Shown: positions 1 through 64,000 of the stretch, piece by piece
Position numbering within the stretch: the first letter of the stretch is position 1
Layout of the letters: the number at the start of each line of letters is the position of its first letter
From: Variovorax sp. DXTD-1
Lineage (GTDB): Bacteria > Pseudomonadota > Gammaproteobacteria > Burkholderiales > Burkholderiaceae_C
NCBI RefSeq assembly: GCF_003984625.1
Contig: NZ_RWKH01000001.1
Coordinates: forward strand, 124,001 to 188,000
Direction of reading: 5' to 3'
Length of the DNA stretch: 64,000 bases
Program-made: the position numbers and the translations under genes
The notes under the pieces: generated by a model
Databases searched by the model: none
Told to the model about the DNA's origin: nothing
The model's input: the letters and a program-made list of their open reading frames with translations, nothing else

Positions 1-1739
1 CCGGCACGGCGCTGGCATCGTCCACGCCCACCGTGTTTGCCGAGAACCGCAACCGCGACACGCTGCCGCTGCGCGACGTCGACTTCCGCCTCGGTTCCGA
101 CAACACCGGCCGCGTGATCGTCGACTTGCCGAACAACCAGGTGGGAGTCGATGTCAAGCAGCAGGGCAAGAACCTCGTCGTCGAGTTCACCAAGTCGACG
201 CTGCCCGAAGGCCTGCGCCGCCGCCTGGACGTGGCCGACTTCAACACGCCGGTCCAACTGATCACCTCGCAACAGTCGGGCGACCGTGTTCGCATGACGA
301 TCGAGGCCAAGGGCGACTGGGAGCACAGCGCCTACCAGAGCGAGAACCAGTTCGTCGTCGAGGTTCGTGCCCGCAAGGTCGACCCGACCAAGCTGACGCA
401 AGGCGTGGGCTACAACGGCGAGAAGCTGTCGCTGAACTTCCAGAACATCGAGATCCGCTCGCTGCTGCAGGTGATTGCCGACTTCACGAACTTCAACATC
501 GTGACCTCCGACTCGGTCACCGGCGCGCTGACGCTGCGCCTGAAGGATGTGCCGTGGGACCAGGCCCTGGACATCATCATGCAGGCGAAGAACCTGGGCA
601 TGCGCAAGAACGGCAGCGTGCTGTGGATAGCGCCCAAGGACGAAATCAACGCCAAGGAAAAGCTCGAGTTCGAAGCCAAGGCTGCGATCGAGAACCTGGA
701 GCCGCTGCGCACCCAGTCGTTCCAGCTCAACTACACCAAGGCGATTGCCATCGCCCAGGGCCTGACCGGCACCGGCGCTTCGTCCGGCGGCGGTGGCGGC
801 TCCGGCACCACGACCCGCATCCTGAGCCCGCGCGGCAGCGTGATCGCGGAGTCGCGCACCAACCAGCTGTTCGTTTCCGACGTGCCGTCACGCCTTGCAC
901 AGGTAAGCGAACTCATCCAGAAGCTCGACATTCCGGTTCGCCAAGTGCTGATCGAAGCTCGTATCGTTGAGGCTTCCGACACCTTTGGCAAGTCGCTTGG
1001 CGTGCGTCTGGGCGGCGGTATCTCCCGCGAACGCGTCGCGTCGGCCAACGGCAATCCGGCATACGGCACCCTCGGCGTCATGCCCACCACCACCACCGGC
1101 GGCGTCGGCGCAGCAGCAGCTACCTGGACCAACTCCAACTTCCTCAACCTGCCCGCAGGCGATGCCGGCGGCACCGGCAATGCGCCCGGTACCTTCGCGA
1201 TCTCGCTGTTCAACTCGAGCTTGTCGCGCATGTTGAACCTCGAGATCTCGGCACTGGAAGCCGACGGCAAGGGCAAGCTGGTTTCCAGCCCCCGCGTCAT
1301 CACGGCCGACCAGACCAAGGCGCTGATCGAGCAGGGCGAAGAAATCCCCTACCAGCAGGCCACGTCCAGCGGCGCAACCTCGATCTCGTTCCGCAAGGCG
1401 GTGCTCAAGCTCGAGGTCACGCCCCAGATCACGCCCGAAGGCAACATCATCTTGACCCTGGACGTGAGCAAGGATGCCCGCGGCGTCAACACCTCGGCAG
1501 GCCCGGCCATCAATACCAAACACGTGCAGACCGAAGTGCTGGTCGAGAACGGCGGCACGGTCGTCATCGGTGGTATCTTCGAACTCACCGAAACCAATGA
1601 CGAATCGCGCGTGCCGGTGCTGGGTGAAGTGCCCTACCTTGGGGCACTGTTCCGCAAGCGCGAACGCGTTGCCAACAAGACCGAAATGCTCGTCTTTATC
1701 ACTCCGAAGATGATTACCGACCGCAACGCCGCGCGCTGA
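1..1739 (+). CDS. pilQ: Type IV pilus secretin PilQ (5' end outside window)
   Basis: Outer-membrane secretin ring through which the type IV pilus is extruded. The frame is already open at the left edge, so the start lies outside; about 578 residues are visible against roughly 700 in the family, so the signal peptide and first AMIN domain are missing. Visible in order are an AMIN-type beta domain (about 15-125), secretin N-type domains (about 135-310) with a Gly/Ser/Thr-rich linker near 250-265, and the C-terminal secretin pore domain with the VPVLGEVPYLG segment near the end. aroK and aroB follow at once, the usual pilMNOPQ-aroKB order. Family identification is firm. Confidence 0.95.
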   Translation, partial: GTALASSTPTVFAENRNRDTLPLRDVDFRLGSDNTGRVIVDLPNNQVGVDVKQQGKNLVVEFTKSTLPEGLRRRLDVADFNTPVQLITSQQSGDRVRMTIEAKGDWEHSAYQSENQFVVEVRARKVDPTKLTQGVGYNGEKLSLNFQNIEIRSLLQVIADFTNFNIVTSDSVTGALTLRLKDVPWDQALDIIMQAKNLGMRKNGSVLWIAPKDEINAKEKLEFEAKAAIENLEPLRTQSFQLNYTKAIAIAQGLTGTGASSGGGGGSGTTTRILSPRGSVIAESRTNQLFVSDVPSRLAQVSELIQKLDIPVRQVLIEARIVEASDTFGKSLGVRLGGGISRERVASANGNPAYGTLGVMPTTTTGGVGAAAATWTNSNFLNLPAGDAGGTGNAPGTFAISLFNSSLSRMLNLEISALEADGKGKLVSSPRVITADQTKALIEQGEEIPYQQATSSGATSISFRKAVLKLEVTPQITPEGNIILTLDVSKDARGVNTSAGPAINTKHVQTEVLVENGGTVVIGGIFELTETNDESRVPVLGEVPYLGALFRKRERVANKTEMLVFITPKMITDRNAAR

Positions 1740-1762
1740 CGCGCGGGCGTAGCAGCCACCGC

Positions 1763-2311
1763 GTGGCGGTCGCACTCGTCGGTTTGCCCGGCGCCGGTAA
1801 ATCCGCAGTGGGGCGGCGCCTGGGCGCTCGCCTCGGCCTTCCGTTCGTCGATACCGACCACGTGATCGAGCACCGCATCGGCTGCTCGATTCGCGATTAC
1901 TTCGAGCGCGAAGGCGAAATCGCTTTCCGGGACCTCGAGCAGACAGTCATTGCCGACCTTTGCGCACAGCCCCACGGCGTGCTTGCCACGGGAGGCGGGG
2001 CGGTTTTGCGGGAGGTCAATCGCAAGCAGTTGCGGGACCACTTCCACGTGATCTACCTGCGCTCTTCCCCCGAAGACCTGTTTCGCCGCTTGCGGCACGA
2101 CGTCAAGCGGCCTCTCTTGCAGGTGGCCGATCCGCTCGGGCGGCTGCGCGAGCTGCACGATGCGCGCGACCCGTTCTACAGGGAAACGGCCCACGACGTG
2201 GTCGACACGGGCCGCCCGTCGATCGCCATGCTGGTGAACATCATCGTCATGCAGCTGGAGCTCGCCGGCATCGTGGCGCCGGGTGCCCACCCGGAAGAAC
2301 CCGCCGCCTGA
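1763..2311 (+). CDS. aroK: Shikimate kinase
   Basis: Phosphorylates shikimate to shikimate 3-phosphate with ATP in aromatic amino-acid synthesis (cytosol). The 182-residue length is normal. It starts with GTG at 1763; the Walker A motif GLPGAGKS lies at residues 7-14, so no upstream residues are needed. The substrate-binding DTD is at about 30-32 and the ATGGGAVLR segment near 75. It begins 23 bp after pilQ and is followed after 31 bp by aroB, the standard linked pair. Confidence 0.95.
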   Translation: MAVALVGLPGAGKSAVGRRLGARLGLPFVDTDHVIEHRIGCSIRDYFEREGEIAFRDLEQTVIADLCAQPHGVLATGGGAVLREVNRKQLRDHFHVIYLRSSPEDLFRRLRHDVKRPLLQVADPLGRLRELHDARDPFYRETAHDVVDTGRPSIAMLVNIIVMQLELAGIVAPGAHPEEPAA

Positions 2312-2330
2312 GCAACCGGTCCGCAGCGCC

Positions 2331-2336
2331 TAAACT
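2331..2336 (+). promoter_or_regulatory. Candidate -10 box of a leaderless aroB promoter
   Basis: TAAACT ends six bases before the aroB ATG, so a transcript would start at or next to the start codon. No convincing -35 element or Shine-Dalgarno sequence is seen. Inferred from spacing only. Confidence 0.35.
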
Positions 2337-2342
2337 CGCTGC

Positions 2343-3455
2343 ATGCCATTGCCCGCACCTTCCGCACCGCCAGAACGCGTCGATATCCAGCTCGGCGAGC
2401 GCAGCTACCCCATCCTGATCGGCGCCGGCCTGCTCGGTGAACCTTCGAGCTTTGCCGCGGCGCCCGACGCTGCCAGCGCGCTGATCGTCAGCAACACCAC
2501 GGTGGCACCACTCTATGCCAAGGCGCTGCACGCAGCCTTGGCCGGCCGTTTCCGCACCGTGCACCTTCTCGAGTTGCCCGACGGCGAGGCGCACAAGAAC
2601 CTTCAGACCCTGAATCTGATCTTCGATGCGCTGCTCGGCCACGGCAGCGACCGGAAGACTGTGCTGTTCGCCCTGGGCGGCGGCGTGATGGGCGACATGA
2701 CAGGCTTTGCGGCCGCCAGCTACATGCGCGGCGTGCCGTTCGTCCAAGTGCCGACCACGCTGCTGGCGCAGGTCGATTCGTCGGTGGGGGGCAAGACCGC
2801 GATCAACCACCCGCTGGGCAAGAACATGATCGGCGCGTTCTATCAGCCGCAGCTCGTGGTGTGCGACCTGGGCACGTTGCAGACGCTGCCGCCGCGGGAG
2901 ATGAGCGCGGGCCTGGCCGAGGTCATCAAGTACGGGCCCATCCACGACATGGCGTTCTTCGACTGGATCGAAGCGAACATCGATGCGTTGGTGGCCCGCG
3001 ATCCCGCCGCGCTGGCCTACGCCGTCAGGCGCAGCTGCGAAATCAAGGCGCTGGTCGTCGGGCAGGACGAGCGCGAAACGGGCCTCCGCGCCATTCTCAA
3101 CTTCGGCCACACCTTCGGCCACGCGATCGAGTCGGGCCTGGGGTACGGCGAATGGCTGCACGGCGAAGCGGTCGGCTGCGGCATGGTCATGGCGGCGCAC
3201 CTGTCGCAGCGGCTTGGCGGCGTCGATACGGCGTTTGTCGAACGGCTCACGCGGCTCATCGAACGCGCCGGCCTGCCAACCGTCGGCCCGGCGCTCGGAG
3301 CCGACCGTTACCTTGAGCTCATGCGGGTCGACAAGAAATCAGAAGCCGGTGAAATCCGCTTTGTGGTTATCGACAAGCCGGGCTCCGCCGCGGTCAGCAG
3401 CGCGCCCGATGCGCTCGTGCGCGAAGTGCTCGCGCAGTGCTGCAGCGCCGGGTGA
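2343..3455 (+). CDS. aroB: 3-dehydroquinate synthase
   Basis: Converts DAHP to 3-dehydroquinate, the second step of the shikimate pathway, using NAD and a divalent metal. The 370-residue length fits the family. Visible motifs are the NAD-binding [11 protein letters not shown] segment near residue 117, the active-site Lys region [12 protein letters not shown] near 145, the metal-ligand Glu in GLAEVIKYG near 190 and metal-ligand His residues in [11 protein letters not shown] near 255. There is no clear ribosome-binding site before the ATG, and a -10-like TAAACT sits six bases upstream, suggesting a leaderless start. Confidence 0.96.
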
Positions 3456-3477
3456 GCGCAGCGCCAAGGGTGCGCCG

Positions 3478-4608
3478 ATGAGTCTTGCGGCCTATGCCTG
3501 CCACCCCGCGCGGTCGCGCGGGCGCCGACATGCCGAGCCGCCCGCACCTACGCGCGATGCCTTCCAGCGCGACCGCGACCGCATCGTGCATTCCACCGCG
3601 TTCCGGCGCCTGGTCTACAAGACGCAGGTGTTCCTGAATCATGAAGGCGATCTGTTCCGCACCCGGCTCACGCATTCGTTGGAGGTGGCGCAGCTCGGCC
3701 GCTCCATCGCGCGCGCCTTGCGCCTCAACGAAGACCTGGTGGAGGCCATTGCCCTGGCGCACGACCTCGGCCACACGCCGTTCGGCCACGCGGGGCAGGA
3801 CGCGCTCAATGCCTGCATGGAAAGCCACGGCGGCTTCGAGCACAACTTGCAGAGCCTGCGCGTGGTCGATGCGCTGGAGCACCGCTATCCGCAGTACGAC
3901 GGCTTGAATCTCAGCTTCGAGACCCGCGAGGGCATTCTCAAGCACTGTTCGCGTGCCAATGCCGAACGCCTGGAGGCCGCCGAACCCAATGGCGTGGCCC
4001 GGCGCTTCCTCGACCGCACCCAGCCGGCGCTCGAGGCGCAGCTGTGCAACCTGGCGGACGCCATCGCCTACAACGCGCACGACATCGACGACGGCGTGCG
4101 CTCGGGGCTCATCAGCGTCGAGCAGCTCGGCGAGGTGGAGCTTTTCGAGCGCTACCGCCGCGAGGCGCTCGCCGAGTACCCCAGGCTGGAAGGGCGGCGC
4201 GTGCTCTACGAGACGATCCGGCGCATGCTGAGCGCCCAGGTCTATGACGTGATCGATGCCACCCGTGCGGCGGTCGAAAGTGCAGCTCCGGTCGATGCCG
4301 ACGGCGTCCGCAACTCGCCGCCGCTCGTCGCGTTCAGCGAAACCATGCAGTCGCAGTCCAGCGAGCTCAAGAGCTTCCTGTTCCGCAACCTCTATCGGCA
4401 TCCGCAGGTGACCCAAACCACCGACCAGGCACAGCAGGTGGTGCGGGAACTGTTCGATGCATACCTCGAGCGAAACGCCGAAATGCCCGCTTCCTACGCC
4501 GACCGCAGCGACCGGCATCGCGCCGTGGCCGACTACATCGCCGGCATGACCGATCGGTTCGCCATGCGGGAGCACGAAAGGCTCACCGGCCGGCGGGGCA
4601 TCGGGTGA
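3478..4608 (+). CDS. dgt: dGTP triphosphohydrolase-like HD-domain protein
   Basis: Predicted deoxyguanosinetriphosphate triphosphohydrolase-like enzyme that removes triphosphate from dNTPs. The ATG at 3478 gives 376 residues and a family-typical start; the frame stays open upstream but there it only shadows aroB. HD-domain metal ligands are visible: HSLEVAQ near residue 65, HDLGHTPFGHAG near 97, and a later Asp in LADAIAYNAHDIDDG near 195. It follows aroB by 22 bp and its stop overlaps the GTG of the next gene. Confidence 0.9.
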   Translation: MSLAAYACHPARSRGRRHAEPPAPTRDAFQRDRDRIVHSTAFRRLVYKTQVFLNHEGDLFRTRLTHSLEVAQLGRSIARALRLNEDLVEAIALAHDLGHTPFGHAGQDALNACMESHGGFEHNLQSLRVVDALEHRYPQYDGLNLSFETREGILKHCSRANAERLEAAEPNGVARRFLDRTQPALEAQLCNLADAIAYNAHDIDDGVRSGLISVEQLGEVELFERYRREALAEYPRLEGRRVLYETIRRMLSAQVYDVIDATRAAVESAAPVDADGVRNSPPLVAFSETMQSQSSELKSFLFRNLYRHPQVTQTTDQAQQVVRELFDAYLERNAEMPASYADRSDRHRAVADYIAGMTDRFAMREHERLTGRRGIG

Positions 4609-5867
4609 GTTCGGTGGCTACCGTGTCGGCACGCGTTCCAGCCGCTGCCTTCGCCGTTCTGCTCGGCGGCGTCAGCGCTGCGCTGCACCTGGGCAAGCTG
4701 CCGCCCGCCGTGCCGGCCTTGCAGGCTTCACTCGGCATCAGCCTTGTCGAAGCCGGGTTTCTGCTGTCGCTGGTGCAGGTGGCCAGCATGACCCTCGGGT
4801 TGGCGATCGGGCTTGCGGCGGACACCATCGGCCTTCGGCGCAGCATGCTCACGGGGTTGCTTGTGCTGGTTGTCGCCAGCCTGCTTGGCGGCGCCGTCGG
4901 CGCCGGCCTCTTCGGCGATGCGCACGCAGTGCGGTGGCTGCTGGTTCTGCGCGCCGCCGAAGGCATTGGCTTTCTGCTGGCGGTCATGCCGGGGCCAGGG
5001 TTGATCCGCACGCTGACGCCGGCCGGAGCGGACAAGGCCGCGCTCGGACTGTGGGGTGCGTACATGCCGCTTGGCGTCGCGCTTGCGCTGCTGCTGGGTC
5101 CGGCGTTGATCGCCTGGGGCGGGTGGTCCGACTGGTGGTTGGCGCTTTCCGCCGTTTCGGCCGCCGTGGTGGTCTGGTTGTGGTTGGCCGTACCCGCGGA
5201 CGAGGTTCGCTCCGCCGCCGTGGGCGGTGCAACGGCGGGGTGGTCGTCGCGGCTGCGCGCGACGGTCGGCGCACGCGCACCCTGGATGATCGCGCTGACG
5301 TTTGCCGTGTATTCCGCCCAGTGGATGGCGGTGATCGGCTTCCTTCCCGCCATTTATGCCGGCGCGGGTGTACCGCCAGGCTGGAATGCGGTGCTCACCG
5401 CCATCGCGGCCGCGATGAACATCGTCGGCAACGTGGCGGGCGGGCGCTGGCTGCAACGCGGCGTTGCGCCCGAGCGCCTGCTGCAGCTGGGCTTCGGCGC
5501 AATGGCGCTGGGAGGCGTGGCAGCTTTTGCGCAAATGGGGCAGGGCGCCGACGCGCTCGGCCTGCCCCCAGCGCTTCGCTATGCCGCTGTCTGCCTCTTT
5601 TCGTTGGGCGGCGGCATGGTGCCGGCAACGCTGTTCCTTCTCGGGGTCCGCATGGCGCCTGGGCCCAGCACCGTTTCGACCACGGTCGGACTCATGCAGC
5701 AGGCCTCCTCGCTGGGGCAGTTCCTGGCGCCGCCCGCGGTGGCTTGGGTGGCTCACCGTGTCGGCGGCTGGCACTGGACATGGACGGCCACGCTGGCATG
5801 TTCGCTGGCCGGCATGGCCATGGCGCGACACCTTGGACGAATACGCCTTGCGGCGGCAGTGGCATGA
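4605..5867 (+). CDS. MFS transporter (CynX/NimT-like)
   Basis: Inner-membrane major facilitator superfamily protein of 420 residues with about twelve hydrophobic segments. The loop between helices 2 and 3 carries the MFS-type GLAADTIGLRRS motif near residues 67-78. The GTG start overlaps the dgt stop (GTGA), and its own stop overlaps the next ATG (ATGA), so it sits in a translationally coupled run. The substrate cannot be read from sequence; a CynX-like role in organic anion or cyanate transport is only a resemblance. Confidence 0.8.
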   Translation: MSSVATVSARVPAAAFAVLLGGVSAALHLGKLPPAVPALQASLGISLVEAGFLLSLVQVASMTLGLAIGLAADTIGLRRSMLTGLLVLVVASLLGGAVGAGLFGDAHAVRWLLVLRAAEGIGFLLAVMPGPGLIRTLTPAGADKAALGLWGAYMPLGVALALLLGPALIAWGGWSDWWLALSAVSAAVVVWLWLAVPADEVRSAAVGGATAGWSSRLRATVGARAPWMIALTFAVYSAQWMAVIGFLPAIYAGAGVPPGWNAVLTAIAAAMNIVGNVAGGRWLQRGVAPERLLQLGFGAMALGGVAAFAQMGQGADALGLPPALRYAAVCLFSLGGGMVPATLFLLGVRMAPGPSTVSTTVGLMQQASSLGQFLAPPAVAWVAHRVGGWHWTWTATLACSLAGMAMARHLGRIRLAAAVA

Positions 5868-6439
5868 CGGGCGCGGCGACAATCGAGGCCATGCAGGCCG
5901 AAGCCGATACCCGGCGCTGGCTCGAACGTGCGGTGATCGGACTCAACCTGTGTCCCTTTGCCAAGGCGGTTCATGTCAAGGCGCAGATTCACCTCGCCGT
6001 GTACATGCCGGCCGACGACGCCGCGCTGATCGAAATGCTTCTTTCCGAGGCCAATGAACTCGCAGCGCTCGAAGTCTCCGTGCGCGACACCACCTTGCTG
6101 ATAGCACCCAACACCTTGGCGGATTTTCTGGACTTCAACGATTTCACGGCACGCGCCGAACGCAAGCTCGCCCGCGCGGGGTTCGACGGTGTGTTCCAGC
6201 TGGCGAGCTTTCATCCGCAGTTCCAGTTCGGCGGCACCGAGCCCGACGACATCTCCAACGCAACCAATCGCGCGCCGTATCCCACGCTGCACCTGTTGCG
6301 CGAAGACAGCGTGAGTCGCGCGGTTGAAGCCTTCCCGGAGGCGGAGGCAATCTTCGAGCGCAACATCGAAACGCTCGAAGCCCTGGGCCCCGAAGGTTGG
6401 GCCGCGCTCGACGTGGGCCCCGGGAGCGCCCGAAGATGA
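5864..6439 (+). CDS. DUF1415 family protein
   Basis: Cytosolic protein of 191 residues with the DUF1415 pattern: WLERAVIGLNLCPFAKAV near the N-terminus, a central FDGVFQLASFHPQFQF segment, and NRAPYPTLHLLRED towards the end. Function is unknown in the family. The chosen ATG overlaps the stop of the MFS gene (ATGA); a second ATG at 5891 is possible and would trim nine residues. The stop overlaps the next ATG in the same way. Confidence 0.85.
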   Translation: MTGAATIEAMQAEADTRRWLERAVIGLNLCPFAKAVHVKAQIHLAVYMPADDAALIEMLLSEANELAALEVSVRDTTLLIAPNTLADFLDFNDFTARAERKLARAGFDGVFQLASFHPQFQFGGTEPDDISNATNRAPYPTLHLLREDSVSRAVEAFPEAEAIFERNIETLEALGPEGWAALDVGPGSARR

Positions 6440-7317
6440 ATGCACAAGCGACCAAGACCGTGAAGACCGCAAAGACTGCCAAGGCCGAAGCCGAGTTGTC
6501 CGAGGTTCTGCGCCCGGGCCAGTCCGTCGAGCTCCTGAAAGAGCTGCACATCCTTACGCGTGAAGGCCGGCTCAACCAGGATTCGCGACGCAAGCTCAAG
6601 CAGGTGTACCACCTGTTCCAGTTCATCGAGCAACTGCTGCGCGAACTGCCGGGCGGCGGCGCCGAGGCCACGCTGGCCGACCACGGCGCGGGCAAGTCGT
6701 ACCTCGGCTTCATCATCTACGACCTGTTCTTCCGCTCGCGCGAAGGCGGGCACGTCTACGGCATCGAGACGCGCAGCGAGCTGGTGGAAAAATCGCGCGC
6801 GCTCGCCAGGCAGCTCGGCTTCGACCGCATGTCCTTCCTCAATCTCACCGTCGCCGAATCGGCGAACGCGAGCGAATTGCCCGAGCGAATCGACGTGGTC
6901 ACCGCGCTGCACGCCTGCGACACCGCCACCGACGATGCGATTGCCTTCGGCCTCGCGAAGAAGGCGCGCTGCATGGTGCTGGTGCCGTGCTGCCAGGCCG
7001 AGGTGGCCGCCTGCCTGCGCGAAACCAAGGCGCTCGCGCTGTCGCGCACGCCATTGGCCGAACTGTGGCGCCATCCGCTGCACACCCGCGAAATCGGCAG
7101 CCAGCTCACCAATGTGCTGCGCTGCCTCTATCTCGAGGCCAACGGCTACAGCGTCACCGTGACCGAACTGGTGGGCTGGGAGCACAGCATGAAGAACGAG
7201 CTGATCCTGGCGCGCCACACAGGGCAGCGCAAGGCCGCCGCTGCCGCCCGACTGGGAGAGTTGCTGGCGCAGTTCGGCCTCGATGCCTTGGGCGAGACGC
7301 GCTTTCGCCTGAGCTGA
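6436..7317 (+). CDS. SAM-dependent methyltransferase-like protein
   Basis: Predicted class I SAM-dependent methyltransferase of 293 residues. After a Lys/Ala-rich tail (1-25) and a helical region, DHGAGKSYLGF near residue 77 occupies the SAM-binding loop, followed by VYGIETRSELV and by DVVTALHACDTATD near 155. The pattern resembles the GSTCD/RNA-methyltransferase-like group, but the substrate is unknown. The ATG at 6436 overlaps the DUF1415 stop (ATGA). A RAYT gene follows after 29 bp. Confidence 0.8.
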   Translation: MNAQATKTVKTAKTAKAEAELSEVLRPGQSVELLKELHILTREGRLNQDSRRKLKQVYHLFQFIEQLLRELPGGGAEATLADHGAGKSYLGFIIYDLFFRSREGGHVYGIETRSELVEKSRALARQLGFDRMSFLNLTVAESANASELPERIDVVTALHACDTATDDAIAFGLAKKARCMVLVPCCQAEVAACLRETKALALSRTPLAELWRHPLHTREIGSQLTNVLRCLYLEANGYSVTVTELVGWEHSMKNELILARHTGQRKAAAAARLGELLAQFGLDALGETRFRLS

Positions 7318-7346
7318 AATCCGCGAGCACGCGCCGCCTTCAAGCC

Positions 7347-8042
7347 ATGGCCCGTCTCCCCCGCCTCACGCTGGCCGACATGCCGCACCACGTGATCCAG
7401 CGCGGAAACAACCGCCAGGCGATCTTTGTCGACCGTGCGGACCACGAGCGCTTGCTCGCCCTGCTGGCCGACAACGCCGTGCGCTTCGGCATCGCGCTGC
7501 ACGCCTATGTGCTGATGGACAACCACTTCCATCTGCTGGCAACGCCCAGTACCGCCACCGGACTGCCGCAGTTCATGCAGTCGGTGGGGCGCAGCTATGT
7601 GCGCTATTTCAATGACCGCCACGGCCGCAGCGGCACCTTGTGGGAGGGGCGCTACAGGTCGACGCTGATTCAGACCGATCGCTATCTGATGACCTGCATG
7701 GCGTACATCGACCTCAACCCGGTGCGGGCCGGCATGGTCGTGGACGCGCGCGACTTTCCATGGTCCAGCCACGGCCACTATGCCGGCCTGCGGCACGACA
7801 GGCTGCTGACGCCGCATCCGCTCTACTGGGAGCTTGGCAACACGCCTTTCGCCCGTGAGGCTGCATATGTCGAATTGGTGCGCGCGGGCGTGCGTTCCGC
7901 CGATCAGGGCACTCTGACCGAAGCCACTTTGCGCGGGTGGGCGGCCGGCGACGCGGATTTTCTTGCTTCGCTTCAAAAGTCGACCGAGCGGCGAGTCGCC
8001 AAGGCTAAGGCCGGTCGACCGCCATCTACCGCCAACTCCTGA
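7347..8042 (+). CDS. REP-associated tyrosine transposase (RAYT, Y1 family)
   Basis: Single-copy Y1/HUH nuclease related to IS200 TnpA, 231 residues. It shows the family signature: MPHHVIQRGNNRQ at the N-terminus, the HUH metal motif in MDNHFHLLATP near residue 57, SVGRSYVRYFNDRHGRSGTLWEGR near 77-100 with candidate catalytic tyrosines, and AYIDLNPVRAGMV near 120. RAYTs act on REP hairpins rather than moving as ordinary insertion sequences. It stands between the methyltransferase gene and gltB. Three REP-like hairpin elements occur elsewhere in the window, but a link to this enzyme is not shown. The upstream frame is open but shadows the methyltransferase gene. Confidence 0.9.
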   Translation: MARLPRLTLADMPHHVIQRGNNRQAIFVDRADHERLLALLADNAVRFGIALHAYVLMDNHFHLLATPSTATGLPQFMQSVGRSYVRYFNDRHGRSGTLWEGRYRSTLIQTDRYLMTCMAYIDLNPVRAGMVVDARDFPWSSHGHYAGLRHDRLLTPHPLYWELGNTPFAREAAYVELVRAGVRSADQGTLTEATLRGWAAGDADFLASLQKSTERRVAKAKAGRPPSTANS

Positions 8043-8097
8043 GCCTGAAGCTCGGCGGACGGCGCAATCTTGGGCTGTGTTGCTTCTTCTTTTAATA

Positions 8098-8159
8098 TGT
8101 CCCCAATTTAATTCTGACTGGAACACTCGGAATATAATCAGAATCTGACCCCTATTAAA
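8098..8159. repeat. Paired TGTCCCC/TGACCCC flanking motifs downstream of RAYT
   Basis: TGTCCCCAATTTAA at 8098-8111 and TGACCCCTATTAAA at 8146-8159 are direct near-repeats (11 of 14 identical) 48 bp apart, with a third related AATTCTGACT at 8111-8120. The block is AT-rich in a GC-rich setting and starts 55 bp after the transposase stop, so it may mark the transposase-associated right flank. No matching copy is seen on the left side. Confidence 0.5.
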
Positions 8160-8192
8160 GTGTTTGGCATTCTTTGTGCATCGCAATATCCT
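8133..8192 (+). promoter_or_regulatory. Candidate promoters of gltBD
   Basis: Three overlapping possibilities are visible before gltB. TATAAT at 8133-8138 is a perfect -10 but has a poor -35. TTGGCA at 8164-8169 and TATCCT at 8187-8192 are spaced 17 bp (sigma-70 type). At 8165-8180 there is also a sigma-54-like TGGCA...GTGCA with GG and GC separated by exactly ten bases, plausible for a nitrogen-assimilation gene. None can be preferred from sequence alone. Confidence 0.35.
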
Positions 8193-8225
8193 TCTCTTCC
8201 CTGCGAAAAACTGAAGGAGTGCGCC

Positions 8226-12980
<4,755 letters not shown>

Positions 12981-13040
12981 AGATCAACCAAAAAACAGAA
13001 CTAGCTCCCACACGGCATGCAGCACGTGAAACTGCCACAG

Positions 13041-13135
13041 CCCCTTCGGGGAACACCGCGGAACCGGCTTTGCCGGGCCGCTGGTGTTGCCCCCTTGAGG
13101 GGGGTGGCGGCTACACGCAGTGAGCAAGCAACGGG
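13041..13135 (+). repeat. REP-like long-hairpin intergenic repeat, copy A
   Basis: Lies between gltB and gltD. The core hairpin has outer arms AACACC (13052-13057) and GGTGTT (13083-13088), middle arms GCGG/CCGC and inner arms CCGGC/GCCGG around a TTT loop. It is flanked by two smaller hairpins, CCCCTTCGGGG at 13041-13051 and a CCCCC...GGGGG one at about 13090-13104. The 3' arm has diverged from copies B and C. The same core recurs at 60616-60652 (inverted) and 63147-63183. Confidence 0.85.
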
Positions 13136-13153
13136 GGTGTAAAAGGAATCGCG

Positions 13154-14632
13154 ATGGGAAAGATCACCGGCTTCATGGAGCATGAGCGCATCGAAGAGGG
13201 CTACAAGCCCGTCGAAGAGCGCGTCAAGCATTACAGGGAATTCGTCGTCGGCCTGACGAACGAGCAGGCCAAGGTACAGGGCGCACGCTGCATGGACTGC
13301 GGCACGCCGTTCTGCAACAGCGGCTGCCCGGTCAACAACATCATTCCGGACTTCAATGACCTCGTTTACCGCAACGATTGGCAGAACGCCTTCGCGGTGC
13401 TCGACTCGACCAACAACTTTCCGGAGTTCACCGGCCGCATCTGCCCCGCCCCCTGCGAGGCCGCCTGCGTGCTCAACGTGAACGACGACCCGGTCGGCAT
13501 CAAGTCGCTGGAGCACGCCATCATCGACCGCGCCTGGGACGAAGGCTGGGTGGCGCCGCGCGTTGCCAAGCACAAGACGGGCAAGAAGGTGGCCGTGGTG
13601 GGTTCGGGCCCGGCCGGCATGGCCGCGGCGCAGCAGCTCGCTCGCGCCGGCCATGACGTGACGCTGTTCGAAAAGAACGATCGCATCGGCGGCCTGCTGC
13701 GCTACGGCATTCCCGACTTCAAGATGGAGAAGACGCACATCGATCGCCGCGTCGAGCAGATGAAGGCCGAGGGCGTGACATTCCGCACCGGCGTGATCGT
13801 CGGTGCCGCAAAAGACCCGCTGGGCAAAGGCTCCAAGGTGACCAACCTCGCCAAGGAAACCGTCACGCCCGAGCAGCTGGACAAGGAATTCGACGCCGTG
13901 CTGCTCACCGGCGGCGCCGAGCAGTCGCGCGACCTGCCGGTGCCGGGCCGCGACTTGGACGGCATTCACTTCGCGATGGAGTTCCTGCCCCAGCAGAACC
14001 GCGTGAATGCGGGCGACAAGGTCAAGGGCCAGCTGCGTGCCGACGGCAAGCACGTCATCGTCATCGGCGGCGGCGACACCGGCTCCGACTGCGTGGGCAC
14101 CAGCAACCGCCATGGCGCCGCCAGCGTCACGCAGTTCGAGCTGATGCCTCAGCCGCCCGAGGAAGAAAACCGTCCGCTGACCTGGCCCTACTGGCCGATC
14201 AAGCTGCGCACCAGTTCCAGCCACGAAGAAGGCTGCGAGCGCGAGTTCGCCATCTCCACCAAGGAGTTCATCGGCGAAAAGGGCAAGGTCACCGGCCTGA
14301 AGACCGTCCGCGTCGAGTGGAAGGACGGCAAGATGCAGGAAGTGGCTGGCAGCGAGCAGATCCTCAAGGCCGACCTCGTGCTGCTGGCCATGGGCTTCGT
14401 GAGCCCCGTGGCCACCGTGCTCGATGCCTTCGGCGTCGAGAAGGATGCACGCGGCAATGCCAAGGCCACCGTCGATTTCATTGGCGGCTACGCCACCAAC
14501 GTGCCGAAGGTGTTTGCGGCAGGCGATATCCGCCGTGGCCAGTCGCTCGTGGTGTGGGCAATTCGCGAGGGCCGGCAGGCTGCGCGCTCGGTAGACGAGT
14601 TTTTGATGGGATTTAGCGACTTACCTCGCTGA
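13154..14632 (+). CDS. gltD: Glutamate synthase (NADPH) small subunit
   Basis: Beta subunit of glutamate synthase; takes electrons from NADPH through FAD to the large subunit. It has 492 residues. The N-terminal Cys-rich region holds two 4Fe-4S ligand sets, [14 protein letters not shown] near residues 38-51 and CPAPCEAAC near 98-106. An FAD-binding [12 protein letters not shown] follows near 150 and an NADPH-binding [11 protein letters not shown] near 301. The ATG at 13154 has AAAGGAA upstream. The 173 bp after gltB are occupied by REP-like copy A. Confidence 0.96.
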
Positions 14633-14648
14633 ATTTTGTTTCAATTTC

Positions 14649-14670
14649 GCGGGGCCCTTCACGGCCCCGC
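14649..14670 (+). other. Hairpin after gltD
   Basis: Perfect 8-bp inverted repeat GCGGGGCC / GGCCCCGC with a CTTCAC loop, 16 bp after the gltD stop. No T-run follows, so it is more likely a 3'-end stabiliser or a rho-assisted stop than an intrinsic terminator by itself. Confidence 0.6.
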
Positions 14671-14691
14671 TATCATTTGCGGAAACCGCAT

Positions 14692-14724
14692 GCCGGGATG
14701 CCTGTCAAGGTGCCCGGCTTTTTT
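14692..14724 (+). terminator. Rho-independent terminator after gltD
   Basis: GCCGGG (14692-14697) pairs with CCCGGC (14713-14718), followed directly by TTTTTT. It ends only six bases before the mlaF ATG at 14731, so mlaF must be expressed by read-through or from a promoter inside or overlapping this hairpin. Confidence 0.7.
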
Positions 14725-14730
14725 ATTGAG

Positions 14731-15555
14731 ATGGACCCAGCCGCACAGCCACACCCCTTTGTAGAGTTCCGCGACGTTACGTTCGGCTATGGCGCGCGTG
14801 CGATTCTCGACGGTGTGTCCTTTGCCATCCCGCGCGGCAAGGTCACCGCGCTCATGGGGGCCTCGGGCGGCGGCAAGACGACCGTGCTGCGGCTTGTCGG
14901 CGGACAGCAGCGGGCGCAGCGCGGCGAAGTGCTGTTCGACGGCCAGGACGTCGGCAAATTCGACGCCGCCGCTCTCTATAAAGCACGGCGCCGCATGGGC
15001 ATGCTCTTTCAGTTCGGTGCCTTGTTCACCGACATGAGCGTGTTCGACAACGTTGCCTTTCCTTTGCGCGAACACACGCAGCTGTCGGAAGCGCTGGTGC
15101 GCGACATCGTCCTCATGAAGCTCGACGCAGTGGGTTTGCGCGGCGCGCGCGACCTCATGCCCAGCGAAGTGTCCGGCGGCATGGCGCGGCGCGTGGCGCT
15201 TGCGCGTGCCATTGCGCTAGACCCCGACCTGGTGATGTACGACGAGCCTTTTGCCGGACTGGATCCGATTTCGCTCGGCACTGCGGCGCGGCTGATCCGC
15301 CAGCTCAACGACACGCTGGGACTGACCAGCATCGTCGTCTCGCACGATCTCGAAGAAACATTCCGCATCGCCGATCACGTGATCATCCTGGCCAACGGCG
15401 CCATCGCGGCGCAGGGCACGCCCGACGAAGTGCGGCAAAGCGCCGATCCGCTGGTTCACCAGTTCGTCAATGCGCTGCCCGACGGGCCCGTGCATTTTCA
15501 TTACCCTGGCGTTGGAATCGAAGCAGATTTCGGCAACGAAGGGGGGCGCGCATGA
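14731..15555 (+). CDS. mlaF: Phospholipid ABC transporter ATP-binding protein MlaF
   Basis: ATPase of the MlaFEDB complex that moves phospholipids between inner and outer membranes to keep outer-membrane lipid asymmetry. The ATG at 14731 gives 274 residues. Walker A is GASGGGKT near residue 47, the signature SGGMARR near 148 and Walker [15 protein letters not shown] near 165. The frame is open back to a TTG at 14677, but that stretch contains the gltD terminator, so the later start is preferred. It heads the mlaFEDACB operon and overlaps mlaE (ATGA). Confidence 0.93.
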
Positions 15556-16334
15556 CCTGGTGGAAGCCCGCCGATGTCGGCTTTGCCGTGCGCAGCAAGC
15601 TCGCCGATATGGGCTATGGCGCCAAGCTGTTCGTGCGCCTGGCGTTTCAAGGCGCGCAGAGCCTGCGGCGCTTCAGCCTGGTGCGCGACCAGATTCACTT
15701 TCTGGGCAACTACTCGCTCGCCATCATTGCGGTGTCCGGCCTTTTCGTGGGCTTCGTGCTGGGCCTGCAGATGTATTACGCGCTGCAGCGCTACGGTTCT
15801 TCCGAGGCGCTCGGCCTGCTGGTTGCCCTGAGCCTGGTGCGCGAGCTCGGCCCAGTGGTGGCTGCCTTGCTTTTTACCGGGCGTGCCGGAACTTCGCTCA
15901 CCGCGGAAATCGGCCTCATGAAGGCCGGCGAACAGCTCAGCGCCATGGAAATGATGGCGGTCGACCCGGTCCGGCGCATTCTTGCCCCGCGCTTCTGGGC
16001 CGGCGTCATCACGATGCCGCTGCTGGCGGCCGTGTTCAGCGCGGTCGGCATCATGGGCGGCTACGTGGTCGGCGTGCTGATGCTGGGTGTCGATCCGGGC
16101 GCGTTCTGGGGCCAGATGCAGGGCGGCGTCGATGTCTGGCGCGACGTGGGCAACGGCGTGATCAAGAGCATCGTCTTCGGTTTCACCGTGACCTTCATCG
16201 CGCTGCTGCAGGGCTACGAAGCCCAGCCCACGCCTGAAGGCGTGTCGCGCGCAACCACGCGCACGGTGGTCATGGCATCGCTTTCGGTGCTCGGCCTCGA
16301 CTTCCTGTTGACCGCCATGATGTTCAGTATTTGA
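15552..16334 (+). CDS. mlaE: Phospholipid ABC transporter permease MlaE
   Basis: Integral membrane permease of the Mla phospholipid transporter, 260 residues with about five to six membrane segments. It carries the MlaE-family [32 protein letters not shown] region split around residues 94-125, and the [10 protein letters not shown] segment that contacts the ATPase. Its ATG overlaps the mlaF stop. A UUCG-capped hairpin separates it from mlaD. Confidence 0.95.
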
Positions 16335-16335
16335 A

Positions 16336-16349
16336 GGAGCTTCGGCTCC
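16336..16349 (+). other. UUCG tetraloop hairpin between mlaE and mlaD
   Basis: GGAGC-TTCG-GCTCC, a 5-bp stem with a very stable tetraloop, begins one base after the mlaE stop. No T-run follows. It may protect or separate the upstream transcript segment, or sequester the GGAG. Confidence 0.5.
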
Positions 16350-16374
16350 CATCGTTCTAGAGAGAGTGCAAACC

Positions 16375-16866
16375 ATGCAACGTTCCACTAACGACATCTG
16401 GGTCGGCCTGTTCGTCCTGATCGGCGGCGCGGCGCTTCTGTTTCTCGCGCTGCAGTCGGCCAACCTGCTGAGCCTGAATTTCCAGAAGACGTACAACGTC
16501 ACCGCGCGCTTCGACAACATCGGCGGCCTCAAGCCGCAAACCGCGGTCAAGAGCGCGGGAGTGGTGGTCGGCCGTGTGGAATCCATCTCATTTGACGACA
16601 AGTCCTTTCAGGCCAGCGTGACGCTGGCATTGCAAAACCGTTACAGTTTTCCCAAGGACAGCTCGCTCAAGATCCTGACCAGTGGCCTGCTCGGCGAGCA
16701 GTACATCGGAATCGAAGCGGGTGCCGAGGAGAAGAACCTGCAAGCCGGCGACACCATTACCGCGACCCAATCGGCCGTGGTGCTGGAAAACCTGATCAGC
16801 CAGTTCCTCTACAGCAAGGCGGCCGAAGGAAATACGTCGACGCCGGGAACAGCCAACAAGAAATGA
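16375..16866 (+). CDS. mlaD: Phospholipid-binding MCE protein MlaD
   Basis: Membrane-anchored periplasmic MCE-domain protein that forms the hexameric lipid ring on MlaFE; 163 residues. There is one N-terminal membrane helix (about 10-30), then the MCE domain (about 38-115) with FDNIGGLKPQTAVKSAGVVVGRV split over residues 46-68. The ATG at 16375 follows AGAGAGAG; a GTG three codons earlier is possible. The stop overlaps the mlaA start (ATGA). Confidence 0.94.
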   Translation: MQRSTNDIWVGLFVLIGGAALLFLALQSANLLSLNFQKTYNVTARFDNIGGLKPQTAVKSAGVVVGRVESISFDDKSFQASVTLALQNRYSFPKDSSLKILTSGLLGEQYIGIEAGAEEKNLQAGDTITATQSAVVLENLISQFLYSKAAEGNTSTPGTANKK

Positions 16867-17609
16867 AAACAAGTCTTTTTTCGTCAGTCGCTATCAAAAA
16901 TGTAGCGAACTCTGCCCGCTGGATGGGTATTACGACCGCCTTTGCATTGATTGCAGGATGTGCAAGCGGCCCCCACGCCAATCCGGCGGACCCGTTCGAG
17001 CCGCTCAACCGCGGCGTCACTCGGTTCAACGACACCATCGACGAGGCGGTGCTGGTGCCCGTGGCGACCGCTTATCAGCGCGTGCTGCCCTCCATGGTGC
17101 GCACCGGCGTGGGCAATTTCTTCGGCAACCTGGGCGACGTCTGGAGTTTTGCCAACAGCGTGGCCCAGCTCAAGCTGCAGAACAGCGCCGAGACTTTCAT
17201 GCGGGTCAACGTCAACACCTTCTTCGGGCTCGGCGGCCTGCTCGACATTGCCACCGAGGCGGGGATCGACCGCCACGAAGAAGACTTCGGCCAGACACTC
17301 GGCCGCTGGGGCGTGGGCGCCGGTCCGTATATCGTGCTGCCGGTGTTCGGCCCTTCGACCCTGCGCGACACCGCCGCATTGCCGGTGGACCGCGCGGGTG
17401 GCGTGGTCTCGAACATGAACGACGTGGCCTGGCGCAATTCGTTGTCGTTCCTGGAGGCTGTCGACACGCGCGCGAAGTACCTGCGCGCCGGCCGCCTGCT
17501 CGACGACGCCGCGCTCGACAAGTACACCTTCACGCGCGACGCCTTCCTGCAGCACCGCCGCAACGACGTCTATGACGGCAATCCGCCCGATGACGAAGGT
17601 GGGAAGTAA
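16863..17609 (+). CDS. mlaA: Outer-membrane lipoprotein MlaA (VacJ)
   Basis: Outer-membrane lipoprotein that removes misplaced phospholipids from the outer leaflet and passes them to MlaC. It has 248 residues, with an N-terminal signal and lipobox LIAGC placing the lipidated Cys at about residue 33. The VacJ signature DPFEPLNRGVTRFND follows near 43-57, and GVGAGPYIVLPVFGPSTLRD near 150. In E. coli mlaA is encoded apart from the operon; here it lies inside, between mlaD and mlaC. Confidence 0.95.
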   Translation: MKTSLFSSVAIKNVANSARWMGITTAFALIAGCASGPHANPADPFEPLNRGVTRFNDTIDEAVLVPVATAYQRVLPSMVRTGVGNFFGNLGDVWSFANSVAQLKLQNSAETFMRVNVNTFFGLGGLLDIATEAGIDRHEEDFGQTLGRWGVGAGPYIVLPVFGPSTLRDTAALPVDRAGGVVSNMNDVAWRNSLSFLEAVDTRAKYLRAGRLLDDAALDKYTFTRDAFLQHRRNDVYDGNPPDDEGGK

Positions 17610-17798
17610 GAACAAAAAAGGAGCAAAAAAGGAGCCGTTCGCAGCCGGATGGGGCGCTTTCTGCTTGCATCCGGTTTCAAGGCTTCACCTGCGCTTCAGG
17701 GAACCCGGTCGGCTCTGGGCCCGTCGAACACGTTCTTTCCAGGAGGCGCATCGTTTCAACGTGCGCCTCGCGGATTTTCAAAACTTGAGGGAATTGCC
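17610..17798 (+). other. mlaA-mlaC spacer with tandem A-tract repeat and hairpin
   Basis: 189 bp with no gene. AAAAAAGGAGC occurs twice in tandem at about 17617-17638. At 17743-17769 an 8-bp inverted repeat, GAGGCGCA / TGCGCCTC, forms a hairpin 30 bp before the mlaC ATG. No T-run follows it. It may be an RNA processing or stability element inside the operon. Confidence 0.45.
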
Positions 17799-18458
17799 AT
17801 GAACAACAAGATCTTGCAACGACGCGGCCTGGGCCGCTTGGTACTGGCGAGCGCACTGCTTTTTGGCGCCGCCGCGGCTTTCGTGCGTCCGGCACATGCC
17901 GCCGATGAAGCGCCCGACGCGCTGGTGAAGCGCCTGTCGACGGACGTGCTCGAAACCATCAAGGCCGACACTTCCATCAAGGCCGGCGATATCAGCAAGA
18001 TCATGGTGCTGGTCGACAGCAAGATCATGCCCAACGTCAATTTCCAGCGCATGACGGCCTCCGCCGTGGGCCCGGCATGGCGCCAGGCCACGCCCGAGCA
18101 GCAAAAGCGCCTGCAGGAAGAATTCAAGACTTTGCTGGTGCGCACTTACGCTGGCGCGCTCGACCAGGTGAGCGACCAGACCGTCACGGTCCGCCCGTTC
18201 CGCGGTTCGCCCGACGACACCGAAGTGCTGGTTCGCACCGAGGTCAAGGGCCGCGGCGACCCCGTGCAGCTCGATTACCGGCTCGAGAAAACGCCCGGCC
18301 AGGGCGGCGGCTGGAAGGTCTACAACCTCAATGTGCTGGGCGTCTGGCTGGTCGACACCTACCGCACCCAGTTCTCGCAGGAAATCAACGCCCGCGGCAT
18401 CGATGGCCTGATTGCAGCGCTGGCCGCGCGCAACAAGGGCAACAGCGGCAAGAGCTGA
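17799..18458 (+). CDS. mlaC: Periplasmic phospholipid carrier MlaC
   Basis: Periplasmic shuttle that carries phospholipid between MlaA at the outer membrane and MlaFEDB at the inner membrane. It has 219 residues with a Sec signal peptide ending near AHA at residues 31-33. The body matches the MlaC/Ttg2D family: IMPNVNFQRMTASAVGPAWRQATPEQQ split near 73-99 and GGWKVYNLNVLGVWLVDTYR near 172-191. The ATG at 17799 has TGAGGGAA upstream; the longer open frame lacks a sensible start. Confidence 0.94.
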   Translation: MNNKILQRRGLGRLVLASALLFGAAAAFVRPAHAADEAPDALVKRLSTDVLETIKADTSIKAGDISKIMVLVDSKIMPNVNFQRMTASAVGPAWRQATPEQQKRLQEEFKTLLVRTYAGALDQVSDQTVTVRPFRGSPDDTEVLVRTEVKGRGDPVQLDYRLEKTPGQGGGWKVYNLNVLGVWLVDTYRTQFSQEINARGIDGLIAALAARNKGNSGKS

Positions 18459-18462
18459 CGCC

Positions 18463-18735
18463 ATGCTGGTGCTGCCGACCAAACTCACCCACGACGAGGC
18501 CCCGGCCTGCATGCGCATGCTGCAGCAGGGGCTGGCGGGGCAGACCGACACCTCCACAGTGGTCGACGCCAGCGCACTGACGCAGTTCGATTCGTCGGCG
18601 CTGGCCGTGCTGCTGGAATGCCGGCGTGAATCGAGCGCGCTCGGCCGCGGCTTTGCCGTGAAGGGCCTTTCGCCGCGGCTGCGCGAGTTGGCCGCCTTGT
18701 ACGGCATTGCAGGTCTTTTGCCCGCGGCGCCCTGA
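18463..18735 (+). CDS. mlaB: STAS-domain protein MlaB
   Basis: Small cytoplasmic STAS protein (90 residues) that stabilises MlaF and regulates the Mla ATPase. It carries the typical STAS core VVDASALTQFDSSALAVLLE near residues 33-52, with Asp-Ser-Ser at the helix start. It begins four bases after mlaC, closing the mlaFEDACB set. The start at 18463 is chosen because the upstream open frame overlaps mlaC. Confidence 0.9.
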   Translation: MLVLPTKLTHDEAPACMRMLQQGLAGQTDTSTVVDASALTQFDSSALAVLLECRRESSALGRGFAVKGLSPRLRELAALYGIAGLLPAAP

Positions 18736-18806
18736 GCACGGGGCAGCCGGACTGTAGCCGCGTCAGGGCATCTGGCCGCGGCGAAGCAGCTTGCGGGACT
18801 GGCCCG

Positions 18807-18812
18807 TAAAAT
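18807..18812 (+). promoter_or_regulatory. Candidate -10 box before the ABC-2 transporter genes
   Basis: TAAAAT at 18807-18812, 11 bases upstream of the ATG, matches the TAnAAT boxes in front of other genes in this window. No good -35 is seen at 17 bp. Confidence 0.3.
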
Positions 18813-18823
18813 CGCCGGCTCCC

Positions 18824-19771
18824 ATGCCCGCGATCTCATTCCAATCGGTCTCCAAGACCTATCCCCCCTCCAGACAGCAACGGGCCCAAGGCAAGCAAGG
18901 GCTGCGCGCAGTCGACGAGGTCAGCTTCCAGATCGAGCCGGGCGAGTTCTTCGGCCTGCTCGGCCCCAACGGTGCGGGCAAGACCACCCTCATCAGCATG
19001 CTGGCCGGCCTATCTCGTCCTACCGCCGGGGCGATCAGCGTGCATGGCTTCGACGTGCAGCGCGACTATGCAGAGGCCCGGCGCCAGCTTGGCATCGTGC
19101 CGCAGGAGCTGGTGTTCGACCCCTTCTTCAATGTGCGGGAGTCGCTGCGCATCCAGTCGGGCTACTTCGGCATCAAGAACAACGAGCCGTGGATCGACGA
19201 GCTGCTGCAAAGCCTCGGCCTGGCCGACAAGGCCACGGCCAACATGCGCCAGCTCTCGGGCGGCATGAAGCGCCGGGTGCTCGTGGCGCAGGCGCTGGTG
19301 CACAAGCCGCCCGTGATCGTGCTCGACGAGCCGACGGCCGGGGTCGACGTCGAACTGCGCCAGACGCTCTGGCAGTTTGTCGCCAGGCTCAACAAGGAGG
19401 GCAGCACCGTGCTCCTCACCACGCACTACCTCGAGGAAGCCGAGGCCCTGTGCAGCCGCATCGCCATGCTCAAGCTGGGCCGCGTGATTGCGCTCGACCG
19501 CACCAGCGAACTCCTGAAGTCGGCCGCCAGCAACGTGCTGCGCTTCAAGACCGATGCCATGCTGCCCTGGGCCATTGCGCAGCACGCGCGCATCACCGGG
19601 CGCATCGTGCAGCTGCCGGCGCAGAACGCCCATGAAGTCGAACAACTGCTGGCCGCGATACGCGAGGCCGGTGTCGTGGTGGAAGACGTTGAAATGCGCA
19701 AGGCCGATCTCGAAGACGTGTTCATCGACCTGATGGCGGGTGAGCAAACACCGCTGGAGGTCTCGCGATGA
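18824..19771 (+). CDS. ABC-2 type transporter ATP-binding protein (YadG-like)
   Basis: ATPase of an ABC-2 export system, 315 residues. Walker A GPNGAGKTT near residue 47, signature LSGGMKRR near 144, Walker B PPVIVLDEPTAGVD near 162 and H-loop LTTHYLEEAE near 196 are all visible. The C-terminal quarter is the usual YadG extension. It overlaps the permease gene (ATGATG). Its position between mlaB and the BolA gene suggests a cell-envelope role, but the substrate is unknown. Confidence 0.9.
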   Translation: MPAISFQSVSKTYPPSRQQRAQGKQGLRAVDEVSFQIEPGEFFGLLGPNGAGKTTLISMLAGLSRPTAGAISVHGFDVQRDYAEARRQLGIVPQELVFDPFFNVRESLRIQSGYFGIKNNEPWIDELLQSLGLADKATANMRQLSGGMKRRVLVAQALVHKPPVIVLDEPTAGVDVELRQTLWQFVARLNKEGSTVLLTTHYLEEAEALCSRIAMLKLGRVIALDRTSELLKSAASNVLRFKTDAMLPWAIAQHARITGRIVQLPAQNAHEVEQLLAAIREAGVVVEDVEMRKADLEDVFIDLMAGEQTPLEVSR

Positions 19772-20532
19772 TGGCAGTGACAGGTTGGCGCGCGCTGCTT
19801 TATAAAGAAACGCTGCGCTTCTGGAAGGTCGGCTTCCAGACGGTCGGCGCGCCGGTGCTCACTGCGCTGCTCTATCTCATGGTGTTCGGCCATGTGCTCG
19901 AAGACCACGTGAAGGTCTACGGCTCGGTCGGCTACACGGCCTTCCTGGTGCCGGGCCTCGTGATGATGAGCGTGCTGCAGAACGCCTTTGCCAACAGCTC
20001 GTCGTCCATCATCCAGAGCAAGATCATGGGCAACCTGGTGTTCGTGCTGCTCACGCCGCTGTCGCACTGGGGCTGGTTCTTCGCCTATGTGGGCTCGTCG
20101 GTAATTCGCGGCCTGGCCGTGGGGCTCGGCGTGTTCGCGGTAACCATGTTCTTCGCCATGCCGAGCTTCGTCGCGCCGCTCTGGATTCTGGTGTTCGCGC
20201 TGCTCGGCTCCGCAATGCTGGGCACCCTGGGGCTCATTGCCGGGCTCTGGGCCGAGAAGTTCGACCAGATGGCCGTGTTCCAGAACTTCCTGATCATGCC
20301 CATGACATTTCTCTCGGGCGTGTTCTATTCCATCGGCTCGCTGCCGCCGTTCTGGCAATCGGTGAGCCACCTCAACCCGTTCTTCTACATGATCGACGGC
20401 TTCCGCTACGGCTTCTTCGGGGTCAGCGACGCCTCGCCCTGGCTCAGCCTGGGCATCGTCGGCGGCGCCTGGCTGGTGGTGAGCGCCATTGCCGTCCACT
20501 TGCTGCGAATCGGCTACAAAATCCGAGGCTGA
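19768..20532 (+). CDS. ABC-2 type transporter permease (YadH-like)
   Basis: Inner-membrane permease of 254 residues with six predicted helices and the ABC-2 signature around LIMPMTFLSGVFYSIGSLPP near residues 172-191 and LNPFFYMIDGFRYGFFG near 201. It pairs with the overlapping upstream ATPase gene. Substrate unknown. Confidence 0.9.
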   Translation: MMAVTGWRALLYKETLRFWKVGFQTVGAPVLTALLYLMVFGHVLEDHVKVYGSVGYTAFLVPGLVMMSVLQNAFANSSSSIIQSKIMGNLVFVLLTPLSHWGWFFAYVGSSVIRGLAVGLGVFAVTMFFAMPSFVAPLWILVFALLGSAMLGTLGLIAGLWAEKFDQMAVFQNFLIMPMTFLSGVFYSIGSLPPFWQSVSHLNPFFYMIDGFRYGFFGVSDASPWLSLGIVGGAWLVVSAIAVHLLRIGYKIRG

Positions 20533-20552
20533 CCGCCTTTTTCCAGAATTCC

Positions 20553-20795
20553 ATGACCGCCGAACAACTCCAGGCCCTGATCCAGTCCCATCTCCCTTGC
20601 GAGCACATCACGCTCGAAGGCGACGGCCGCCACTGGTACGCCACCATCGTCTCGGCCGAATTCGAGGGCAAGCGCGCCATTCAGCGTCACCAGCGGGTCT
20701 ACGCCACCCTCGGTGCGAAAATGCATACCGACGAGGTGCATGCGCTCTCCATGAAGACCTACACGCCGGCCGAATGGGCGGCGTTGGAAAAATAA
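20553..20795 (+). CDS. ibaG: BolA-family protein (IbaG-like)
   Basis: Small BolA/IbaG protein of 80 residues with the family core HWYATIVSAEFEGKRAIQRH near residues 27-46 and a conserved His in TDEVHALSMKTYTP. BolA proteins bind monothiol glutaredoxins through an Fe-S cluster. Its place directly before murA and after the mla genes mirrors E. coli mlaFEDCB-ibaG-murA, which supports ibaG rather than bolA. Confidence 0.88.
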   Translation: MTAEQLQALIQSHLPCEHITLEGDGRHWYATIVSAEFEGKRAIQRHQRVYATLGAKMHTDEVHALSMKTYTPAEWAALEK

Positions 20796-20801
20796 CTCTC
20801 C

Positions 20802-20815
20802 GGCCCCGCGGGGCC
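20802..20815 (+). other. 14-bp GC palindrome between ibaG and murA
   Basis: GGCCCCGCGGGGCC is a perfect palindrome seven bases after the ibaG stop. No T-run follows. It could form a short hairpin or be a protein-binding site; nothing distinguishes these. Confidence 0.4.
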
Positions 20816-20834
20816 TGATTTCGCTGGAAATTCG

Positions 20835-22120
<1,286 letters not shown>

Positions 22121-22124
<4 letters not shown>

Positions 22125-22231
22125 TCACGCTGTGCATCACAGGAGTCGCAATCGTGATCACACTTGCATCACAGGAGTCGCAATCGTGATCACGCTTGCA
22201 TCACAGGAGTCGCAATCGTGATCACGCTTGC
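22121..22231 (+). repeat. 32-bp tandem repeat carrying ribosome-binding site and start codon before hisG
   Basis: A first unit of 33 bases (22121-22153), two exact-period 32-base units (22154-22185, 22186-22217) and a final partial unit that becomes the hisG start (22218 on). Each unit has AGGAG, an 8-base spacer-sized gap and GTGATCAC, an 8-bp palindrome. Because 32 is not a multiple of 3, the GTGs at 22154, 22186 and 22218 fall in three different frames. The ORF from each of the first two ends after 11 codons at a TGA that overlaps the next GTG. An ATG at 22121 overlapping the murA stop opens a 22-residue ORF through the first two units. Confidence 0.95.
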
Positions 22232-22859
22232 TCTGTCCAAAGGCCGCATCTTCGAAGAGACGATGCCCCTGCTGGCCGCCGCCGGCATCGAGGTGACCGA
22301 AGACCCGGAAAAATCCCGCAAGCTGATTCTCGCGACCACGCGGCCCGATGTGCGCGTGGTGCTGGTGCGTGCCTCCGACGTGCCCACCTATGTGCAATAC
22401 GGTGGCGCCGACCTCGGCGTGACCGGCTCCGACGTGCTGCTCGAGCACGGCAACCAGGGCCTCTACCAGCCGCTCGACCTGCGCATTGCGGCCTGCCGCC
22501 TCAGTGTGGCGGTGCGCGCCGACTACGACTACGCCTCGGCTGTGAAGCAGGGCTCGCGCCTGCGCGTGGCCACCAAATACGTGGGCCTGGCGCGAGACTT
22601 CTTCGCCAGCAAGGGCGTGCACGTCGACCTGATCAAGCTCTACGGCAGCATGGAACTCGCGCCGCTCACGGGCCTGGCCGATGCCATCGTCGACCTGGTC
22701 TCGACCGGCAACACGCTTCGGGCCAATCACCTGGTCGAGGTCGAGCGCATCATGGACATCAGCGCGCGCCTCGTCGTCAACCAGGCCGCGCTCAAGCTCA
22801 AGCGCGAGCCGATCCGCCGCATCATCGATGCCTTTGCTTCTGCTATTCCTGGGTCTTGA
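22218..22859 (+). CDS. hisG: ATP phosphoribosyltransferase catalytic subunit (short form)
   Basis: First enzyme of histidine synthesis; joins ATP and PRPP. The GTG at 22218 gives 213 residues, the short HisG form that lacks the regulatory domain and normally needs HisZ, which is not in this window. Visible: [16 protein letters not shown] at the N-terminus, [17 protein letters not shown] near residues 53-69 and the PRPP-binding [13 protein letters not shown] near 160. Its ribosome-binding site and start are the last unit of the 32-bp repeat, and translation is probably coupled to the mini-ORFs ahead of it. Confidence 0.95.
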
Positions 22860-22866
22860 AAAGCGC

Positions 22867-23277
22867 ATGTCCGAAGAAAACAAAAGAAGTTTTTTTTCGA
22901 AACTCGATAGCCACTATGCGGCAGTCGAGATGATCAGAGATGCCTCCAAGGCCCTCTGGGTCATTGCGGCGTTGCAAGCCATCTCTGCGCTGATGGGCGA
23001 CAAGATCGGGTTGGTGGATGCTGCGTTGAATGCCGTATGCGCATTTGGCATCGCTCGCTTCCGCAGTCGGGTTGCCGCAGGCATCGCTTTGGTATTTGCG
23101 CTCGGGACCTTGATCTTTGCCGGCTATGGCATGGCGGCTGGCGGCCGGGTCAGCGGGGCGGGCGCGTTGATCGCGCTGTTCGCCGTCTGGGCGACGGCCC
23201 GCGCTCTTGAAGCGACCGTCAAGATAAGAGGTACCTTGGCCAACAAGCCCTCGCGTCTTTTGAGCGACCTCGAATGA
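22867..23277 (+). CDS. Small integral membrane protein, unknown function
   Basis: 136-residue protein not recognised. Residues 1-25 are polar with many Lys, Asn and Ser encoded by unusually A/T-rich codons, followed by three to four hydrophobic segments (about 28-45, 50-63, 66-90, 95-115) and a basic C-terminus. It lies between hisG and hisD, eight bases after the hisG stop, so it is probably co-transcribed with them. An in-frame ATG at 22828 inside hisG would add 13 hydrophobic residues. The base composition of its start differs from its neighbours and suggests acquisition. Confidence 0.65.
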
Positions 23278-23314
23278 ACCGTCGCTCTGTTGGACATTTT
23301 TCTCGAAACACGTG

Positions 23315-24685
<1,371 letters not shown>

Positions 24686-24716
24686 AGCCTCCATCTTCCG
24701 CCAGGAGCAAAGCCAG

Positions 24717-25085
24717 ATGGATCGCCGCAGTTTCCATTGTTCGCGTCCAGCCGCGCTGGTGCTCGCGCTTGCCGCCGCGGGCACGGTGCACGCCATGAGC
24801 ATCCGTGAACTGCGCACCCTGGAGGCCAACGAGAAAGACGGCAAGGCCTACGCGAGCTACTACCTCGTCGGCGTGCTCGAAGGCCTGCGCGAAAGCGTGG
24901 AGGCATCGCAGCGCAACGGGCAAAAGCCCATCTTCTGCGTTGAAGGCCGCCGCCTCGAGCCATCGATGGCGCGCTCCCTCTATCAAACCGAGCTGACTCG
25001 CAACGCCGACAGCTATGAAGCCGACATGCCCGTGCAACTGGTGATGTCCGGCGCCCTCAAGAACAGCTACCGCTGCACCCGATGA
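24717..25085 (+). CDS. Secreted Rap1a/Tai-like domain protein
   Basis: 122-residue protein with an N-terminal signal peptide ending near VHA at about residues 22-24. The mature part resembles the Rap1a/Tai immunity-protein fold: a central YYLVGVLEGLRES helix, FCVEGRRLEPSMARSLY, and a closing VMSGALKNSYRC, with two Cys (about 80 and 120) that could form a disulfide. Known Rap1a proteins protect against type VI peptidoglycan amidases, but this domain is also common in unlinked genes and no effector is nearby. Its stop overlaps the hisC start, so it is in the his operon. Confidence 0.7.
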   Translation: MDRRSFHCSRPAALVLALAAAGTVHAMSIRELRTLEANEKDGKAYASYYLVGVLEGLRESVEASQRNGQKPIFCVEGRRLEPSMARSLYQTELTRNADSYEADMPVQLVMSGALKNSYRCTR

Positions 25086-26170
25086 CCACTTCCCCTACCG
25101 CCCGCCCGATCGACCGCATCCGCTCCGACGTGCAGTCCATGCACGCCTATGCGGTGCAGGACGCGCGCGGCTTCGTCAAGCTCGACGCCATGGAGAACCC
25201 GTTCGGCCTGCCGCCCGCATTGCAGGCCGAACTGGGCGCTCGGCTCGCCGCCTTGGCGCTCAACCGCTACCCGGGCGAGCGGGGCGGCGACTTGCAGCGC
25301 GCGCTGGCCGCGCATGCGCACATGCCCGAAGGCTTTGCGCTGATGCTGGGCAACGGCTCCGACGAGCTGATTTCGCTCCTGGCCATTGCCTGCGATGTGC
25401 CGGGCGCCACGCTGCTGGCGCCGTTGCCCGGCTTCGTGATGTACGCCATGAGCGCCCAGTTGCAGGGCCTGCGCTTCGCCGGCGTTCCGCTCACGGCCGA
25501 TTTCGAGCTCGACGAGGCAGCAATGCTTGCGGCCATCGCACGCGAGAAGCCGGCCATCGTGTACCTGGCCTATCCGAACAACCCCACCGCCAACCTCTGG
25601 GACGATGCGGTCATCGAAAAGATCGTCGAGGCCCAGGGCGCGCAGGGCGGCCTGGTGGTGATCGACGAGGCCTACCAGCCCTTTGCCGCCAGGAGCTATA
25701 TCGATCGCATCGCACGGCACGGCCATGTGCTGCTGATGCGCACGCTCAGCAAGTTCGGCCTGGCGGGCATCCGCCTCGGCTATCTCATGGGGCCGGCCGA
25801 GTTGATCGCGCAGATCGACAAGGTGCGCCCGCCCTACAACATCAGCGTGCTCAACTGCGAATGCGCGCTGTTCGCGCTCGAGCATGCCGAAGTGTTCGAG
25901 GCCCAGGCCCGGCAAATCCGCGAGGAGCGCCATCGCCTCATGATGGGGCTGGGCCGGCTCGTGGGCGTGAAGGTGTGGCCGAGCGACGCCAACATGATCC
26001 TCGTGCGGGTGCCCGATGCCGCCAAGACCTTCGAGGGCATGAAGGCACACGGGATTCTGGTGAAGAACGTTTCTAAAATGCACGAACTGCTCGCAAATTG
26101 CCTGCGCCTCACCGTCGGAACGTCCGACGAGAATGCGCGGATGCTCGCGGCACTCGAAGCCTCACTATGA
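25082..26170 (+). CDS. hisC: Histidinol-phosphate aminotransferase
   Basis: PLP-dependent aminotransferase forming histidinol phosphate; 362 residues. Motifs: [13 protein letters not shown] near residues 34-46, the substrate/PLP loop [11 protein letters not shown] near 163, DEAYQPFA near 198 and the PLP Lys in [14 protein letters not shown] near 222. Its ATG overlaps the upstream stop (ATGA), and its own stop overlaps hisB the same way. Confidence 0.95.
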
Positions 26171-26790
26171 CCACCCCCCAAACAGCCGACACGGGCACCG
26201 TCGCGCGTACCGCATCGGTCACGCGCAACACCGCCGAAACCAAGATCACCGTCAGCGTCAACCTCGACGGCACGGGCAAGGCCAAGCTCTCCACCGGCAT
26301 CGGCTTTTTCGACCACATGCTCGACCAGATTGCCCGCCACGGCCTGATCGACCTCGACATCGACTGCCAGGGCGATCTGCACATCGACGGCCACCACACC
26401 GTGGAAGACGTGGGCATTACCCTCGGCCAGGCGGTGGCCAAGGCCGTGGGCGACAAGAAGGGCATTCGCCGCTACGGGCACGCCTATGTGCCGCTGGACG
26501 AAGCGCTGAGCCGCGTGGTCATCGACTTTTCGGGCCGCCCCGGGCTGGTGATGCACGTGCCGTTCACCAGCGGCATGATCGGCACCTTCGACAGCCAGCT
26601 CACCTACGAGTTCTTCCAGGGCTTCGCCAATCATGCGTTCGTCACGCTGCACATCGACAACCTGAAGGGCGTGAACGCGCACCACCAGTGCGAAACGGTG
26701 TTCAAGGCCTTTGCACGCGCGATCCGCGGCGCGCTGGAGCTCGATCCGCGCTCCGTGGGCGTCATTCCCTCGACCAAGGGTTCGCTCTGA
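26167..26790 (+). CDS. hisB: Imidazoleglycerol-phosphate dehydratase
   Basis: Monofunctional IGP dehydratase (207 residues), without the N-terminal phosphatase domain of the E. coli bifunctional HisB. Mn-ligand His motifs are seen: [14 protein letters not shown] near residues 47-60, [11 protein letters not shown] near 74, and [11 protein letters not shown] / NAHHQCE in the second half. The ATG overlaps the hisC stop. Confidence 0.95.
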
Positions 26791-26809
26791 AATCTTCCAG
26801 CGAACAGCT

Positions 26810-27466
26810 ATGAAATCTGTAGCAAATACCGTCGCGGTCGTCGACTACGGCATGGGCAACCTGCATTCGGTGTCCCAAGCCGTGCGGCATGCGGCCGACC
26901 AGGTGGGTGTAGAGGTTTTCGTCACTTCCGACCCCGAGGTGGTGCGCAAGGCCACCCGCGTGGTGCTGCCTGGCCAGGGCGCCATGCCCGACTGCATGCG
27001 CGAGCTGCGCGATTCCGGCCTGCAGGAGTCGGTGCTCGAGGCTGCGGCAAACAAGCCGCTTTTCGGCGTGTGCGTGGGCATGCAAATGCTGCTGTCGCGC
27101 AGCGATGAAGGGCCGACCGACGGCCTCGGCCTGATTCCCGGCGAGGTCGTCAAGTTCGATCTGGCCGGCCGTCTGCAGCCCGACGGCAGCCGCTTCAAGG
27201 TGCCCCAGATGGGCTGGAACCAGGTGCGCCAGGCCCAACCGCATGCCGTGTGGGCGGGTATTCCCGACCAGAGCTACTTCTACTTCGTGCACAGCTTCTA
27301 CGCACGGCCGGCGGACGCCCGGCACAGCGTGGGCGAGGCGGATTACGGGGCATGCTTTACCGCGGCCATCGCACGCGATAACATTTTTGCCACCCAGTTC
27401 CACCCGGAGAAGAGTGCGGACCACGGGTTGCAGCTCTACCGAAATTTCCTCCACTGGAATCCCTGA
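26810..27466 (+). CDS. hisH: Imidazole glycerol phosphate synthase glutaminase subunit
   Basis: Glutamine amidotransferase subunit that feeds ammonia to HisF; 218 residues. The class I triad is visible: nucleophile Cys in FGVCVGMQ near residue 87, and His and Glu in [11 protein letters not shown] near 198-208. [11 protein letters not shown] near 11 is the HisH start signature. Its partner hisF is about 5 kb away, beyond hisA and the inserted block. Confidence 0.95.
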
Positions 27467-27529
27467 CCTTATATTTCCGACCGGGCCGAACCTTCCTCAG
27501 CCCGGATTCCGCACACTCGCGTCACTTCC

Positions 27530-28273
27530 ATGCTCCTCATTCCCGCCATTGATCTCAAAGACGGCCATTGCGTTCGCCTCAAACAGGGCGACATGGACCA
27601 GTCCACCATCTTCAGCGAAGACCCCGCCGCCATGGCCCGCAAGTGGGTCGAGGCCGGCGCGCGGCGGCTGCACCTGGTCGATCTGAATGGCGCCTTCGCC
27701 GGAAAGCCGCAGAACCACGCGGCCATCAAGGCGATCCTGCGCGAGGTGGGCGACGACATTCCGGTGCAGCTGGGCGGCGGCATCCGCGACCTGGACACCA
27801 TCGAGCGCTACATCGACGACGGGCTGCGCTACGTGATCATCGGCACCGCCGCGGTCAAGAACCCCGGCTTCCTGAAGGACGCCTGCGTGGCCTTCGGCGG
27901 CCACATCATCGTGGGGCTCGACGCCAAGGACGGCAAGGTGGCCACCGACGGCTGGAGCAAGCTCACGGGCCACGAGGTGGCCGACCTGGGCAAGAAGTTC
28001 GAAGACTACGGCGTCGAATCGATCATCTACACGGACATCGGCCGCGACGGCATGCTCTCGGGCATCAACATCGACGCGACCGTGAAGCTCGCGCAGGCGC
28101 TGACCATTCCGGTGATCGCCTCGGGCGGCCTCTCGAACATGGCCGACATCGACCAGCTTTGCGCGGTCGAGTCCGAAGGCGTCGAAGGCGTGATCTGCGG
28201 CCGCGCCATCTATTCGGGCGACCTCGACTTCGCCGCCGCGCAAGCCCGCGCGGACGAACTCGCCGGCGTCTGA
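27530..28273 (+). CDS. hisA: Phosphoribosylformimino-AICAR phosphate isomerase
   Basis: Isomerises ProFAR to PRFAR; TIM barrel of 247 residues. Conserved pieces: the N-terminal [20 protein letters not shown] near residues 2-21 with catalytic Asp, the phosphate-binding QLGGGIRD near 82, [11 protein letters not shown] near 170 with the second catalytic Asp, and [12 protein letters not shown] near 199. A TATATT box at 27470-27475 in the 63-bp gap after hisH could be an internal promoter. Confidence 0.95.
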
Positions 28274-28293
28274 TGCCACTTGCGTAGCGCGGC

Positions 28294-29469
28294 GTGCTCT
28301 CCGCGCTTGCCATTGCCAACTACCGGTCGCTGCGCCAGCTGACGGTGCCGCTCGGCCGGCTCACCGTCGTGACCGGGCCCAACGGCAGCGGCAAATCCAG
28401 CGTGTACCGCGCGATGCGGCTCCTGGCCGACATTGCCAACGGCGGCGTGATCCGCTCGCTGGTGCGCGAAGGCGGGCTGTCTTCCACGCTGTGGGCCGGG
28501 CCCGAGCGTTTTTCGGCCGCCATGCTGCGCGGAGACGCCCCGGTGCAGGGCACCGTGCGCAGCGAGCCGGTGAACCTGCGGCTCGGGTTCTCGGGCGTCG
28601 AAACGAGCGACTTCGGCTACGCGATCGACATTGGCCTGCCGGTGCCGCGCGAAACAGCGTTCGGGGGAGATCCCGAAATCAAGCGCGAGGCCATCTGGAG
28701 CGGCCCAGTGCTGCGGCCCGCCACGCAGCTGGTTGACCGCAAGGGCGCTTCGCTGCGGCTGCGCGGCGACCGCAGCGGAAGCTGGGAGCCGGTGGGCCGG
28801 CCCATCGCCCAGTTCGCCAGCATGATGACCGAGTACGCCGATCCGCATGCCGCACCCGAGATGCTCACGCTGCGCGAGCAGATGCGCTCCTGGCGCTTCT
28901 ACGACCACTTCCGCTCCGACGCCGATGCGCCCGCGCGCCAGCCGCAGCTCGGCACCTACACACCGGTGCTCGCCAACGATGGCGCCGACCTGGCCGCCGC
29001 GCTGCAGACCATTCGCGAGATTGGCGACAGCAGTGCGCTCGACCGTGCCGTGGACGATGCGTTTCCCGGTGCCCGCATCCAGGTGCGCGTGAACGAAGAT
29101 CGCTTCGAAACGCTGATGCACCAGCACGGCCTGCTGCGGCCGCTGACGGCGGCGGAGCTTTCGGACGGCACCTTGCGCTACCTGCTCTGGATCGCCGCGC
29201 TGCTCACGCCCCGTCCGCCGGCGCTGCTGGTGCTCAACGAGCCCGAGACCAGCCTGCACCCCGACCTGTTGCCCGCGCTCGGCCGGTTGATCGCGCAGGC
29301 CGCGCGCGAGTCGCAGATCATCGTCGTGTCGCACGCTCCGCGGCTGATTGCCGCGCTCGAAGACAGCGACGACCTGCAATCGGTGGTGCTCGAGAAGCGC
29401 TTCGGCGAAACCCGCATCGCCAACCTCGACATGAGCGAGATACCGCACTGGGCCTGGCCGGCGCGCTGA
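28294..29469 (+). CDS. AAA family ATPase (RecF/SMC-like, AAA_21 type)
   Basis: Predicted P-loop ATPase of 391 residues of the RecF/OLD/SMC-like group: Walker A GPNGSGKSS near residue 29, an ABC-type signature LSDGTLRYLLW near 289, Walker B ALLVLNEPETSLHP near 311 and H-loop VVSHAPRL near 346. There is no nuclease domain, so OLD-type function is not supported. GTG start at 28294. It begins 20 bp after hisA and ends 13 bp from an opposing gene. Role unknown; stand-alone proteins of this kind occur outside defence systems. Confidence 0.8.
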   Translation: MLSALAIANYRSLRQLTVPLGRLTVVTGPNGSGKSSVYRAMRLLADIANGGVIRSLVREGGLSSTLWAGPERFSAAMLRGDAPVQGTVRSEPVNLRLGFSGVETSDFGYAIDIGLPVPRETAFGGDPEIKREAIWSGPVLRPATQLVDRKGASLRLRGDRSGSWEPVGRPIAQFASMMTEYADPHAAPEMLTLREQMRSWRFYDHFRSDADAPARQPQLGTYTPVLANDGADLAAALQTIREIGDSSALDRAVDDAFPGARIQVRVNEDRFETLMHQHGLLRPLTAAELSDGTLRYLLWIAALLTPRPPALLVLNEPETSLHPDLLPALGRLIAQAARESQIIVVSHAPRLIAALEDSDDLQSVVLEKRFGETRIANLDMSEIPHWAWPAR

Positions 29470-29482
29470 CCGCCGGTGCGGC

Positions 29483-30400
29483 TTATTCGGCCTTGACCGC
29501 CATCGTCTGGATGATCGCCTGCAGCTGCGCGCTCATCGGCAGGTCGATGCTTTCCCCGGTGGGCAGCTTGCGCAGGAACCAGCGCTTGTACTGGCGCTCG
29601 ATCTCGCCGTCCTGAGCCAGCACCTGGAAGGGGTCGTTGATCACCTTGGCCAATTGCGCATCGCCCTTGCGGTACATGATGCCGTAGGGGTCGTAGGAGA
29701 GATAGTCGCCGACCACCTCGTACTGAGCCTTGGCGGCTTCCCGCGCGATCAGGCCGTAGAGCAGCACGTCGTCGGTGGCAAAGGCATCGGCCTGGCCGCT
29801 TTTCACCAGCCCGAACGAATCGGCGTGGTCGCGCGCCACCAGCAGGTCGATGCCGAGCCTGAACTTCTGCGAAAGCTCGCGCAGCGTCTTCTCGTTGGTG
29901 GTGCCCGCGGTAACGGCCACGCGCTTGCCGGCCAGGTCGCGGAACGACTTGATCGGCGAACCTTTCTTCACCAGCACCTTGGTGCCCGAGACGAAGATCG
30001 TGGGCGAAAAGCTCACGCGCTTCTGCCGCTCGAGGTTGCTGGTGGTCGAGCCGCATTCGAGATCGACCGTGCCGCGTTCGACCGCATCCATGCGCGAATC
30101 GGAGGTCACTGGCACCCATTTGATTGCGAGGCTCTTGTTCACTGCCTCCTCGATGGCCGTGACCAGTTCGCGGCAGAGCTCGATCGAGTAGCCAACGGGC
30201 TCCTGGCGTGCATTGAGAAAGGAAAACGGCACCGACGATTCGCGGTAGCCGATGGCGACGGCGCCGCTCTCGCGCACCTTGGCAAGCGTGCCGGTGAGCG
30301 TAGGGGGCGCTTCCTGCGCCTGTGCGGGGGCGCCTATGGCAAGGGTGGCAGCCGCCAGCAGGCGGGCGATGAAAACCGGCAGCGTGGGCCTGGGCTTCAT
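29483..30400 (-). CDS. Amino-acid ABC transporter substrate-binding protein (GltI-like)
   Basis: Periplasmic solute-binding protein, 305 residues, SBP family 3. Signal peptide ends near AQA (about residues 27-29). The body has VAIGYRESSVPFSFL near 49-63, GYSIELCRELV near 73, the ligand-binding VDLECGSTTSNLERQ near 115-129 and DYLSYDPYGIMYRK near 227. This fits glutamate/aspartate binding. No ABC permease or ATPase genes adjoin it; the only neighbour is the symporter gene upstream, eight bases away, so it is an orphan binding protein here. Confidence 0.88.
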   Translation of the reverse strand: MKPRPTLPVFIARLLAAATLAIGAPAQAQEAPPTLTGTLAKVRESGAVAIGYRESSVPFSFLNARQEPVGYSIELCRELVTAIEEAVNKSLAIKWVPVTSDSRMDAVERGTVDLECGSTTSNLERQKRVSFSPTIFVSGTKVLVKKGSPIKSFRDLAGKRVAVTAGTTNEKTLRELSQKFRLGIDLLVARDHADSFGLVKSGQADAFATDDVLLYGLIAREAAKAQYEVVGDYLSYDPYGIMYRKGDAQLAKVINDPFQVLAQDGEIERQYKRWFLRKLPTGESIDLPMSAQLQAIIQTMAVKAE

Positions 30401-30408
30401 GGCGAGCC

Positions 30409-31590
30409 TCACGCGTGGGCCGGATGGGCGAGAGTGGCCGCAGCCTCCTCGTCCAGCGCCTTGGCGTTGACCGCTGCGTCGCTCTCGGAGAGCAGCTGGC
30501 CCTCCCACTTGGCAACCACCGCGGTGGCGATGGAATTGCCCACCGCATTGGTGGCTGAGCGTCCCATGTCCAGGAAGGTGTCGACGCCCAGGATCAGCAG
30601 CAGGCCGGCTTCCGGAATGTCGAAGTGGTTGGGCGTGGCGGCAATCACCACCAGCGAGGCGCGCGGCACGCCGGCCATGCCCTTGGAGGTGAGCATCAGG
30701 ATGAGCAGCATCGTGATCTGCGTGCTGAGCGGCATGTGGATGTTGTAGGCCTGCGCGATGAAGAGCACGGCAAAGGTGCAGTACATCATCGAGCCGTCGA
30801 GGTTGAACGAATAGCCCATCGGCATCACGAAGCTCGAGATCTTGCGCTTCACGCCGAACCGGTCGAGCGCCTGCAGGATCTTCGGGTAGGCCGCTTCCGA
30901 ACTGGCGGTGGCGAACGACAGCAGAAAGGCTTCCTTGATGAGCGCCATCAGCTTGAACACCCGGCGGCCCAGGAACGACACGCCCGCAAGAATCAGCACA
31001 CCCCACAGCACGAACAGGCCCAGGTAGAAGTCGCCCATGAAAACGGCGAACTTCAGCAGGATACCCAGGCCGTTCGTCGCAACGGTGGCGGCCATGGCGG
31101 CCAGTACCGCAAGGGGCGCCAGCTTCATCACATAGCCGGTGATCTTGAGCATCGCGTGCGAGAGCTCGTCGATGGCGGCCACCAGCGTCTTGGCCTTGTC
31201 GCCGAGAGAGGCGAGCGCCACGCCGAAGAACATCGAGAACACCACGATCTGCAGGATCTCGTTGTTGGCCATGGCCTCTGCAAAAGACTTGGGCACCAGG
31301 TGGCTCACGAAGTCCTTGAGAGTGAACTTCGCGGTCGCCAGGTTGGCCGAGGCGCCGATGTCCGGCAGCGGCAGCCCCAGGTTCTCGCCCGGCTTCAGAA
31401 GGTTGGCCATCACCAGGCCGATGAGCAGCGAGATGAGCGAGGCGGTAAAGAACCAGCCGAGCGACTTGCCGAACACGCGGCCCACCGACTTGGCGTCGCC
31501 CATGTGCGCAATGCCCACCACCAGCGTGGAGAACACGAGCGGCCCGATCAGCATCTTGATGAGGCGCAGAAATACGTCCGACACGATCAT
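30409..31590 (-). CDS. Dicarboxylate/amino acid:cation symporter, N-terminally truncated
   Basis: DAACS (DctA/GltP-type) transporter, 393 residues. It begins directly with VSDVFLRLIKMLIGPLVF, which in relatives lies about 40 residues in, so the first membrane helix is missing. The frame stays open upstream only to 31641 with no start codon, because the divergent mutarotase gene begins at 31635. Downstream motifs are intact: the serine-rich SFATASSEAAYPKIL, the GYSFNLDGSMMYC segment and DMGRSATNAVGNSIA near the end. It may be non-functional or a shortened variant. It would be co-transcribed with the downstream binding protein. Confidence 0.85.
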   Translation of the reverse strand: MIVSDVFLRLIKMLIGPLVFSTLVVGIAHMGDAKSVGRVFGKSLGWFFTASLISLLIGLVMANLLKPGENLGLPLPDIGASANLATAKFTLKDFVSHLVPKSFAEAMANNEILQIVVFSMFFGVALASLGDKAKTLVAAIDELSHAMLKITGYVMKLAPLAVLAAMAATVATNGLGILLKFAVFMGDFYLGLFVLWGVLILAGVSFLGRRVFKLMALIKEAFLLSFATASSEAAYPKILQALDRFGVKRKISSFVMPMGYSFNLDGSMMYCTFAVLFIAQAYNIHMPLSTQITMLLILMLTSKGMAGVPRASLVVIAATPNHFDIPEAGLLLILGVDTFLDMGRSATNAVGNSIATAVVAKWEGQLLSESDAAVNAKALDEEAAATLAHPAHA

Positions 31591-31622
31591 TGCCGCTTTC
31601 GGCTGCGGGAATTTCCGCTGCC

Positions 31623-31628
31623 TACAAT
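31623..31628 (+). promoter_or_regulatory. Candidate -10 box, leaderless promoter of the mutarotase gene
   Basis: TACAAT ends six bases before the ATG at 31635, so transcription would begin at the start codon. No Shine-Dalgarno sequence is present. The -35 is not recognisable. Confidence 0.4.
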
Positions 31629-31634
31629 TCCCGC

Positions 31635-32471
31635 ATGGACATCAATCCGATCGAGTTTCGCGGCCAGCCGGCGCTTCGCGCCACCGGTGCCGACGGCAGC
31701 GCTTTCACCGTGTCTCTACACGGGGCGCAGCTGCTTTCCTGGACCACGGCGGATGGCGTCGAGCGGCTCTACCTGAGCCCGCGCGCCGTGTTCGACGGAA
31801 CGGCCGCAATCCGCGGCGGCGTGCCCATTTGCTGCCCCCAGTTCAACCAGCGCGGCATGTTGCCCAAGCATGGTTTCATGCGAAATCTGCCTTGGGAAAA
31901 CCGTGGGATCGACGCCGCATCGGGCGAACTGACCTTGCGGCTGCGCGACAGCGAGGCCACGCGCAAGCTCTGGCCGCACGCTTTCGAGGCGCGCCTGCAG
32001 ATCGGCATGGCGCCCGGCCGGTTGCGCGCCGCGCTCACGCTGCTCAATGTCGACCATGCGCCATTCAGCTTTGCGGCGGCGCTGCACACCTACCTGCGCG
32101 TCGACGACATCGGCGATGTGCGGTTGGAGGGGCTGGAAGGCGCCAACCGCTGGGATTCGCTGCGCGACGACCGCCATGTGGAAACCGCGCCCGCGCTGCA
32201 TTTCGATGCGGAGTTCGACAGCGTCTATGCCGCTCCCGCGAAGCCGCTGCGCCTGGTGCAGCCGGGCGGCACGCTCGAAATCACGCAGAGCGCAAGCTGC
32301 AGCGAAACCGTGGTCTGGAACCCGGGTGCGGTGCTTGGTGCGAAACTCGCCGACATGCCCGAAGACGGCTACCGGCACATGCTGTGCGTGGAAGCCGCGC
32401 GCATCGACGAGCAGGTGCTGCTCTTGCCCGGTGCCCAATGGCAGGGCTGGCAGCAGCTTCGCGTTCTCTGA
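31635..32471 (+). CDS. D-hexose-6-phosphate mutarotase-like protein (YeaD family)
   Basis: Aldose-1-epimerase superfamily protein of 278 residues, closest to YeaD-type hexose-6-phosphate mutarotases. Visible: [20 protein letters not shown] near residues 28-47, [16 protein letters not shown] near 58-73 with [10 protein letters not shown] after it, [12 protein letters not shown] in the middle and a catalytic-type Glu in MLCVEAARI near 254. It interrupts the his gene order just before hisF, separated by 19 bp. The ATG at 31635 is preceded by a -10-like box and no ribosome-binding site. Confidence 0.85.
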
Positions 32472-32490
32472 TTTTTTCTTCCGACCCACC

Positions 32491-33270
32491 ATGCTCGCAA
32501 AACGCATCATTCCCTGTCTCGACGTTACCGGCGGCCGCGTGGTCAAGGGCGTCAACTTTCTCGAACTGCGCGACGCCGGCGATCCGGTCGAGATTGCAGC
32601 GCGCTACAACGCGCAGGGCGCCGACGAGCTCACCTTTCTCGACATCACCGCCACCAGCGACGGCCGCGACCTGATCCTGCCGATCATCGAGGCGGTGGCC
32701 TCGCAGGTCTTCATTCCGCTGACGGTGGGCGGGGGCGTGCGCACCGTGGCCGACGTGCGCCGGCTGCTCAACGCCGGTGCCGACAAGACCAGCTTCAACT
32801 CGGCGGCCATTGCCGATCCGCAGGTGATCAACGACGCCTCTCAGAAATACGGTTCGCAGTGCATCGTGGTGGCCATCGACGCCAAGCGCCGCAGCCCCGA
32901 AGAAGCCGCCACCCGCGGCGCGGGGTGGGACGTCTACAGCCATGGCGGCCGCAAGAACACCGGCCTGGACGCCGTCGAATGGGCGACCGAGATGGTGCGC
33001 CGCGGCGCCGGCGAAATCCTGCTCACGAGCATGGATCGCGACGGCACCAAGAGCGGCTTCGATCTTGAGCTCACCCGTGCGGTGAGCGACGCCGTGAACG
33101 TACCGGTCATTGCGTCGGGCGGCGTGGGCAACCTCGACGACTTGGCCGACGGCATCCAGACCGGCGGCGCCGACGCGGTGCTGGCCGCCAGCATCTTTCA
33201 CTACGGCGAGCACACCGTGGGCGAGGCGAAAGCCCGCATGGCCGCGCGGGGCATTCCCGTGCGCACGTGA
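32491..33270 (+). CDS. hisF: Imidazole glycerol phosphate synthase cyclase subunit
   Basis: Cyclase subunit that with HisH makes imidazole glycerol phosphate and AICAR; 259 residues. [20 protein letters not shown] starts the TIM barrel with catalytic Asp at residue 11; [18 protein letters not shown] lies near 80, [15 protein letters not shown] near 171 with the second Asp, and [14 protein letters not shown] near 207. The upstream open frame is a shadow of the mutarotase gene. Separated from hisA by 4.2 kb. Confidence 0.96.
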
Positions 33271-33296
33271 TCCGCTTCAGCGCCGCTCCGGGGTGG

Positions 33297-33302
33297 GACA
33301 AT
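33297..33302 (+). promoter_or_regulatory. Candidate -10 box directly before hisI
   Basis: GACAAT ends seven bases before the hisI ATG, the same spacing as the aroB and mutarotase genes. Could give a leaderless hisIE transcript. Weak evidence without a -35. Confidence 0.25.
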
Positions 33303-33309
33303 ACCCTTC

Positions 33310-33699
33310 ATGAATTGGCTTGACGAAGTGAAATGGGACGCGAACGGCCTGGTGCCCGTGATCGCGCAGGAACAGGGCAGCAACGACGTGCTGATGTTCG
33401 CCTGGATGAACCGCGAGGCGCTCGAAAAGACCGCCGAGCTGGGCCGCGCCGTGTATTTCAGCCGCTCGCGCAACAAGCTGTGGTTCAAGGGCGAGGAATC
33501 GGGCCATGTGCAGACGGTGCATGAAATCCGCCTCGACTGCGACAACGACGTGGTGCTGCTCAAGGTCACCCAGCTCGGCCACGAGCCCGGCATTGCCTGC
33601 CACACCGGCCGACACAGCTGTTTCTTCAGCACATACGAGAACGGCCAATGGACCGTGGTCGAACCGGTCTTGAAAGACCCGGAGTCGATCTACAAATGA
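33310..33699 (+). CDS. hisI: Phosphoribosyl-AMP cyclohydrolase
   Basis: Opens the adenine ring of PR-AMP using Zn and Mg; 129 residues. Conserved: [15 protein letters not shown] near residues 27-41, [18 protein letters not shown] near 50-67, [15 protein letters not shown] near 73 and the Zn-ligand Cys residues in [11 protein letters not shown] near 97. Not fused to HisE as in enterobacteria; the two genes overlap instead (ATGA). Confidence 0.95.
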
Positions 33700-34076
33700 C
33701 AGCCACGGTGAACACCTCCGACGCCCTTGCGCGCCTTGCCGCCGTCATCGAAAGCCGCCTGCCCGCGCACGGCGGCGACCCGGAGAAGAGCTACGTCGCG
33801 CGCCTGCTGCACAAGGGCCCCGACGCCTTCCTCAAGAAGATCGGCGAGGAAGCCACCGAGGTCGTCATGGCGGCCAAGGACGCCGACCATGGCGGCGACC
33901 GCACGAAAATAGTGAACGAAGTGGCCGATTTGTGGTTCCACACTATGGTGGCGCTGGCGCACTACGGTTTTTCGCCCGGCGAGGTCATTGCGGAGCTCGA
34001 GCGCCGCGAGGGCACCAGCGGCATCGAGGAAAAAGCCCTGCGCAAGGCGCAGGCCCGCGAGGCATCCAACGATTGA
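33696..34076 (+). CDS. hisE: Phosphoribosyl-ATP pyrophosphatase
   Basis: Hydrolyses PR-ATP to PR-AMP; MazG-like all-helical protein of 126 residues. It has [15 protein letters not shown] near residues 48-62 and [18 protein letters not shown] near 73, carrying the acidic Mg-binding residues. Its ATG overlaps the hisI stop. It is the last histidine gene here; DUF4870 follows. Confidence 0.95.
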
Positions 34077-34089
34077 AAGGACATCTCCA

Positions 34090-34479
34090 ATGGCCAACGA
34101 CATCGTGAACGTGGAACCCGACGACTCCCTCAAGACCTGGGGCTGGGTCAGCTACATCCTGCACCTGATCGTGGCCGTTTGCGCTGTATTGCCCGGGGCG
34201 CAGGCTTCGGTGGTGCTCTTGCTGGTGGCGCTGGTGATCGACTTCGTCAAGCGCGACAACGCAGCGGGCACCTGGCAGGCCTCGCATTTCAGCTGGCGCA
34301 TCCGCTCGGTGCTGTGGGCCGGCCTGCTGTACATCGTGACCTCGTGGCTCTGGCTGCTGTTCCTCGTGCCGGGCTGGATTGCCTGGAGCCTGATTTCGCT
34401 GTGGTTCCTCTACCGGATCGTGAAAGGCATGATCCGCATGAACGACAACCGTCCCATGGAACCCAAAGATGTCATCTGA
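34090..34479 (+). CDS. DUF4870-like integral membrane protein
   Basis: 129-residue inner-membrane protein with three hydrophobic segments: SYILHLIVAVCAVLP (about 21-35), VVLLLVALVIDFV (about 41-53) and a long one around LLYIVTSWLWLLFLVPGW (about 79-96) to SLISLWFLYRIVKGM. The pattern fits DUF4870/YtcA-type proteins; function unknown. Good ribosome-binding site (AAAGGACA). Its last 11 bases overlap the HIT gene. Confidence 0.8.
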   Translation: MANDIVNVEPDDSLKTWGWVSYILHLIVAVCAVLPGAQASVVLLLVALVIDFVKRDNAAGTWQASHFSWRIRSVLWAGLLYIVTSWLWLLFLVPGWIAWSLISLWFLYRIVKGMIRMNDNRPMEPKDVI

Positions 34480-34828
34480 TCCGAACTGCGTCTTCTGCAA
34501 AATCATCGAAGGCAAGATCCCCTCGCGCAAGGTCTACGAAGACGACGAACTGTTCGGTTTCCACGACATCTCGCCCTGGGCGCCGGTGCACTTCATGCTG
34601 GTGCCCAAGAAGCACATCGCGTCAATGGCGCAGCTCACGCCCGACGACGCCGCGCTGATGGGCAAGATCATGACGCTGGTCCCCAAGCTCGCGGTGGAGC
34701 AGGGCTGCAGGCCCTATCCGGAGGGCGGCTGGCGCGTCGTCATCAATACGGGCACCGAGGGCGGGCAGGAGGTGCACCATCTCCATGTCCATGTCATGGG
34801 CGGTCCCCGCCCATGGCTTCGCGGCTGA
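34469..34828 (+). CDS. hinT: HIT-family nucleotide hydrolase (HinT-like)
   Basis: Histidine-triad hydrolase of 119 residues acting on nucleoside phosphoramidates. It shows CVFCKIIEGKIPSRKVYED near residues 7-25 and the triad HLHVHVMGG near 102-110. It starts inside the end of the DUF4870 gene and precedes tatA, a common betaproteobacterial order. Confidence 0.92.
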   Translation: MSSDPNCVFCKIIEGKIPSRKVYEDDELFGFHDISPWAPVHFMLVPKKHIASMAQLTPDDAALMGKIMTLVPKLAVEQGCRPYPEGGWRVVINTGTEGGQEVHHLHVHVMGGPRPWLRG

Positions 34829-34860
34829 ACATTAGGCCAAACTGTCACATTTCGCCCGAC

Positions 34861-34866
34861 TAAAAT
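34861..34866 (+). promoter_or_regulatory. Candidate -10 box of tatABC
   Basis: TAAAAT at 34861-34866, 24 bases upstream of the tatA ATG, with a proper AGGAG ribosome-binding site between them. The -35 is not clear. Confidence 0.4.
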
Positions 34867-34890
34867 CGGACACATTCTTAGGAGTCTTCC

Positions 34891-35139
34891 ATGGGTTCAT
34901 TTTCAATCTGGCACTGGCTGATCGTGCTGCTCGTCGTGGTCATGATCTTCGGCACCAAGAAGCTGCGGAACATGGGTTCCGACCTTGGCGGTGCCGTCAA
35001 GGGCTTCAAGGACGGCATGAAAGACGGCGGCACCACGGCCGACGCACCCGCTTCATCGGCCCCTGCCGCCCAAGTGACCGGCCAGCCGGCCAACAGCGAC
35101 AAGTCGGCGATCGACGTCGAAGCACGCCAGAAGTCCTGA
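34891..35139 (+). CDS. tatA: Sec-independent translocase subunit TatA
   Basis: Pore-forming component of the twin-arginine translocase; 82 residues. One N-terminal membrane helix ([20 protein letters not shown], about 6-25) is followed by the amphipathic helix [20 protein letters not shown] and an Ala/Thr-rich tail. Strong ribosome-binding site AGGAG. First gene of tatABC. Confidence 0.95.
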
Positions 35140-35152
35140 GCGCGGGTTTTAA

Positions 35153-35611
35153 GTGCTCGACCTCGGTATTGAGAAGCTGGCGCTGATCGGCGTCGTGGCG
35201 CTGATCGTCATCGGGCCCGAAAAGCTGCCCAGGGTGGCGCGCACCGTCGGCACCCTGCTGGGCAAGGCGCAGCGTTACGTGAACGACGTCAAGGCCGAGG
35301 TCAATCGCTCGATGGAACTCGAAGAGCTGCGCAAGATGAAAACCACCGTGGAGGATGCGGCGCGCGACGTCGAGCACAGCATCCAGACGGGCGCGACCGA
35401 TCTCGAAAAGCAGTTCTCCGGCTCGGGCGAAACCCTTTCGGCACTGGCCGAACCGGAGCCTTCGGTGCCCGAGTACAGGCACCCGCGCAAGAACTGGCGC
35501 CTGAAGCAGGGCGCCACGCCGCAGTGGTACAAGGCCCGCAACGGCGTGCGCACCAAGGCGCTCTCGGGTGCCGCCCGCGTTGCCCGTTTCCGTCCCCACA
35601 AGATCAACTAG
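35153..35611 (+). CDS. tatB: Sec-independent translocase subunit TatB
   Basis: Substrate-receptor subunit of the Tat system; 152 residues. GTG start at 35153 gives the expected [20 protein letters not shown] with a single N-terminal helix, then [13 protein letters not shown] near residues 22-34 and an amphipathic charged helix. The C-terminus is long and basic. It follows tatA by 13 bp. Confidence 0.94.
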
Positions 35612-35687
35612 CGGCTTTTACAATCGCGTTCCTCGTGCGCCGCACGCCGGCCGAAGCCACGCTTTCTCCTGCTCTTTTCCCCTTCCA

Positions 35688-36503
35688 ATGGCCGATTCCG
35701 ACAACAAGAACAAAGACGCAGAAGACGAATTGGCGGGCACCGAACAGCCGTTCGTGCAGCACCTGGTCGAACTCCGCGACCGCCTGCTCTATTGTGTCTA
35801 CGGCCTCGTGGTCGCGGGCGTGCTGCTGGCCATCTGGCCAGGGCCGGCCGGGCTGATCGACCTTATTGCCATGCCGATCCAGGCCCACATGCCGCCGGGC
35901 GCCAAGCTCATCGCGGTGGGCGTGTTCTCGCCCTTCTTCGTGCCGCTCAAGGTGCTGATGATGACGGCCGTGCTGCTGGCGCTGCCTTGGCTCATGTACC
36001 AGGCCTGGATGTTCGTGGCGCCGGGGCTCTATAGCCATGAAAAGAAATTCGCGCTACCGCTGATCTTGTTCGGCAGCCTGCTGGCCTATGTCGGCATCGC
36101 GTTTGTGCAGTTCTTCGTGCTCGACAAGATGTTCGGCTTCATTCAGAAATTCACGCCGCCGAGCGTGAATGCCACGCCTGACATCTCGTCATACGTCGAA
36201 GCCATCTTGTCGCTCTACATCGCTTTCGGCGTCGCGTTCCAGGTGCCGATCGTCGTGATGCTGCTGGTGAAGTTCGAGATGGTCACCATCGAAAAGCTGC
36301 GCTCGTTCCGCGGCTACTTCATCGTGGTGGCCTTTGTGATCGCCGCGGTGCTCACGCCGCCCGACGTGGTGTCGCAGCTTGCGCTGGCCGTGCCGATGTG
36401 CCTGCTCTACGAGGTCGGCATCATCGGCGCGCGCTACTTTGCAATGGGCACCAAGAAGCCGTCCGAAGAGGAAGAAGGCGCCGATTCCTCGGCGTCTTCC
36501 TGA
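35688..36503 (+). CDS. tatC: Sec-independent translocase subunit TatC
   Basis: Core receptor of the Tat system that recognises the twin-arginine signal; 271 residues with six membrane helices. It has PFVQHLVELRDRLLYC near residues 21-36, the YQAWMFVAPGLYSHEKKF loop near 104-121, and FRGYFIVVAFVIAAVLTPPDV near 204. The ATG at 35688 is chosen; the upstream frame overlaps tatB. The petA-encoded Rieske protein about 20 kb downstream is a typical Tat substrate. Confidence 0.95.
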   Translation: MADSDNKNKDAEDELAGTEQPFVQHLVELRDRLLYCVYGLVVAGVLLAIWPGPAGLIDLIAMPIQAHMPPGAKLIAVGVFSPFFVPLKVLMMTAVLLALPWLMYQAWMFVAPGLYSHEKKFALPLILFGSLLAYVGIAFVQFFVLDKMFGFIQKFTPPSVNATPDISSYVEAILSLYIAFGVAFQVPIVVMLLVKFEMVTIEKLRSFRGYFIVVAFVIAAVLTPPDVVSQLALAVPMCLLYEVGIIGARYFAMGTKKPSEEEEGADSSASS

Positions 36504-36543
36504 TCGATCGCTATTCGGTTCCGGCGCGTCAGCGCCTCGGCGG

Positions 36544-37704
<1,161 letters not shown>

Positions 37705-37989
37705 GAAATTTGTTAGCGGGTAAGCACGCCGTCCGGTGTGGCGCTACAGCTCGATTGTCCCTCAACCCCCGGCCGCCGGAAAACCGCGCCGGCCGGTCGA
37801 GATTGGCGCAGGCCTGAGGCACCAATACGGGATAACCCTTAGCATCGCGAAGCGAGCCCACACGGCTCCGGACTCCGGCCTTCCGCAACGCCCACCCGGC
37901 GCACGCGGCCAGGTGTTTCGCCGGCGCGCTGCCTTTCCGCTTTCAATCCCCTGGCGGTCCTGCGTGCGGCAACGATTTCCCTGACAGCC
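37705..37989. other. Divergent spacer between protease and MHS transporter genes
   Basis: 285 bp with no convincing ORF. It should hold promoters for both divergent genes, but I cannot single out clear -35/-10 pairs. GC-rich inverted sequences (CCGGCCGCCGG and GCGCCGGCCGGTC at about 37768-37800) could form structure. Confidence 0.4.
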
Positions 37990-39345
37990 ATGACTTCTCA
38001 AGCCCTTTCTCCGGACGTTTCTCCGGACGGCACCCAGCCGGTTCCGGCCCGCACGCTCGATTCCCGCGACTACAAGACCCTTGCCCTGTCCGCTCTTGGC
38101 GGAACGCTGGAGTTCTACGACTTCGTCATCTACGTTTTCTTTGCCACCGTCCTGGGTGCGCTTTTCTTTCCGGCGGATATGCCCGATTGGCTGCGGCAAC
38201 TGCAGACCTTCGGCATTTTTGCCGCCGGTTACCTGGCCCGGCCGGTGGGCGGCATTGTCATCGCGCACTTCGGCGACTTGCTCGGCCGCAAGCGCATGTT
38301 CACGCTCTCGATCTTCCTGATGGCGGCGCCCACGCTGGTCATCGGCCTGCTGCCCACCTACGCCAGCATCGGCATTGCCGCACCCTTGCTGCTTCTGGCC
38401 ATGCGTGTCCTGCAGGGCGCGGCCATCGGCGGCGAAATGCCCGGCGCGTGGGTGTTCGTCGGCGAGCACGTGCCGGCGCAGCGCTATGGCTTCGGCATCG
38501 GCACGCTGACCTCGGGCATCACCGGCGGCATCCTGCTCGGCTCGCTGGTTGCGGTGGGCATCAACCGCTACTACCTGCCGGCGGAAGTAAGCGACTTTGC
38601 CTGGCGCATTCCCTTCGTTCTGGGCGGCGTGTTCGGGCTCGTCTCCGTGTACCTGCGCCGGTTCCTGCACGAGACACCGGTCTTCAAGGAATTGGCGGAC
38701 CGCAAGACCGTTGCGCGCGAACTGCCGCTGCGCACGGTGCTGCGCGAGCACCGCGCCGCAAGCATCTACGTGGGGCTGCTGACCTGGGTGCTGTCGGCCG
38801 CGATCGTCGTGGTGGTGCTGTACACGCCCACCTACCTGCAGAAGGTACATCACATTCCGGCCGCGCTGGCACTCGAAGCCAATGCGCTGGCCACGCTGAC
38901 CCTGACCATCGGCTGCGTGCTGGTCGGCTGGGCGTGCGACCGCATCGGCACGCGCGCCGTCATGCTGATCGGCTGGGGCGGATTGTTCGCGACCGCGTAC
39001 CTGTTCTACGCGGGGCTGCCGGGTACGCCGGCCACGCTCTTCTGGCACTACGGCCTGGTGGGCCTGTTCGTGGGCACCATTGCCACGGTGCCGATTGCCG
39101 GCGTGCGGGCATTCCCGGCCCCGGTGCGCTTCACCGGCCTTTCGTTTGCCTACAACATGTCGTATGCGGTGTTCGGCGGGCTGACGCCTGTGATCCTGAC
39201 CGTCTGGCTTCAGCACGACACCATGGCCCCGGCGCACTACGTTGCAGTGCTCGCCGGGCTGGGTTTCCTGCTGGCGCTGTGGCCCCTGGCGGCACGCGGC
39301 CATGCCATGCGCGATGGGGGCGGGAGCGCGACAATGTCGCGATGA
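37990..39345 (+). CDS. MFS transporter, metabolite:H+ symporter (MHS) type
   Basis: 451-residue inner-membrane symporter with twelve helices. The MHS hallmark is near the first helix, LGGTLEFYDFVIYVFFATV around residues 36-54, and GDLLGRKRMFTLS near 96-108 is the MFS loop motif; MRVLQGAAIGGEMPGAWVF follows near 138-156. Relatives carry dicarboxylates, citrate or osmolytes; the substrate here is unknown. The stop overlaps the Nif3 gene start. Confidence 0.88.
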   Translation: MTSQALSPDVSPDGTQPVPARTLDSRDYKTLALSALGGTLEFYDFVIYVFFATVLGALFFPADMPDWLRQLQTFGIFAAGYLARPVGGIVIAHFGDLLGRKRMFTLSIFLMAAPTLVIGLLPTYASIGIAAPLLLLAMRVLQGAAIGGEMPGAWVFVGEHVPAQRYGFGIGTLTSGITGGILLGSLVAVGINRYYLPAEVSDFAWRIPFVLGGVFGLVSVYLRRFLHETPVFKELADRKTVARELPLRTVLREHRAASIYVGLLTWVLSAAIVVVVLYTPTYLQKVHHIPAALALEANALATLTLTIGCVLVGWACDRIGTRAVMLIGWGGLFATAYLFYAGLPGTPATLFWHYGLVGLFVGTIATVPIAGVRAFPAPVRFTGLSFAYNMSYAVFGGLTPVILTVWLQHDTMAPAHYVAVLAGLGFLLALWPLAARGHAMRDGGGSATMSR

Positions 39346-40115
39346 GCACCACCCGCCACGAACTGCTGCACGCCTTCGACCTGCTTCTTGCGCCTTCGCG
39401 CTTCAAGGACTACGGACCGAACGGCCTGCAGGTCGAGGGGCGCACCGTGGTGCGGAAAATCGTCTCCGGCGTCACGGCGAGCCGCGCGCTGATCGAAGCC
39501 GCCATTCACGCCGAGGCCGACGCCATCTTCGTTCACCACGGCCTGTTCTGGCGTGGCCAGGACAGCTGCGTTACCGGCTGGATGAAGCAGCGCCTCGGCC
39601 TCTTGCTCGGCGATGACATCAACCTCTTCGCGTACCACCTACCGCTCGACGCGCACCCCGAGCTCGGCAACAACGCCCAGTTGGGCCTGCAGCTCGGCCT
39701 GCTTGCGCATGCCGGCTCCACCGGGCGCTTTGGCGAGCAGGAACTCGGTTTTCTGGGCGCGCGCGAAAACGGCGAGAGCTTTGCCAGCGCGAAGGAACTC
39801 GCGGCGCACGCAGAGAAGGTTCTCAAGCGGCCCGTCACGCTGGTGGACACCGCCCACAAAGCCATCAAGAACATCGCGTGGTGCACCGGCGGCGCACAAG
39901 GCTACTTCGAGGCCGCCATTGCCGCCGGAGCCGATGCTTTCATCACCGGCGAGATCTCCGAACCCCAGGCCCACTACGCCCGTGAGATGGGCGTCGCCTT
40001 CTTGGCTTGCGGGCACCATGCCACCGAGCGCTATGGCGCGCAGGCCGTGGCGGCCCATGTGGCGGCCCAGCTCGGGCTGAAGCACGAGTTCATCGACATC
40101 GACAACCCCGCATGA
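39342..40115 (+). CDS. Nif3-like dinuclear metal-centre protein (YbgI family)
   Basis: 257-residue Nif3/YbgI-family protein that forms a toroidal hexamer with a dinuclear metal site. Conserved: DYGPNGLQVEG near residues 23-33, the metal ligands in IFVHHGLFW near 63, YHLPLDAHPELGNN near 98-111, and GEISEPQAHYARE / ACGHHATERYG towards the C-terminus. The role in the family is debated (GTP cyclohydrolase-type, metal handling). ATG overlaps the MFS stop (ATGA), and its stop overlaps pdxA. Confidence 0.9.
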   Translation: MSTTRHELLHAFDLLLAPSRFKDYGPNGLQVEGRTVVRKIVSGVTASRALIEAAIHAEADAIFVHHGLFWRGQDSCVTGWMKQRLGLLLGDDINLFAYHLPLDAHPELGNNAQLGLQLGLLAHAGSTGRFGEQELGFLGARENGESFASAKELAAHAEKVLKRPVTLVDTAHKAIKNIAWCTGGAQGYFEAAIAAGADAFITGEISEPQAHYAREMGVAFLACGHHATERYGAQAVAAHVAAQLGLKHEFIDIDNPA

Positions 40116-41176
40116 ACGGCAAGGCTCCTGCTGCTGCCGGCGCACCCTTGGCGGTCACGCTCGGCGACCCCGCGGGCATCGGCCCGGAAATCATCGTCAA
40201 GGCCTTCCGCCCGGCGCCCGACGCCGCGCGCGGCGCCTTCGTGGCCGGCGACGTGGGCACCATGCGCCGCGCGTCACAGGCCTTGGCGCTGCCGGGGCAG
40301 CCGGCATGGCCGGTGGCGGAAATCGAGCACCCGGCCGAGGCGGCCGCCATGCCGCCGGGCTGCATTCCCGTGCTGCAGGTGGTGGCGCCTCCCGCGCACA
40401 TCGTGCCCGGGCAGATCAGCGCCGAAGCAGGGCGCGTGGCGGGCGAGTGCGTGGTCTGGGCCGCGCGCGCGGCATTGCGGGGCGACATCGCGGCCATTGT
40501 GACGGCACCGCTGCACAAGGAAGCGCTGGCCGCTGCGGGCTTTCCGTATCCGGGGCATACCGAACTGCTGCAAGCCGAGGCCGCCGCCCATGCGGGCGTT
40601 GCCGTGGACGGCATGCCGGTGCGCATGATGCTGGCCAACGACGACCTGCGCACCGTGCTCGTCAGCATTCACATGTCGCTGCGCGACGCCATCACTGCGG
40701 TGAGCTTCGGCAATGTGCTGGAAACGCTGCGCATCACCCACCGTGCCTTGCACCGCATGCTCGGGCGGGCGCCGCGCATCGGCGTGGCCGGCCTCAATCC
40801 GCATGCGGGTGAGGGCGGCCTTTTCGGCAGCGAAGAGCGCGACATCATTGCTCCCGCCATTGCGGCCGCGCGTGCCGAGGGCATCGACGCCGGCGGTCCG
40901 CATGCGCCCGACACCGTCTTCATGCGTGCGCGGGCCAAGGCGGGCTTGCCAGGGAGCGGCGAATTCGACGTGGTGGTGGCGATGTACCACGACCAGGGGC
41001 TGATTCCGGTCAAGTACCTGGGCGTGGAAAAGGGCGTGAACGTAACCCTGGGCCTGCCGCTGGTGCGCACCAGCCCGGACCATGGCACCGCGTTCGATAT
41101 CGCGGGCAAGGGTCTGGCCGACGCGTCGAGCCTCATCGAGGCGCTGCGCATGGCCAGGACGCTGACGGGCGCCTAG
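40112..41176 (+). CDS. pdxA: 4-hydroxythreonine-4-phosphate dehydrogenase
   Basis: NAD-dependent oxidation of 4-phosphohydroxy-threonine in pyridoxal-phosphate synthesis; 354 residues. [18 protein letters not shown] lies near 15-32, [21 protein letters not shown] near 131 with a metal-ligand His, [16 protein letters not shown] near 231, and the [14 protein letters not shown] segment near 290. Its stop TAG shares the CTAG palindrome with the stop of the convergent mscL gene. Confidence 0.95.
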
Positions 41177-41607
41177 GGACGGTTCTTCAGGCTGTCGCGG
41201 ATCTCGCGCAGCAGGGCAATGTCTTCCGGCGGCGCCACCGGGGCCGCGGGCGTCTCGGCATGGACCTTGCGCAGCTTGTTGATCTGCTTGACCATCATGA
41301 AGATGATGAAGGCAAGGATGACGAAGTTGACCGCGATGGTGATGAAGTTGCCATAGGCCAGCACCGGTACGCCGGCCTTCTTCAGGTCGGCCAGGTTGTT
41401 GGCCACGCCCGCCGGCACCGAACCCAGCACCAGGTACAGATTGGAGAAATCGAGCTTGCCGAACACCAGCCCGACCAACGGCATGATGATGTCGCCGACG
41501 AGCGAGTCGACGATCTTCCCGAACGCCGCGCCGATGATCACGCCCACCGCAAGATCGACGACATTGCCCTTGACGGCAAATTCCTTGAATTCACTGAGGA
41601 TGCTCAT
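41173..41607 (-). CDS. mscL: Large-conductance mechanosensitive channel MscL
   Basis: Osmotic safety valve, homopentameric inner-membrane channel; 144 residues. [24 protein letters not shown] near residues 10-33 is the TM1 pore signature, then a periplasmic loop, TM2 ([18 protein letters not shown]) and a helical C-terminus with [15 protein letters not shown]. Overlaps pdxA tail to tail by four bases. Confidence 0.96.
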
Positions 41608-41794
41608 GATTTCGATGTGCTGGGGCGCACAGGTGTTGAAGATGGCGGGAGTATGCCTGTGGAATAATCCGCGCGCCTGAACCGGACCGACACATGGCTG
41701 TAGTTCGAAAGAGTTCCGGCCGGGCGGCCGGCTTCAATTAATAACGATTCAATGGCCGGGCCCGCACCGAAAGGCGCAATTCCATTTTAAATCG
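41608..41794. other. Left edge of the exopolysaccharide region
   Basis: 187 bp between mscL (minus) and the PAP2 gene (plus). A 6-bp hairpin CCGGCC / GGCCGG with a GGGC loop sits at 41716-41731. From about 41732 the sequence becomes AT-rich (TTCAATTAATAACGATTCAAT), marking a composition change at the start of the accessory region. No IS end or tRNA is seen. Confidence 0.5.
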
Positions 41795-42484
41795 ATGAAT
41801 AGTTTCTGGTTAATGGTCACCGGGCTCGGTGACAGTGGATTTCTATTGCCCGCCGCATTGTGGATCGCAATTTGGCTGGCGGTCGACCGCGGCACGCGCC
41901 CGGCAGCGGTGCATTGGGCGCTCCTATTCGGTGGATGCGGTCTGGTGGTCATGCTGTCCAAGCTGGCTTTTCTGGGCTGGGGGATTGGCAGCGCCCGCTT
42001 CGATTTCACCGGCTTCAGTGGACACACCGCATTGGCAACCAGCGTCTGGACGGTCGTCTTCTGGCTTGCGGCGCTGCGGTTTGCACCATTCTTGCGCATT
42101 GCTGCGGCTATCGTGGGATGGGCGTGGGGCCTCGCGGTCGGAGTATCGCGGCTCGCGCTTGAAGTGCACTCCACCGCAGAAGTCGTGACGGGCGTTGCGC
42201 TCGGCACAATTGTGAGCGCCAGCTTTCTATGGCTGCAGCGCAACAGGCTACCTGTGGTGTCGTTGCGAGCGCCCCACTGGCTCGCAGCGGGTGTCGCGAT
42301 ACCGCTGCTACTTTTCGTCGTCGTGGGGCGGCCCGCACCCACTCAGTACGCGCTGGAATCCGTGGCCGCCTGGATGGCGGGCATCGAGCGCCCGTACAGG
42401 CGCAGCGATCTTCTGCACGGCCGCCAACCCGCCCGCGCACCCACGGGGAATTCACAGGTGCTTACAAAAGAGCAAACCTTTTAG
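41795..42484 (+). CDS. PAP2-superfamily membrane phosphatase
   Basis: 229-residue integral membrane acid phosphatase with about six helices. Two of the three PAP2 motifs are clear: FSGHTALATS near residues 73-82 and SRLALEVHSTAEVVTG near 118-133 with catalytic His residues; the N-terminal KX6RP motif is not obvious. Next to a polysaccharide cluster it could recycle undecaprenyl pyrophosphate, but this is inference. Composition is less GC-rich than the core genes. Confidence 0.82.
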   Translation: MNSFWLMVTGLGDSGFLLPAALWIAIWLAVDRGTRPAAVHWALLFGGCGLVVMLSKLAFLGWGIGSARFDFTGFSGHTALATSVWTVVFWLAALRFAPFLRIAAAIVGWAWGLAVGVSRLALEVHSTAEVVTGVALGTIVSASFLWLQRNRLPVVSLRAPHWLAAGVAIPLLLFVVVGRPAPTQYALESVAAWMAGIERPYRRSDLLHGRQPARAPTGNSQVLTKEQTF

Positions 42485-42834
42485 ACGGCCGGCCAATATG
42501 CGCCAATTGTCGCTTGAATGCCACAATTGATGCTGTCAATGGGTTAATTGATAGTTCACATTTGCAAACCGCGTGCAGCGGCTTTGCATGTCCCCCGAAG
42601 GTCTTCATTTCCCCAATGAAACACGGCCCTTCGGCATTGCGGATGAACATTCCCCTGCGCAGCCCCGGGATATCCACAGATAGACACAGTTTTTTCGTCT
42701 ATTCAACGGAAAACAGGGGATGCGCGGGCAGCGACAATTCGGCCGGCGCGCCCTGACGACATCGCGAAGGCTCGCTTTCACGAACCGTGACAAAAAGGTC
42801 GGGGCCAAATGCGGATTGGGCTCGGGCCTTGCAT
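42485..42834 (+). promoter_or_regulatory. Upstream region of the wza-wzb-wzc genes
   Basis: 350 bp with no gene and lower GC than the surroundings. CAATTG at 42504-42509, CAATTG at 42524-42529 and TAATTG at 42545-42550 are spaced 20 and 21 bp, i.e. on the same face of the helix, and could be an operator. I see no clear sigma-70 promoter, no JUMPstart/ops element and no riboswitch consensus. Confidence 0.4.
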
Positions 42835-44034
42835 ATGAATCACGGAATGTCGAAAAAACCAATTTGTGCAATGGGGATCAATTTGACACGCTACGTGCAC
42901 CCGTCAGGGTGGGGTTTAGCCCTAGTCGGCGCGTTATTGCTGCAGGGTTGCGCACCGGGCTTCAGTTCTGTGTCCGCCTACGAGGCCGACCAGAGCCTGC
43001 CCCCGGAATTCCAGTACCTGCCGGCCGACGGCGCACCGGATGGGGTAATTACCTCGATTTCATCCGCGCTCATCCGCGCGATGGCCGAGGCGCAGCCCAC
43101 GGCCGTACCCTCCGAGGTGAAGGCACTATTCGGCGAGGCGCCGGTCTACACCATCGGGCCGGGCGACGTCGTGGGCGTGATTGTGTACGACCATCCGGAG
43201 TTGCTGCCCAACGCGGGCGCGGTGATCACGCAGCAGGCCGACCCGACAGGCATCAGCGTGGCGCCGGGCTTCATCGTCGGCGCGGACGGGCAGATCACCT
43301 TTCCCTACATCGGGCGCGTCAAGCTCCAGGGGCTGACCGAAATCGAAGCTTCCGATCTCATTGCCAAGCGCATTGCGGCCTACATCCGCGATCCGCAGGT
43401 GACGGTGCGCATCCAGTCCTTCAGAAGCCGCCGCGCCTTCGTTGAAGGCGAGGTGCGGACCCCGGGGCTGCAGATCTTCACCGACGTGCCTATGACGCTG
43501 GCCGAGGCCATCAGCCGTGCCGGCGGCATCACCGCGAACGGCGACCGTTCGTTCGTCACACTGCAGCGCGGCGGCAAGTCGACGCTCATCAATCTGACGA
43601 ACCTCCAGGACCTGGGCGCCGATGCCAGCCAGATTCCGCTGCAGAGCGGCGACGTGATCCAGGTTCGGCACCGCGACGAGAGCAAGGTGTTCGTGATGGG
43701 CGAAATCTCGCGTCCCTCGGCCCTGCTCATGCACAACGGGCGGCTCAGCCTGAACGAAGCGCTCGGCGAGGCCGGCGGGCCCAACCTGGCTTCTGCCAAC
43801 ACCGGGCAGGTCTACGTCATTCGCAACAACGCGAGGGGCCTGCCGGCCATCTTCCATCTGAACGCGAAGAACCCGGCTGCGCTGGCACTCGCCGAGCGCT
43901 TCCCGCTGCAGCCACGCGATGTGGTCTACATCGATTCCGTGCCGCTCGTGACGTGGAACCGCCTGGCCAGCCTGATCCTGCCGGCGGCGCAAGTCATCAA
44001 TGCCGGCGACGAGGTCTGGAGCCGCCACAGATGA
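42835..44034 (+). CDS. wza: Polysaccharide export outer-membrane lipoprotein (Wza family)
   Basis: Outer-membrane translocon for exopolysaccharide; about 399 residues from this start. A lipoprotein signal ends at LLLQGC, followed by the PES domain with YTIGPGDVVGVIVYDHPELL and SLBB repeats (VRIQSFRSRRAFVEGEV; VFVMGEISRPSAL). Start is uncertain: ATGs at 42835, 42847 and 42871 are all in frame, and 42871 gives the most compact signal peptide; none has a good ribosome-binding site. It is followed by wzb and wzc homologues with overlapping starts. Confidence 0.9.
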   Translation: MNHGMSKKPICAMGINLTRYVHPSGWGLALVGALLLQGCAPGFSSVSAYEADQSLPPEFQYLPADGAPDGVITSISSALIRAMAEAQPTAVPSEVKALFGEAPVYTIGPGDVVGVIVYDHPELLPNAGAVITQQADPTGISVAPGFIVGADGQITFPYIGRVKLQGLTEIEASDLIAKRIAAYIRDPQVTVRIQSFRSRRAFVEGEVRTPGLQIFTDVPMTLAEAISRAGGITANGDRSFVTLQRGGKSTLINLTNLQDLGADASQIPLQSGDVIQVRHRDESKVFVMGEISRPSALLMHNGRLSLNEALGEAGGPNLASANTGQVYVIRNNARGLPAIFHLNAKNPAALALAERFPLQPRDVVYIDSVPLVTWNRLASLILPAAQVINAGDEVWSRHR

Positions 44035-44486
44035 AATCCATCCTGACCGTCTGCATCGGCAACATCTGCCGAAGCCCCATGGCGGCGGGCCTGTTGGCCG
44101 CCGGGCTGCCGCATCTTCGCGTCGTGTCCGCCGGTACGGGGGCGCTCGTGGGCAAGCCGGCCGATGCCATGGCGCAAAGGCTCATGCAGCAGCGCGGCAT
44201 CGACATCTCGGCCCACGTCGCGCAGCAGGTGAGTCAGCTGCTTTGCCGGCAGGCCGACCTGATCCTGGTGATGGACATGGAGCAGCGCCGCTATCTGGAA
44301 GCGACCTACCCGTTCGTGCGCGGCAAGGTCTTTCGCATTGCAGAAGCCGCGAAGCAGGACGTGCCCGACCCCTACCGGAAAGACGAGGCGGCCTTCGAGC
44401 ATGCCCTCGCCCTCATCGACGTGGGCGCCAGGACCTGGATCGATCGCATTCTGAAAATTACAAAACCCGAGCAGCAACCGACATGA
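44031..44486 (+). CDS. wzb: Low-molecular-weight protein tyrosine phosphatase (Wzb family)
   Basis: Cytoplasmic tyrosine phosphatase of 151 residues that dephosphorylates the Wzc kinase. The P-loop CIGNICRSP at residues 8-16 and the general-acid loop DVPDPYRKDE near 120 are present. The ATG overlaps the wza stop and the stop overlaps wzc, the conserved wza-wzb-wzc order. Confidence 0.93.
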   Translation: MKSILTVCIGNICRSPMAAGLLAAGLPHLRVVSAGTGALVGKPADAMAQRLMQQRGIDISAHVAQQVSQLLCRQADLILVMDMEQRRYLEATYPFVRGKVFRIAEAAKQDVPDPYRKDEAAFEHALALIDVGARTWIDRILKITKPEQQPT

Positions 44487-46735
44487 ACGCACCCCAGCAA
44501 GCCGCCCTGCCGATGCCAGCGCTGGAAGAAGAGGGCGAAGGAATCAACCTGGTCGAGTGCCTCGATATCCTCGTTGACAACCGCTGGCTCATTGCCATCG
44601 TGACCGCGGCGGCCTTGTTCCTTGGCTTTGCCTATGCCTTCTTCGGCAAGCCCATGTACGAAGCCAACGTGGCGGTGCAGGTGGAAGACTCCGGCAACTC
44701 GGCGGGCAGCTTCCTGGGCGACGCAGCGTCTTCGCTGCTGAGCGTGAAGACCCCCGCCGCGGGCGAAATCGAAATCATCAAGTCGCGCGCCGTTCTGGCG
44801 CAGGCGGTGGAAAACACCAAGCTCTACATCAGCGCGCAGCCGCGCTATGCGCCCGTGGTGGGCAGCTGGCTTTCGCGGCGCGCCACCGATCTTTCGAACC
44901 CCGGCTTCATGGGCCTGTCGGGCTACGTGACCGGCACGGAGAAGATCGTCGTAGCCCAGTTCGACGTACCGGCCGATCTTGAAGAGCAACAGTTCTCTCT
45001 GACTGTACAAGCCGACAACCGCTACGAGCTGGGCCACCCCGGCATCGAAACCCCACTCCAGGGCGCCATCGGAACCCCGCTGGTTGCCAATCTTCCAGGC
45101 GGCAGCTTGCGGCTCCTGGTCAGCTCCGTCAGCGCCAAGCCCGGGGCCCAGTTCCGGCTGGTGCGGTTCTCGAAGCAGCTCACGCTGCTGTCGCTGCAGG
45201 ACGGCCTCAAGGTCGTCGAAAAGGGCAAGCAATCCGGCGTGATCGACGTCAGCTGGAAGCATCCGAGTCCTGAAAAGCTCACGCAGCTGCTCAACGAGAT
45301 CGGCCGCCTCTACGTGCGCCAGAACATCGAGCGCAAGGCTGCCGAGGCCGAAAAGACATTGGGCTTTCTCGATACCGCGCTGCCCCAGTTCAAGAAGCAG
45401 CTCGAGCAATCCGAAGACCTCTACAACCGCTACAGAAACGAGAACGGCACCGTCAGCCTGGACGACGAGGCAAAGAATGCCCTGACGCAGACGGTCGATC
45501 TGCAATCCAAGTTGCTCGAAGCCCAGCAGAAGCGGCGCGAGCTCTCCGCGCGCTTCACGGACAAGCATCCGAGCATCCAGACGCTGGACACGCAAATCTC
45601 GGCATGGAAGGGCGAAATCGCCTCGGTCGATTCGCGCATCCGCAAGATGCCGCTGCTGCAGCAGAACACCGTGCAGATGCAGCGCGACATCAAGGTCAAC
45701 ACCGACCTCTATGTGTCGCTGCTCAACAGCTCGCTGCAGATGCGGCTCGCCAAGGAGGGCAAGGTCGGCAACGTGCGCCTGCTGGACGACGCCATCATTC
45801 CGGAAGAGCCCGTCTGGCCCAAGAGGCCGTTGATCCTCGCCCTGGCATTGCTCTTGGGGCTGATGGCCGGCGTGGCCGCCGCCATCGCAAGAAACTCGTT
45901 CTTCGGCGGCATCCGCAATCCGAGCGAGATCGAAATGCACACGGGGCTCAGCGTCTACAGCAGCATTCCGCTGAGCGGCGCCCAGCGGATGATCGACCGG
46001 AGCATCGAGAACAAGGCGCCCGGCCTCCACATCCTGGCGCTGCAGCATTCGGAAGACCCCGCGGTCGAGAGCCTGCGCAGCCTGCGGACCGCCCTGCAGT
46101 TCGCCATGCTGGAGGCGCCCAACAACCGCTTGCTCATCTCGGGTGCGACCCCGGGGGTCGGGAAGACTTTTGTTTCCGTCAATTTCGCGGCAATTACCGC
46201 CGCGTCCGGCAAAAAGGTTCTTCTGGTCGATGCCGATTTGCGCAAGGGCCGGGTTAATCAATTTTTCTCAATGTCTCGATCACCCGGTTTATCCGAATTG
46301 ATCGCGGGCACATTGAGTCTCGAAAAAGCCGTTCGTTCGTCGGTTCTGCCCAATCTGGACGTGATAACGACCGGGGTGCTTCCACCCAACCCCGCCGAAC
46401 TGCTCATGAGCGATTCTTTTTCGCAGATTTTGGAAAAACTGTCGCCAAGCTATGACTTGGTGATCATCGATACGGCACCGGTACTGGTGGCCGCGGATAC
46501 AGCCTCGGTGGCACCGCTCGCAGGCTCGCTGCTGCTGGTAGCCCGCGCCGAGAAAACCCAGTTGGGGGAACTGAACGAGAGTGTCCGGAGATTGGCGCAC
46601 GCGGGCTGTTCAGCCAATGGCGTCATTTTGAATGCTATGGACTTATCGCGGCGCCACGCGGGTAGCAGCAGCTACAAATATGGTGGTTACCGATACATAC
46701 ACTATAAATATAAAAACAACAGGGATACCACCTAG
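44483..46735 (+). CDS. wzc: Polysaccharide co-polymerase / tyrosine autokinase (Wzc family)
   Basis: Inner-membrane PCP-2a protein of 750 residues controlling chain length and export. In order: Wzz domain with TM1 near 37-55, a periplasmic part with coiled coils (about 285-410), TM2 (about 450-470), and a cytoplasmic BY-kinase with Walker A GATPGVGKTF near 553, Walker A' VDADLRKG near 582 and Walker B LVIIDTAP near 655. The C-terminal tail has a tyrosine cluster YKYGGYRYIHYKYK, the autophosphorylation site. All key residues are intact. Confidence 0.95.
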   Translation: MNAPQQAALPMPALEEEGEGINLVECLDILVDNRWLIAIVTAAALFLGFAYAFFGKPMYEANVAVQVEDSGNSAGSFLGDAASSLLSVKTPAAGEIEIIKSRAVLAQAVENTKLYISAQPRYAPVVGSWLSRRATDLSNPGFMGLSGYVTGTEKIVVAQFDVPADLEEQQFSLTVQADNRYELGHPGIETPLQGAIGTPLVANLPGGSLRLLVSSVSAKPGAQFRLVRFSKQLTLLSLQDGLKVVEKGKQSGVIDVSWKHPSPEKLTQLLNEIGRLYVRQNIERKAAEAEKTLGFLDTALPQFKKQLEQSEDLYNRYRNENGTVSLDDEAKNALTQTVDLQSKLLEAQQKRRELSARFTDKHPSIQTLDTQISAWKGEIASVDSRIRKMPLLQQNTVQMQRDIKVNTDLYVSLLNSSLQMRLAKEGKVGNVRLLDDAIIPEEPVWPKRPLILALALLLGLMAGVAAAIARNSFFGGIRNPSEIEMHTGLSVYSSIPLSGAQRMIDRSIENKAPGLHILALQHSEDPAVESLRSLRTALQFAMLEAPNNRLLISGATPGVGKTFVSVNFAAITAASGKKVLLVDADLRKGRVNQFFSMSRSPGLSELIAGTLSLEKAVRSSVLPNLDVITTGVLPPNPAELLMSDSFSQILEKLSPSYDLVIIDTAPVLVAADTASVAPLAGSLLLVARAEKTQLGELNESVRRLAHAGCSANGVILNAMDLSRRHAGSSSYKYGGYRYIHYKYKNNRDTT

Positions 46736-47070
46736 TTGGCGCCTCGGTATCTGTGAAAATTAGGCTTGAATGTGGAATTTATCACTTCAAGCACTGATTT
46801 GGTGCCCTTGCTCAAGAGCTAATGACAAAGTCCTAGGTTAAGTATTTCGTTCTTTGTATTGCGTGTTGAGTCGCTGGGATTGCGCAATGTTTTTTCTGCG
46901 CAGCATCCTCCGAGGCTCCCGGTGGCCGTATCGGGCCTGAACCCGAGCCGCAACTTATCGCCGACCCGCTAGTGGCAGGCATTTGCTTGCAAGACGAAAG
47001 GTGCGCCAGAAATGAGAGTTCGTAAGCTAAAAAATTGCTTCTGCTTCAAATGCAAGAATGGAGCATCCCT
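46736..47070 (+). other. Non-coding gap after wzc
   Basis: 335 bp, AT-rich in its first half. No ORF with coding character. It holds a self-complementary pair TGCGCA ... TGCGCA around a T-rich loop (about 46877-46899) and a small hairpin TCGGG-CCTGAA-CCCGA at about 46935-46950. Neither is a standard terminator. The last 20 bases carry a good GGAG ribosome-binding site for the next gene. It may contain a second promoter or an RNA leader for the glycosyl-assembly genes. Confidence 0.45.
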
Positions 47071-47781
47071 ATGACCAATTTCCATTCCGAGGAATTGACC
47101 GCACCCAGAGGCGAGGATATGCATACCGAGTTTTCGGACCCGGATTGGGATAAGGTCAATCACCCAGCCATGCTGCGTGCCGCTAAAAGAGCGGTGGATA
47201 TTGCCGCATCTCTTTTCTTTTTTACCGCGTTCGGCTGGCTTTATGTCTTGCTCGCCATTGGCGTCTTTCTCACTTCCGGAGCCCCTGTTCTTTATTCGCA
47301 GCCGCGCTACGGACGGGGAGGGCGCGTGTTCAAGTTCTACAAGTTCCGCTCCATGCTGCCCAACTCCGCCCAGATCCTCGAGGAGCACCTCAAGAACGAT
47401 CCCGTGGCACGCCAGCAATGGGACGACTATCAAAAGCTCGAGAACGATCCGCGCATCACCCGCTTCGGCAAGTTCATCCGCAAGACCAGCCTGGATGAAT
47501 TGCCGCAGTTCTGGAATGTGCTGGTTGGAGACATGAGCCTGGTCGGCCCCCGGCCTTGCATGCTCGATCAGAAGGGGCTCTATGGCGCCGACTGGTCGTT
47601 CTATTGCGCCGTGCGGCCCGGAATCACGGGCCTGTGGCAAGTGAGCGGCCGCAATCAGCTGAGCTACAAAAAACGCGTGGCGCTGGACGTCACCTATGTC
47701 GAGACGCTTTCGGTGGGCAGGGATATCGGGATTTTCATCAGGACCATCTGGGTGGTGGCGGTAGGCCACGGTTCTCGGTGA
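47071..47781 (+). CDS. Undecaprenyl-phosphate sugar phosphotransferase (WcaJ/PglC-like)
   Basis: Initiating phosphoglycosyl transferase of 236 residues that loads the first sugar-1-phosphate on undecaprenyl phosphate. One hydrophobic segment (about 47-72) precedes the catalytic domain: FKFYKFRSM near 89, the Asp-Glu dyad in [25 protein letters not shown] near 142-166, and [13 protein letters not shown] near 187. It is the short monotopic form, lacking the four extra helices of WbaP/WcaJ. Start at 47071 has GGAG eight bases upstream. Sugar specificity is unknown. Confidence 0.92.
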
Positions 47782-47794
47782 CGCTCATTCAAAG

Positions 47795-48943
47795 ATGAAA
47801 AAGATTCTGATTTGCGCGGTGCCGTTCAGCGACAACCTGGGAGACGGGGTCATCGCGGCATCGTTGGCCCATATCGCGGGAATGAAGTACCCGCGCGCCA
47901 CCGTCGAGTTTCTGGATATTGCCGGCCGGGTGGGCTTCGAAGAAGAAAACCTGCGGGGCGGGGGCGCTTTCCGGCTTTTCGCAAAGCTGCCTTCCCTGCT
48001 TCGGTCACTGATCGTTTTTCTTTACTGCCTCAAGGGCTACTTTCTGGTCTGGCGGAAGAACTGGAAAGCCGCCATCAGCGATGCGGACCTGATCGTCATT
48101 GGAGGCGGCCAGCTGTTTTGCGACGTGGCGCTCAATTTTCCGGCCAAGCTTTTTCTCCTGAGCCGGCTTTTGCGCGGAAAGCGGGTGGTGGTGGTGTCGG
48201 TCGGGGTTACGGCCCGGTGGTCGGTTCTGGGCCGCTTCCTCGTCAAGCGCGTCATCAGCAATGCAAGGCCGGTTTTCTACGCCACGCGCGACAAGGAATC
48301 GGCAAACAACCTGCATACGCATTTCGGAATTCCGACGGGAAGCATCAGGGTGGTTCCCGATCCCGCGCTGGTTTGCGCCGATGCGTTCTCGGAAGAGCTT
48401 TCGCCGGAGAAGAACTGGGACATCGGCATTTGCGTGAGCAGCCTCGACGCGCTGGTCATGAACTCCGAATACGCGAACGCCAACTCGACGGAGTCGGCCA
48501 AGTTCTTTTCAACGCTGGCTGAATCGCTGCGGGCCGAGGGAAAGCGGGTGCTGTATTTCACCAATGGCGCGTCTGAAGACAACAAGATCCTGAACGAGAT
48601 TTCTGCGGAATCGGACGCGCCGAAATCCAGTTTCCTGGTTCCGCGGCACCCAGATGAACTCGTTTCCCTCATCAGCGCCTGTTCATGCATCGTGGCGCAC
48701 CGGCTGCACGCAAACATCGTGGCCTACAGCCTGAACATTCCGTCGATTGGGATGAATTGGGACAAGAAGGTCGAATCCTTCTTCGAGTTGACGAAGCGAA
48801 AGCGCTATCTCTTCGACTTGTCGCCTCGCGTGGAAAAGCTCGAAGCCTCGGTGCTGGGCGTGCTGAACGAAAAGACTCCGGACCGGCAAACACTCGATCT
48901 GCTCAGAGGCGAAGTGGTGGCCGGAATTCATGCCTTGATCTGA
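47795..48943 (+). CDS. Polysaccharide pyruvyl transferase family protein
   Basis: 382-residue protein of the polysaccharide pyruvyl transferase family (CsaB/WcaK type), which adds ketal pyruvate from PEP to sugars. Family features: NLGDGVIAASLA near residues 14-25, DLIVIGGGQLFCDV near 97-110, VVVVSVGVTARWS near 130 and the C-terminal SCIVAHRLHANIVAYSLNIPSIGMNWD split near 298-324 with conserved His. This would make the polymer acidic. It begins 13 bp after the sugar transferase gene. Confidence 0.85.
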   Translation: MKKILICAVPFSDNLGDGVIAASLAHIAGMKYPRATVEFLDIAGRVGFEEENLRGGGAFRLFAKLPSLLRSLIVFLYCLKGYFLVWRKNWKAAISDADLIVIGGGQLFCDVALNFPAKLFLLSRLLRGKRVVVVSVGVTARWSVLGRFLVKRVISNARPVFYATRDKESANNLHTHFGIPTGSIRVVPDPALVCADAFSEELSPEKNWDIGICVSSLDALVMNSEYANANSTESAKFFSTLAESLRAEGKRVLYFTNGASEDNKILNEISAESDAPKSSFLVPRHPDELVSLISACSCIVAHRLHANIVAYSLNIPSIGMNWDKKVESFFELTKRKRYLFDLSPRVEKLEASVLGVLNEKTPDRQTLDLLRGEVVAGIHALI

Positions 48944-48954
48944 CTGCGCAGGCC

Positions 48955-50028
48955 ATGAAAATATTGCACATTGCCGAAACGCTCAAGGGCGGGCTGGAAA
49001 CCTATTTGCGGATGGTTTCCGGCTTTCAGCAGAACTCCCCCATGATCACCCAGGCGAAGTTCGTTTTGCCCGGACCGGTGGAGTGGCTCAGTTCGCAAGA
49101 CACCCACGTGGTGCCCACGGCGCGCAGCCCCTTGGCGCTTGCGAGCTACGCCGCAGAAGTCAGGAAGATCATCCGGACCGAGCGGCCATCGGTTCTTCAT
49201 CTCCACAGCTCGATTGCCGGTGGGGTGGTGCGCGCGATGGCGCTGCTCGGCCAGGTGCCACAAGAGACAAAGATCGTCTATTGCTCGCACGGTTGGGCAT
49301 TCGACCAGATCGGCCCTTCGTACAAGAAGTCCATCTATCGCTGGGCCGAATGGCTGCTTTCATATTGGACCGACGCGATCATCTGCATCAGCGACCATGA
49401 GCTGCGCATCGCCGAAAAATTCGGCATCAAGCGATGCAGGTGCATTCCGAACGGAATCACACCCGCGGCGCTGGGCCATGAACAGGTTGCTGCTCCGGAA
49501 GAGGAGGTTTCGCCGCGGCAAAGACAGATCTTGTTCGTGGGCCGGCTCGACCGGCAGAAGGGTATCGACCTGCTGCTTGATTCCTACGCCAGCGTGCGGC
49601 CTAGATTCAAGCTGACCATCGTCGGCGGCGCCGTTCGAAACGATCTTTCCCTGGCCCGTTCCGATGAAATCGAGTTCAAGGGCTGGCTCGAAAAGGATGA
49701 ACTCGATGCCGCATACCGCTCTTGCGACGCGGTCATCGTACCGTCGAGGTGGGAAGGCTTCGGCTTTGTCGCCGTCGAGGCCATGGCGCGAAGCAAGCCG
49801 GTTTTTGCCTCCGCCGTGGGCGGGCTGGTCGACATTGTCGAAGACACGAAAAACGGACGGCTGTTTCCGCTCGATCGCCTGGACGAAATGCTGCACGAAA
49901 TCGATCAGATTCCGACCGAGGATCTGGTGCGAATGGGACGGAACGGGCGAAAGGTCTTCGAAGAAAAATACACCGCCGACCGAATGAACTCGGCCATCGT
50001 CGATCTCTACAAGGAGTCGGTACTTTGA
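48955..50028 (+). CDS. Glycosyltransferase family 4 protein
   Basis: GT-B glycosyltransferase of 357 residues. N-terminal IAETLKGGLETYLRMVSGFQ near residues 6-25; the C-terminal half has ILFVGRLDRQKGIDLLLDSY near 191-210 and the nucleotide-sugar site VPSRWEGFGFVAVEAMARSKP near 261-281 with the EX7E arrangement. Donor and acceptor are not predictable. It is the only ordinary glycosyltransferase seen in the region. The stop TGA shares one base with the next ATG. Confidence 0.9.
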   Translation: MKILHIAETLKGGLETYLRMVSGFQQNSPMITQAKFVLPGPVEWLSSQDTHVVPTARSPLALASYAAEVRKIIRTERPSVLHLHSSIAGGVVRAMALLGQVPQETKIVYCSHGWAFDQIGPSYKKSIYRWAEWLLSYWTDAIICISDHELRIAEKFGIKRCRCIPNGITPAALGHEQVAAPEEEVSPRQRQILFVGRLDRQKGIDLLLDSYASVRPRFKLTIVGGAVRNDLSLARSDEIEFKGWLEKDELDAAYRSCDAVIVPSRWEGFGFVAVEAMARSKPVFASAVGGLVDIVEDTKNGRLFPLDRLDEMLHEIDQIPTEDLVRMGRNGRKVFEEKYTADRMNSAIVDLYKESVL

Positions 50029-51287
50029 TGAGATATTCATCCCTGTCCGGAATGGCCAAGCTCTTTTGCGCAGTGATGGTGCTTGCCGCAATCTCGCTCC
50101 CGGCACAGGCGCGGGGCGTCAGCGAGCTGAGCACCGAATATCCGACCGCACTGAGCGTGCAGATCGACCCGAGCGATATATCGGACGAAGACCTGAACGA
50201 GATCAGGGCGGCCGGGTTCGAGTTCGTCCGGTTCGGCGTGCGGCCGCCGCTGAAAAGCGTCAACCCCGCAATGATCGACTACTCGAAGCTGATCCGGCGC
50301 GTGCGCAATGCCAGGCTCGAAGCCATCGTGACGCTGTTCGGAGGCAGGGAGATCTGGGGGCACGATTCGTCGGACCAGCAGGCCGGTGGGCAGAAGGAAA
50401 AGCTGTTCGCAAACTTTGCGGCCGAATTCATGAACGCACACGCCGCCGACGTGGCGGTGTGGGAACTGTGGAACGAGCCTGACCACAAGACGTTTCTGAA
50501 CCCGGCGCTTTTTTCGAGCTTCCAGACGGCGACCGCTGAGTTCTGCCGCAGCATCACGCAGTTGAAAAACCAGCCGCAGATCGTCATGGGCTTCGGGTTT
50601 GCGAAGCTTCCTTTCAAGCAGGGCCAAGTTCCTCTGCAACTCGAAAACGCCTTTGTCTCGGCGGCCAAGGCCAATTGCCTGACGGACATATCGATCCATC
50701 CTTACCGTTCCGTTCCTGAAACAGCCATTGCCGACTATAGAAAGCTGCGTGGCAAGCTGGACGAACTGCAGCTTGGAAAGGTCGGCATCGTTGCTTCCGA
50801 ATGGGGGTATGCGTCGTATCTTCCTGTTCGGGACCGCAACACCCAGGCTTCGCTCATCTTTCGCGAATACCTGACCAATGTTGCTGCTGGCATCAAGCTC
50901 CTGAACCTCTATGCGTGGCAAGACCGGGGAACTTCCGCCATTTCGAGAGAAGACAATTTCGGGCTCAAGTCGAAGGGGGGCGAGAAGAAGGAAGCCTTCT
51001 CCAGCCTTACCGAATTCCTCAAGATTGCCAGAAATTCCAGGAAGGTTTCTTACGAGAGCAACGCCGGGCTGAACAAGCTGGTGCTGAGCCGTGGAGCTTC
51101 GCTGCTCCACGTGGTGTGGACGCAAAGCTCTGAGCAGAACGTGCTGGTGCCCGCCGAAAAGGGAAAGAAGTGCACGCGCGTCGATTTCTTCCCGCAGGTG
51201 CGGCACGGCACCTGCGGCAATCCGGTCGACGGGGGCTTTGCTGCCAAGGCAACCGCCTATCCGTTCCTGTTGTCGATTTCTGACTGA
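50028..51287 (+). CDS. Secreted glycoside hydrolase (GH5/GH39-like, PslG-type)
   Basis: 419-residue exported TIM-barrel hydrolase. The signal peptide ends near AQA (about residues 26-28). The likely acid/base Glu is in WELWNEPDH near residue 147 and the likely nucleophile Glu in VASEWGYASY near 260, the spacing of clan GH-A enzymes. Placement between a glycosyltransferase and a flippase suggests it trims the exopolysaccharide in the periplasm, as PslG does for Psl; substrate and exact family are uncertain. Lower GC than the core genome. Confidence 0.8.
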   Translation: MRYSSLSGMAKLFCAVMVLAAISLPAQARGVSELSTEYPTALSVQIDPSDISDEDLNEIRAAGFEFVRFGVRPPLKSVNPAMIDYSKLIRRVRNARLEAIVTLFGGREIWGHDSSDQQAGGQKEKLFANFAAEFMNAHAADVAVWELWNEPDHKTFLNPALFSSFQTATAEFCRSITQLKNQPQIVMGFGFAKLPFKQGQVPLQLENAFVSAAKANCLTDISIHPYRSVPETAIADYRKLRGKLDELQLGKVGIVASEWGYASYLPVRDRNTQASLIFREYLTNVAAGIKLLNLYAWQDRGTSAISREDNFGLKSKGGEKKEAFSSLTEFLKIARNSRKVSYESNAGLNKLVLSRGASLLHVVWTQSSEQNVLVPAEKGKKCTRVDFFPQVRHGTCGNPVDGGFAAKATAYPFLLSISD

Positions 51288-51289
51288 GG

Positions 51290-52516
51290 ATGGCGTCCTT
51301 CTCCGGAATTCGGAAGCGTCTTGGACCGATCTATGCAGTTGCAGATCAATGCATCTACAGCGCGAGCCAGCTGCTGCTGAGCTTTGCGCTGGCGCGGGTG
51401 TTGTCGCCTTCGGATTTCGGTATTGCATCGGCTTTCCTGGCGATCGTCAGTTTCCAGTACATCCTGCATACGGCGGTGGTGCATGAGCCATTGCTCATCA
51501 AACGCTATTACGCGGATCGCTCCGCCGCCTGGTGGAGCTGGGCGCTGGTTGTCGCGGTGTCCGTTGCCGGCTCTCTGATCTGGCAGGTCACCGGGTTTCC
51601 GGGGCCGTTGAACTGGGCCGGCGTGGCGTTGATCGTGGGCTACGAGATATTCTGGATTTCTCGCAGCGTCTTGCTCGTGGGGCGCCGGTTCGTGGTGCTC
51701 TGCGTGTCAGGCGTGCTGATCAGCAGCGGCTACCTGGTGGTCCTGGTCGGCTTGAGACCGGCAACATGGACGCAGGCCTTGCTCTGGATTGCCGCTATTC
51801 AGCTGTCGTTCTTGTTGCTGGTCGCCAGGAGCCTGAAGAACGTGATTGCGCCGCTTCCCGCACCGGCCAACACACAGACCCTGACCATCAAGGAAGCCAC
51901 AGCCTATGGCTGGAAGGCGAGCCTGTCGCAACTCATGAGCTGGATCATGACGGGCGGCGCCATATTGCTGCTGGGCTCTTCGGCCGATTCGGCGCAGGGC
52001 GGCTTGCTGAAGATCTACATCACCTTCTTGCTGCCAATGCAGTACGTGCTGCTCGCGCTGGGCTACTACATCCTGCCCAAGCTGGCGGCGAGCTGGAAAT
52101 CCGACCGCCGGAAAGACGCGTTTCGCCTGTTCATCAAGTTCGTCGTCTTCGGATTTTTGGTGGCGGAAATCGGCGGCGTATTGCTGGGCCTGCTGGGGCC
52201 TTACCTGGTAGTGCTGGCCTTCGGCAAGAACTACGGTGGAATGGACTTCTCGCCGTTTTTCTACGCGCCCGCAATCTTCGGCCTCACGATGTGCCTGCGG
52301 ACCGGGTTCAGGGCCGCGGGCCGGCCCGGAGCTCTTTTGTGGTGCTCGATCTTCGGTGCGCTGGTGTTCGCGGCCTGCATGCTCATGGGCAAGCCGCCGA
52401 TCTCCTACATACAGACCATCAACGCCATGACGCTGGGCTTTGCCTGCATGGCGGCCGCGATGATGGCCTGGCTGTTCTTCATCATGCGCGCCCCCGCTGC
52501 GCCGCAGGCTCGCTGA
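51290..52516 (+). CDS. Wzx-like lipid-linked oligosaccharide flippase
   Basis: Polytopic membrane protein of 408 residues with about 11-12 hydrophobic segments, resembling the MATE-like polysaccharide transporter superfamily (Wzx/RfbX). The N-terminus YSASQLLLSFALARVLSPSDFGI split near residues 23-45 is characteristic. It would flip the undecaprenyl-linked repeat unit to the periplasm. It starts three bases after the hydrolase gene. It is the last + strand gene of the cluster, and no Wzy follows. Confidence 0.8.
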   Translation: MASFSGIRKRLGPIYAVADQCIYSASQLLLSFALARVLSPSDFGIASAFLAIVSFQYILHTAVVHEPLLIKRYYADRSAAWWSWALVVAVSVAGSLIWQVTGFPGPLNWAGVALIVGYEIFWISRSVLLVGRRFVVLCVSGVLISSGYLVVLVGLRPATWTQALLWIAAIQLSFLLLVARSLKNVIAPLPAPANTQTLTIKEATAYGWKASLSQLMSWIMTGGAILLLGSSADSAQGGLLKIYITFLLPMQYVLLALGYYILPKLAASWKSDRRKDAFRLFIKFVVFGFLVAEIGGVLLGLLGPYLVVLAFGKNYGGMDFSPFFYAPAIFGLTMCLRTGFRAAGRPGALLWCSIFGALVFAACMLMGKPPISYIQTINAMTLGFACMAAAMMAWLFFIMRAPAAPQAR

Positions 52517-52558
52517 CCTGGCGACGAACGGTGCGGGAAGGGGGGAAGGGCGAGAGCC

Positions 52559-55500
52559 CTAGCGCCGTTCGAACTTCAGGATGTTGTCGCCCGTGCCCGG
52601 CGCACCGCTGTCCGGCGGGCCGAACTTGAAGGCGCTCGGGTCGCGCGCGGACGTCATCTCGTACAGCGGGTGGATGCGGCCCAGGCGCGCACCGCCGTCG
52701 CGCACCAGCGGCGCCCATGCGAAGTTGGCGGTGAACTTGTTCGAGCGCGGCAGCAGCGCATCGAAGGGCACCGAGATGTAGATGCCCTTGTCGAAGCTGC
52801 CTTCGCCGAACTGCCTTGCCGAGATGTTGGTCTTGGTGGCATAGGCGCCGAGCACCACGCCGTTGTCGAATCGGCGGCTGATGTCGATGGTCACTCCACG
52901 GTCGCCCGCCAGGTACTGCCCCGCGCTGATCTTGGCGAGGATGCCGTTCCAGCCGGTGTCCCAGTAGAGCGTGGCATGGCCGGTGTTGACCTTGTAGTCG
53001 CGCAGGCCGAAGTCCTGGTCGAAGTCGCGTTGCCGCACATGGTTGAAGTCGATGCCGATGGCCATGCGGCTGCGCCATGGGCGATAGAGCCATTCCGCGC
53101 CGACGCCCGCGTACATGCTTTCCAGCGCACCGCCGTACACGCTGTAGTACTGGTCGTCCGTGAGTTTGCCCACGTGCGTCAGCTGCAGCACCGGCATGGT
53201 CAGGCGCTTGGCGGTGACGAACTCGCGCTGCAAGGTTCGCACGCGGGGCAGGTTGCTGGGCGCCGTGTAGGTGAACTTGTCGAAGTTGTCGAGCAGGCGC
53301 AGGTTCAGCGCACCGTTCACCCAGGTGCTTGGCGTGAAGCGGTATTCGGCAACCGCCTGCACGCCGATCTGGTAAAGCACGAACGCATTGGGGCCGCCCA
53401 GGATCTGGCCGAGGCTGGGTGTCAGGCCGATGCTGAACTTGGAGGTGCGGCGCTCCCACGGCGCGAGCGCCTTGTTGTCGTCCGCAATCCCGGGCGCGTC
53501 CCTCGACGCGATGGCCGCATTGGCATTCGAAATGTTGGCCGGCTGGAAGTCGGCGCCGATGGGCGGGGGCGCATAGTCGCGCTGGCTGGCCGCGCGCGCT
53601 TCGCTGGGCGTTTGCGCCTGGTAGTGCGCCGTGACCCACTCGTTCCGGTCGACCACTTGCGCATGCATGGGCAAGCCGCGCTCCGAGTAGTGCAGCACGA
53701 AGTTCTTGATGGTGCCCGGCGCATCGCGGTGCAGCACGGCAATGATCTGCTCGACGCGCGCGTTGCGGTACACGGTGGCGCTTTCGGTGATCCACACGTG
53801 CAGCATCTGGCCCTGCGGCGCAATGCGCTGGACGGTCCACTCGGTGCGGCTTTCGATGTCGGCCGCGGTGGCGGCCCAGCCTGGCGATGTGGCAGGCGGC
53901 GTCGGCGAAAAGCGCGGCGCCGGCGGGTCTGCCGTCTTGGCCATCTGCATGTTCGCCAGGTTGGTTTGCAGCGTGAGGCCCACCATCACCTTGTTGCCGC
54001 GCTCCAGGCCGGCCGAGAAGGTCACGCCAGGGGCGTAGCGGTATTCCAGGCCGATATTGATCGGCGAGCGCCGCGGCTGGTCGTTGTTGAGCGGTTCGTT
54101 CTTGTAGTTGTTGCCCTCGAACTCGAGCTTGAGCGTGAGCGGGTCCCAGGGCGTGCGCAATTGCACGCCGCCGAAGAGCGCGGTGGGTCCGCGAAAGAGC
54201 CGACCGAAGTTGGCGCCGCCCCATGTGGTCTCGCTCACGCGGGTCTTGAAGCGGCTGCTCAGCAAGCCGAAGGGGTTGCTGATGTTGCCGCTGCTGCCCA
54301 TGTAGCCCCAGCCGATGCCGAGGCTGAAATCCAGGTCGCCGTGGCGCTTGCTCGCCACCAGGTACTCGGAGGAAAAGAGACCGGTACCGCCGATGTCGCG
54401 AAAGCCCAGCGCCACCTCGGGGAGGTAGGCCGACTCTTTCCACAGCCGCGCCTTGAAGTCGATGCTCTTGTCCTTGTAGTCCTGGTTGCTCAGGCCGATA
54501 CCGTAGATGCGGTTGCCGATGGACGTGTAGCGGAAGCCGGCTTCCAGCCAATCGAGCGGCTGGAACATCACGTTCAGCCGCGTATAGGGCGAGACATGCG
54601 TGATGGAGGTGCGCATGTCGCCTGTCTGGCCCATGCGGGCCGAGGGCGTCTGCAGTAAGCCGGTTTCGCCCCAGTCGTTGCCGCTGGGCTGCAGCGGGCG
54701 GTACTGCGGTACCGCCTCGGGGCGCACCGAAACGGTGGTGGGCTGGAACGGTGTGGCCGGGGGAGAGGACTCTGTCGCCAATGGAATGGCCGCAGGTGCC
54801 GCGGCCGCAGGGGCGCTGGTCGCAAAGGCCGTAGCCGCGGCGGGCATTTCTGCCATCGTATTGCCCTGCGGCGATGGCCCTTGCGTGGCGAGGAACTTGA
54901 TCAGCCCTTCGGAAACTGCCTCCAGGTCGTCCTTGCCGCGAGGGGGCGCCCACATCCAGGCGCCGGGTGCCGGCTCGTCCGACGGATGCGCATTCCACTT
55001 TGCCGTGCCGACACGCGCGGTGCGGCCGTCGGGCTGCGCCACCCATGCCCAGTCGTGCTTGCTTTCGGGGTCGCAGGCCGCGACATAGTCCCATGCCGTG
55101 CGGCCCGGCTCGTGCGCCACCTGGCAAAGCCGACCGTCGGGCTGCACCACCGAAATGGTGCTCAGGACCGGCGGAGGCGCAATGAGCTGCTGGCCTGCCG
55201 TGAGCACCGGATCTTCTTCGGGGTGCGCCTCGAGCCAGCGCGGGTCCACAATGCCGAGCGCAACCCGGCCCGTGACGGGAAGGTTCTGCAGCCATGCGAT
55301 CAGCTGTTGGCGCTGGGCCTGTTCGGCCCGGGGCGCGCGCCGCCTGGCGGCCTCGAGCCGCAGCAGCACCTGGTTCTTCAGGAACTGTTGCGCCAGCCGC
55401 TCCTGTGGAACGCGCCAGGACAAGCCAGGGGCGGCCGATTCCGTCGGCTGCCGCAGCAGCCAGGCACTCAGGCGTTCGCCCGGGCGAATGTCGGCATCGT

Positions 55501-55639
55501 TGGCCGGTGTCTTGTTGTCGACCGGGCCGCTGCCCAGGGGCTGGGCCGCCGCGGCGCAACTGGCTGCGAGCGCGCAGGCCACCACCGCGCGAAGGGGCCA
55601 GGGTTGTCTGCCGGAGCCACGAAGAAGCAAACGGCTCAT
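52559..55639 (-). CDS. Fused GfcC/YjbG-like and GfcD/YjbH-like outer-membrane protein
   Basis: 1026-residue exported protein. After a signal peptide (to about 35), residues about 45-245 resemble GfcC/YjbG (RPGERLSAWLLRQP; LPVTGRVALGIVDPRW). A Pro/Ala-rich linker follows (about 250-325), then a YjbH/GfcD beta-barrel beginning GETGLLQTPSARMGQ near 330, with many alternating aromatic strands to the end at F-E-R-R. In E. coli these are two separate proteins of the exopolysaccharide yjbEFGH or capsule gfcABCDE operons. The ATG overlaps the upstream yjbF-like stop (ATGA). It faces the flippase gene, 42 bp away. Confidence 0.8.
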   Translation of the reverse strand: MSRLLLRGSGRQPWPLRAVVACALAASCAAAAQPLGSGPVDNKTPANDADIRPGERLSAWLLRQPTESAAPGLSWRVPQERLAQQFLKNQVLLRLEAARRRAPRAEQAQRQQLIAWLQNLPVTGRVALGIVDPRWLEAHPEEDPVLTAGQQLIAPPPVLSTISVVQPDGRLCQVAHEPGRTAWDYVAACDPESKHDWAWVAQPDGRTARVGTAKWNAHPSDEPAPGAWMWAPPRGKDDLEAVSEGLIKFLATQGPSPQGNTMAEMPAAATAFATSAPAAAAPAAIPLATESSPPATPFQPTTVSVRPEAVPQYRPLQPSGNDWGETGLLQTPSARMGQTGDMRTSITHVSPYTRLNVMFQPLDWLEAGFRYTSIGNRIYGIGLSNQDYKDKSIDFKARLWKESAYLPEVALGFRDIGGTGLFSSEYLVASKRHGDLDFSLGIGWGYMGSSGNISNPFGLLSSRFKTRVSETTWGGANFGRLFRGPTALFGGVQLRTPWDPLTLKLEFEGNNYKNEPLNNDQPRRSPINIGLEYRYAPGVTFSAGLERGNKVMVGLTLQTNLANMQMAKTADPPAPRFSPTPPATSPGWAATAADIESRTEWTVQRIAPQGQMLHVWITESATVYRNARVEQIIAVLHRDAPGTIKNFVLHYSERGLPMHAQVVDRNEWVTAHYQAQTPSEARAASQRDYAPPPIGADFQPANISNANAAIASRDAPGIADDNKALAPWERRTSKFSIGLTPSLGQILGGPNAFVLYQIGVQAVAEYRFTPSTWVNGALNLRLLDNFDKFTYTAPSNLPRVRTLQREFVTAKRLTMPVLQLTHVGKLTDDQYYSVYGGALESMYAGVGAEWLYRPWRSRMAIGIDFNHVRQRDFDQDFGLRDYKVNTGHATLYWDTGWNGILAKISAGQYLAGDRGVTIDISRRFDNGVVLGAYATKTNISARQFGEGSFDKGIYISVPFDALLPRSNKFTANFAWAPLVRDGGARLGRIHPLYEMTSARDPSAFKFGPPDSGAPGTGDNILKFERR

Positions 55640-56391
55640 GTACCAGCGCTCGCCGCTGCGACGGGTGCTGGGGAAGAAGGCGTCCACTGCTCGAAACTCA
55701 TACACAGATCATTGGAAATACATTGCTCGGAATAAACGACTCGCGGGGTGCCGCCCGCTTGCGAAACGCCGAAGCGCGCGGGGGGCAGCGAGGCGCTTGC
55801 CGGCCGGGAAACGCTGCGCTCCTCGTACCAGCGCAGGGAAGCAGCGGCCGTGCCAGCCAGTGAGACTTGCTGCGGTGCGGCAATCGGCGCCAGCACGATC
55901 TCGTCGCGAATGCCGAAACGGTAGCCCGGCATCATGTCGCGCTGGCGTTGGTAGGTTTTTATGGAGGTCGGGCTGCTCGCCTCGGCGGCCCAGGCCGGCA
56001 GCCCCGAAAACCGCACCTCCCGCCAGTCGGCGGAAAGTCCGGTGGTTCCCACCAGGCGCCCGTCGAGCAACCTGACGACCTCGCCGCTGCCGCTGTACCA
56101 GACTTCGACCGCGCCTTCGGGACGCTTGTCGATATAGCCGAGCACCATGAACACCGTTTGATTGCCGGTGGCCACGCGCAAATAGCGGTAATTAGGATTA
56201 AAGGTGGGAGGGGGCGCCGAAGAGGTGCCGCTATAGATATGCCGCGCCGTTGCCAGCATGGCAGAAGAGCCGGAAGAACAGCCGCCAACGCCCAAAAGAA
56301 ATGCCGCCAAAAGACAGCATTCAACAAGTCGCGTGGCTTGGCCAACGCGCGGACTATTCAGCGAATGCCCTCCCGTCAGGAGGGCCCGCAC
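55636..56391 (-). CDS. YjbF/GfcB-like lipoprotein
   Basis: Outer-membrane lipoprotein of 251 residues matching the YjbF/GfcB family of polysaccharide accessory proteins. Signal sequence ends in a lipobox LGVGGC with Cys at about residue 37. The body has NYRYLRVATGNQTVFMVLGY split near 65-84 and EVWYSGSGEVVRLLDGRLVGTTGL near 93-116. The start is a GTG at 56391, two bases after the yjbE-like stop; no ATG is available. A 7-bp hairpin overlaps the start region. Confidence 0.78.
   Translation of the reverse strand: MRALLTGGHSLNSPRVGQATRLVECCLLAAFLLGVGGCSSGSSAMLATARHIYSGTSSAPPPTFNPNYRYLRVATGNQTVFMVLGYIDKRPEGAVEVWYSGSGEVVRLLDGRLVGTTGLSADWREVRFSGLPAWAAEASSPTSIKTYQRQRDMMPGYRFGIRDEIVLAPIAAPQQVSLAGTAAASLRWYEERSVSRPASASLPPARFGVSQAGGTPRVVYSEQCISNDLCMSFEQWTPSSPAPVAAASAGT
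56371..56389 (-). other. Hairpin at the yjbE-yjbF junction
   Basis: On the minus strand GCCCTCC and GGAGGGC pair around a 5-base loop, just inside the presumed GTG start of the yjbF-like gene. There is no T-run. It could stabilise the upstream yjbE-like mRNA or hinder translation of yjbF. Confidence 0.45.
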
Positions 56392-56393
56392 GA

Positions 56394-56681
56394 TCAATTC
56401 GTGCCGGTAGTACCTGTGCCGGTGCCGCCCGTACCGCCGGTGCCGCTGCCGCCACCGCTGTTGCCCCCGTTTCCGCTGGCTACTGCAGCTGCCAGGCCGG
56501 CGCTGGCGGCCACGCCGCCAGCCTGTCCGGCAGCAATGCGGCCGAACGCGGAATTGGTTGCGCCCGTGGCGCTTGCCGGCTGCGGGGCGGGCGTTTGAGA
56601 CGGGGGCGGGGTTTGCGCCAGTGCCGAAGAAATGCCTGCAGCTGCAATGACGGTTGCGGAAACCAGTGGCTTGATTCTCAT
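56394..56681 (-). CDS. YjbE/GfcA-like small exported protein
   Basis: 95-residue protein with a signal peptide (cleavage near ALA, about residue 21), a Pro/Gln/Ala stretch, AFGRIAAGQAGGVAASAGLAAAV split across the middle and a low-complexity Gly/Thr/Ser C-terminus ending GTTGTN. YjbE and GfcA of E. coli are similarly small, Gly/Thr-rich and lead their operons. Ribosome-binding site AAGGA is eight bases upstream. Function is unknown. Confidence 0.7.
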   Translation of the reverse strand: MRIKPLVSATVIAAAGISSALAQTPPPSQTPAPQPASATGATNSAFGRIAAGQAGGVAASAGLAAAVASGNGGNSGGGSGTGGTGGTGTGTTGTN

Positions 56682-56722
56682 GGCAAAAATCCTTTTGATT
56701 TTGACGATTAACAGTTGAGTCA

Positions 56723-56751
56723 AGATTAGCAGCAGGCGAAGTGTGCCGCAA
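56723..56751 (-). promoter_or_regulatory. Candidate promoter of the yjbE-F-GH operon
   Basis: Reading the minus strand, -35 TTGCGG (56751-56746) and -10 TAATCT (56728-56723) are separated by 17 bp. This leaves about 35 bases of leader with an AAGGA ribosome-binding site before the ATG at 56681. Confidence 0.45.
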
Positions 56752-56903
56752 CTGATTTAGCCTTTTGCGACGCTTTGTTGGTGCAAATCGTTGTGTCGAA
56801 ATGTCTTGTAAATAAGTTGCAAATAAATACTAATTAATTGTTCTTAATTGACCTTCCGAAGTGTCCGGAGGGGCGCATTCGAACGCGCTCCGGACTCGCG
56901 GCG

Positions 56904-56933
56904 TTGAATATGCCCGCAACAGCCCGCTACAAT
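56904..56933 (+). promoter_or_regulatory. Promoter of petABC
   Basis: -35 TTGAAT (56904-56909) and -10 TACAAT (56928-56933) with an 18-bp spacer; start of transcription expected near 56940, about 38 bases before the petA ATG. Confidence 0.55.
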
Positions 56934-56977
56934 CGCCGGTTGACCCTGCTCCAGCGAAGAAGACTTAGAGGATCCCC

Positions 56978-57592
56978 ATGAGTGACATGACCTCCGGTTC
57001 CCCCCGGATCGACACAAGCAAGCGGACGTGGTTAATCGCATCCAGCTGTGCCGGCGTAGCGGGAGGCGTGGCCACCGCGATTCCCTTCGTGAGTACTTTC
57101 CAGCCCTCCGAAAAGGCCAAGGCCGCGGGCGCTGCGGTCGAGGTGGACATTGCGGGCCTCAAGGTCGGCGAGAAGATCACCGTCGAATGGCGCGGCAAGC
57201 CCGTCTGGATTCTCAAGCGCTCGCCCGAGCAGGTTGCCGAGCTCGCCAAGCTCGACGGCCAGCTGGCCGATCCGCTCTCCAAGCGGCACCCCGACGAGTT
57301 CACCCCCGAATACGCGCAAAACCAGCACCGCTCCATCAAGCCCGACGTGCTGGTGGTCGTTGGTATTTGCACCCACCTCGGCTGTTCGCCGGTCGACCGG
57401 CTCCAGGCCGGTCCGCAGCCTTCGCTGCCGAACGACTGGGAAGGCGGCTTCCTGTGCCCCTGCCATGGCTCCACCTTCGACCTGGCCGGCCGCGTCTTCA
57501 AGAACAAGCCCGCGCCCGACAACCTGCCGGTGCCCCCGCACATGTACGTGTCGGACACCAAGTTGCTCATCGGCGAAGACAAGAAGGCCTGA
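56978..57592 (+). CDS. petA: Ubiquinol-cytochrome c reductase Rieske iron-sulfur subunit
   Basis: 2Fe-2S subunit of the cytochrome bc1 complex; 204 residues. An N-terminal SKRTWL segment and hydrophobic anchor (about 19-40) precede the Rieske domain with ligands in CTHLGC near 132-137 and CPCHGS near 161-166. The N-terminal anchor of such proteins is usually inserted by Tat, and only a single Arg is seen in the expected RR position (SKRTW). First gene of petABC. Confidence 0.96.
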   Translation: MSDMTSGSPRIDTSKRTWLIASSCAGVAGGVATAIPFVSTFQPSEKAKAAGAAVEVDIAGLKVGEKITVEWRGKPVWILKRSPEQVAELAKLDGQLADPLSKRHPDEFTPEYAQNQHRSIKPDVLVVVGICTHLGCSPVDRLQAGPQPSLPNDWEGGFLCPCHGSTFDLAGRVFKNKPAPDNLPVPPHMYVSDTKLLIGEDKKA

Positions 57593-57606
57593 GGCAGAAG
57601 AAGAAC

Positions 57607-59043
57607 ATGGCTGAATTCCACGAAATTTCCCCCAACGCGCCCGCCGGCGAGAAGCTGCTCAACTGGGTCGACAACCGCTTCCCGCTGACCAAGCTCTGGA
57701 ACGACCAGTGGGGCAAGTACTACGCGCCGAAGAATTTCAACTTCTGGTACATCTTCGGCTCGCTCGCGATGCTGGTCCTCGTGATCCAGATCGTCACCGG
57801 CATCTTCCTGGTGATGCACTACAAGCCCGACGCGAACCAGGCGTTCGCATCGGTCGAGTACATCATGCGCGACGTGCCCTGGGGCTGGCTCATCCGCTAC
57901 ATCCACTCGACGGGCGCCTCGGCGTTCTTCATCGTGGTGTACCTGCACATGTTCCGCGGCCTCATGTACGGCAGCTACCGCAAGCCGCGCGAGCTGATCT
58001 GGGTGTTCGGCTGCGCGATCTTCCTGTGCCTGATGGCCGAAGCCTTCATGGGCTACCTGCTGCCGTGGGGCCAGATGAGCTACTGGGGCGCCCAGGTGAT
58101 CGTGAACCTGTTCGCCGCCATCCCGTTCATCGGTCCTGATCTGGCCCTGCTGATTCGCGGCGACTACGTGGTGAGCGACGCCACGCTGAACCGCTTCTTC
58201 AGCTTCCACGTGATCGCCGTGCCGCTGGTGCTGCTCGGCCTTGTGGTGGCTCACCTGATCGCGCTTCACGAAGTGGGTTCCAACAACCCCGACGGCATCG
58301 AGATCAAGGCCAAGCGCGGCCCTGACGGCCATCCGCTCGACGGTATCCCGTCGCATCCGTACTACACGGTGCACGACATCTTCGGCGTGGTGGTGTTCCT
58401 CACGATCTTCTCGGCCGTGGTGTTCTTCGCGCCGGAAGCCGGTGGGTACTTCCTCGAGTACAACAACTTCATTCCGGCCGATTCGCTCAAGACGCCCAAC
58501 CACATCGCGCCGGTCTGGTACTTCACGCCGTTCTATTCGATGCTGCGTGCAACCACCGACGACATGGTCAACGTGTTCGCGCTGATCATTGGCCTGGCCG
58601 CCATCCTGAACTTCATCAAGGGCAAGTCGGGCACCGCGCTGAAAATCGCGGTCGTGGTGGTGGCAGCCGTGGCCATCTTCCTGCTCAAGGCCTTCGACGC
58701 CAAGTTCTGGGGCGTGGTCGTGATGGGTGGTTCGGTCATCATCCTGTTCTTCCTGCCCTGGCTGGACAAGAGCGAAGTCAAGTCGATCCGCTACCGTCCG
58801 GGCTGGCACAAGTATGTCTACGGCGTCTTCGTGTTCCTCTTCCTGATCCTGGGCTACCTGGGCATCCAGGCGCCCGGCGTCTGGGGCAACCTGGTCATCG
58901 GTTCGTTCGCGCTCGACATCGCGCAGACCATCTCGCAGATCGGCACGCTTTTCTATTTCGGTTTCTTCCTGCTCATGCCCTGGTGGAGCAGCAAGGGCGA
59001 GTTCAAGCCCGTGCCCGACCGCGTGACCTTCGCCGCCCATTGA
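57607..59043 (+). CDS. petB: Ubiquinol-cytochrome c reductase cytochrome b
   Basis: Membrane core of the bc1 complex binding two b hemes; 478 residues. Heme-ligand His residues are in RYIHSTGASAFFIVVYLHMFRG split near 97-118 and in FFSFHVIAVPLVLLGLVVAHL near 198-218; the Qo-site PEW-type motif appears as the APVWYFTPFYSM region near 302. The C-terminus is extended with extra helices, usual in betaproteobacteria. It starts 14 bp after petA. Confidence 0.96.
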   Translation: MAEFHEISPNAPAGEKLLNWVDNRFPLTKLWNDQWGKYYAPKNFNFWYIFGSLAMLVLVIQIVTGIFLVMHYKPDANQAFASVEYIMRDVPWGWLIRYIHSTGASAFFIVVYLHMFRGLMYGSYRKPRELIWVFGCAIFLCLMAEAFMGYLLPWGQMSYWGAQVIVNLFAAIPFIGPDLALLIRGDYVVSDATLNRFFSFHVIAVPLVLLGLVVAHLIALHEVGSNNPDGIEIKAKRGPDGHPLDGIPSHPYYTVHDIFGVVVFLTIFSAVVFFAPEAGGYFLEYNNFIPADSLKTPNHIAPVWYFTPFYSMLRATTDDMVNVFALIIGLAAILNFIKGKSGTALKIAVVVVAAVAIFLLKAFDAKFWGVVVMGGSVIILFFLPWLDKSEVKSIRYRPGWHKYVYGVFVFLFLILGYLGIQAPGVWGNLVIGSFALDIAQTISQIGTLFYFGFFLLMPWWSSKGEFKPVPDRVTFAAH

Positions 59044-59072
59044 GAAGCCCAAGAGAGCTCGAGAGAAACACG

Positions 59073-59846
59073 ATGAAGAAAAGCATTTCTGGCTGGCTCG
59101 CGGTTGTGGGCCTGGCACTGGGCCTGACCTTTTCCGCAGCCGCGTCGGCCGAATCCGGCGGTATTGCCTGGGACAAGGCGCCCAACAAGACCACCGACGT
59201 CGCCTCCCTTCAGAACGGCGCCAAGCTGTTCGTCAACTACTGCCTGAACTGCCACTCCGCGGCCTTCATGCGCTACAACCGCCTGCAGGACATCGGCATC
59301 TCCGAGCAGCAGATCAAGGACAACCTGCTGTTCTCGACCGACAAGGTCGGCGAGACCATGAAGGCCAACATCGACGCACGCCAGGCCAAGGACTGGTTCG
59401 GCACCACGCCGCCCGACCTGACCCTGGTCGCGCGCTCGCGTGCCGGCCACGGCGGCACCGGTGCCGACTACCTGTACACCTACCTGCGCACCTACTACCG
59501 CGACGACACCAAGGCCACGGGCTGGAACAACCTCGTTTTCCCGAGCGTTGCCATGCCCAACCCGCTGTGGGAGCTGCAAGGCGAGCGCCGTCCGGTCTAC
59601 GCCAAGGTCGAGCAGCACGGCCACGCCACCGAAGTGTTCAAGGGCTGGGAGCAAGTCACCCCCGGCACCATGACGCCGCTGCAGTTCGACAATGCCGTGG
59701 GCGACCTGGTGGGCTACTTGCAATGGATGGCCGAGCCGGCACAGAACACGCGCATCCGTATCGGCGTGTGGGTGCTGCTGTTCCTGGCCATGTCGTTGGT
59801 TTTCGTGTGGCGACTGAACGCCTCGTACTGGAAAGACGTCAAGTAG
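59073..59846 (+). CDS. petC: Ubiquinol-cytochrome c reductase cytochrome c1
   Basis: Periplasmic c-type heme subunit with a C-terminal anchor; 257 residues. Signal peptide to about residue 26, heme-binding CLNCH near 57-61 preceded by NGAKLFVNY, an axial Met in the NPLWEL region around SVAMPNPLW near 168, and a C-terminal membrane helix (about 228-247). The ATG at 59073 is preceded by GAGAG. A strong terminator follows 42 bp after the stop. Confidence 0.95.
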   Translation: MKKSISGWLAVVGLALGLTFSAAASAESGGIAWDKAPNKTTDVASLQNGAKLFVNYCLNCHSAAFMRYNRLQDIGISEQQIKDNLLFSTDKVGETMKANIDARQAKDWFGTTPPDLTLVARSRAGHGGTGADYLYTYLRTYYRDDTKATGWNNLVFPSVAMPNPLWELQGERRPVYAKVEQHGHATEVFKGWEQVTPGTMTPLQFDNAVGDLVGYLQWMAEPAQNTRIRIGVWVLLFLAMSLVFVWRLNASYWKDVK

Positions 59847-59888
59847 TTCCGTCCACGCCGACCGGGCGCCCCGTGCGTCCGGTCCCAC

Positions 59889-59920
59889 AGAGTGGGTTGC
59901 CAACGCGACCCACTCTTTTT
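59889..59920 (+). terminator. Rho-independent terminator after petABC
   Basis: AGAGTGGGT (59889-59897) pairs with ACCCACTCT (59908-59916), a 9-bp stem with a 10-base loop, followed by TTTT and a further T-run. It separates petABC from sspA. Confidence 0.88.
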
Positions 59921-59941
59921 GATTTTTAGGAGTCTCTCGCC

Positions 59942-60553
59942 ATGATGGTCTTGTATTCAGGAACGACCTGCCCCTTTTCCCACCGCTGCCGGTTCGTGTT
60001 GTTCGAAAAGGGCATGGATTTTGAAATCCGCGACGTCGACCTCTACAACAAGCCCGAAGACATCAGCGTGATGAACCCGTACGGCCAGGTGCCGATCCTG
60101 GTCGAGCGCGACTTGATCCTGTACGAGTCGAACATCATCAACGAGTACATCGACGAGCGCTTCCCGCATCCCCAGCTGATGCCCGGCGACCCGGTCGACC
60201 GCGCCCGCGTGCGCCTGTTCCTGCTCAACTTCGAGAAGGAACTCTTCGTGCACGTGGCCACGCTCGAGAACCGCACCGCCAAGGGCAACGAAAAAGCGCT
60301 CGAAAAGGCCCGCTCGCACATTCGCGACCGGCTCACGCAGCTCGCACCCGTGTTCCTCAAGAACAAGTACATGCTGGGCGACAACTTCTCGATGCTCGAC
60401 GTGGCCATTGCGCCGCTGCTCTGGCGCCTGGACTACTACGGCATTGACCTCAGCAAGAACGCGGCGCCGCTTCTGAAGTACGCTGAGCGCATCTTCTCGC
60501 GCCCGGCCTACATCGAAGCGCTCACCCCGTCCGAAAAGGTCATGCGCAAGTAA
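59942..60553 (+). CDS. sspA: Stringent starvation protein A / glutathione S-transferase-like
   Basis: 203-residue GST-fold protein of the SspA group, which in E. coli binds RNA polymerase. The thioredoxin-like domain begins MVLYSGTTCPFSHRCRFVLFEKG split near residues 2-24 and has NPYGQVPILVERDLILYES near 43-61; a helical domain follows. AGGAG lies upstream. sspB follows after a REP-like element, the usual sspAB pairing. Confidence 0.92.
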   Translation: MMVLYSGTTCPFSHRCRFVLFEKGMDFEIRDVDLYNKPEDISVMNPYGQVPILVERDLILYESNIINEYIDERFPHPQLMPGDPVDRARVRLFLLNFEKELFVHVATLENRTAKGNEKALEKARSHIRDRLTQLAPVFLKNKYMLGDNFSMLDVAIAPLLWRLDYYGIDLSKNAAPLLKYAERIFSRPAYIEALTPSEKVMRK

Positions 60554-60557
60554 CTAG

Positions 60558-60652
60558 GCTCTCCCCCAGGCTTCGCGCACTTCGTGTCGCTTCTCCAACC
60601 CCCTCGCCGGGGGGCAACACCGGCGGCCCGGCAAAGCCGGTTCCGCGGTGTT
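60558..60652 (-). repeat. REP-like long-hairpin intergenic repeat, copy B (inverted)
   Basis: Starts five bases after the sspA stop. Core arms AACACC at 60616-60621 and GGTGTT at 60647-60652 enclose the same GC-rich double stem as copies A and C; a CCCC...GGGG hairpin precedes it, and the outer part (about 60560-60597) matches copy C almost base for base (for example AGTGCGCGAAGCCTGGGGG on the minus strand). Confidence 0.85.
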
Positions 60653-60693
60653 CTGCGAAGAGTCGAAGCCAGAGATTGCACGGTAGAAAATTC

Positions 60694-61278
60694 ATGATCA
60701 ACGCGCTCGAGTCGTCTTCCACCCGCCCGTACCTCATCCGGGCGCTGTACGAATGGTGCACCGACAACGGGTTCACGCCCTATGTCGCGGTGCAGGTCGA
60801 CGACACCGTCCAGGTGCCGCGGGAGTACGTGAAGAACGGCGAGATCGTGCTGAACATCAGCTTCGACGCGACCAGCTCGCTCAAACTCGGCAACGACTTC
60901 ATCGAGTTCAAGGCCCGATTTGCCGGCAGCGCGCGCGAGATCATCGTGCCCGTAGGCCGGGTCATCGCGATCTATGCGCGGGAAAACGGGCAGGGCATGG
61001 CCTTTCCGGCTCCCGTGCCTGCAGGCAGCGGCGCCGAGGGCGGTGCTTCCACGGGCGCCGTACCTTCGCCCCAGGGCCCTGCGCGCATGCCGCTGCGCGA
61101 TGCCTCGCGCGGCACCGAAGGCGATGCCGGCAAGATCGTGCACCTGGTTACGGGGGAAGACGCGGATGAAATGGTCGATGTCGGTGACGATTCCGGCTCC
61201 TCCACCGACCCCCATGACGAGCCGCCGCGCCCTCCGGCCGGTGGCGGTAGCCGCCCCTCGCTCAAGCGCGTGAAGTAG
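60694..61278 (+). CDS. sspB: ClpXP protease specificity-enhancing factor SspB
   Basis: Adaptor that delivers ssrA-tagged proteins to ClpXP; 194 residues. The N-terminal SspB fold spans about 8-110 (STRPYLIRALYEWCTDNGFTP, NISFDATSSLKLGNDFIEF split segments). A disordered Gly/Ser/Pro linker and a basic C-terminal peptide (RPSLKRVK), the ClpX-docking tail, follow. The upstream spacer contains REP-like copy B. Confidence 0.94.
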   Translation: MINALESSSTRPYLIRALYEWCTDNGFTPYVAVQVDDTVQVPREYVKNGEIVLNISFDATSSLKLGNDFIEFKARFAGSAREIIVPVGRVIAIYARENGQGMAFPAPVPAGSGAEGGASTGAVPSPQGPARMPLRDASRGTEGDAGKIVHLVTGEDADEMVDVGDDSGSSTDPHDEPPRPPAGGGSRPSLKRVK

Positions 61279-61294
61279 GCGCGTTTCGCACCGC

Positions 61295-61300
61295 TAAAAT
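61295..61300 (+). promoter_or_regulatory. -10 box of the tRNA-Thr gene
   Basis: TAAAAT, 12 bases upstream of the tRNA 5' end; transcription would begin near 61307. The -35 is not clear. Confidence 0.45.
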
Positions 61301-61312
61301 CCCAGGATTCGT

Positions 61313-61388
61313 GCCGCTTTAGCTCAGTTGGTAGAGCACCCGCCTTGTAAGCGGAAGGTCGTCAGTTCGATTCCGACAAGCGGCACCA
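61313..61388 (+). tRNA. tRNA-Thr (anticodon TGT)
   Basis: 76-nt cloverleaf. Acceptor arm GCCGCTT pairs with AAGCGGC, the D-loop carries AGCTCAGTTGGTAGAGC, the anticodon loop is CTTGTAA with anticodon TGT, the T-loop TTCGATT, and the 3' CCA is encoded. It lies 34 bp after sspB and is followed by a bidirectional terminator. Confidence 0.97.
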
Positions 61389-61428
61389 TATCGAAGATCC
61401 CGGAAGGCACTCGCCTTGGCCGGCAAGC

Positions 61429-61456
61429 AAAAAGGGGCGATTTCTCGCCCCTTTTT
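61429..61456. terminator. Bidirectional terminator between tRNA-Thr and the YXWGXW gene
   Basis: GGGGCGA (61434-61440) pairs with TCGCCCC (61445-61451) around TTTC, flanked by AAAAA on the left and TTTTT on the right, so it can end transcription from both sides. Confidence 0.88.
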
Positions 61457-61482
61457 CATTTCCTGCCAGCGGCTTACAGAGA

Positions 61483-61896
61483 TCAGCAGCGGCCTTTCTT
61501 GGCTTGTCCCGGTGGGCAGTGCGCGTGCCCGCCGCCGCCGTGGTCGCCGCCATGGTCGGCGTGGCGAGCCCTCTCCGCCCGGCGCCAGTTGCCTTCCTTC
61601 CACCGCCATCCGCCGTCCGCCTGAACCCAGCGGCCGGGCGCATATGCGTAGTCCGGCCGTGCGGCCTGCCAGAATCCGGCGCGCCAGACATAGGCGCGCT
61701 GGTTCCATTGCCAGTGTCCCGGCACCCACACCTGGCCGGCCCTGGGACCCGGCATGGGCTCATAGCGAGGCGCGGGAGGCGCCACCTGAACCAGGGGCAG
61801 GTTGATATTGACGGAAACCTGTGCCGCGGCGGGCAGGGCAGACGCGGCGAGCGCGGCGGCCACCAGAAGAGCAAGAGCGGAGGCGGAGATTTTCAT
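61483..61896 (-). CDS. Secreted YXWGXW-repeat-type protein
   Basis: 137-residue exported protein. Signal peptide ends near AAA-Q (about residues 22-25). The mature part has aromatic repeats of the form PGHWQWNQRAYVWRAGFW and YAPGRWVQADGGWRWKEGNWRR, then a His/Gly-rich tail (DHGGDHGGGGHAHCPPGQ) that could bind metal. Function in the family is unknown. The frame extends upstream, but only this start gives a signal peptide. Confidence 0.8.
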   Translation of the reverse strand: MKISASALALLVAAALAASALPAAAQVSVNINLPLVQVAPPAPRYEPMPGPRAGQVWVPGHWQWNQRAYVWRAGFWQAARPDYAYAPGRWVQADGGWRWKEGNWRRAERARHADHGGDHGGGGHAHCPPGQAKKGRC

Positions 61897-62000
61897 TGGA
61901 ACCTTGGAACATGTGAACACGTATGCACAACGCAAACCGGTGCAGAGTGTAGTCAGCACATTCCTCAGGACGGCTCGCATCGAAACCGTGCTACTGCGTC

Positions 62001-63023
62001 TCAAACCGCGCCCACGCTGCCCGTGATCGGCAGCACGATGCCGGTGATGTAGCTGGCGCAACTCGGCGCGGCCAGGAACACATAGGCGGGGGAGAGCTCT
62101 TCCGGCTGTGCCGGCCGTTGCATGTCGGTGTTCTTGCCGAAGTCCTTGACCTTTTCAGGTGGGCTGTCCGCGGGGTTCAAGGGCGTCCACACCGGCCCGG
62201 GCGCCACCGCATTCACGCGGATGCCCTTGGGCAGCAGGTTGCTGGCCAGCGACTTGGTGAACGCGTGAATGGCGCCCTTGGTGGTCGAGTAGTCGAGCAG
62301 GTGCGCGCTTCCCTCGAGGCCGGTGACCGAGCCGGTGTTGATGATCGACGAGCCCTGGCCCAGGTGCGGCACCGCGGCGCGCGCCATCTGGAAATAGCCG
62401 AACACGTTGGTCCTGAGCGTCAGGTCGAAGCGCTCATCGGTAATGTCCTCGATCGACGCCGCATGCAGCTGGAACGCCGCGTTGTTCACCAGGATGTCGA
62501 GCTTGCCGAAAGCTTCGACCGTCTTGTCGACCGCTTTGCGGCAGAACGCCGGATCGCAGACGTCGCCCTTGATCACGATGCAGCGCGCGCCTTCCTCTTC
62601 TACATGCCGGCGGGTTTCCTCCGCGTCGTCGTCTTCATCGAGGTGCACGATGGCCACGTCGGCGCCTTCGCGCGCATAGAGCAGCGCCACGGCGCGCCCG
62701 ATGCCCGAGTCGCCTCCGGTGATCAGTGCCGTCATGCCTTCGAGCTTGCCGCTGCCTTGGTAGTCCGGCGCCTCGAACCGGGGCCGCAGCGCCATGTCCG
62801 CTTCCTGGCCGGGCTTGCTCAGGTGCTGGGCCGGCATCGGGTTGGCCGGCTGCGGCCGCGAGCCTGCCTGCGCGGGCTGGCTGGACTTCTTGGCGGCGGG
62901 TTTCGCGCTGTCTTTTTCATCTTGCGCGCGTTGGACTTCCCGGTGCTTGGCCGCGGTCCGGGCTGGTTCCGCGGACTTGGATGATTTGGCGGATTTGGAA
63001 GGTGATGCGGTGGTCGATTTCAT
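62001..63023 (-). CDS. SDR family oxidoreductase (YghA-like)
   Basis: 340-residue protein: a Lys/Ala/Ser-rich, probably disordered N-terminus (1-60), then a classical short-chain dehydrogenase. It carries the NAD(P) motif TGGDSGIGRAVA near residues 101-112, NNAA near 179, the catalytic Ser in INTGSVTGLEG, and the Tyr-Lys of DYSTTKGAIHAF near 248, ending with TGIVLPITGS. The long lysine-rich extension is reminiscent of stress-related SDRs. Start ATG at 63023 with AGGAG upstream. Confidence 0.88.
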   Translation of the reverse strand: MKSTTASPSKSAKSSKSAEPARTAAKHREVQRAQDEKDSAKPAAKKSSQPAQAGSRPQPANPMPAQHLSKPGQEADMALRPRFEAPDYQGSGKLEGMTALITGGDSGIGRAVALLYAREGADVAIVHLDEDDDAEETRRHVEEEGARCIVIKGDVCDPAFCRKAVDKTVEAFGKLDILVNNAAFQLHAASIEDITDERFDLTLRTNVFGYFQMARAAVPHLGQGSSIINTGSVTGLEGSAHLLDYSTTKGAIHAFTKSLASNLLPKGIRVNAVAPGPVWTPLNPADSPPEKVKDFGKNTDMQRPAQPEELSPAYVFLAAPSCASYITGIVLPITGSVGAV

Positions 63024-63145
63024 GGTGCCTGGGCTCCTGCATGTGAAAGACAACCGTAGAACCGCGTCGCGCGGCCCGCGTAGGAATCCGTCTCGAATGC
63101 ACGCCCACCGATGCCGACCAAGGAGAGTTTTCGTGCCTGTTTCAG

Positions 63146-63238
63146 AAACACCGCGGAACCGGCTTTGCCGGGCCGCTGGTGTTGCCCCCGGTAGGGGGAG
63201 GGAGTAGCGACACGAAGTGCGCGAAGCCTGGGGGCGAG
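63146..63238 (+). repeat. REP-like long-hairpin intergenic repeat, copy C
   Basis: Core arms AACACC (63147-63152) and GGTGTT (63178-63183) around the GCGG/CCGC and CCGGC/GCCGG stems; then a CCCCC...GGGGG-type hairpin and a 3' arm shared with copy B. Its right end touches the recJ stop codon (minus strand, 63239-63241), as copy B touches the sspA stop. Confidence 0.85.
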
Positions 63239-64000
63239 CTAAATCTCCGCGCCCTCGACCAGGAAGCGCACGCGGCGCACGCCCTGCCACTCATCGGCAT
63301 CGAGCCTGAAGGCGAGCTTCACGCGCGCGGGCAGCGGGTCGGTATGGCCGAACCAGATGCCGTCGACCGGGTGGCCTTGGTGCCGCAGCTTGAGCGCCAG
63401 GTGCTTTTCGCCCACGAGGCGTTGCGACACCACCTCCACTTCCTCGCTGAAGGTGGGCGGCGCAAAGCCCTGGCCCCACACCTCGCGGTGCAGCGTGTCG
63501 ACGAGGTCGATGCGCATGTACTCGCGCTCCAGCGGCCCGTCGGTGTCGAGGCGCCGCGTCAGCGTGGCTGCGTCGAGCCACTCGTGCGCCACCTCGGCCA
63601 ACGCGCGCTCGAACACCTCGAACTTCTCGCGCGCCACGGTGCAGCCCGCCGCCATGGCATGGCCGCCGAAACGCAGCAGCACGCCCGGATGCCGCTTGGC
63701 CACCAGGTCGAGCGCATCCCGCAGGTGAAAGCCCGGAATCGACCGGCCCGAGCCCTTGAGCTCGTGCTCCTTGCCTGGTGCGCCGCTCGCGGCAAACACG
63801 AAGGTCGGGCGATGGAAGCGGTCTTTCAGGCGCGAGGCCACAATGCCGACCACGCCTTCGTGAAATTCCGCGTCGAACACGCTGATGGCGGCCGGCGGCG
63901 CTTCGCCGCCCTTGGCATCGGGGCCGAAGAGCGACTCGGCCAGCATCAGCGCCTGGTCGCGCATGCCGCCTTCGATGTCGCGCCGCTCGCGGTTGATGCC
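63239..64000 (-). CDS. recJ: Single-stranded-DNA exonuclease RecJ (5' part outside window)
   Basis: C-terminal part of RecJ, the 5'-3' ssDNA exonuclease of recombination and mismatch repair; about 253 residues visible of roughly 570. It shows the RecJ signature HEGVVGIVASRLKDRFHRPTF split over two lines of the fold, SGRSIPGFHLRDAL, and the DHHA1-type GGHAMAAGCTV, followed by the OB-fold C-terminal domain. The N-terminal DHH domain lies beyond the right edge. Confidence 0.94.
   Translation of the reverse strand, partial: GINRERRDIEGGMRDQALMLAESLFGPDAKGGEAPPAAISVFDAEFHEGVVGIVASRLKDRFHRPTFVFAASGAPGKEHELKGSGRSIPGFHLRDALDLVAKRHPGVLLRFGGHAMAAGCTVAREKFEVFERALAEVAHEWLDAATLTRRLDTDGPLEREYMRIDLVDTLHREVWGQGFAPPTFSEEVEVVSQRLVGEKHLALKLRHQGHPVDGIWFGHTDPLPARVKLAFRLDADEWQGVRRVRFLVEGAEI

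What the first reader, a model, noticed from the sequence alone, without database searches (positions are those of the whole stretch)
52559..55639. YjbG-like and YjbH-like proteins fused into one 1026-residue outer-membrane protein
Seen: one continuous frame with a GfcC-like N-terminal domain, a Pro/Ala linker and a YjbH-type barrel; the yjbF-like and yjbE-like genes precede it. In E. coli GfcC and GfcD (YjbG, YjbH) are separate, so the fusion implies they work as a stable 1:1 unit, with GfcC held at the periplasmic mouth of the barrel.
Basis: partly seen in the sequence, partly recalled or inferred. Interest (0 to 1): 0.55.

Follow-up and report, generated by a model that had tools for sequence, protein, structure and literature searches.

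The report
Capsule-export helper and pore fused together
In this soil bacterium two capsule-secretion proteins that E. coli makes separately are one continuous protein, an arrangement already reported in a Burkholderia; many relatives also carry a phosphatase domain on the other end, a clue to what this little-understood pore exports.

Summary
The fusion is real. A single frame on the minus strand (55639..52559, 1026 aa) carries a GfcC-like domain (residues about 47-265), an Ala/Pro-rich linker, and a complete YjbH/GfcD protein: a 12-strand barrel, a middle domain and a 13-strand barrel. Pfam sees GfcC only weakly. A family profile (solved E. coli GfcC 3P42, E 1.4e-15), the fold (3P42 is the best Foldseek match; Z 16.5 over 210 residues) and gene order (in 19 of 19 split loci of the phylum sample the gene directly upstream matches) settle it. 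The fused forms make one clade on my tree. The window's organism is Variovorax-like.

It is not new in kind. Larson et al. 2021 described OtnG of Burkholderia thailandensis as resembling a GfcC-GfcD fusion and inferred coupled function. That GfcC sits at 'the mouth of the barrel' is not shown: there are two barrels, and the linker is predicted disordered.

The less expected result lies in the relatives. Many GfcC-YjbH fusions, and a separate YjbH clade, end in a PAP2 phosphatase domain resembling the lipid phosphatases PgpB and LpxE, with catalytic residues largely kept. My searches listed no paper describing this. It fits the proposal that GfcD exports lipid-anchored polysaccharide. The window protein lacks this domain.

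The parts
52559..55639 (-). fused gfcC-gfcD (yjbG-yjbH) gene, 1026 aa
55541..55639 (-). Sec-type signal peptide (about residues 1-33)
   Evidence: hydrophobic stretch at residues 18-32, mean KD 2.17; cleavage site inferred by eye
54845..55501 (-). GfcC-like domain, residues 47-265
   Evidence: 3P42 profile E 1.4e-15, VIA Z 16.5 over 210 residues, pLDDT mostly above 90 for residues 51-260
54692..54844 (-). Ala/Pro-rich linker, residues 266-316, predicted disordered in its first half
53960..54619 (-). N-terminal barrel, 12 strands, residues 341-560, FapF/KdgM-like
53573..53878 (-). middle domain (GfcD-M), residues 588-689
   Evidence: 5 strands and 3 helices in the model, as described for GfcD in PMC8592465
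52706..53437 (-). C-terminal barrel, 13 strands, residues 735-978
   Evidence: matches to OmpG and CymA, lower to PelB, PgaA and BcsC barrels
52559..52705 (-). C-terminal tail, residues 979-1026, and stop; in many relatives a PAP2 domain is attached after it
55636..56391 (-). yjbF/gfcB-like lipoprotein gene, overlapping the fusion by 4 bases; start codon uncertain
   Evidence: PF11102 E 7.6e-11; lipobox-like LLGVGGC read by eye
56394..56681 (-). small yjbE/gfcA-like ORF, 95 aa (tentative)
   Evidence: no Pfam match; similar ORFs in 2 of 80 loci, L081 and L082
42787..44034 (+). Wza-like OPX export protein of the neighbouring polysaccharide cluster
43953..44486 (+). Wzb-like low-molecular-weight tyrosine phosphatase
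   Evidence: PF01451 E 9.7e-31
44000..46735 (+). Wzc-like tyrosine kinase / co-polymerase (true start lies downstream of this ORF start)
41795..42484 (+). separate membrane PAP2-superfamily gene at the head of the polysaccharide cluster
   Evidence: PF01569 38.2 bits; only 6.7 bits with the model of the fused PAP2 domains

Best explanation
The gene encodes an outer-membrane polysaccharide-export unit of the group-4-capsule (Gfc/Yjb) type in which the periplasmic adaptor GfcC is built into the double-barrel protein GfcD/YjbH. One signal peptide sends the chain to the periplasm. The two barrels fold into the outer membrane. The GfcC domain, with two beta-grasp folds, hangs in the periplasm on a flexible linker and can rebind the pore and the YjbF (GfcB) lipoprotein without diffusing away, turning a weak three-part contact into a permanent one. 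The unit works beside the Wza/Wzc export proteins encoded about 6-10 kb away, probably moving or anchoring a polysaccharide, possibly a lipid-linked one, at the cell surface. Shown here: domains by sequence and predicted fold, fusion, yjbF neighbour, clade. Taken from papers: the E. coli binding constants, the role in capsule export, the simulated lateral gate. Inferred: that the same contacts form here and what the substrate is.
For: Domain identity by profile, fold and gene order. Predicted 12 + 13 strands with a middle domain of 5 strands and 3 helices, as reported for E. coli GfcD (PMC11494523 abstract and passages; PMC8592465 Discussion). yjbF directly upstream with ATGA overlap; a YjbF-like ORF in 70 of 80 related loci, and 8 of the 10 misses have under 0.5 kb of DNA before the gene. 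Only one PF06082 and one PF06251 match in the window's own genome, both in this gene, so no free GfcC or GfcD was found to substitute. Polysaccharide genes next door. E. coli GfcB, GfcC and GfcD bind each other (PMC8592465).
Against: No experiment on a fused protein turned up in the papers seen. The Pfam GfcC score is below its cut-off in the protein scan. The Wza/Wzc cluster is on the opposite strand and may serve another polymer. YjbF was not found in 2 loci with ample upstream DNA (L091, L151). E. coli GfcD itself has no proven substrate.
Confidence: 0.7

Rival explanations
1. The fusion is a neutral consequence of losing the stop codon, overlap and second signal peptide between two translationally coupled genes; GfcC gains nothing from the tether, and only expression stoichiometry is fixed.
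For: In split relatives the two genes are adjacent or overlapping, so one frame-joining event is easy. A single change on the tree explains all fusions. The linker is flexible.
Against: The 85 labelled rows of the fused clade all keep both halves, and the GfcC part has invariant residues, two of them cysteines (C172, C189). But the 80 named loci were picked with a fused query, so re-split members could have been missed; the unbiased samples add 14 to 19 fused genomes each (family and order).
Confidence: 0.2
2. The protein is mainly a surface or amyloid-type secretion/anchoring platform rather than a polysaccharide pore: barrel 1 resembles the amyloid exporter FapF, and the small yjbE-like protein could be its cargo.
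For: Barrel 1 best matches FapF (Z 16.8). The idea was raised for GfcD in PMC9603273 (passages read). A small secreted-looking ORF precedes yjbF.
Against: Barrel-1 matches are tied with KdgM, an oligogalacturonate porin (Z 16.5). The neighbours are polysaccharide genes. yjbE-like ORFs were detected in only 2 of 80 loci (low-complexity filter on, so possibly under-counted).
Confidence: 0.1

Closest known systems
OtnG of Burkholderia thailandensis (GfcC-GfcD fusion; PMC8592465)
   Same: GfcC at the N-terminus, GfcD at the C-terminus, similar length (995 against 1026 aa), as stated in the paper's Discussion
   Different: Different genus; OtnG itself was not fetched or aligned here
E. coli GfcBCD / YjbFGH
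   Same: Same three components, same order, overlapping frames; same 12 + 13 strand plan
   Different: GfcC and GfcD are separate proteins
Class 2 OPX proteins (KpsD type)
   Same: Also carry a GfcC-like module in a larger polypeptide (PMC9603273 passages)
   Different: There GfcC mostly follows Poly_export/SLBB domains; the window protein matches neither
Porphyromonas gingivalis LpxE (PMC12704123)
   Same: Precedent for a PAP2 phosphatase combined with a predicted outer-membrane barrel and weakly hydrophobic helices (passages); relevant to the PAP2-carrying relatives only
   Different: Small predicted 8-strand C-terminal barrel, lipid A 1-phosphatase; the window protein has no PAP2 domain

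Membership tests
YjbH/GfcD (PF06082) | Full-length match to the family model | tested here: met
   775.6 bits, positions 2-657/658
YjbH/GfcD (PF06082) | Two barrels (12 + 13 strands) around a middle domain | tested here: met
   Model strands 341-560 (12), 735-978 (13), middle domain 588-689; pLDDT 84.5, pTM 0.81. Prediction, not a solved structure
YjbH/GfcD (PF06082) | Lateral gap between first and last strand of barrel 2 | not testable with these tools
GfcC | PF06251 at or above the curated cut-off | tested here: inconclusive
   17.9 bits against 20 in the protein scan; 21.7 bits in the genome scan
GfcC | Sequence-profile and fold match over most of the solved GfcC | tested here: met
   3P42 E 1.4e-15; Z 16.5, rmsd 3.9, 210 aligned of 234
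GfcC | Gene position directly before gfcD in split genomes | tested here: met
   Profile of the fused domain hits the ORF just upstream in 19 of 19 loci L169-L187, and in 9 of 11 of L003-L011, L032, L033; in 2 of 7 of L216-L219 and L221-L223; not seen in the distant YjbH loci such as L012-L022
gfc/yjb operon | GfcB/YjbF lipoprotein gene just upstream, overlapping | tested here: met
   PF11102 E 7.6e-11, ATGA overlap
gfc/yjb operon | GfcA/YjbE small protein | tested here: inconclusive
   95-aa ORF in place, no Pfam match
GfcC-GfcD fusion of OtnG type | GfcC N-terminal, GfcD C-terminal in one frame | tested here: met
OPX (Wza/KpsD) | Poly_export (PF02563) domain | tested here: not met
   Only PF06082 and PF06251 match up to E 1
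PAP2-carrying YjbH | C-terminal PAP2 domain | tested here: not met
   No PAP2 match; only 29 residues follow the YjbH match

The most novel reading that the evidence does not exclude
YjbH/GfcD is the outer-membrane end of a lipid-linked polysaccharide pathway, and many of its relatives carry their own lipid phosphatase: a C-terminal PAP2 domain of an LpxE/PgpB-like fold that removes a phosphate or pyrophosphate from the lipid carrier or anchor as the glycan passes the pore. In the fullest version one polypeptide holds the adaptor (GfcC), two barrels, two middle-type domains and the phosphatase. The Variovorax-like protein in the window is a form without the phosphatase, with any such activity supplied by another protein or not needed.
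Probability: 0.4. Interest if true: 0.68.

Novelty: new member of a known kind. Interest (0 to 1): 0.42.

Why it matters
What GfcD/YjbH exports is still open (PMC8592465 says it has no direct data on function). A fused adaptor makes the GfcC-GfcD unit obtainable as one chain, which sidesteps the 28 uM affinity of the E. coli parts. The PAP2-carrying relatives give a handle on substrate: a phosphatase fixed to the pore should act on what the pore handles, so testing which lipid phosphates it hydrolyses would test the lipid-anchored-polysaccharide model of Fruet et al. 2024.

Tried and rejected
Reading the weak Pfam GfcC score as absence was rejected after profile, fold and gene-order tests. phmmer of the single protein against solved structures gave 7 weak matches (best E 0.68), none to GfcC; only the profile reached GfcC. 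An OPX identity was rejected (no Poly_export). A second, free GfcC or GfcD elsewhere in the genome was looked for and not found.

The window's own PAP2-type gene (41795..42484) was considered as the detached counterpart of the fused phosphatase. The fused-domain model scores it at only 6.7 bits, I see no first PAP2 motif in it by eye, and it has strongly hydrophobic segments (maximum mean KD 2.05 against 1.09-1.48 in 9 fused domains sampled); not supported. Of the 8 PAP2 matches of the own genome, the fused-domain model reached its threshold in 1, weakly (19.6 bits).

A profile of the middle domain was used to confirm the second copy in long relatives: 8 of 29 rows (some near-identical) passed HMMER's inclusion threshold in a search with all filters off; with default filters none was listed. 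The stronger support is the Pfam model itself, which matches its middle-domain region again in such frames at E 1.6e-8 to 5e-4.

GfcC contact with the barrels could not be read: no model coordinates reach the script box. One statement is hand arithmetic with no call: a 55-residue flexible tether gives an effective concentration of millimolar order. Solan et al. 2021 (multi-barrel proteins) is not held, so whether it lists PAP2 fusions is unknown to me; I know it only from recall and from the papers that cite it. The eLife lipocone paper (PMC12419801, passages) mentions neither YjbH nor GfcD; it notes that the PAP2 superfamily has soluble versions.

Full report
WHAT IS THERE. The frame is on the minus strand, 55639..52559, 1026 residues. 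Pfam places YjbH (PF06082) on residues 320-997, essentially the whole model, E 7.1e-233; GfcC_C (PF06251) appears only at E 0.0033 and 17.9 bits, below the cut-off of 20, and at 21.7 bits in the genome-wide scan. Nothing else matches up to E 1. The gene overlaps the stop of a yjbF-like lipoprotein gene (PF11102, E 7.6e-11). A 95-aa ORF before that sits where yjbE should be but has no family match. The own genome has one PF06082 and one PF06251 match, both here.

IS THE N-TERMINAL PART GfcC? Three different tests say yes. First, a profile of the window protein and 62 fused relatives (alignment A2) finds the solved E. coli GfcC, 3P42, at E 1.4e-15 over 201 profile positions; a single-sequence search had not. 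Second, the predicted model (63 sequences, mean pLDDT 84.5, pTM 0.81; blocks 51-260 at 89 or more) has 3P42 as best Foldseek match (E 2.0e-6, probability 1.00, TM 0.65 by target), and VIA-align gives Z 16.5, rmsd 3.9, 210 residues, model 47-265 against chain 35-255 of 3P42. The two beta-grasp domains and C-terminal helix of GfcC are as described in PMC9603273 (passages); the aligned range covers them. Third, a profile of the fused domain alone finds a separate ORF of 254-449 aa directly upstream of the YjbH frame in 19 of 19 split loci L169-L187, which come from genomes of the same class but other orders (E 2e-4 to 3e-43), and in 9 of 11 of L003-L011, L032 and L033 (misses L009, L011). Against this: of the 7 further loci other than L220, it was found in 2 (L217, L221) and not in 5 (L216, L218, L219, L222, L223), and in the distant YjbH loci such as L012-L022 it was not seen (flanks of 1.5 kb in many). 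L220 is listed under things noticed.

ANATOMY. In the model, barrel 1 has 12 strands (341-560), the middle domain has 5 strands and 3 helices (588-689), and barrel 2 has 13 strands (735-978), followed by a 48-residue tail. This is the plan reported for E. coli GfcD: 12 strands, a middle domain with 5 strands and 3 helices, 13 strands (PMC8592465, Discussion read whole; PMC11494523, abstract, passages and Discussion). Barrel 1 is closest to FapF and KdgM (Z 16.8 and 16.5), barrel 2 to OmpG and CymA (Z about 11.8) and, lower, to the polysaccharide exporters PelB, PgaA (by entry title 'polysaccharide outer membrane secretin') and BcsC (Z 10.4, 10.2, 9.5). The linker between GfcC and barrel 1 (259-316) holds 16 Ala and 11 Pro of 58, carries no signal-peptide-like stretch (maximum mean KD 1.25 against 2.17 in the real signal), and is predicted disordered at 264-290.

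WHO HAS IT. The closest named records are Variovorax (84-85% identity). In a sample of the phylum, 60 of 398 genomes have PF06082, and 2 of these 60 have the GfcC-YjbH fusion, the window's genome and another of its genus. That count rests on frame length for most hits and for the loci fetched; the long frames of G422 (seen in L067), G1109 (L220) and G1102 (L216) show no GfcC domain. In the class sample 28 of 369 have PF06082, and the other 27 have frames of at most 824 aa. In the order sample 54 of 399 have it, and 19 of these 54 show the fused GfcC domain; 3 more frames (L049, L052, L057) are cut by a contig end before it could appear, and 4 genomes with short or weak matches (G441, G486, G685, G712) were not fetched. 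In the family sample 29 of 299 have it, 14 of 29 fused. On a tree of the YjbH part (142 rows, 134 after identical rows were dropped; quick method; 8 of the 142 have cut frames and no label), fusion to GfcC needs one change, and the 85 labelled fused rows fall in one set with support 100. The tree's own check warns of long branches among the split rows. The 80 named loci come from one scan with a fused query that kept the best 80 of 577 confirmed; where their titles name a group, it is betaproteobacterial or just 'proteobacterium'. They say nothing on frequency.

ALREADY PUBLISHED. Larson et al. [quoted passage not shown] The same paper measured GfcB-GfcC near 100 nM and GfcBC-GfcD at 28 uM. 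A search for OtnG with Burkholderia listed only this paper. So kind and interpretation are known; the window adds a Variovorax-like member, and the surveys place it in one clade.

HOW IT LIKELY WORKS. Inference from the above: the tether replaces a weak encounter. With about 55 flexible residues the local concentration of GfcC is of millimolar order (hand arithmetic, no call), well above 28 uM, so if the E. coli contact is conserved GfcC is nearly always engaged, and YjbF can dock on it. The attachment point is barrel 1, not barrel 2; whether GfcC rests on barrel 2, the middle domain or elsewhere is unknown.

THE RELATIVES' EXTRA DOMAIN. Many longer frames in the order and family samples carry more after barrel 2. 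Pfam finds PAP2 phosphatase (PF01569) in 4 of the 6 relatives scanned, at E 7e-13, 5e-14, 3e-16 and 3.5e-15 (L039, L042, L055, L053); the other two (L035, L044) are of the window's type. A model built from the motif-bearing members matched 74 ORFs of the 160 loci held then; in 73 the match is long and ends within 21 residues of the frame's end, and one is a fragment. Labels over 142 rows including the window: GfcC-YjbH 41, GfcC-YjbH-M-PAP2 29, YjbH 26, GfcC-YjbH-PAP2 23, YjbH-PAP2 15, unlabelled 8. Of the 80 named loci 40 have PAP2, 35 do not, 5 are cut. 'M' means that more than 110 residues lie between the YjbH match and PAP2; in such frames the Pfam model matches its middle-domain region (around positions 252-372) again, and my own profile does so weakly (8 of 29 past inclusion). 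In the 73 aligned fused PAP2 domains (some genomes counted twice through two tools) all keep Arg-Pro of motif 1, the Ser of motif 2, and Arg, His, Asp of motif 3; 71 of 73 keep the motif-2 His; 64 of 73 keep the motif-1 Lys (Arg in 9); 60 of 73 keep the first Pro of PSGH; its Gly is replaced in 46 of 73. The motif names are recalled. In the model of L160 (GfcC-YjbH-PAP2; pLDDT 81.6, pTM 0.76) this domain best matches B. subtilis phosphatidylglycerolphosphate phosphatase (5JKI, Z 17.1) and A. aeolicus LpxE (6EBU, Z 16.9, rmsd 2.4, 147 residues), ahead of soluble acid phosphatases (about 12.5). Against this reading: helical bundles can reach Z near 13 without meaning, by the tool's note; in sequence the closest solved PAP2 chains were a 'PAP2 family protein' and acid phosphatases, weakly (E 0.009 and 0.018); and a shared fold does not show a shared substrate. 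Nine sampled domains have no strongly hydrophobic segment (maximum mean KD 1.09-1.48), in line with the reduced hydrophobicity reported for the outer-membrane-predicted LpxE of P. gingivalis (PMC12704123, passages), but also with a soluble enzyme. PAP2 needs at least 11 changes on the tree, so it comes and goes; in Variovorax ginsengisoli one locus has it (L089) and one does not (L102). Searches for PAP2 with YjbH, for PAP2 with barrel and capsule terms, for DUF940, and for GfcD with phosphatase or PAP2 listed no paper on such a fusion by title or start of abstract; only open-licence papers are held, and most hits were not opened.

VERDICT. Observation right, strand to be added, identity much firmer than Pfam alone suggests. 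Interpretation partly right and already in print. The value lies in a tractable one-chain version of a poorly understood export unit and in the phosphatase clue from its relatives.

Noticed in passing
L036-L039, L041-L043, L045-L048, L050 and 40 of the 80 loci L081-L160: GfcC-YjbH fusions that end in a PAP2 phosphatase domain, many with a diverged second middle domain between barrel 2 and PAP2.
   Followed up: partly
L053, L055, L056, L058-L062, L065, L067-L072: A divergent YjbH clade without GfcC in the frame also carries C-terminal PAP2 (15 labelled rows).
   Followed up: partly
L089:2050-4725, L101:2339-4795, L156:2078-4645 and others: Large OPX proteins near some of these loci match the fused-GfcC profile; of 7 scanned (632-892 aa) Pfam GfcC_C is over its cut-off in 1 (L089) and below it in 2 more (L101, L156). 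GfcC-like modules may thus occur on both partners.
   Followed up: partly
window 41795-42484: Separate membrane PAP2-superfamily gene at the head of the polysaccharide cluster, apparently lacking the first motif.
   Followed up: partly
P0001 residues C172 and C189: Two cysteines in the GfcC domain are invariant in the 63-sequence alignment; a disulfide is possible.
   Followed up: no
G1007:C1:62378-64352: YjbH match split between two overlapping frames (positions 1-325 and 323-657), so barrel 1 and barrel 2 lie apart: a natural split or a frameshift.
   Followed up: no
L220 (G1109): 1002-aa YjbH frame with an internal insert and a neighbouring 783-aa ORF that matches the GfcC profile at 1e-20.
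   Followed up: no
L123, L125: Metagenome bins titled Bordetella parapertussis carry these fusions and group with Limnohabitans and other freshwater-type rows; the labels look doubtful.
   Followed up: no
window 49722-51287: Long ORF in the polysaccharide cluster without a Pfam match up to E 1; reads by eye like a glycoside hydrolase.
   Followed up: no
window 61313-61388: tRNA-Thr (tgt), the only RNA gene that ARAGORN and Rfam (gathering threshold) found in the window.
   Followed up: no
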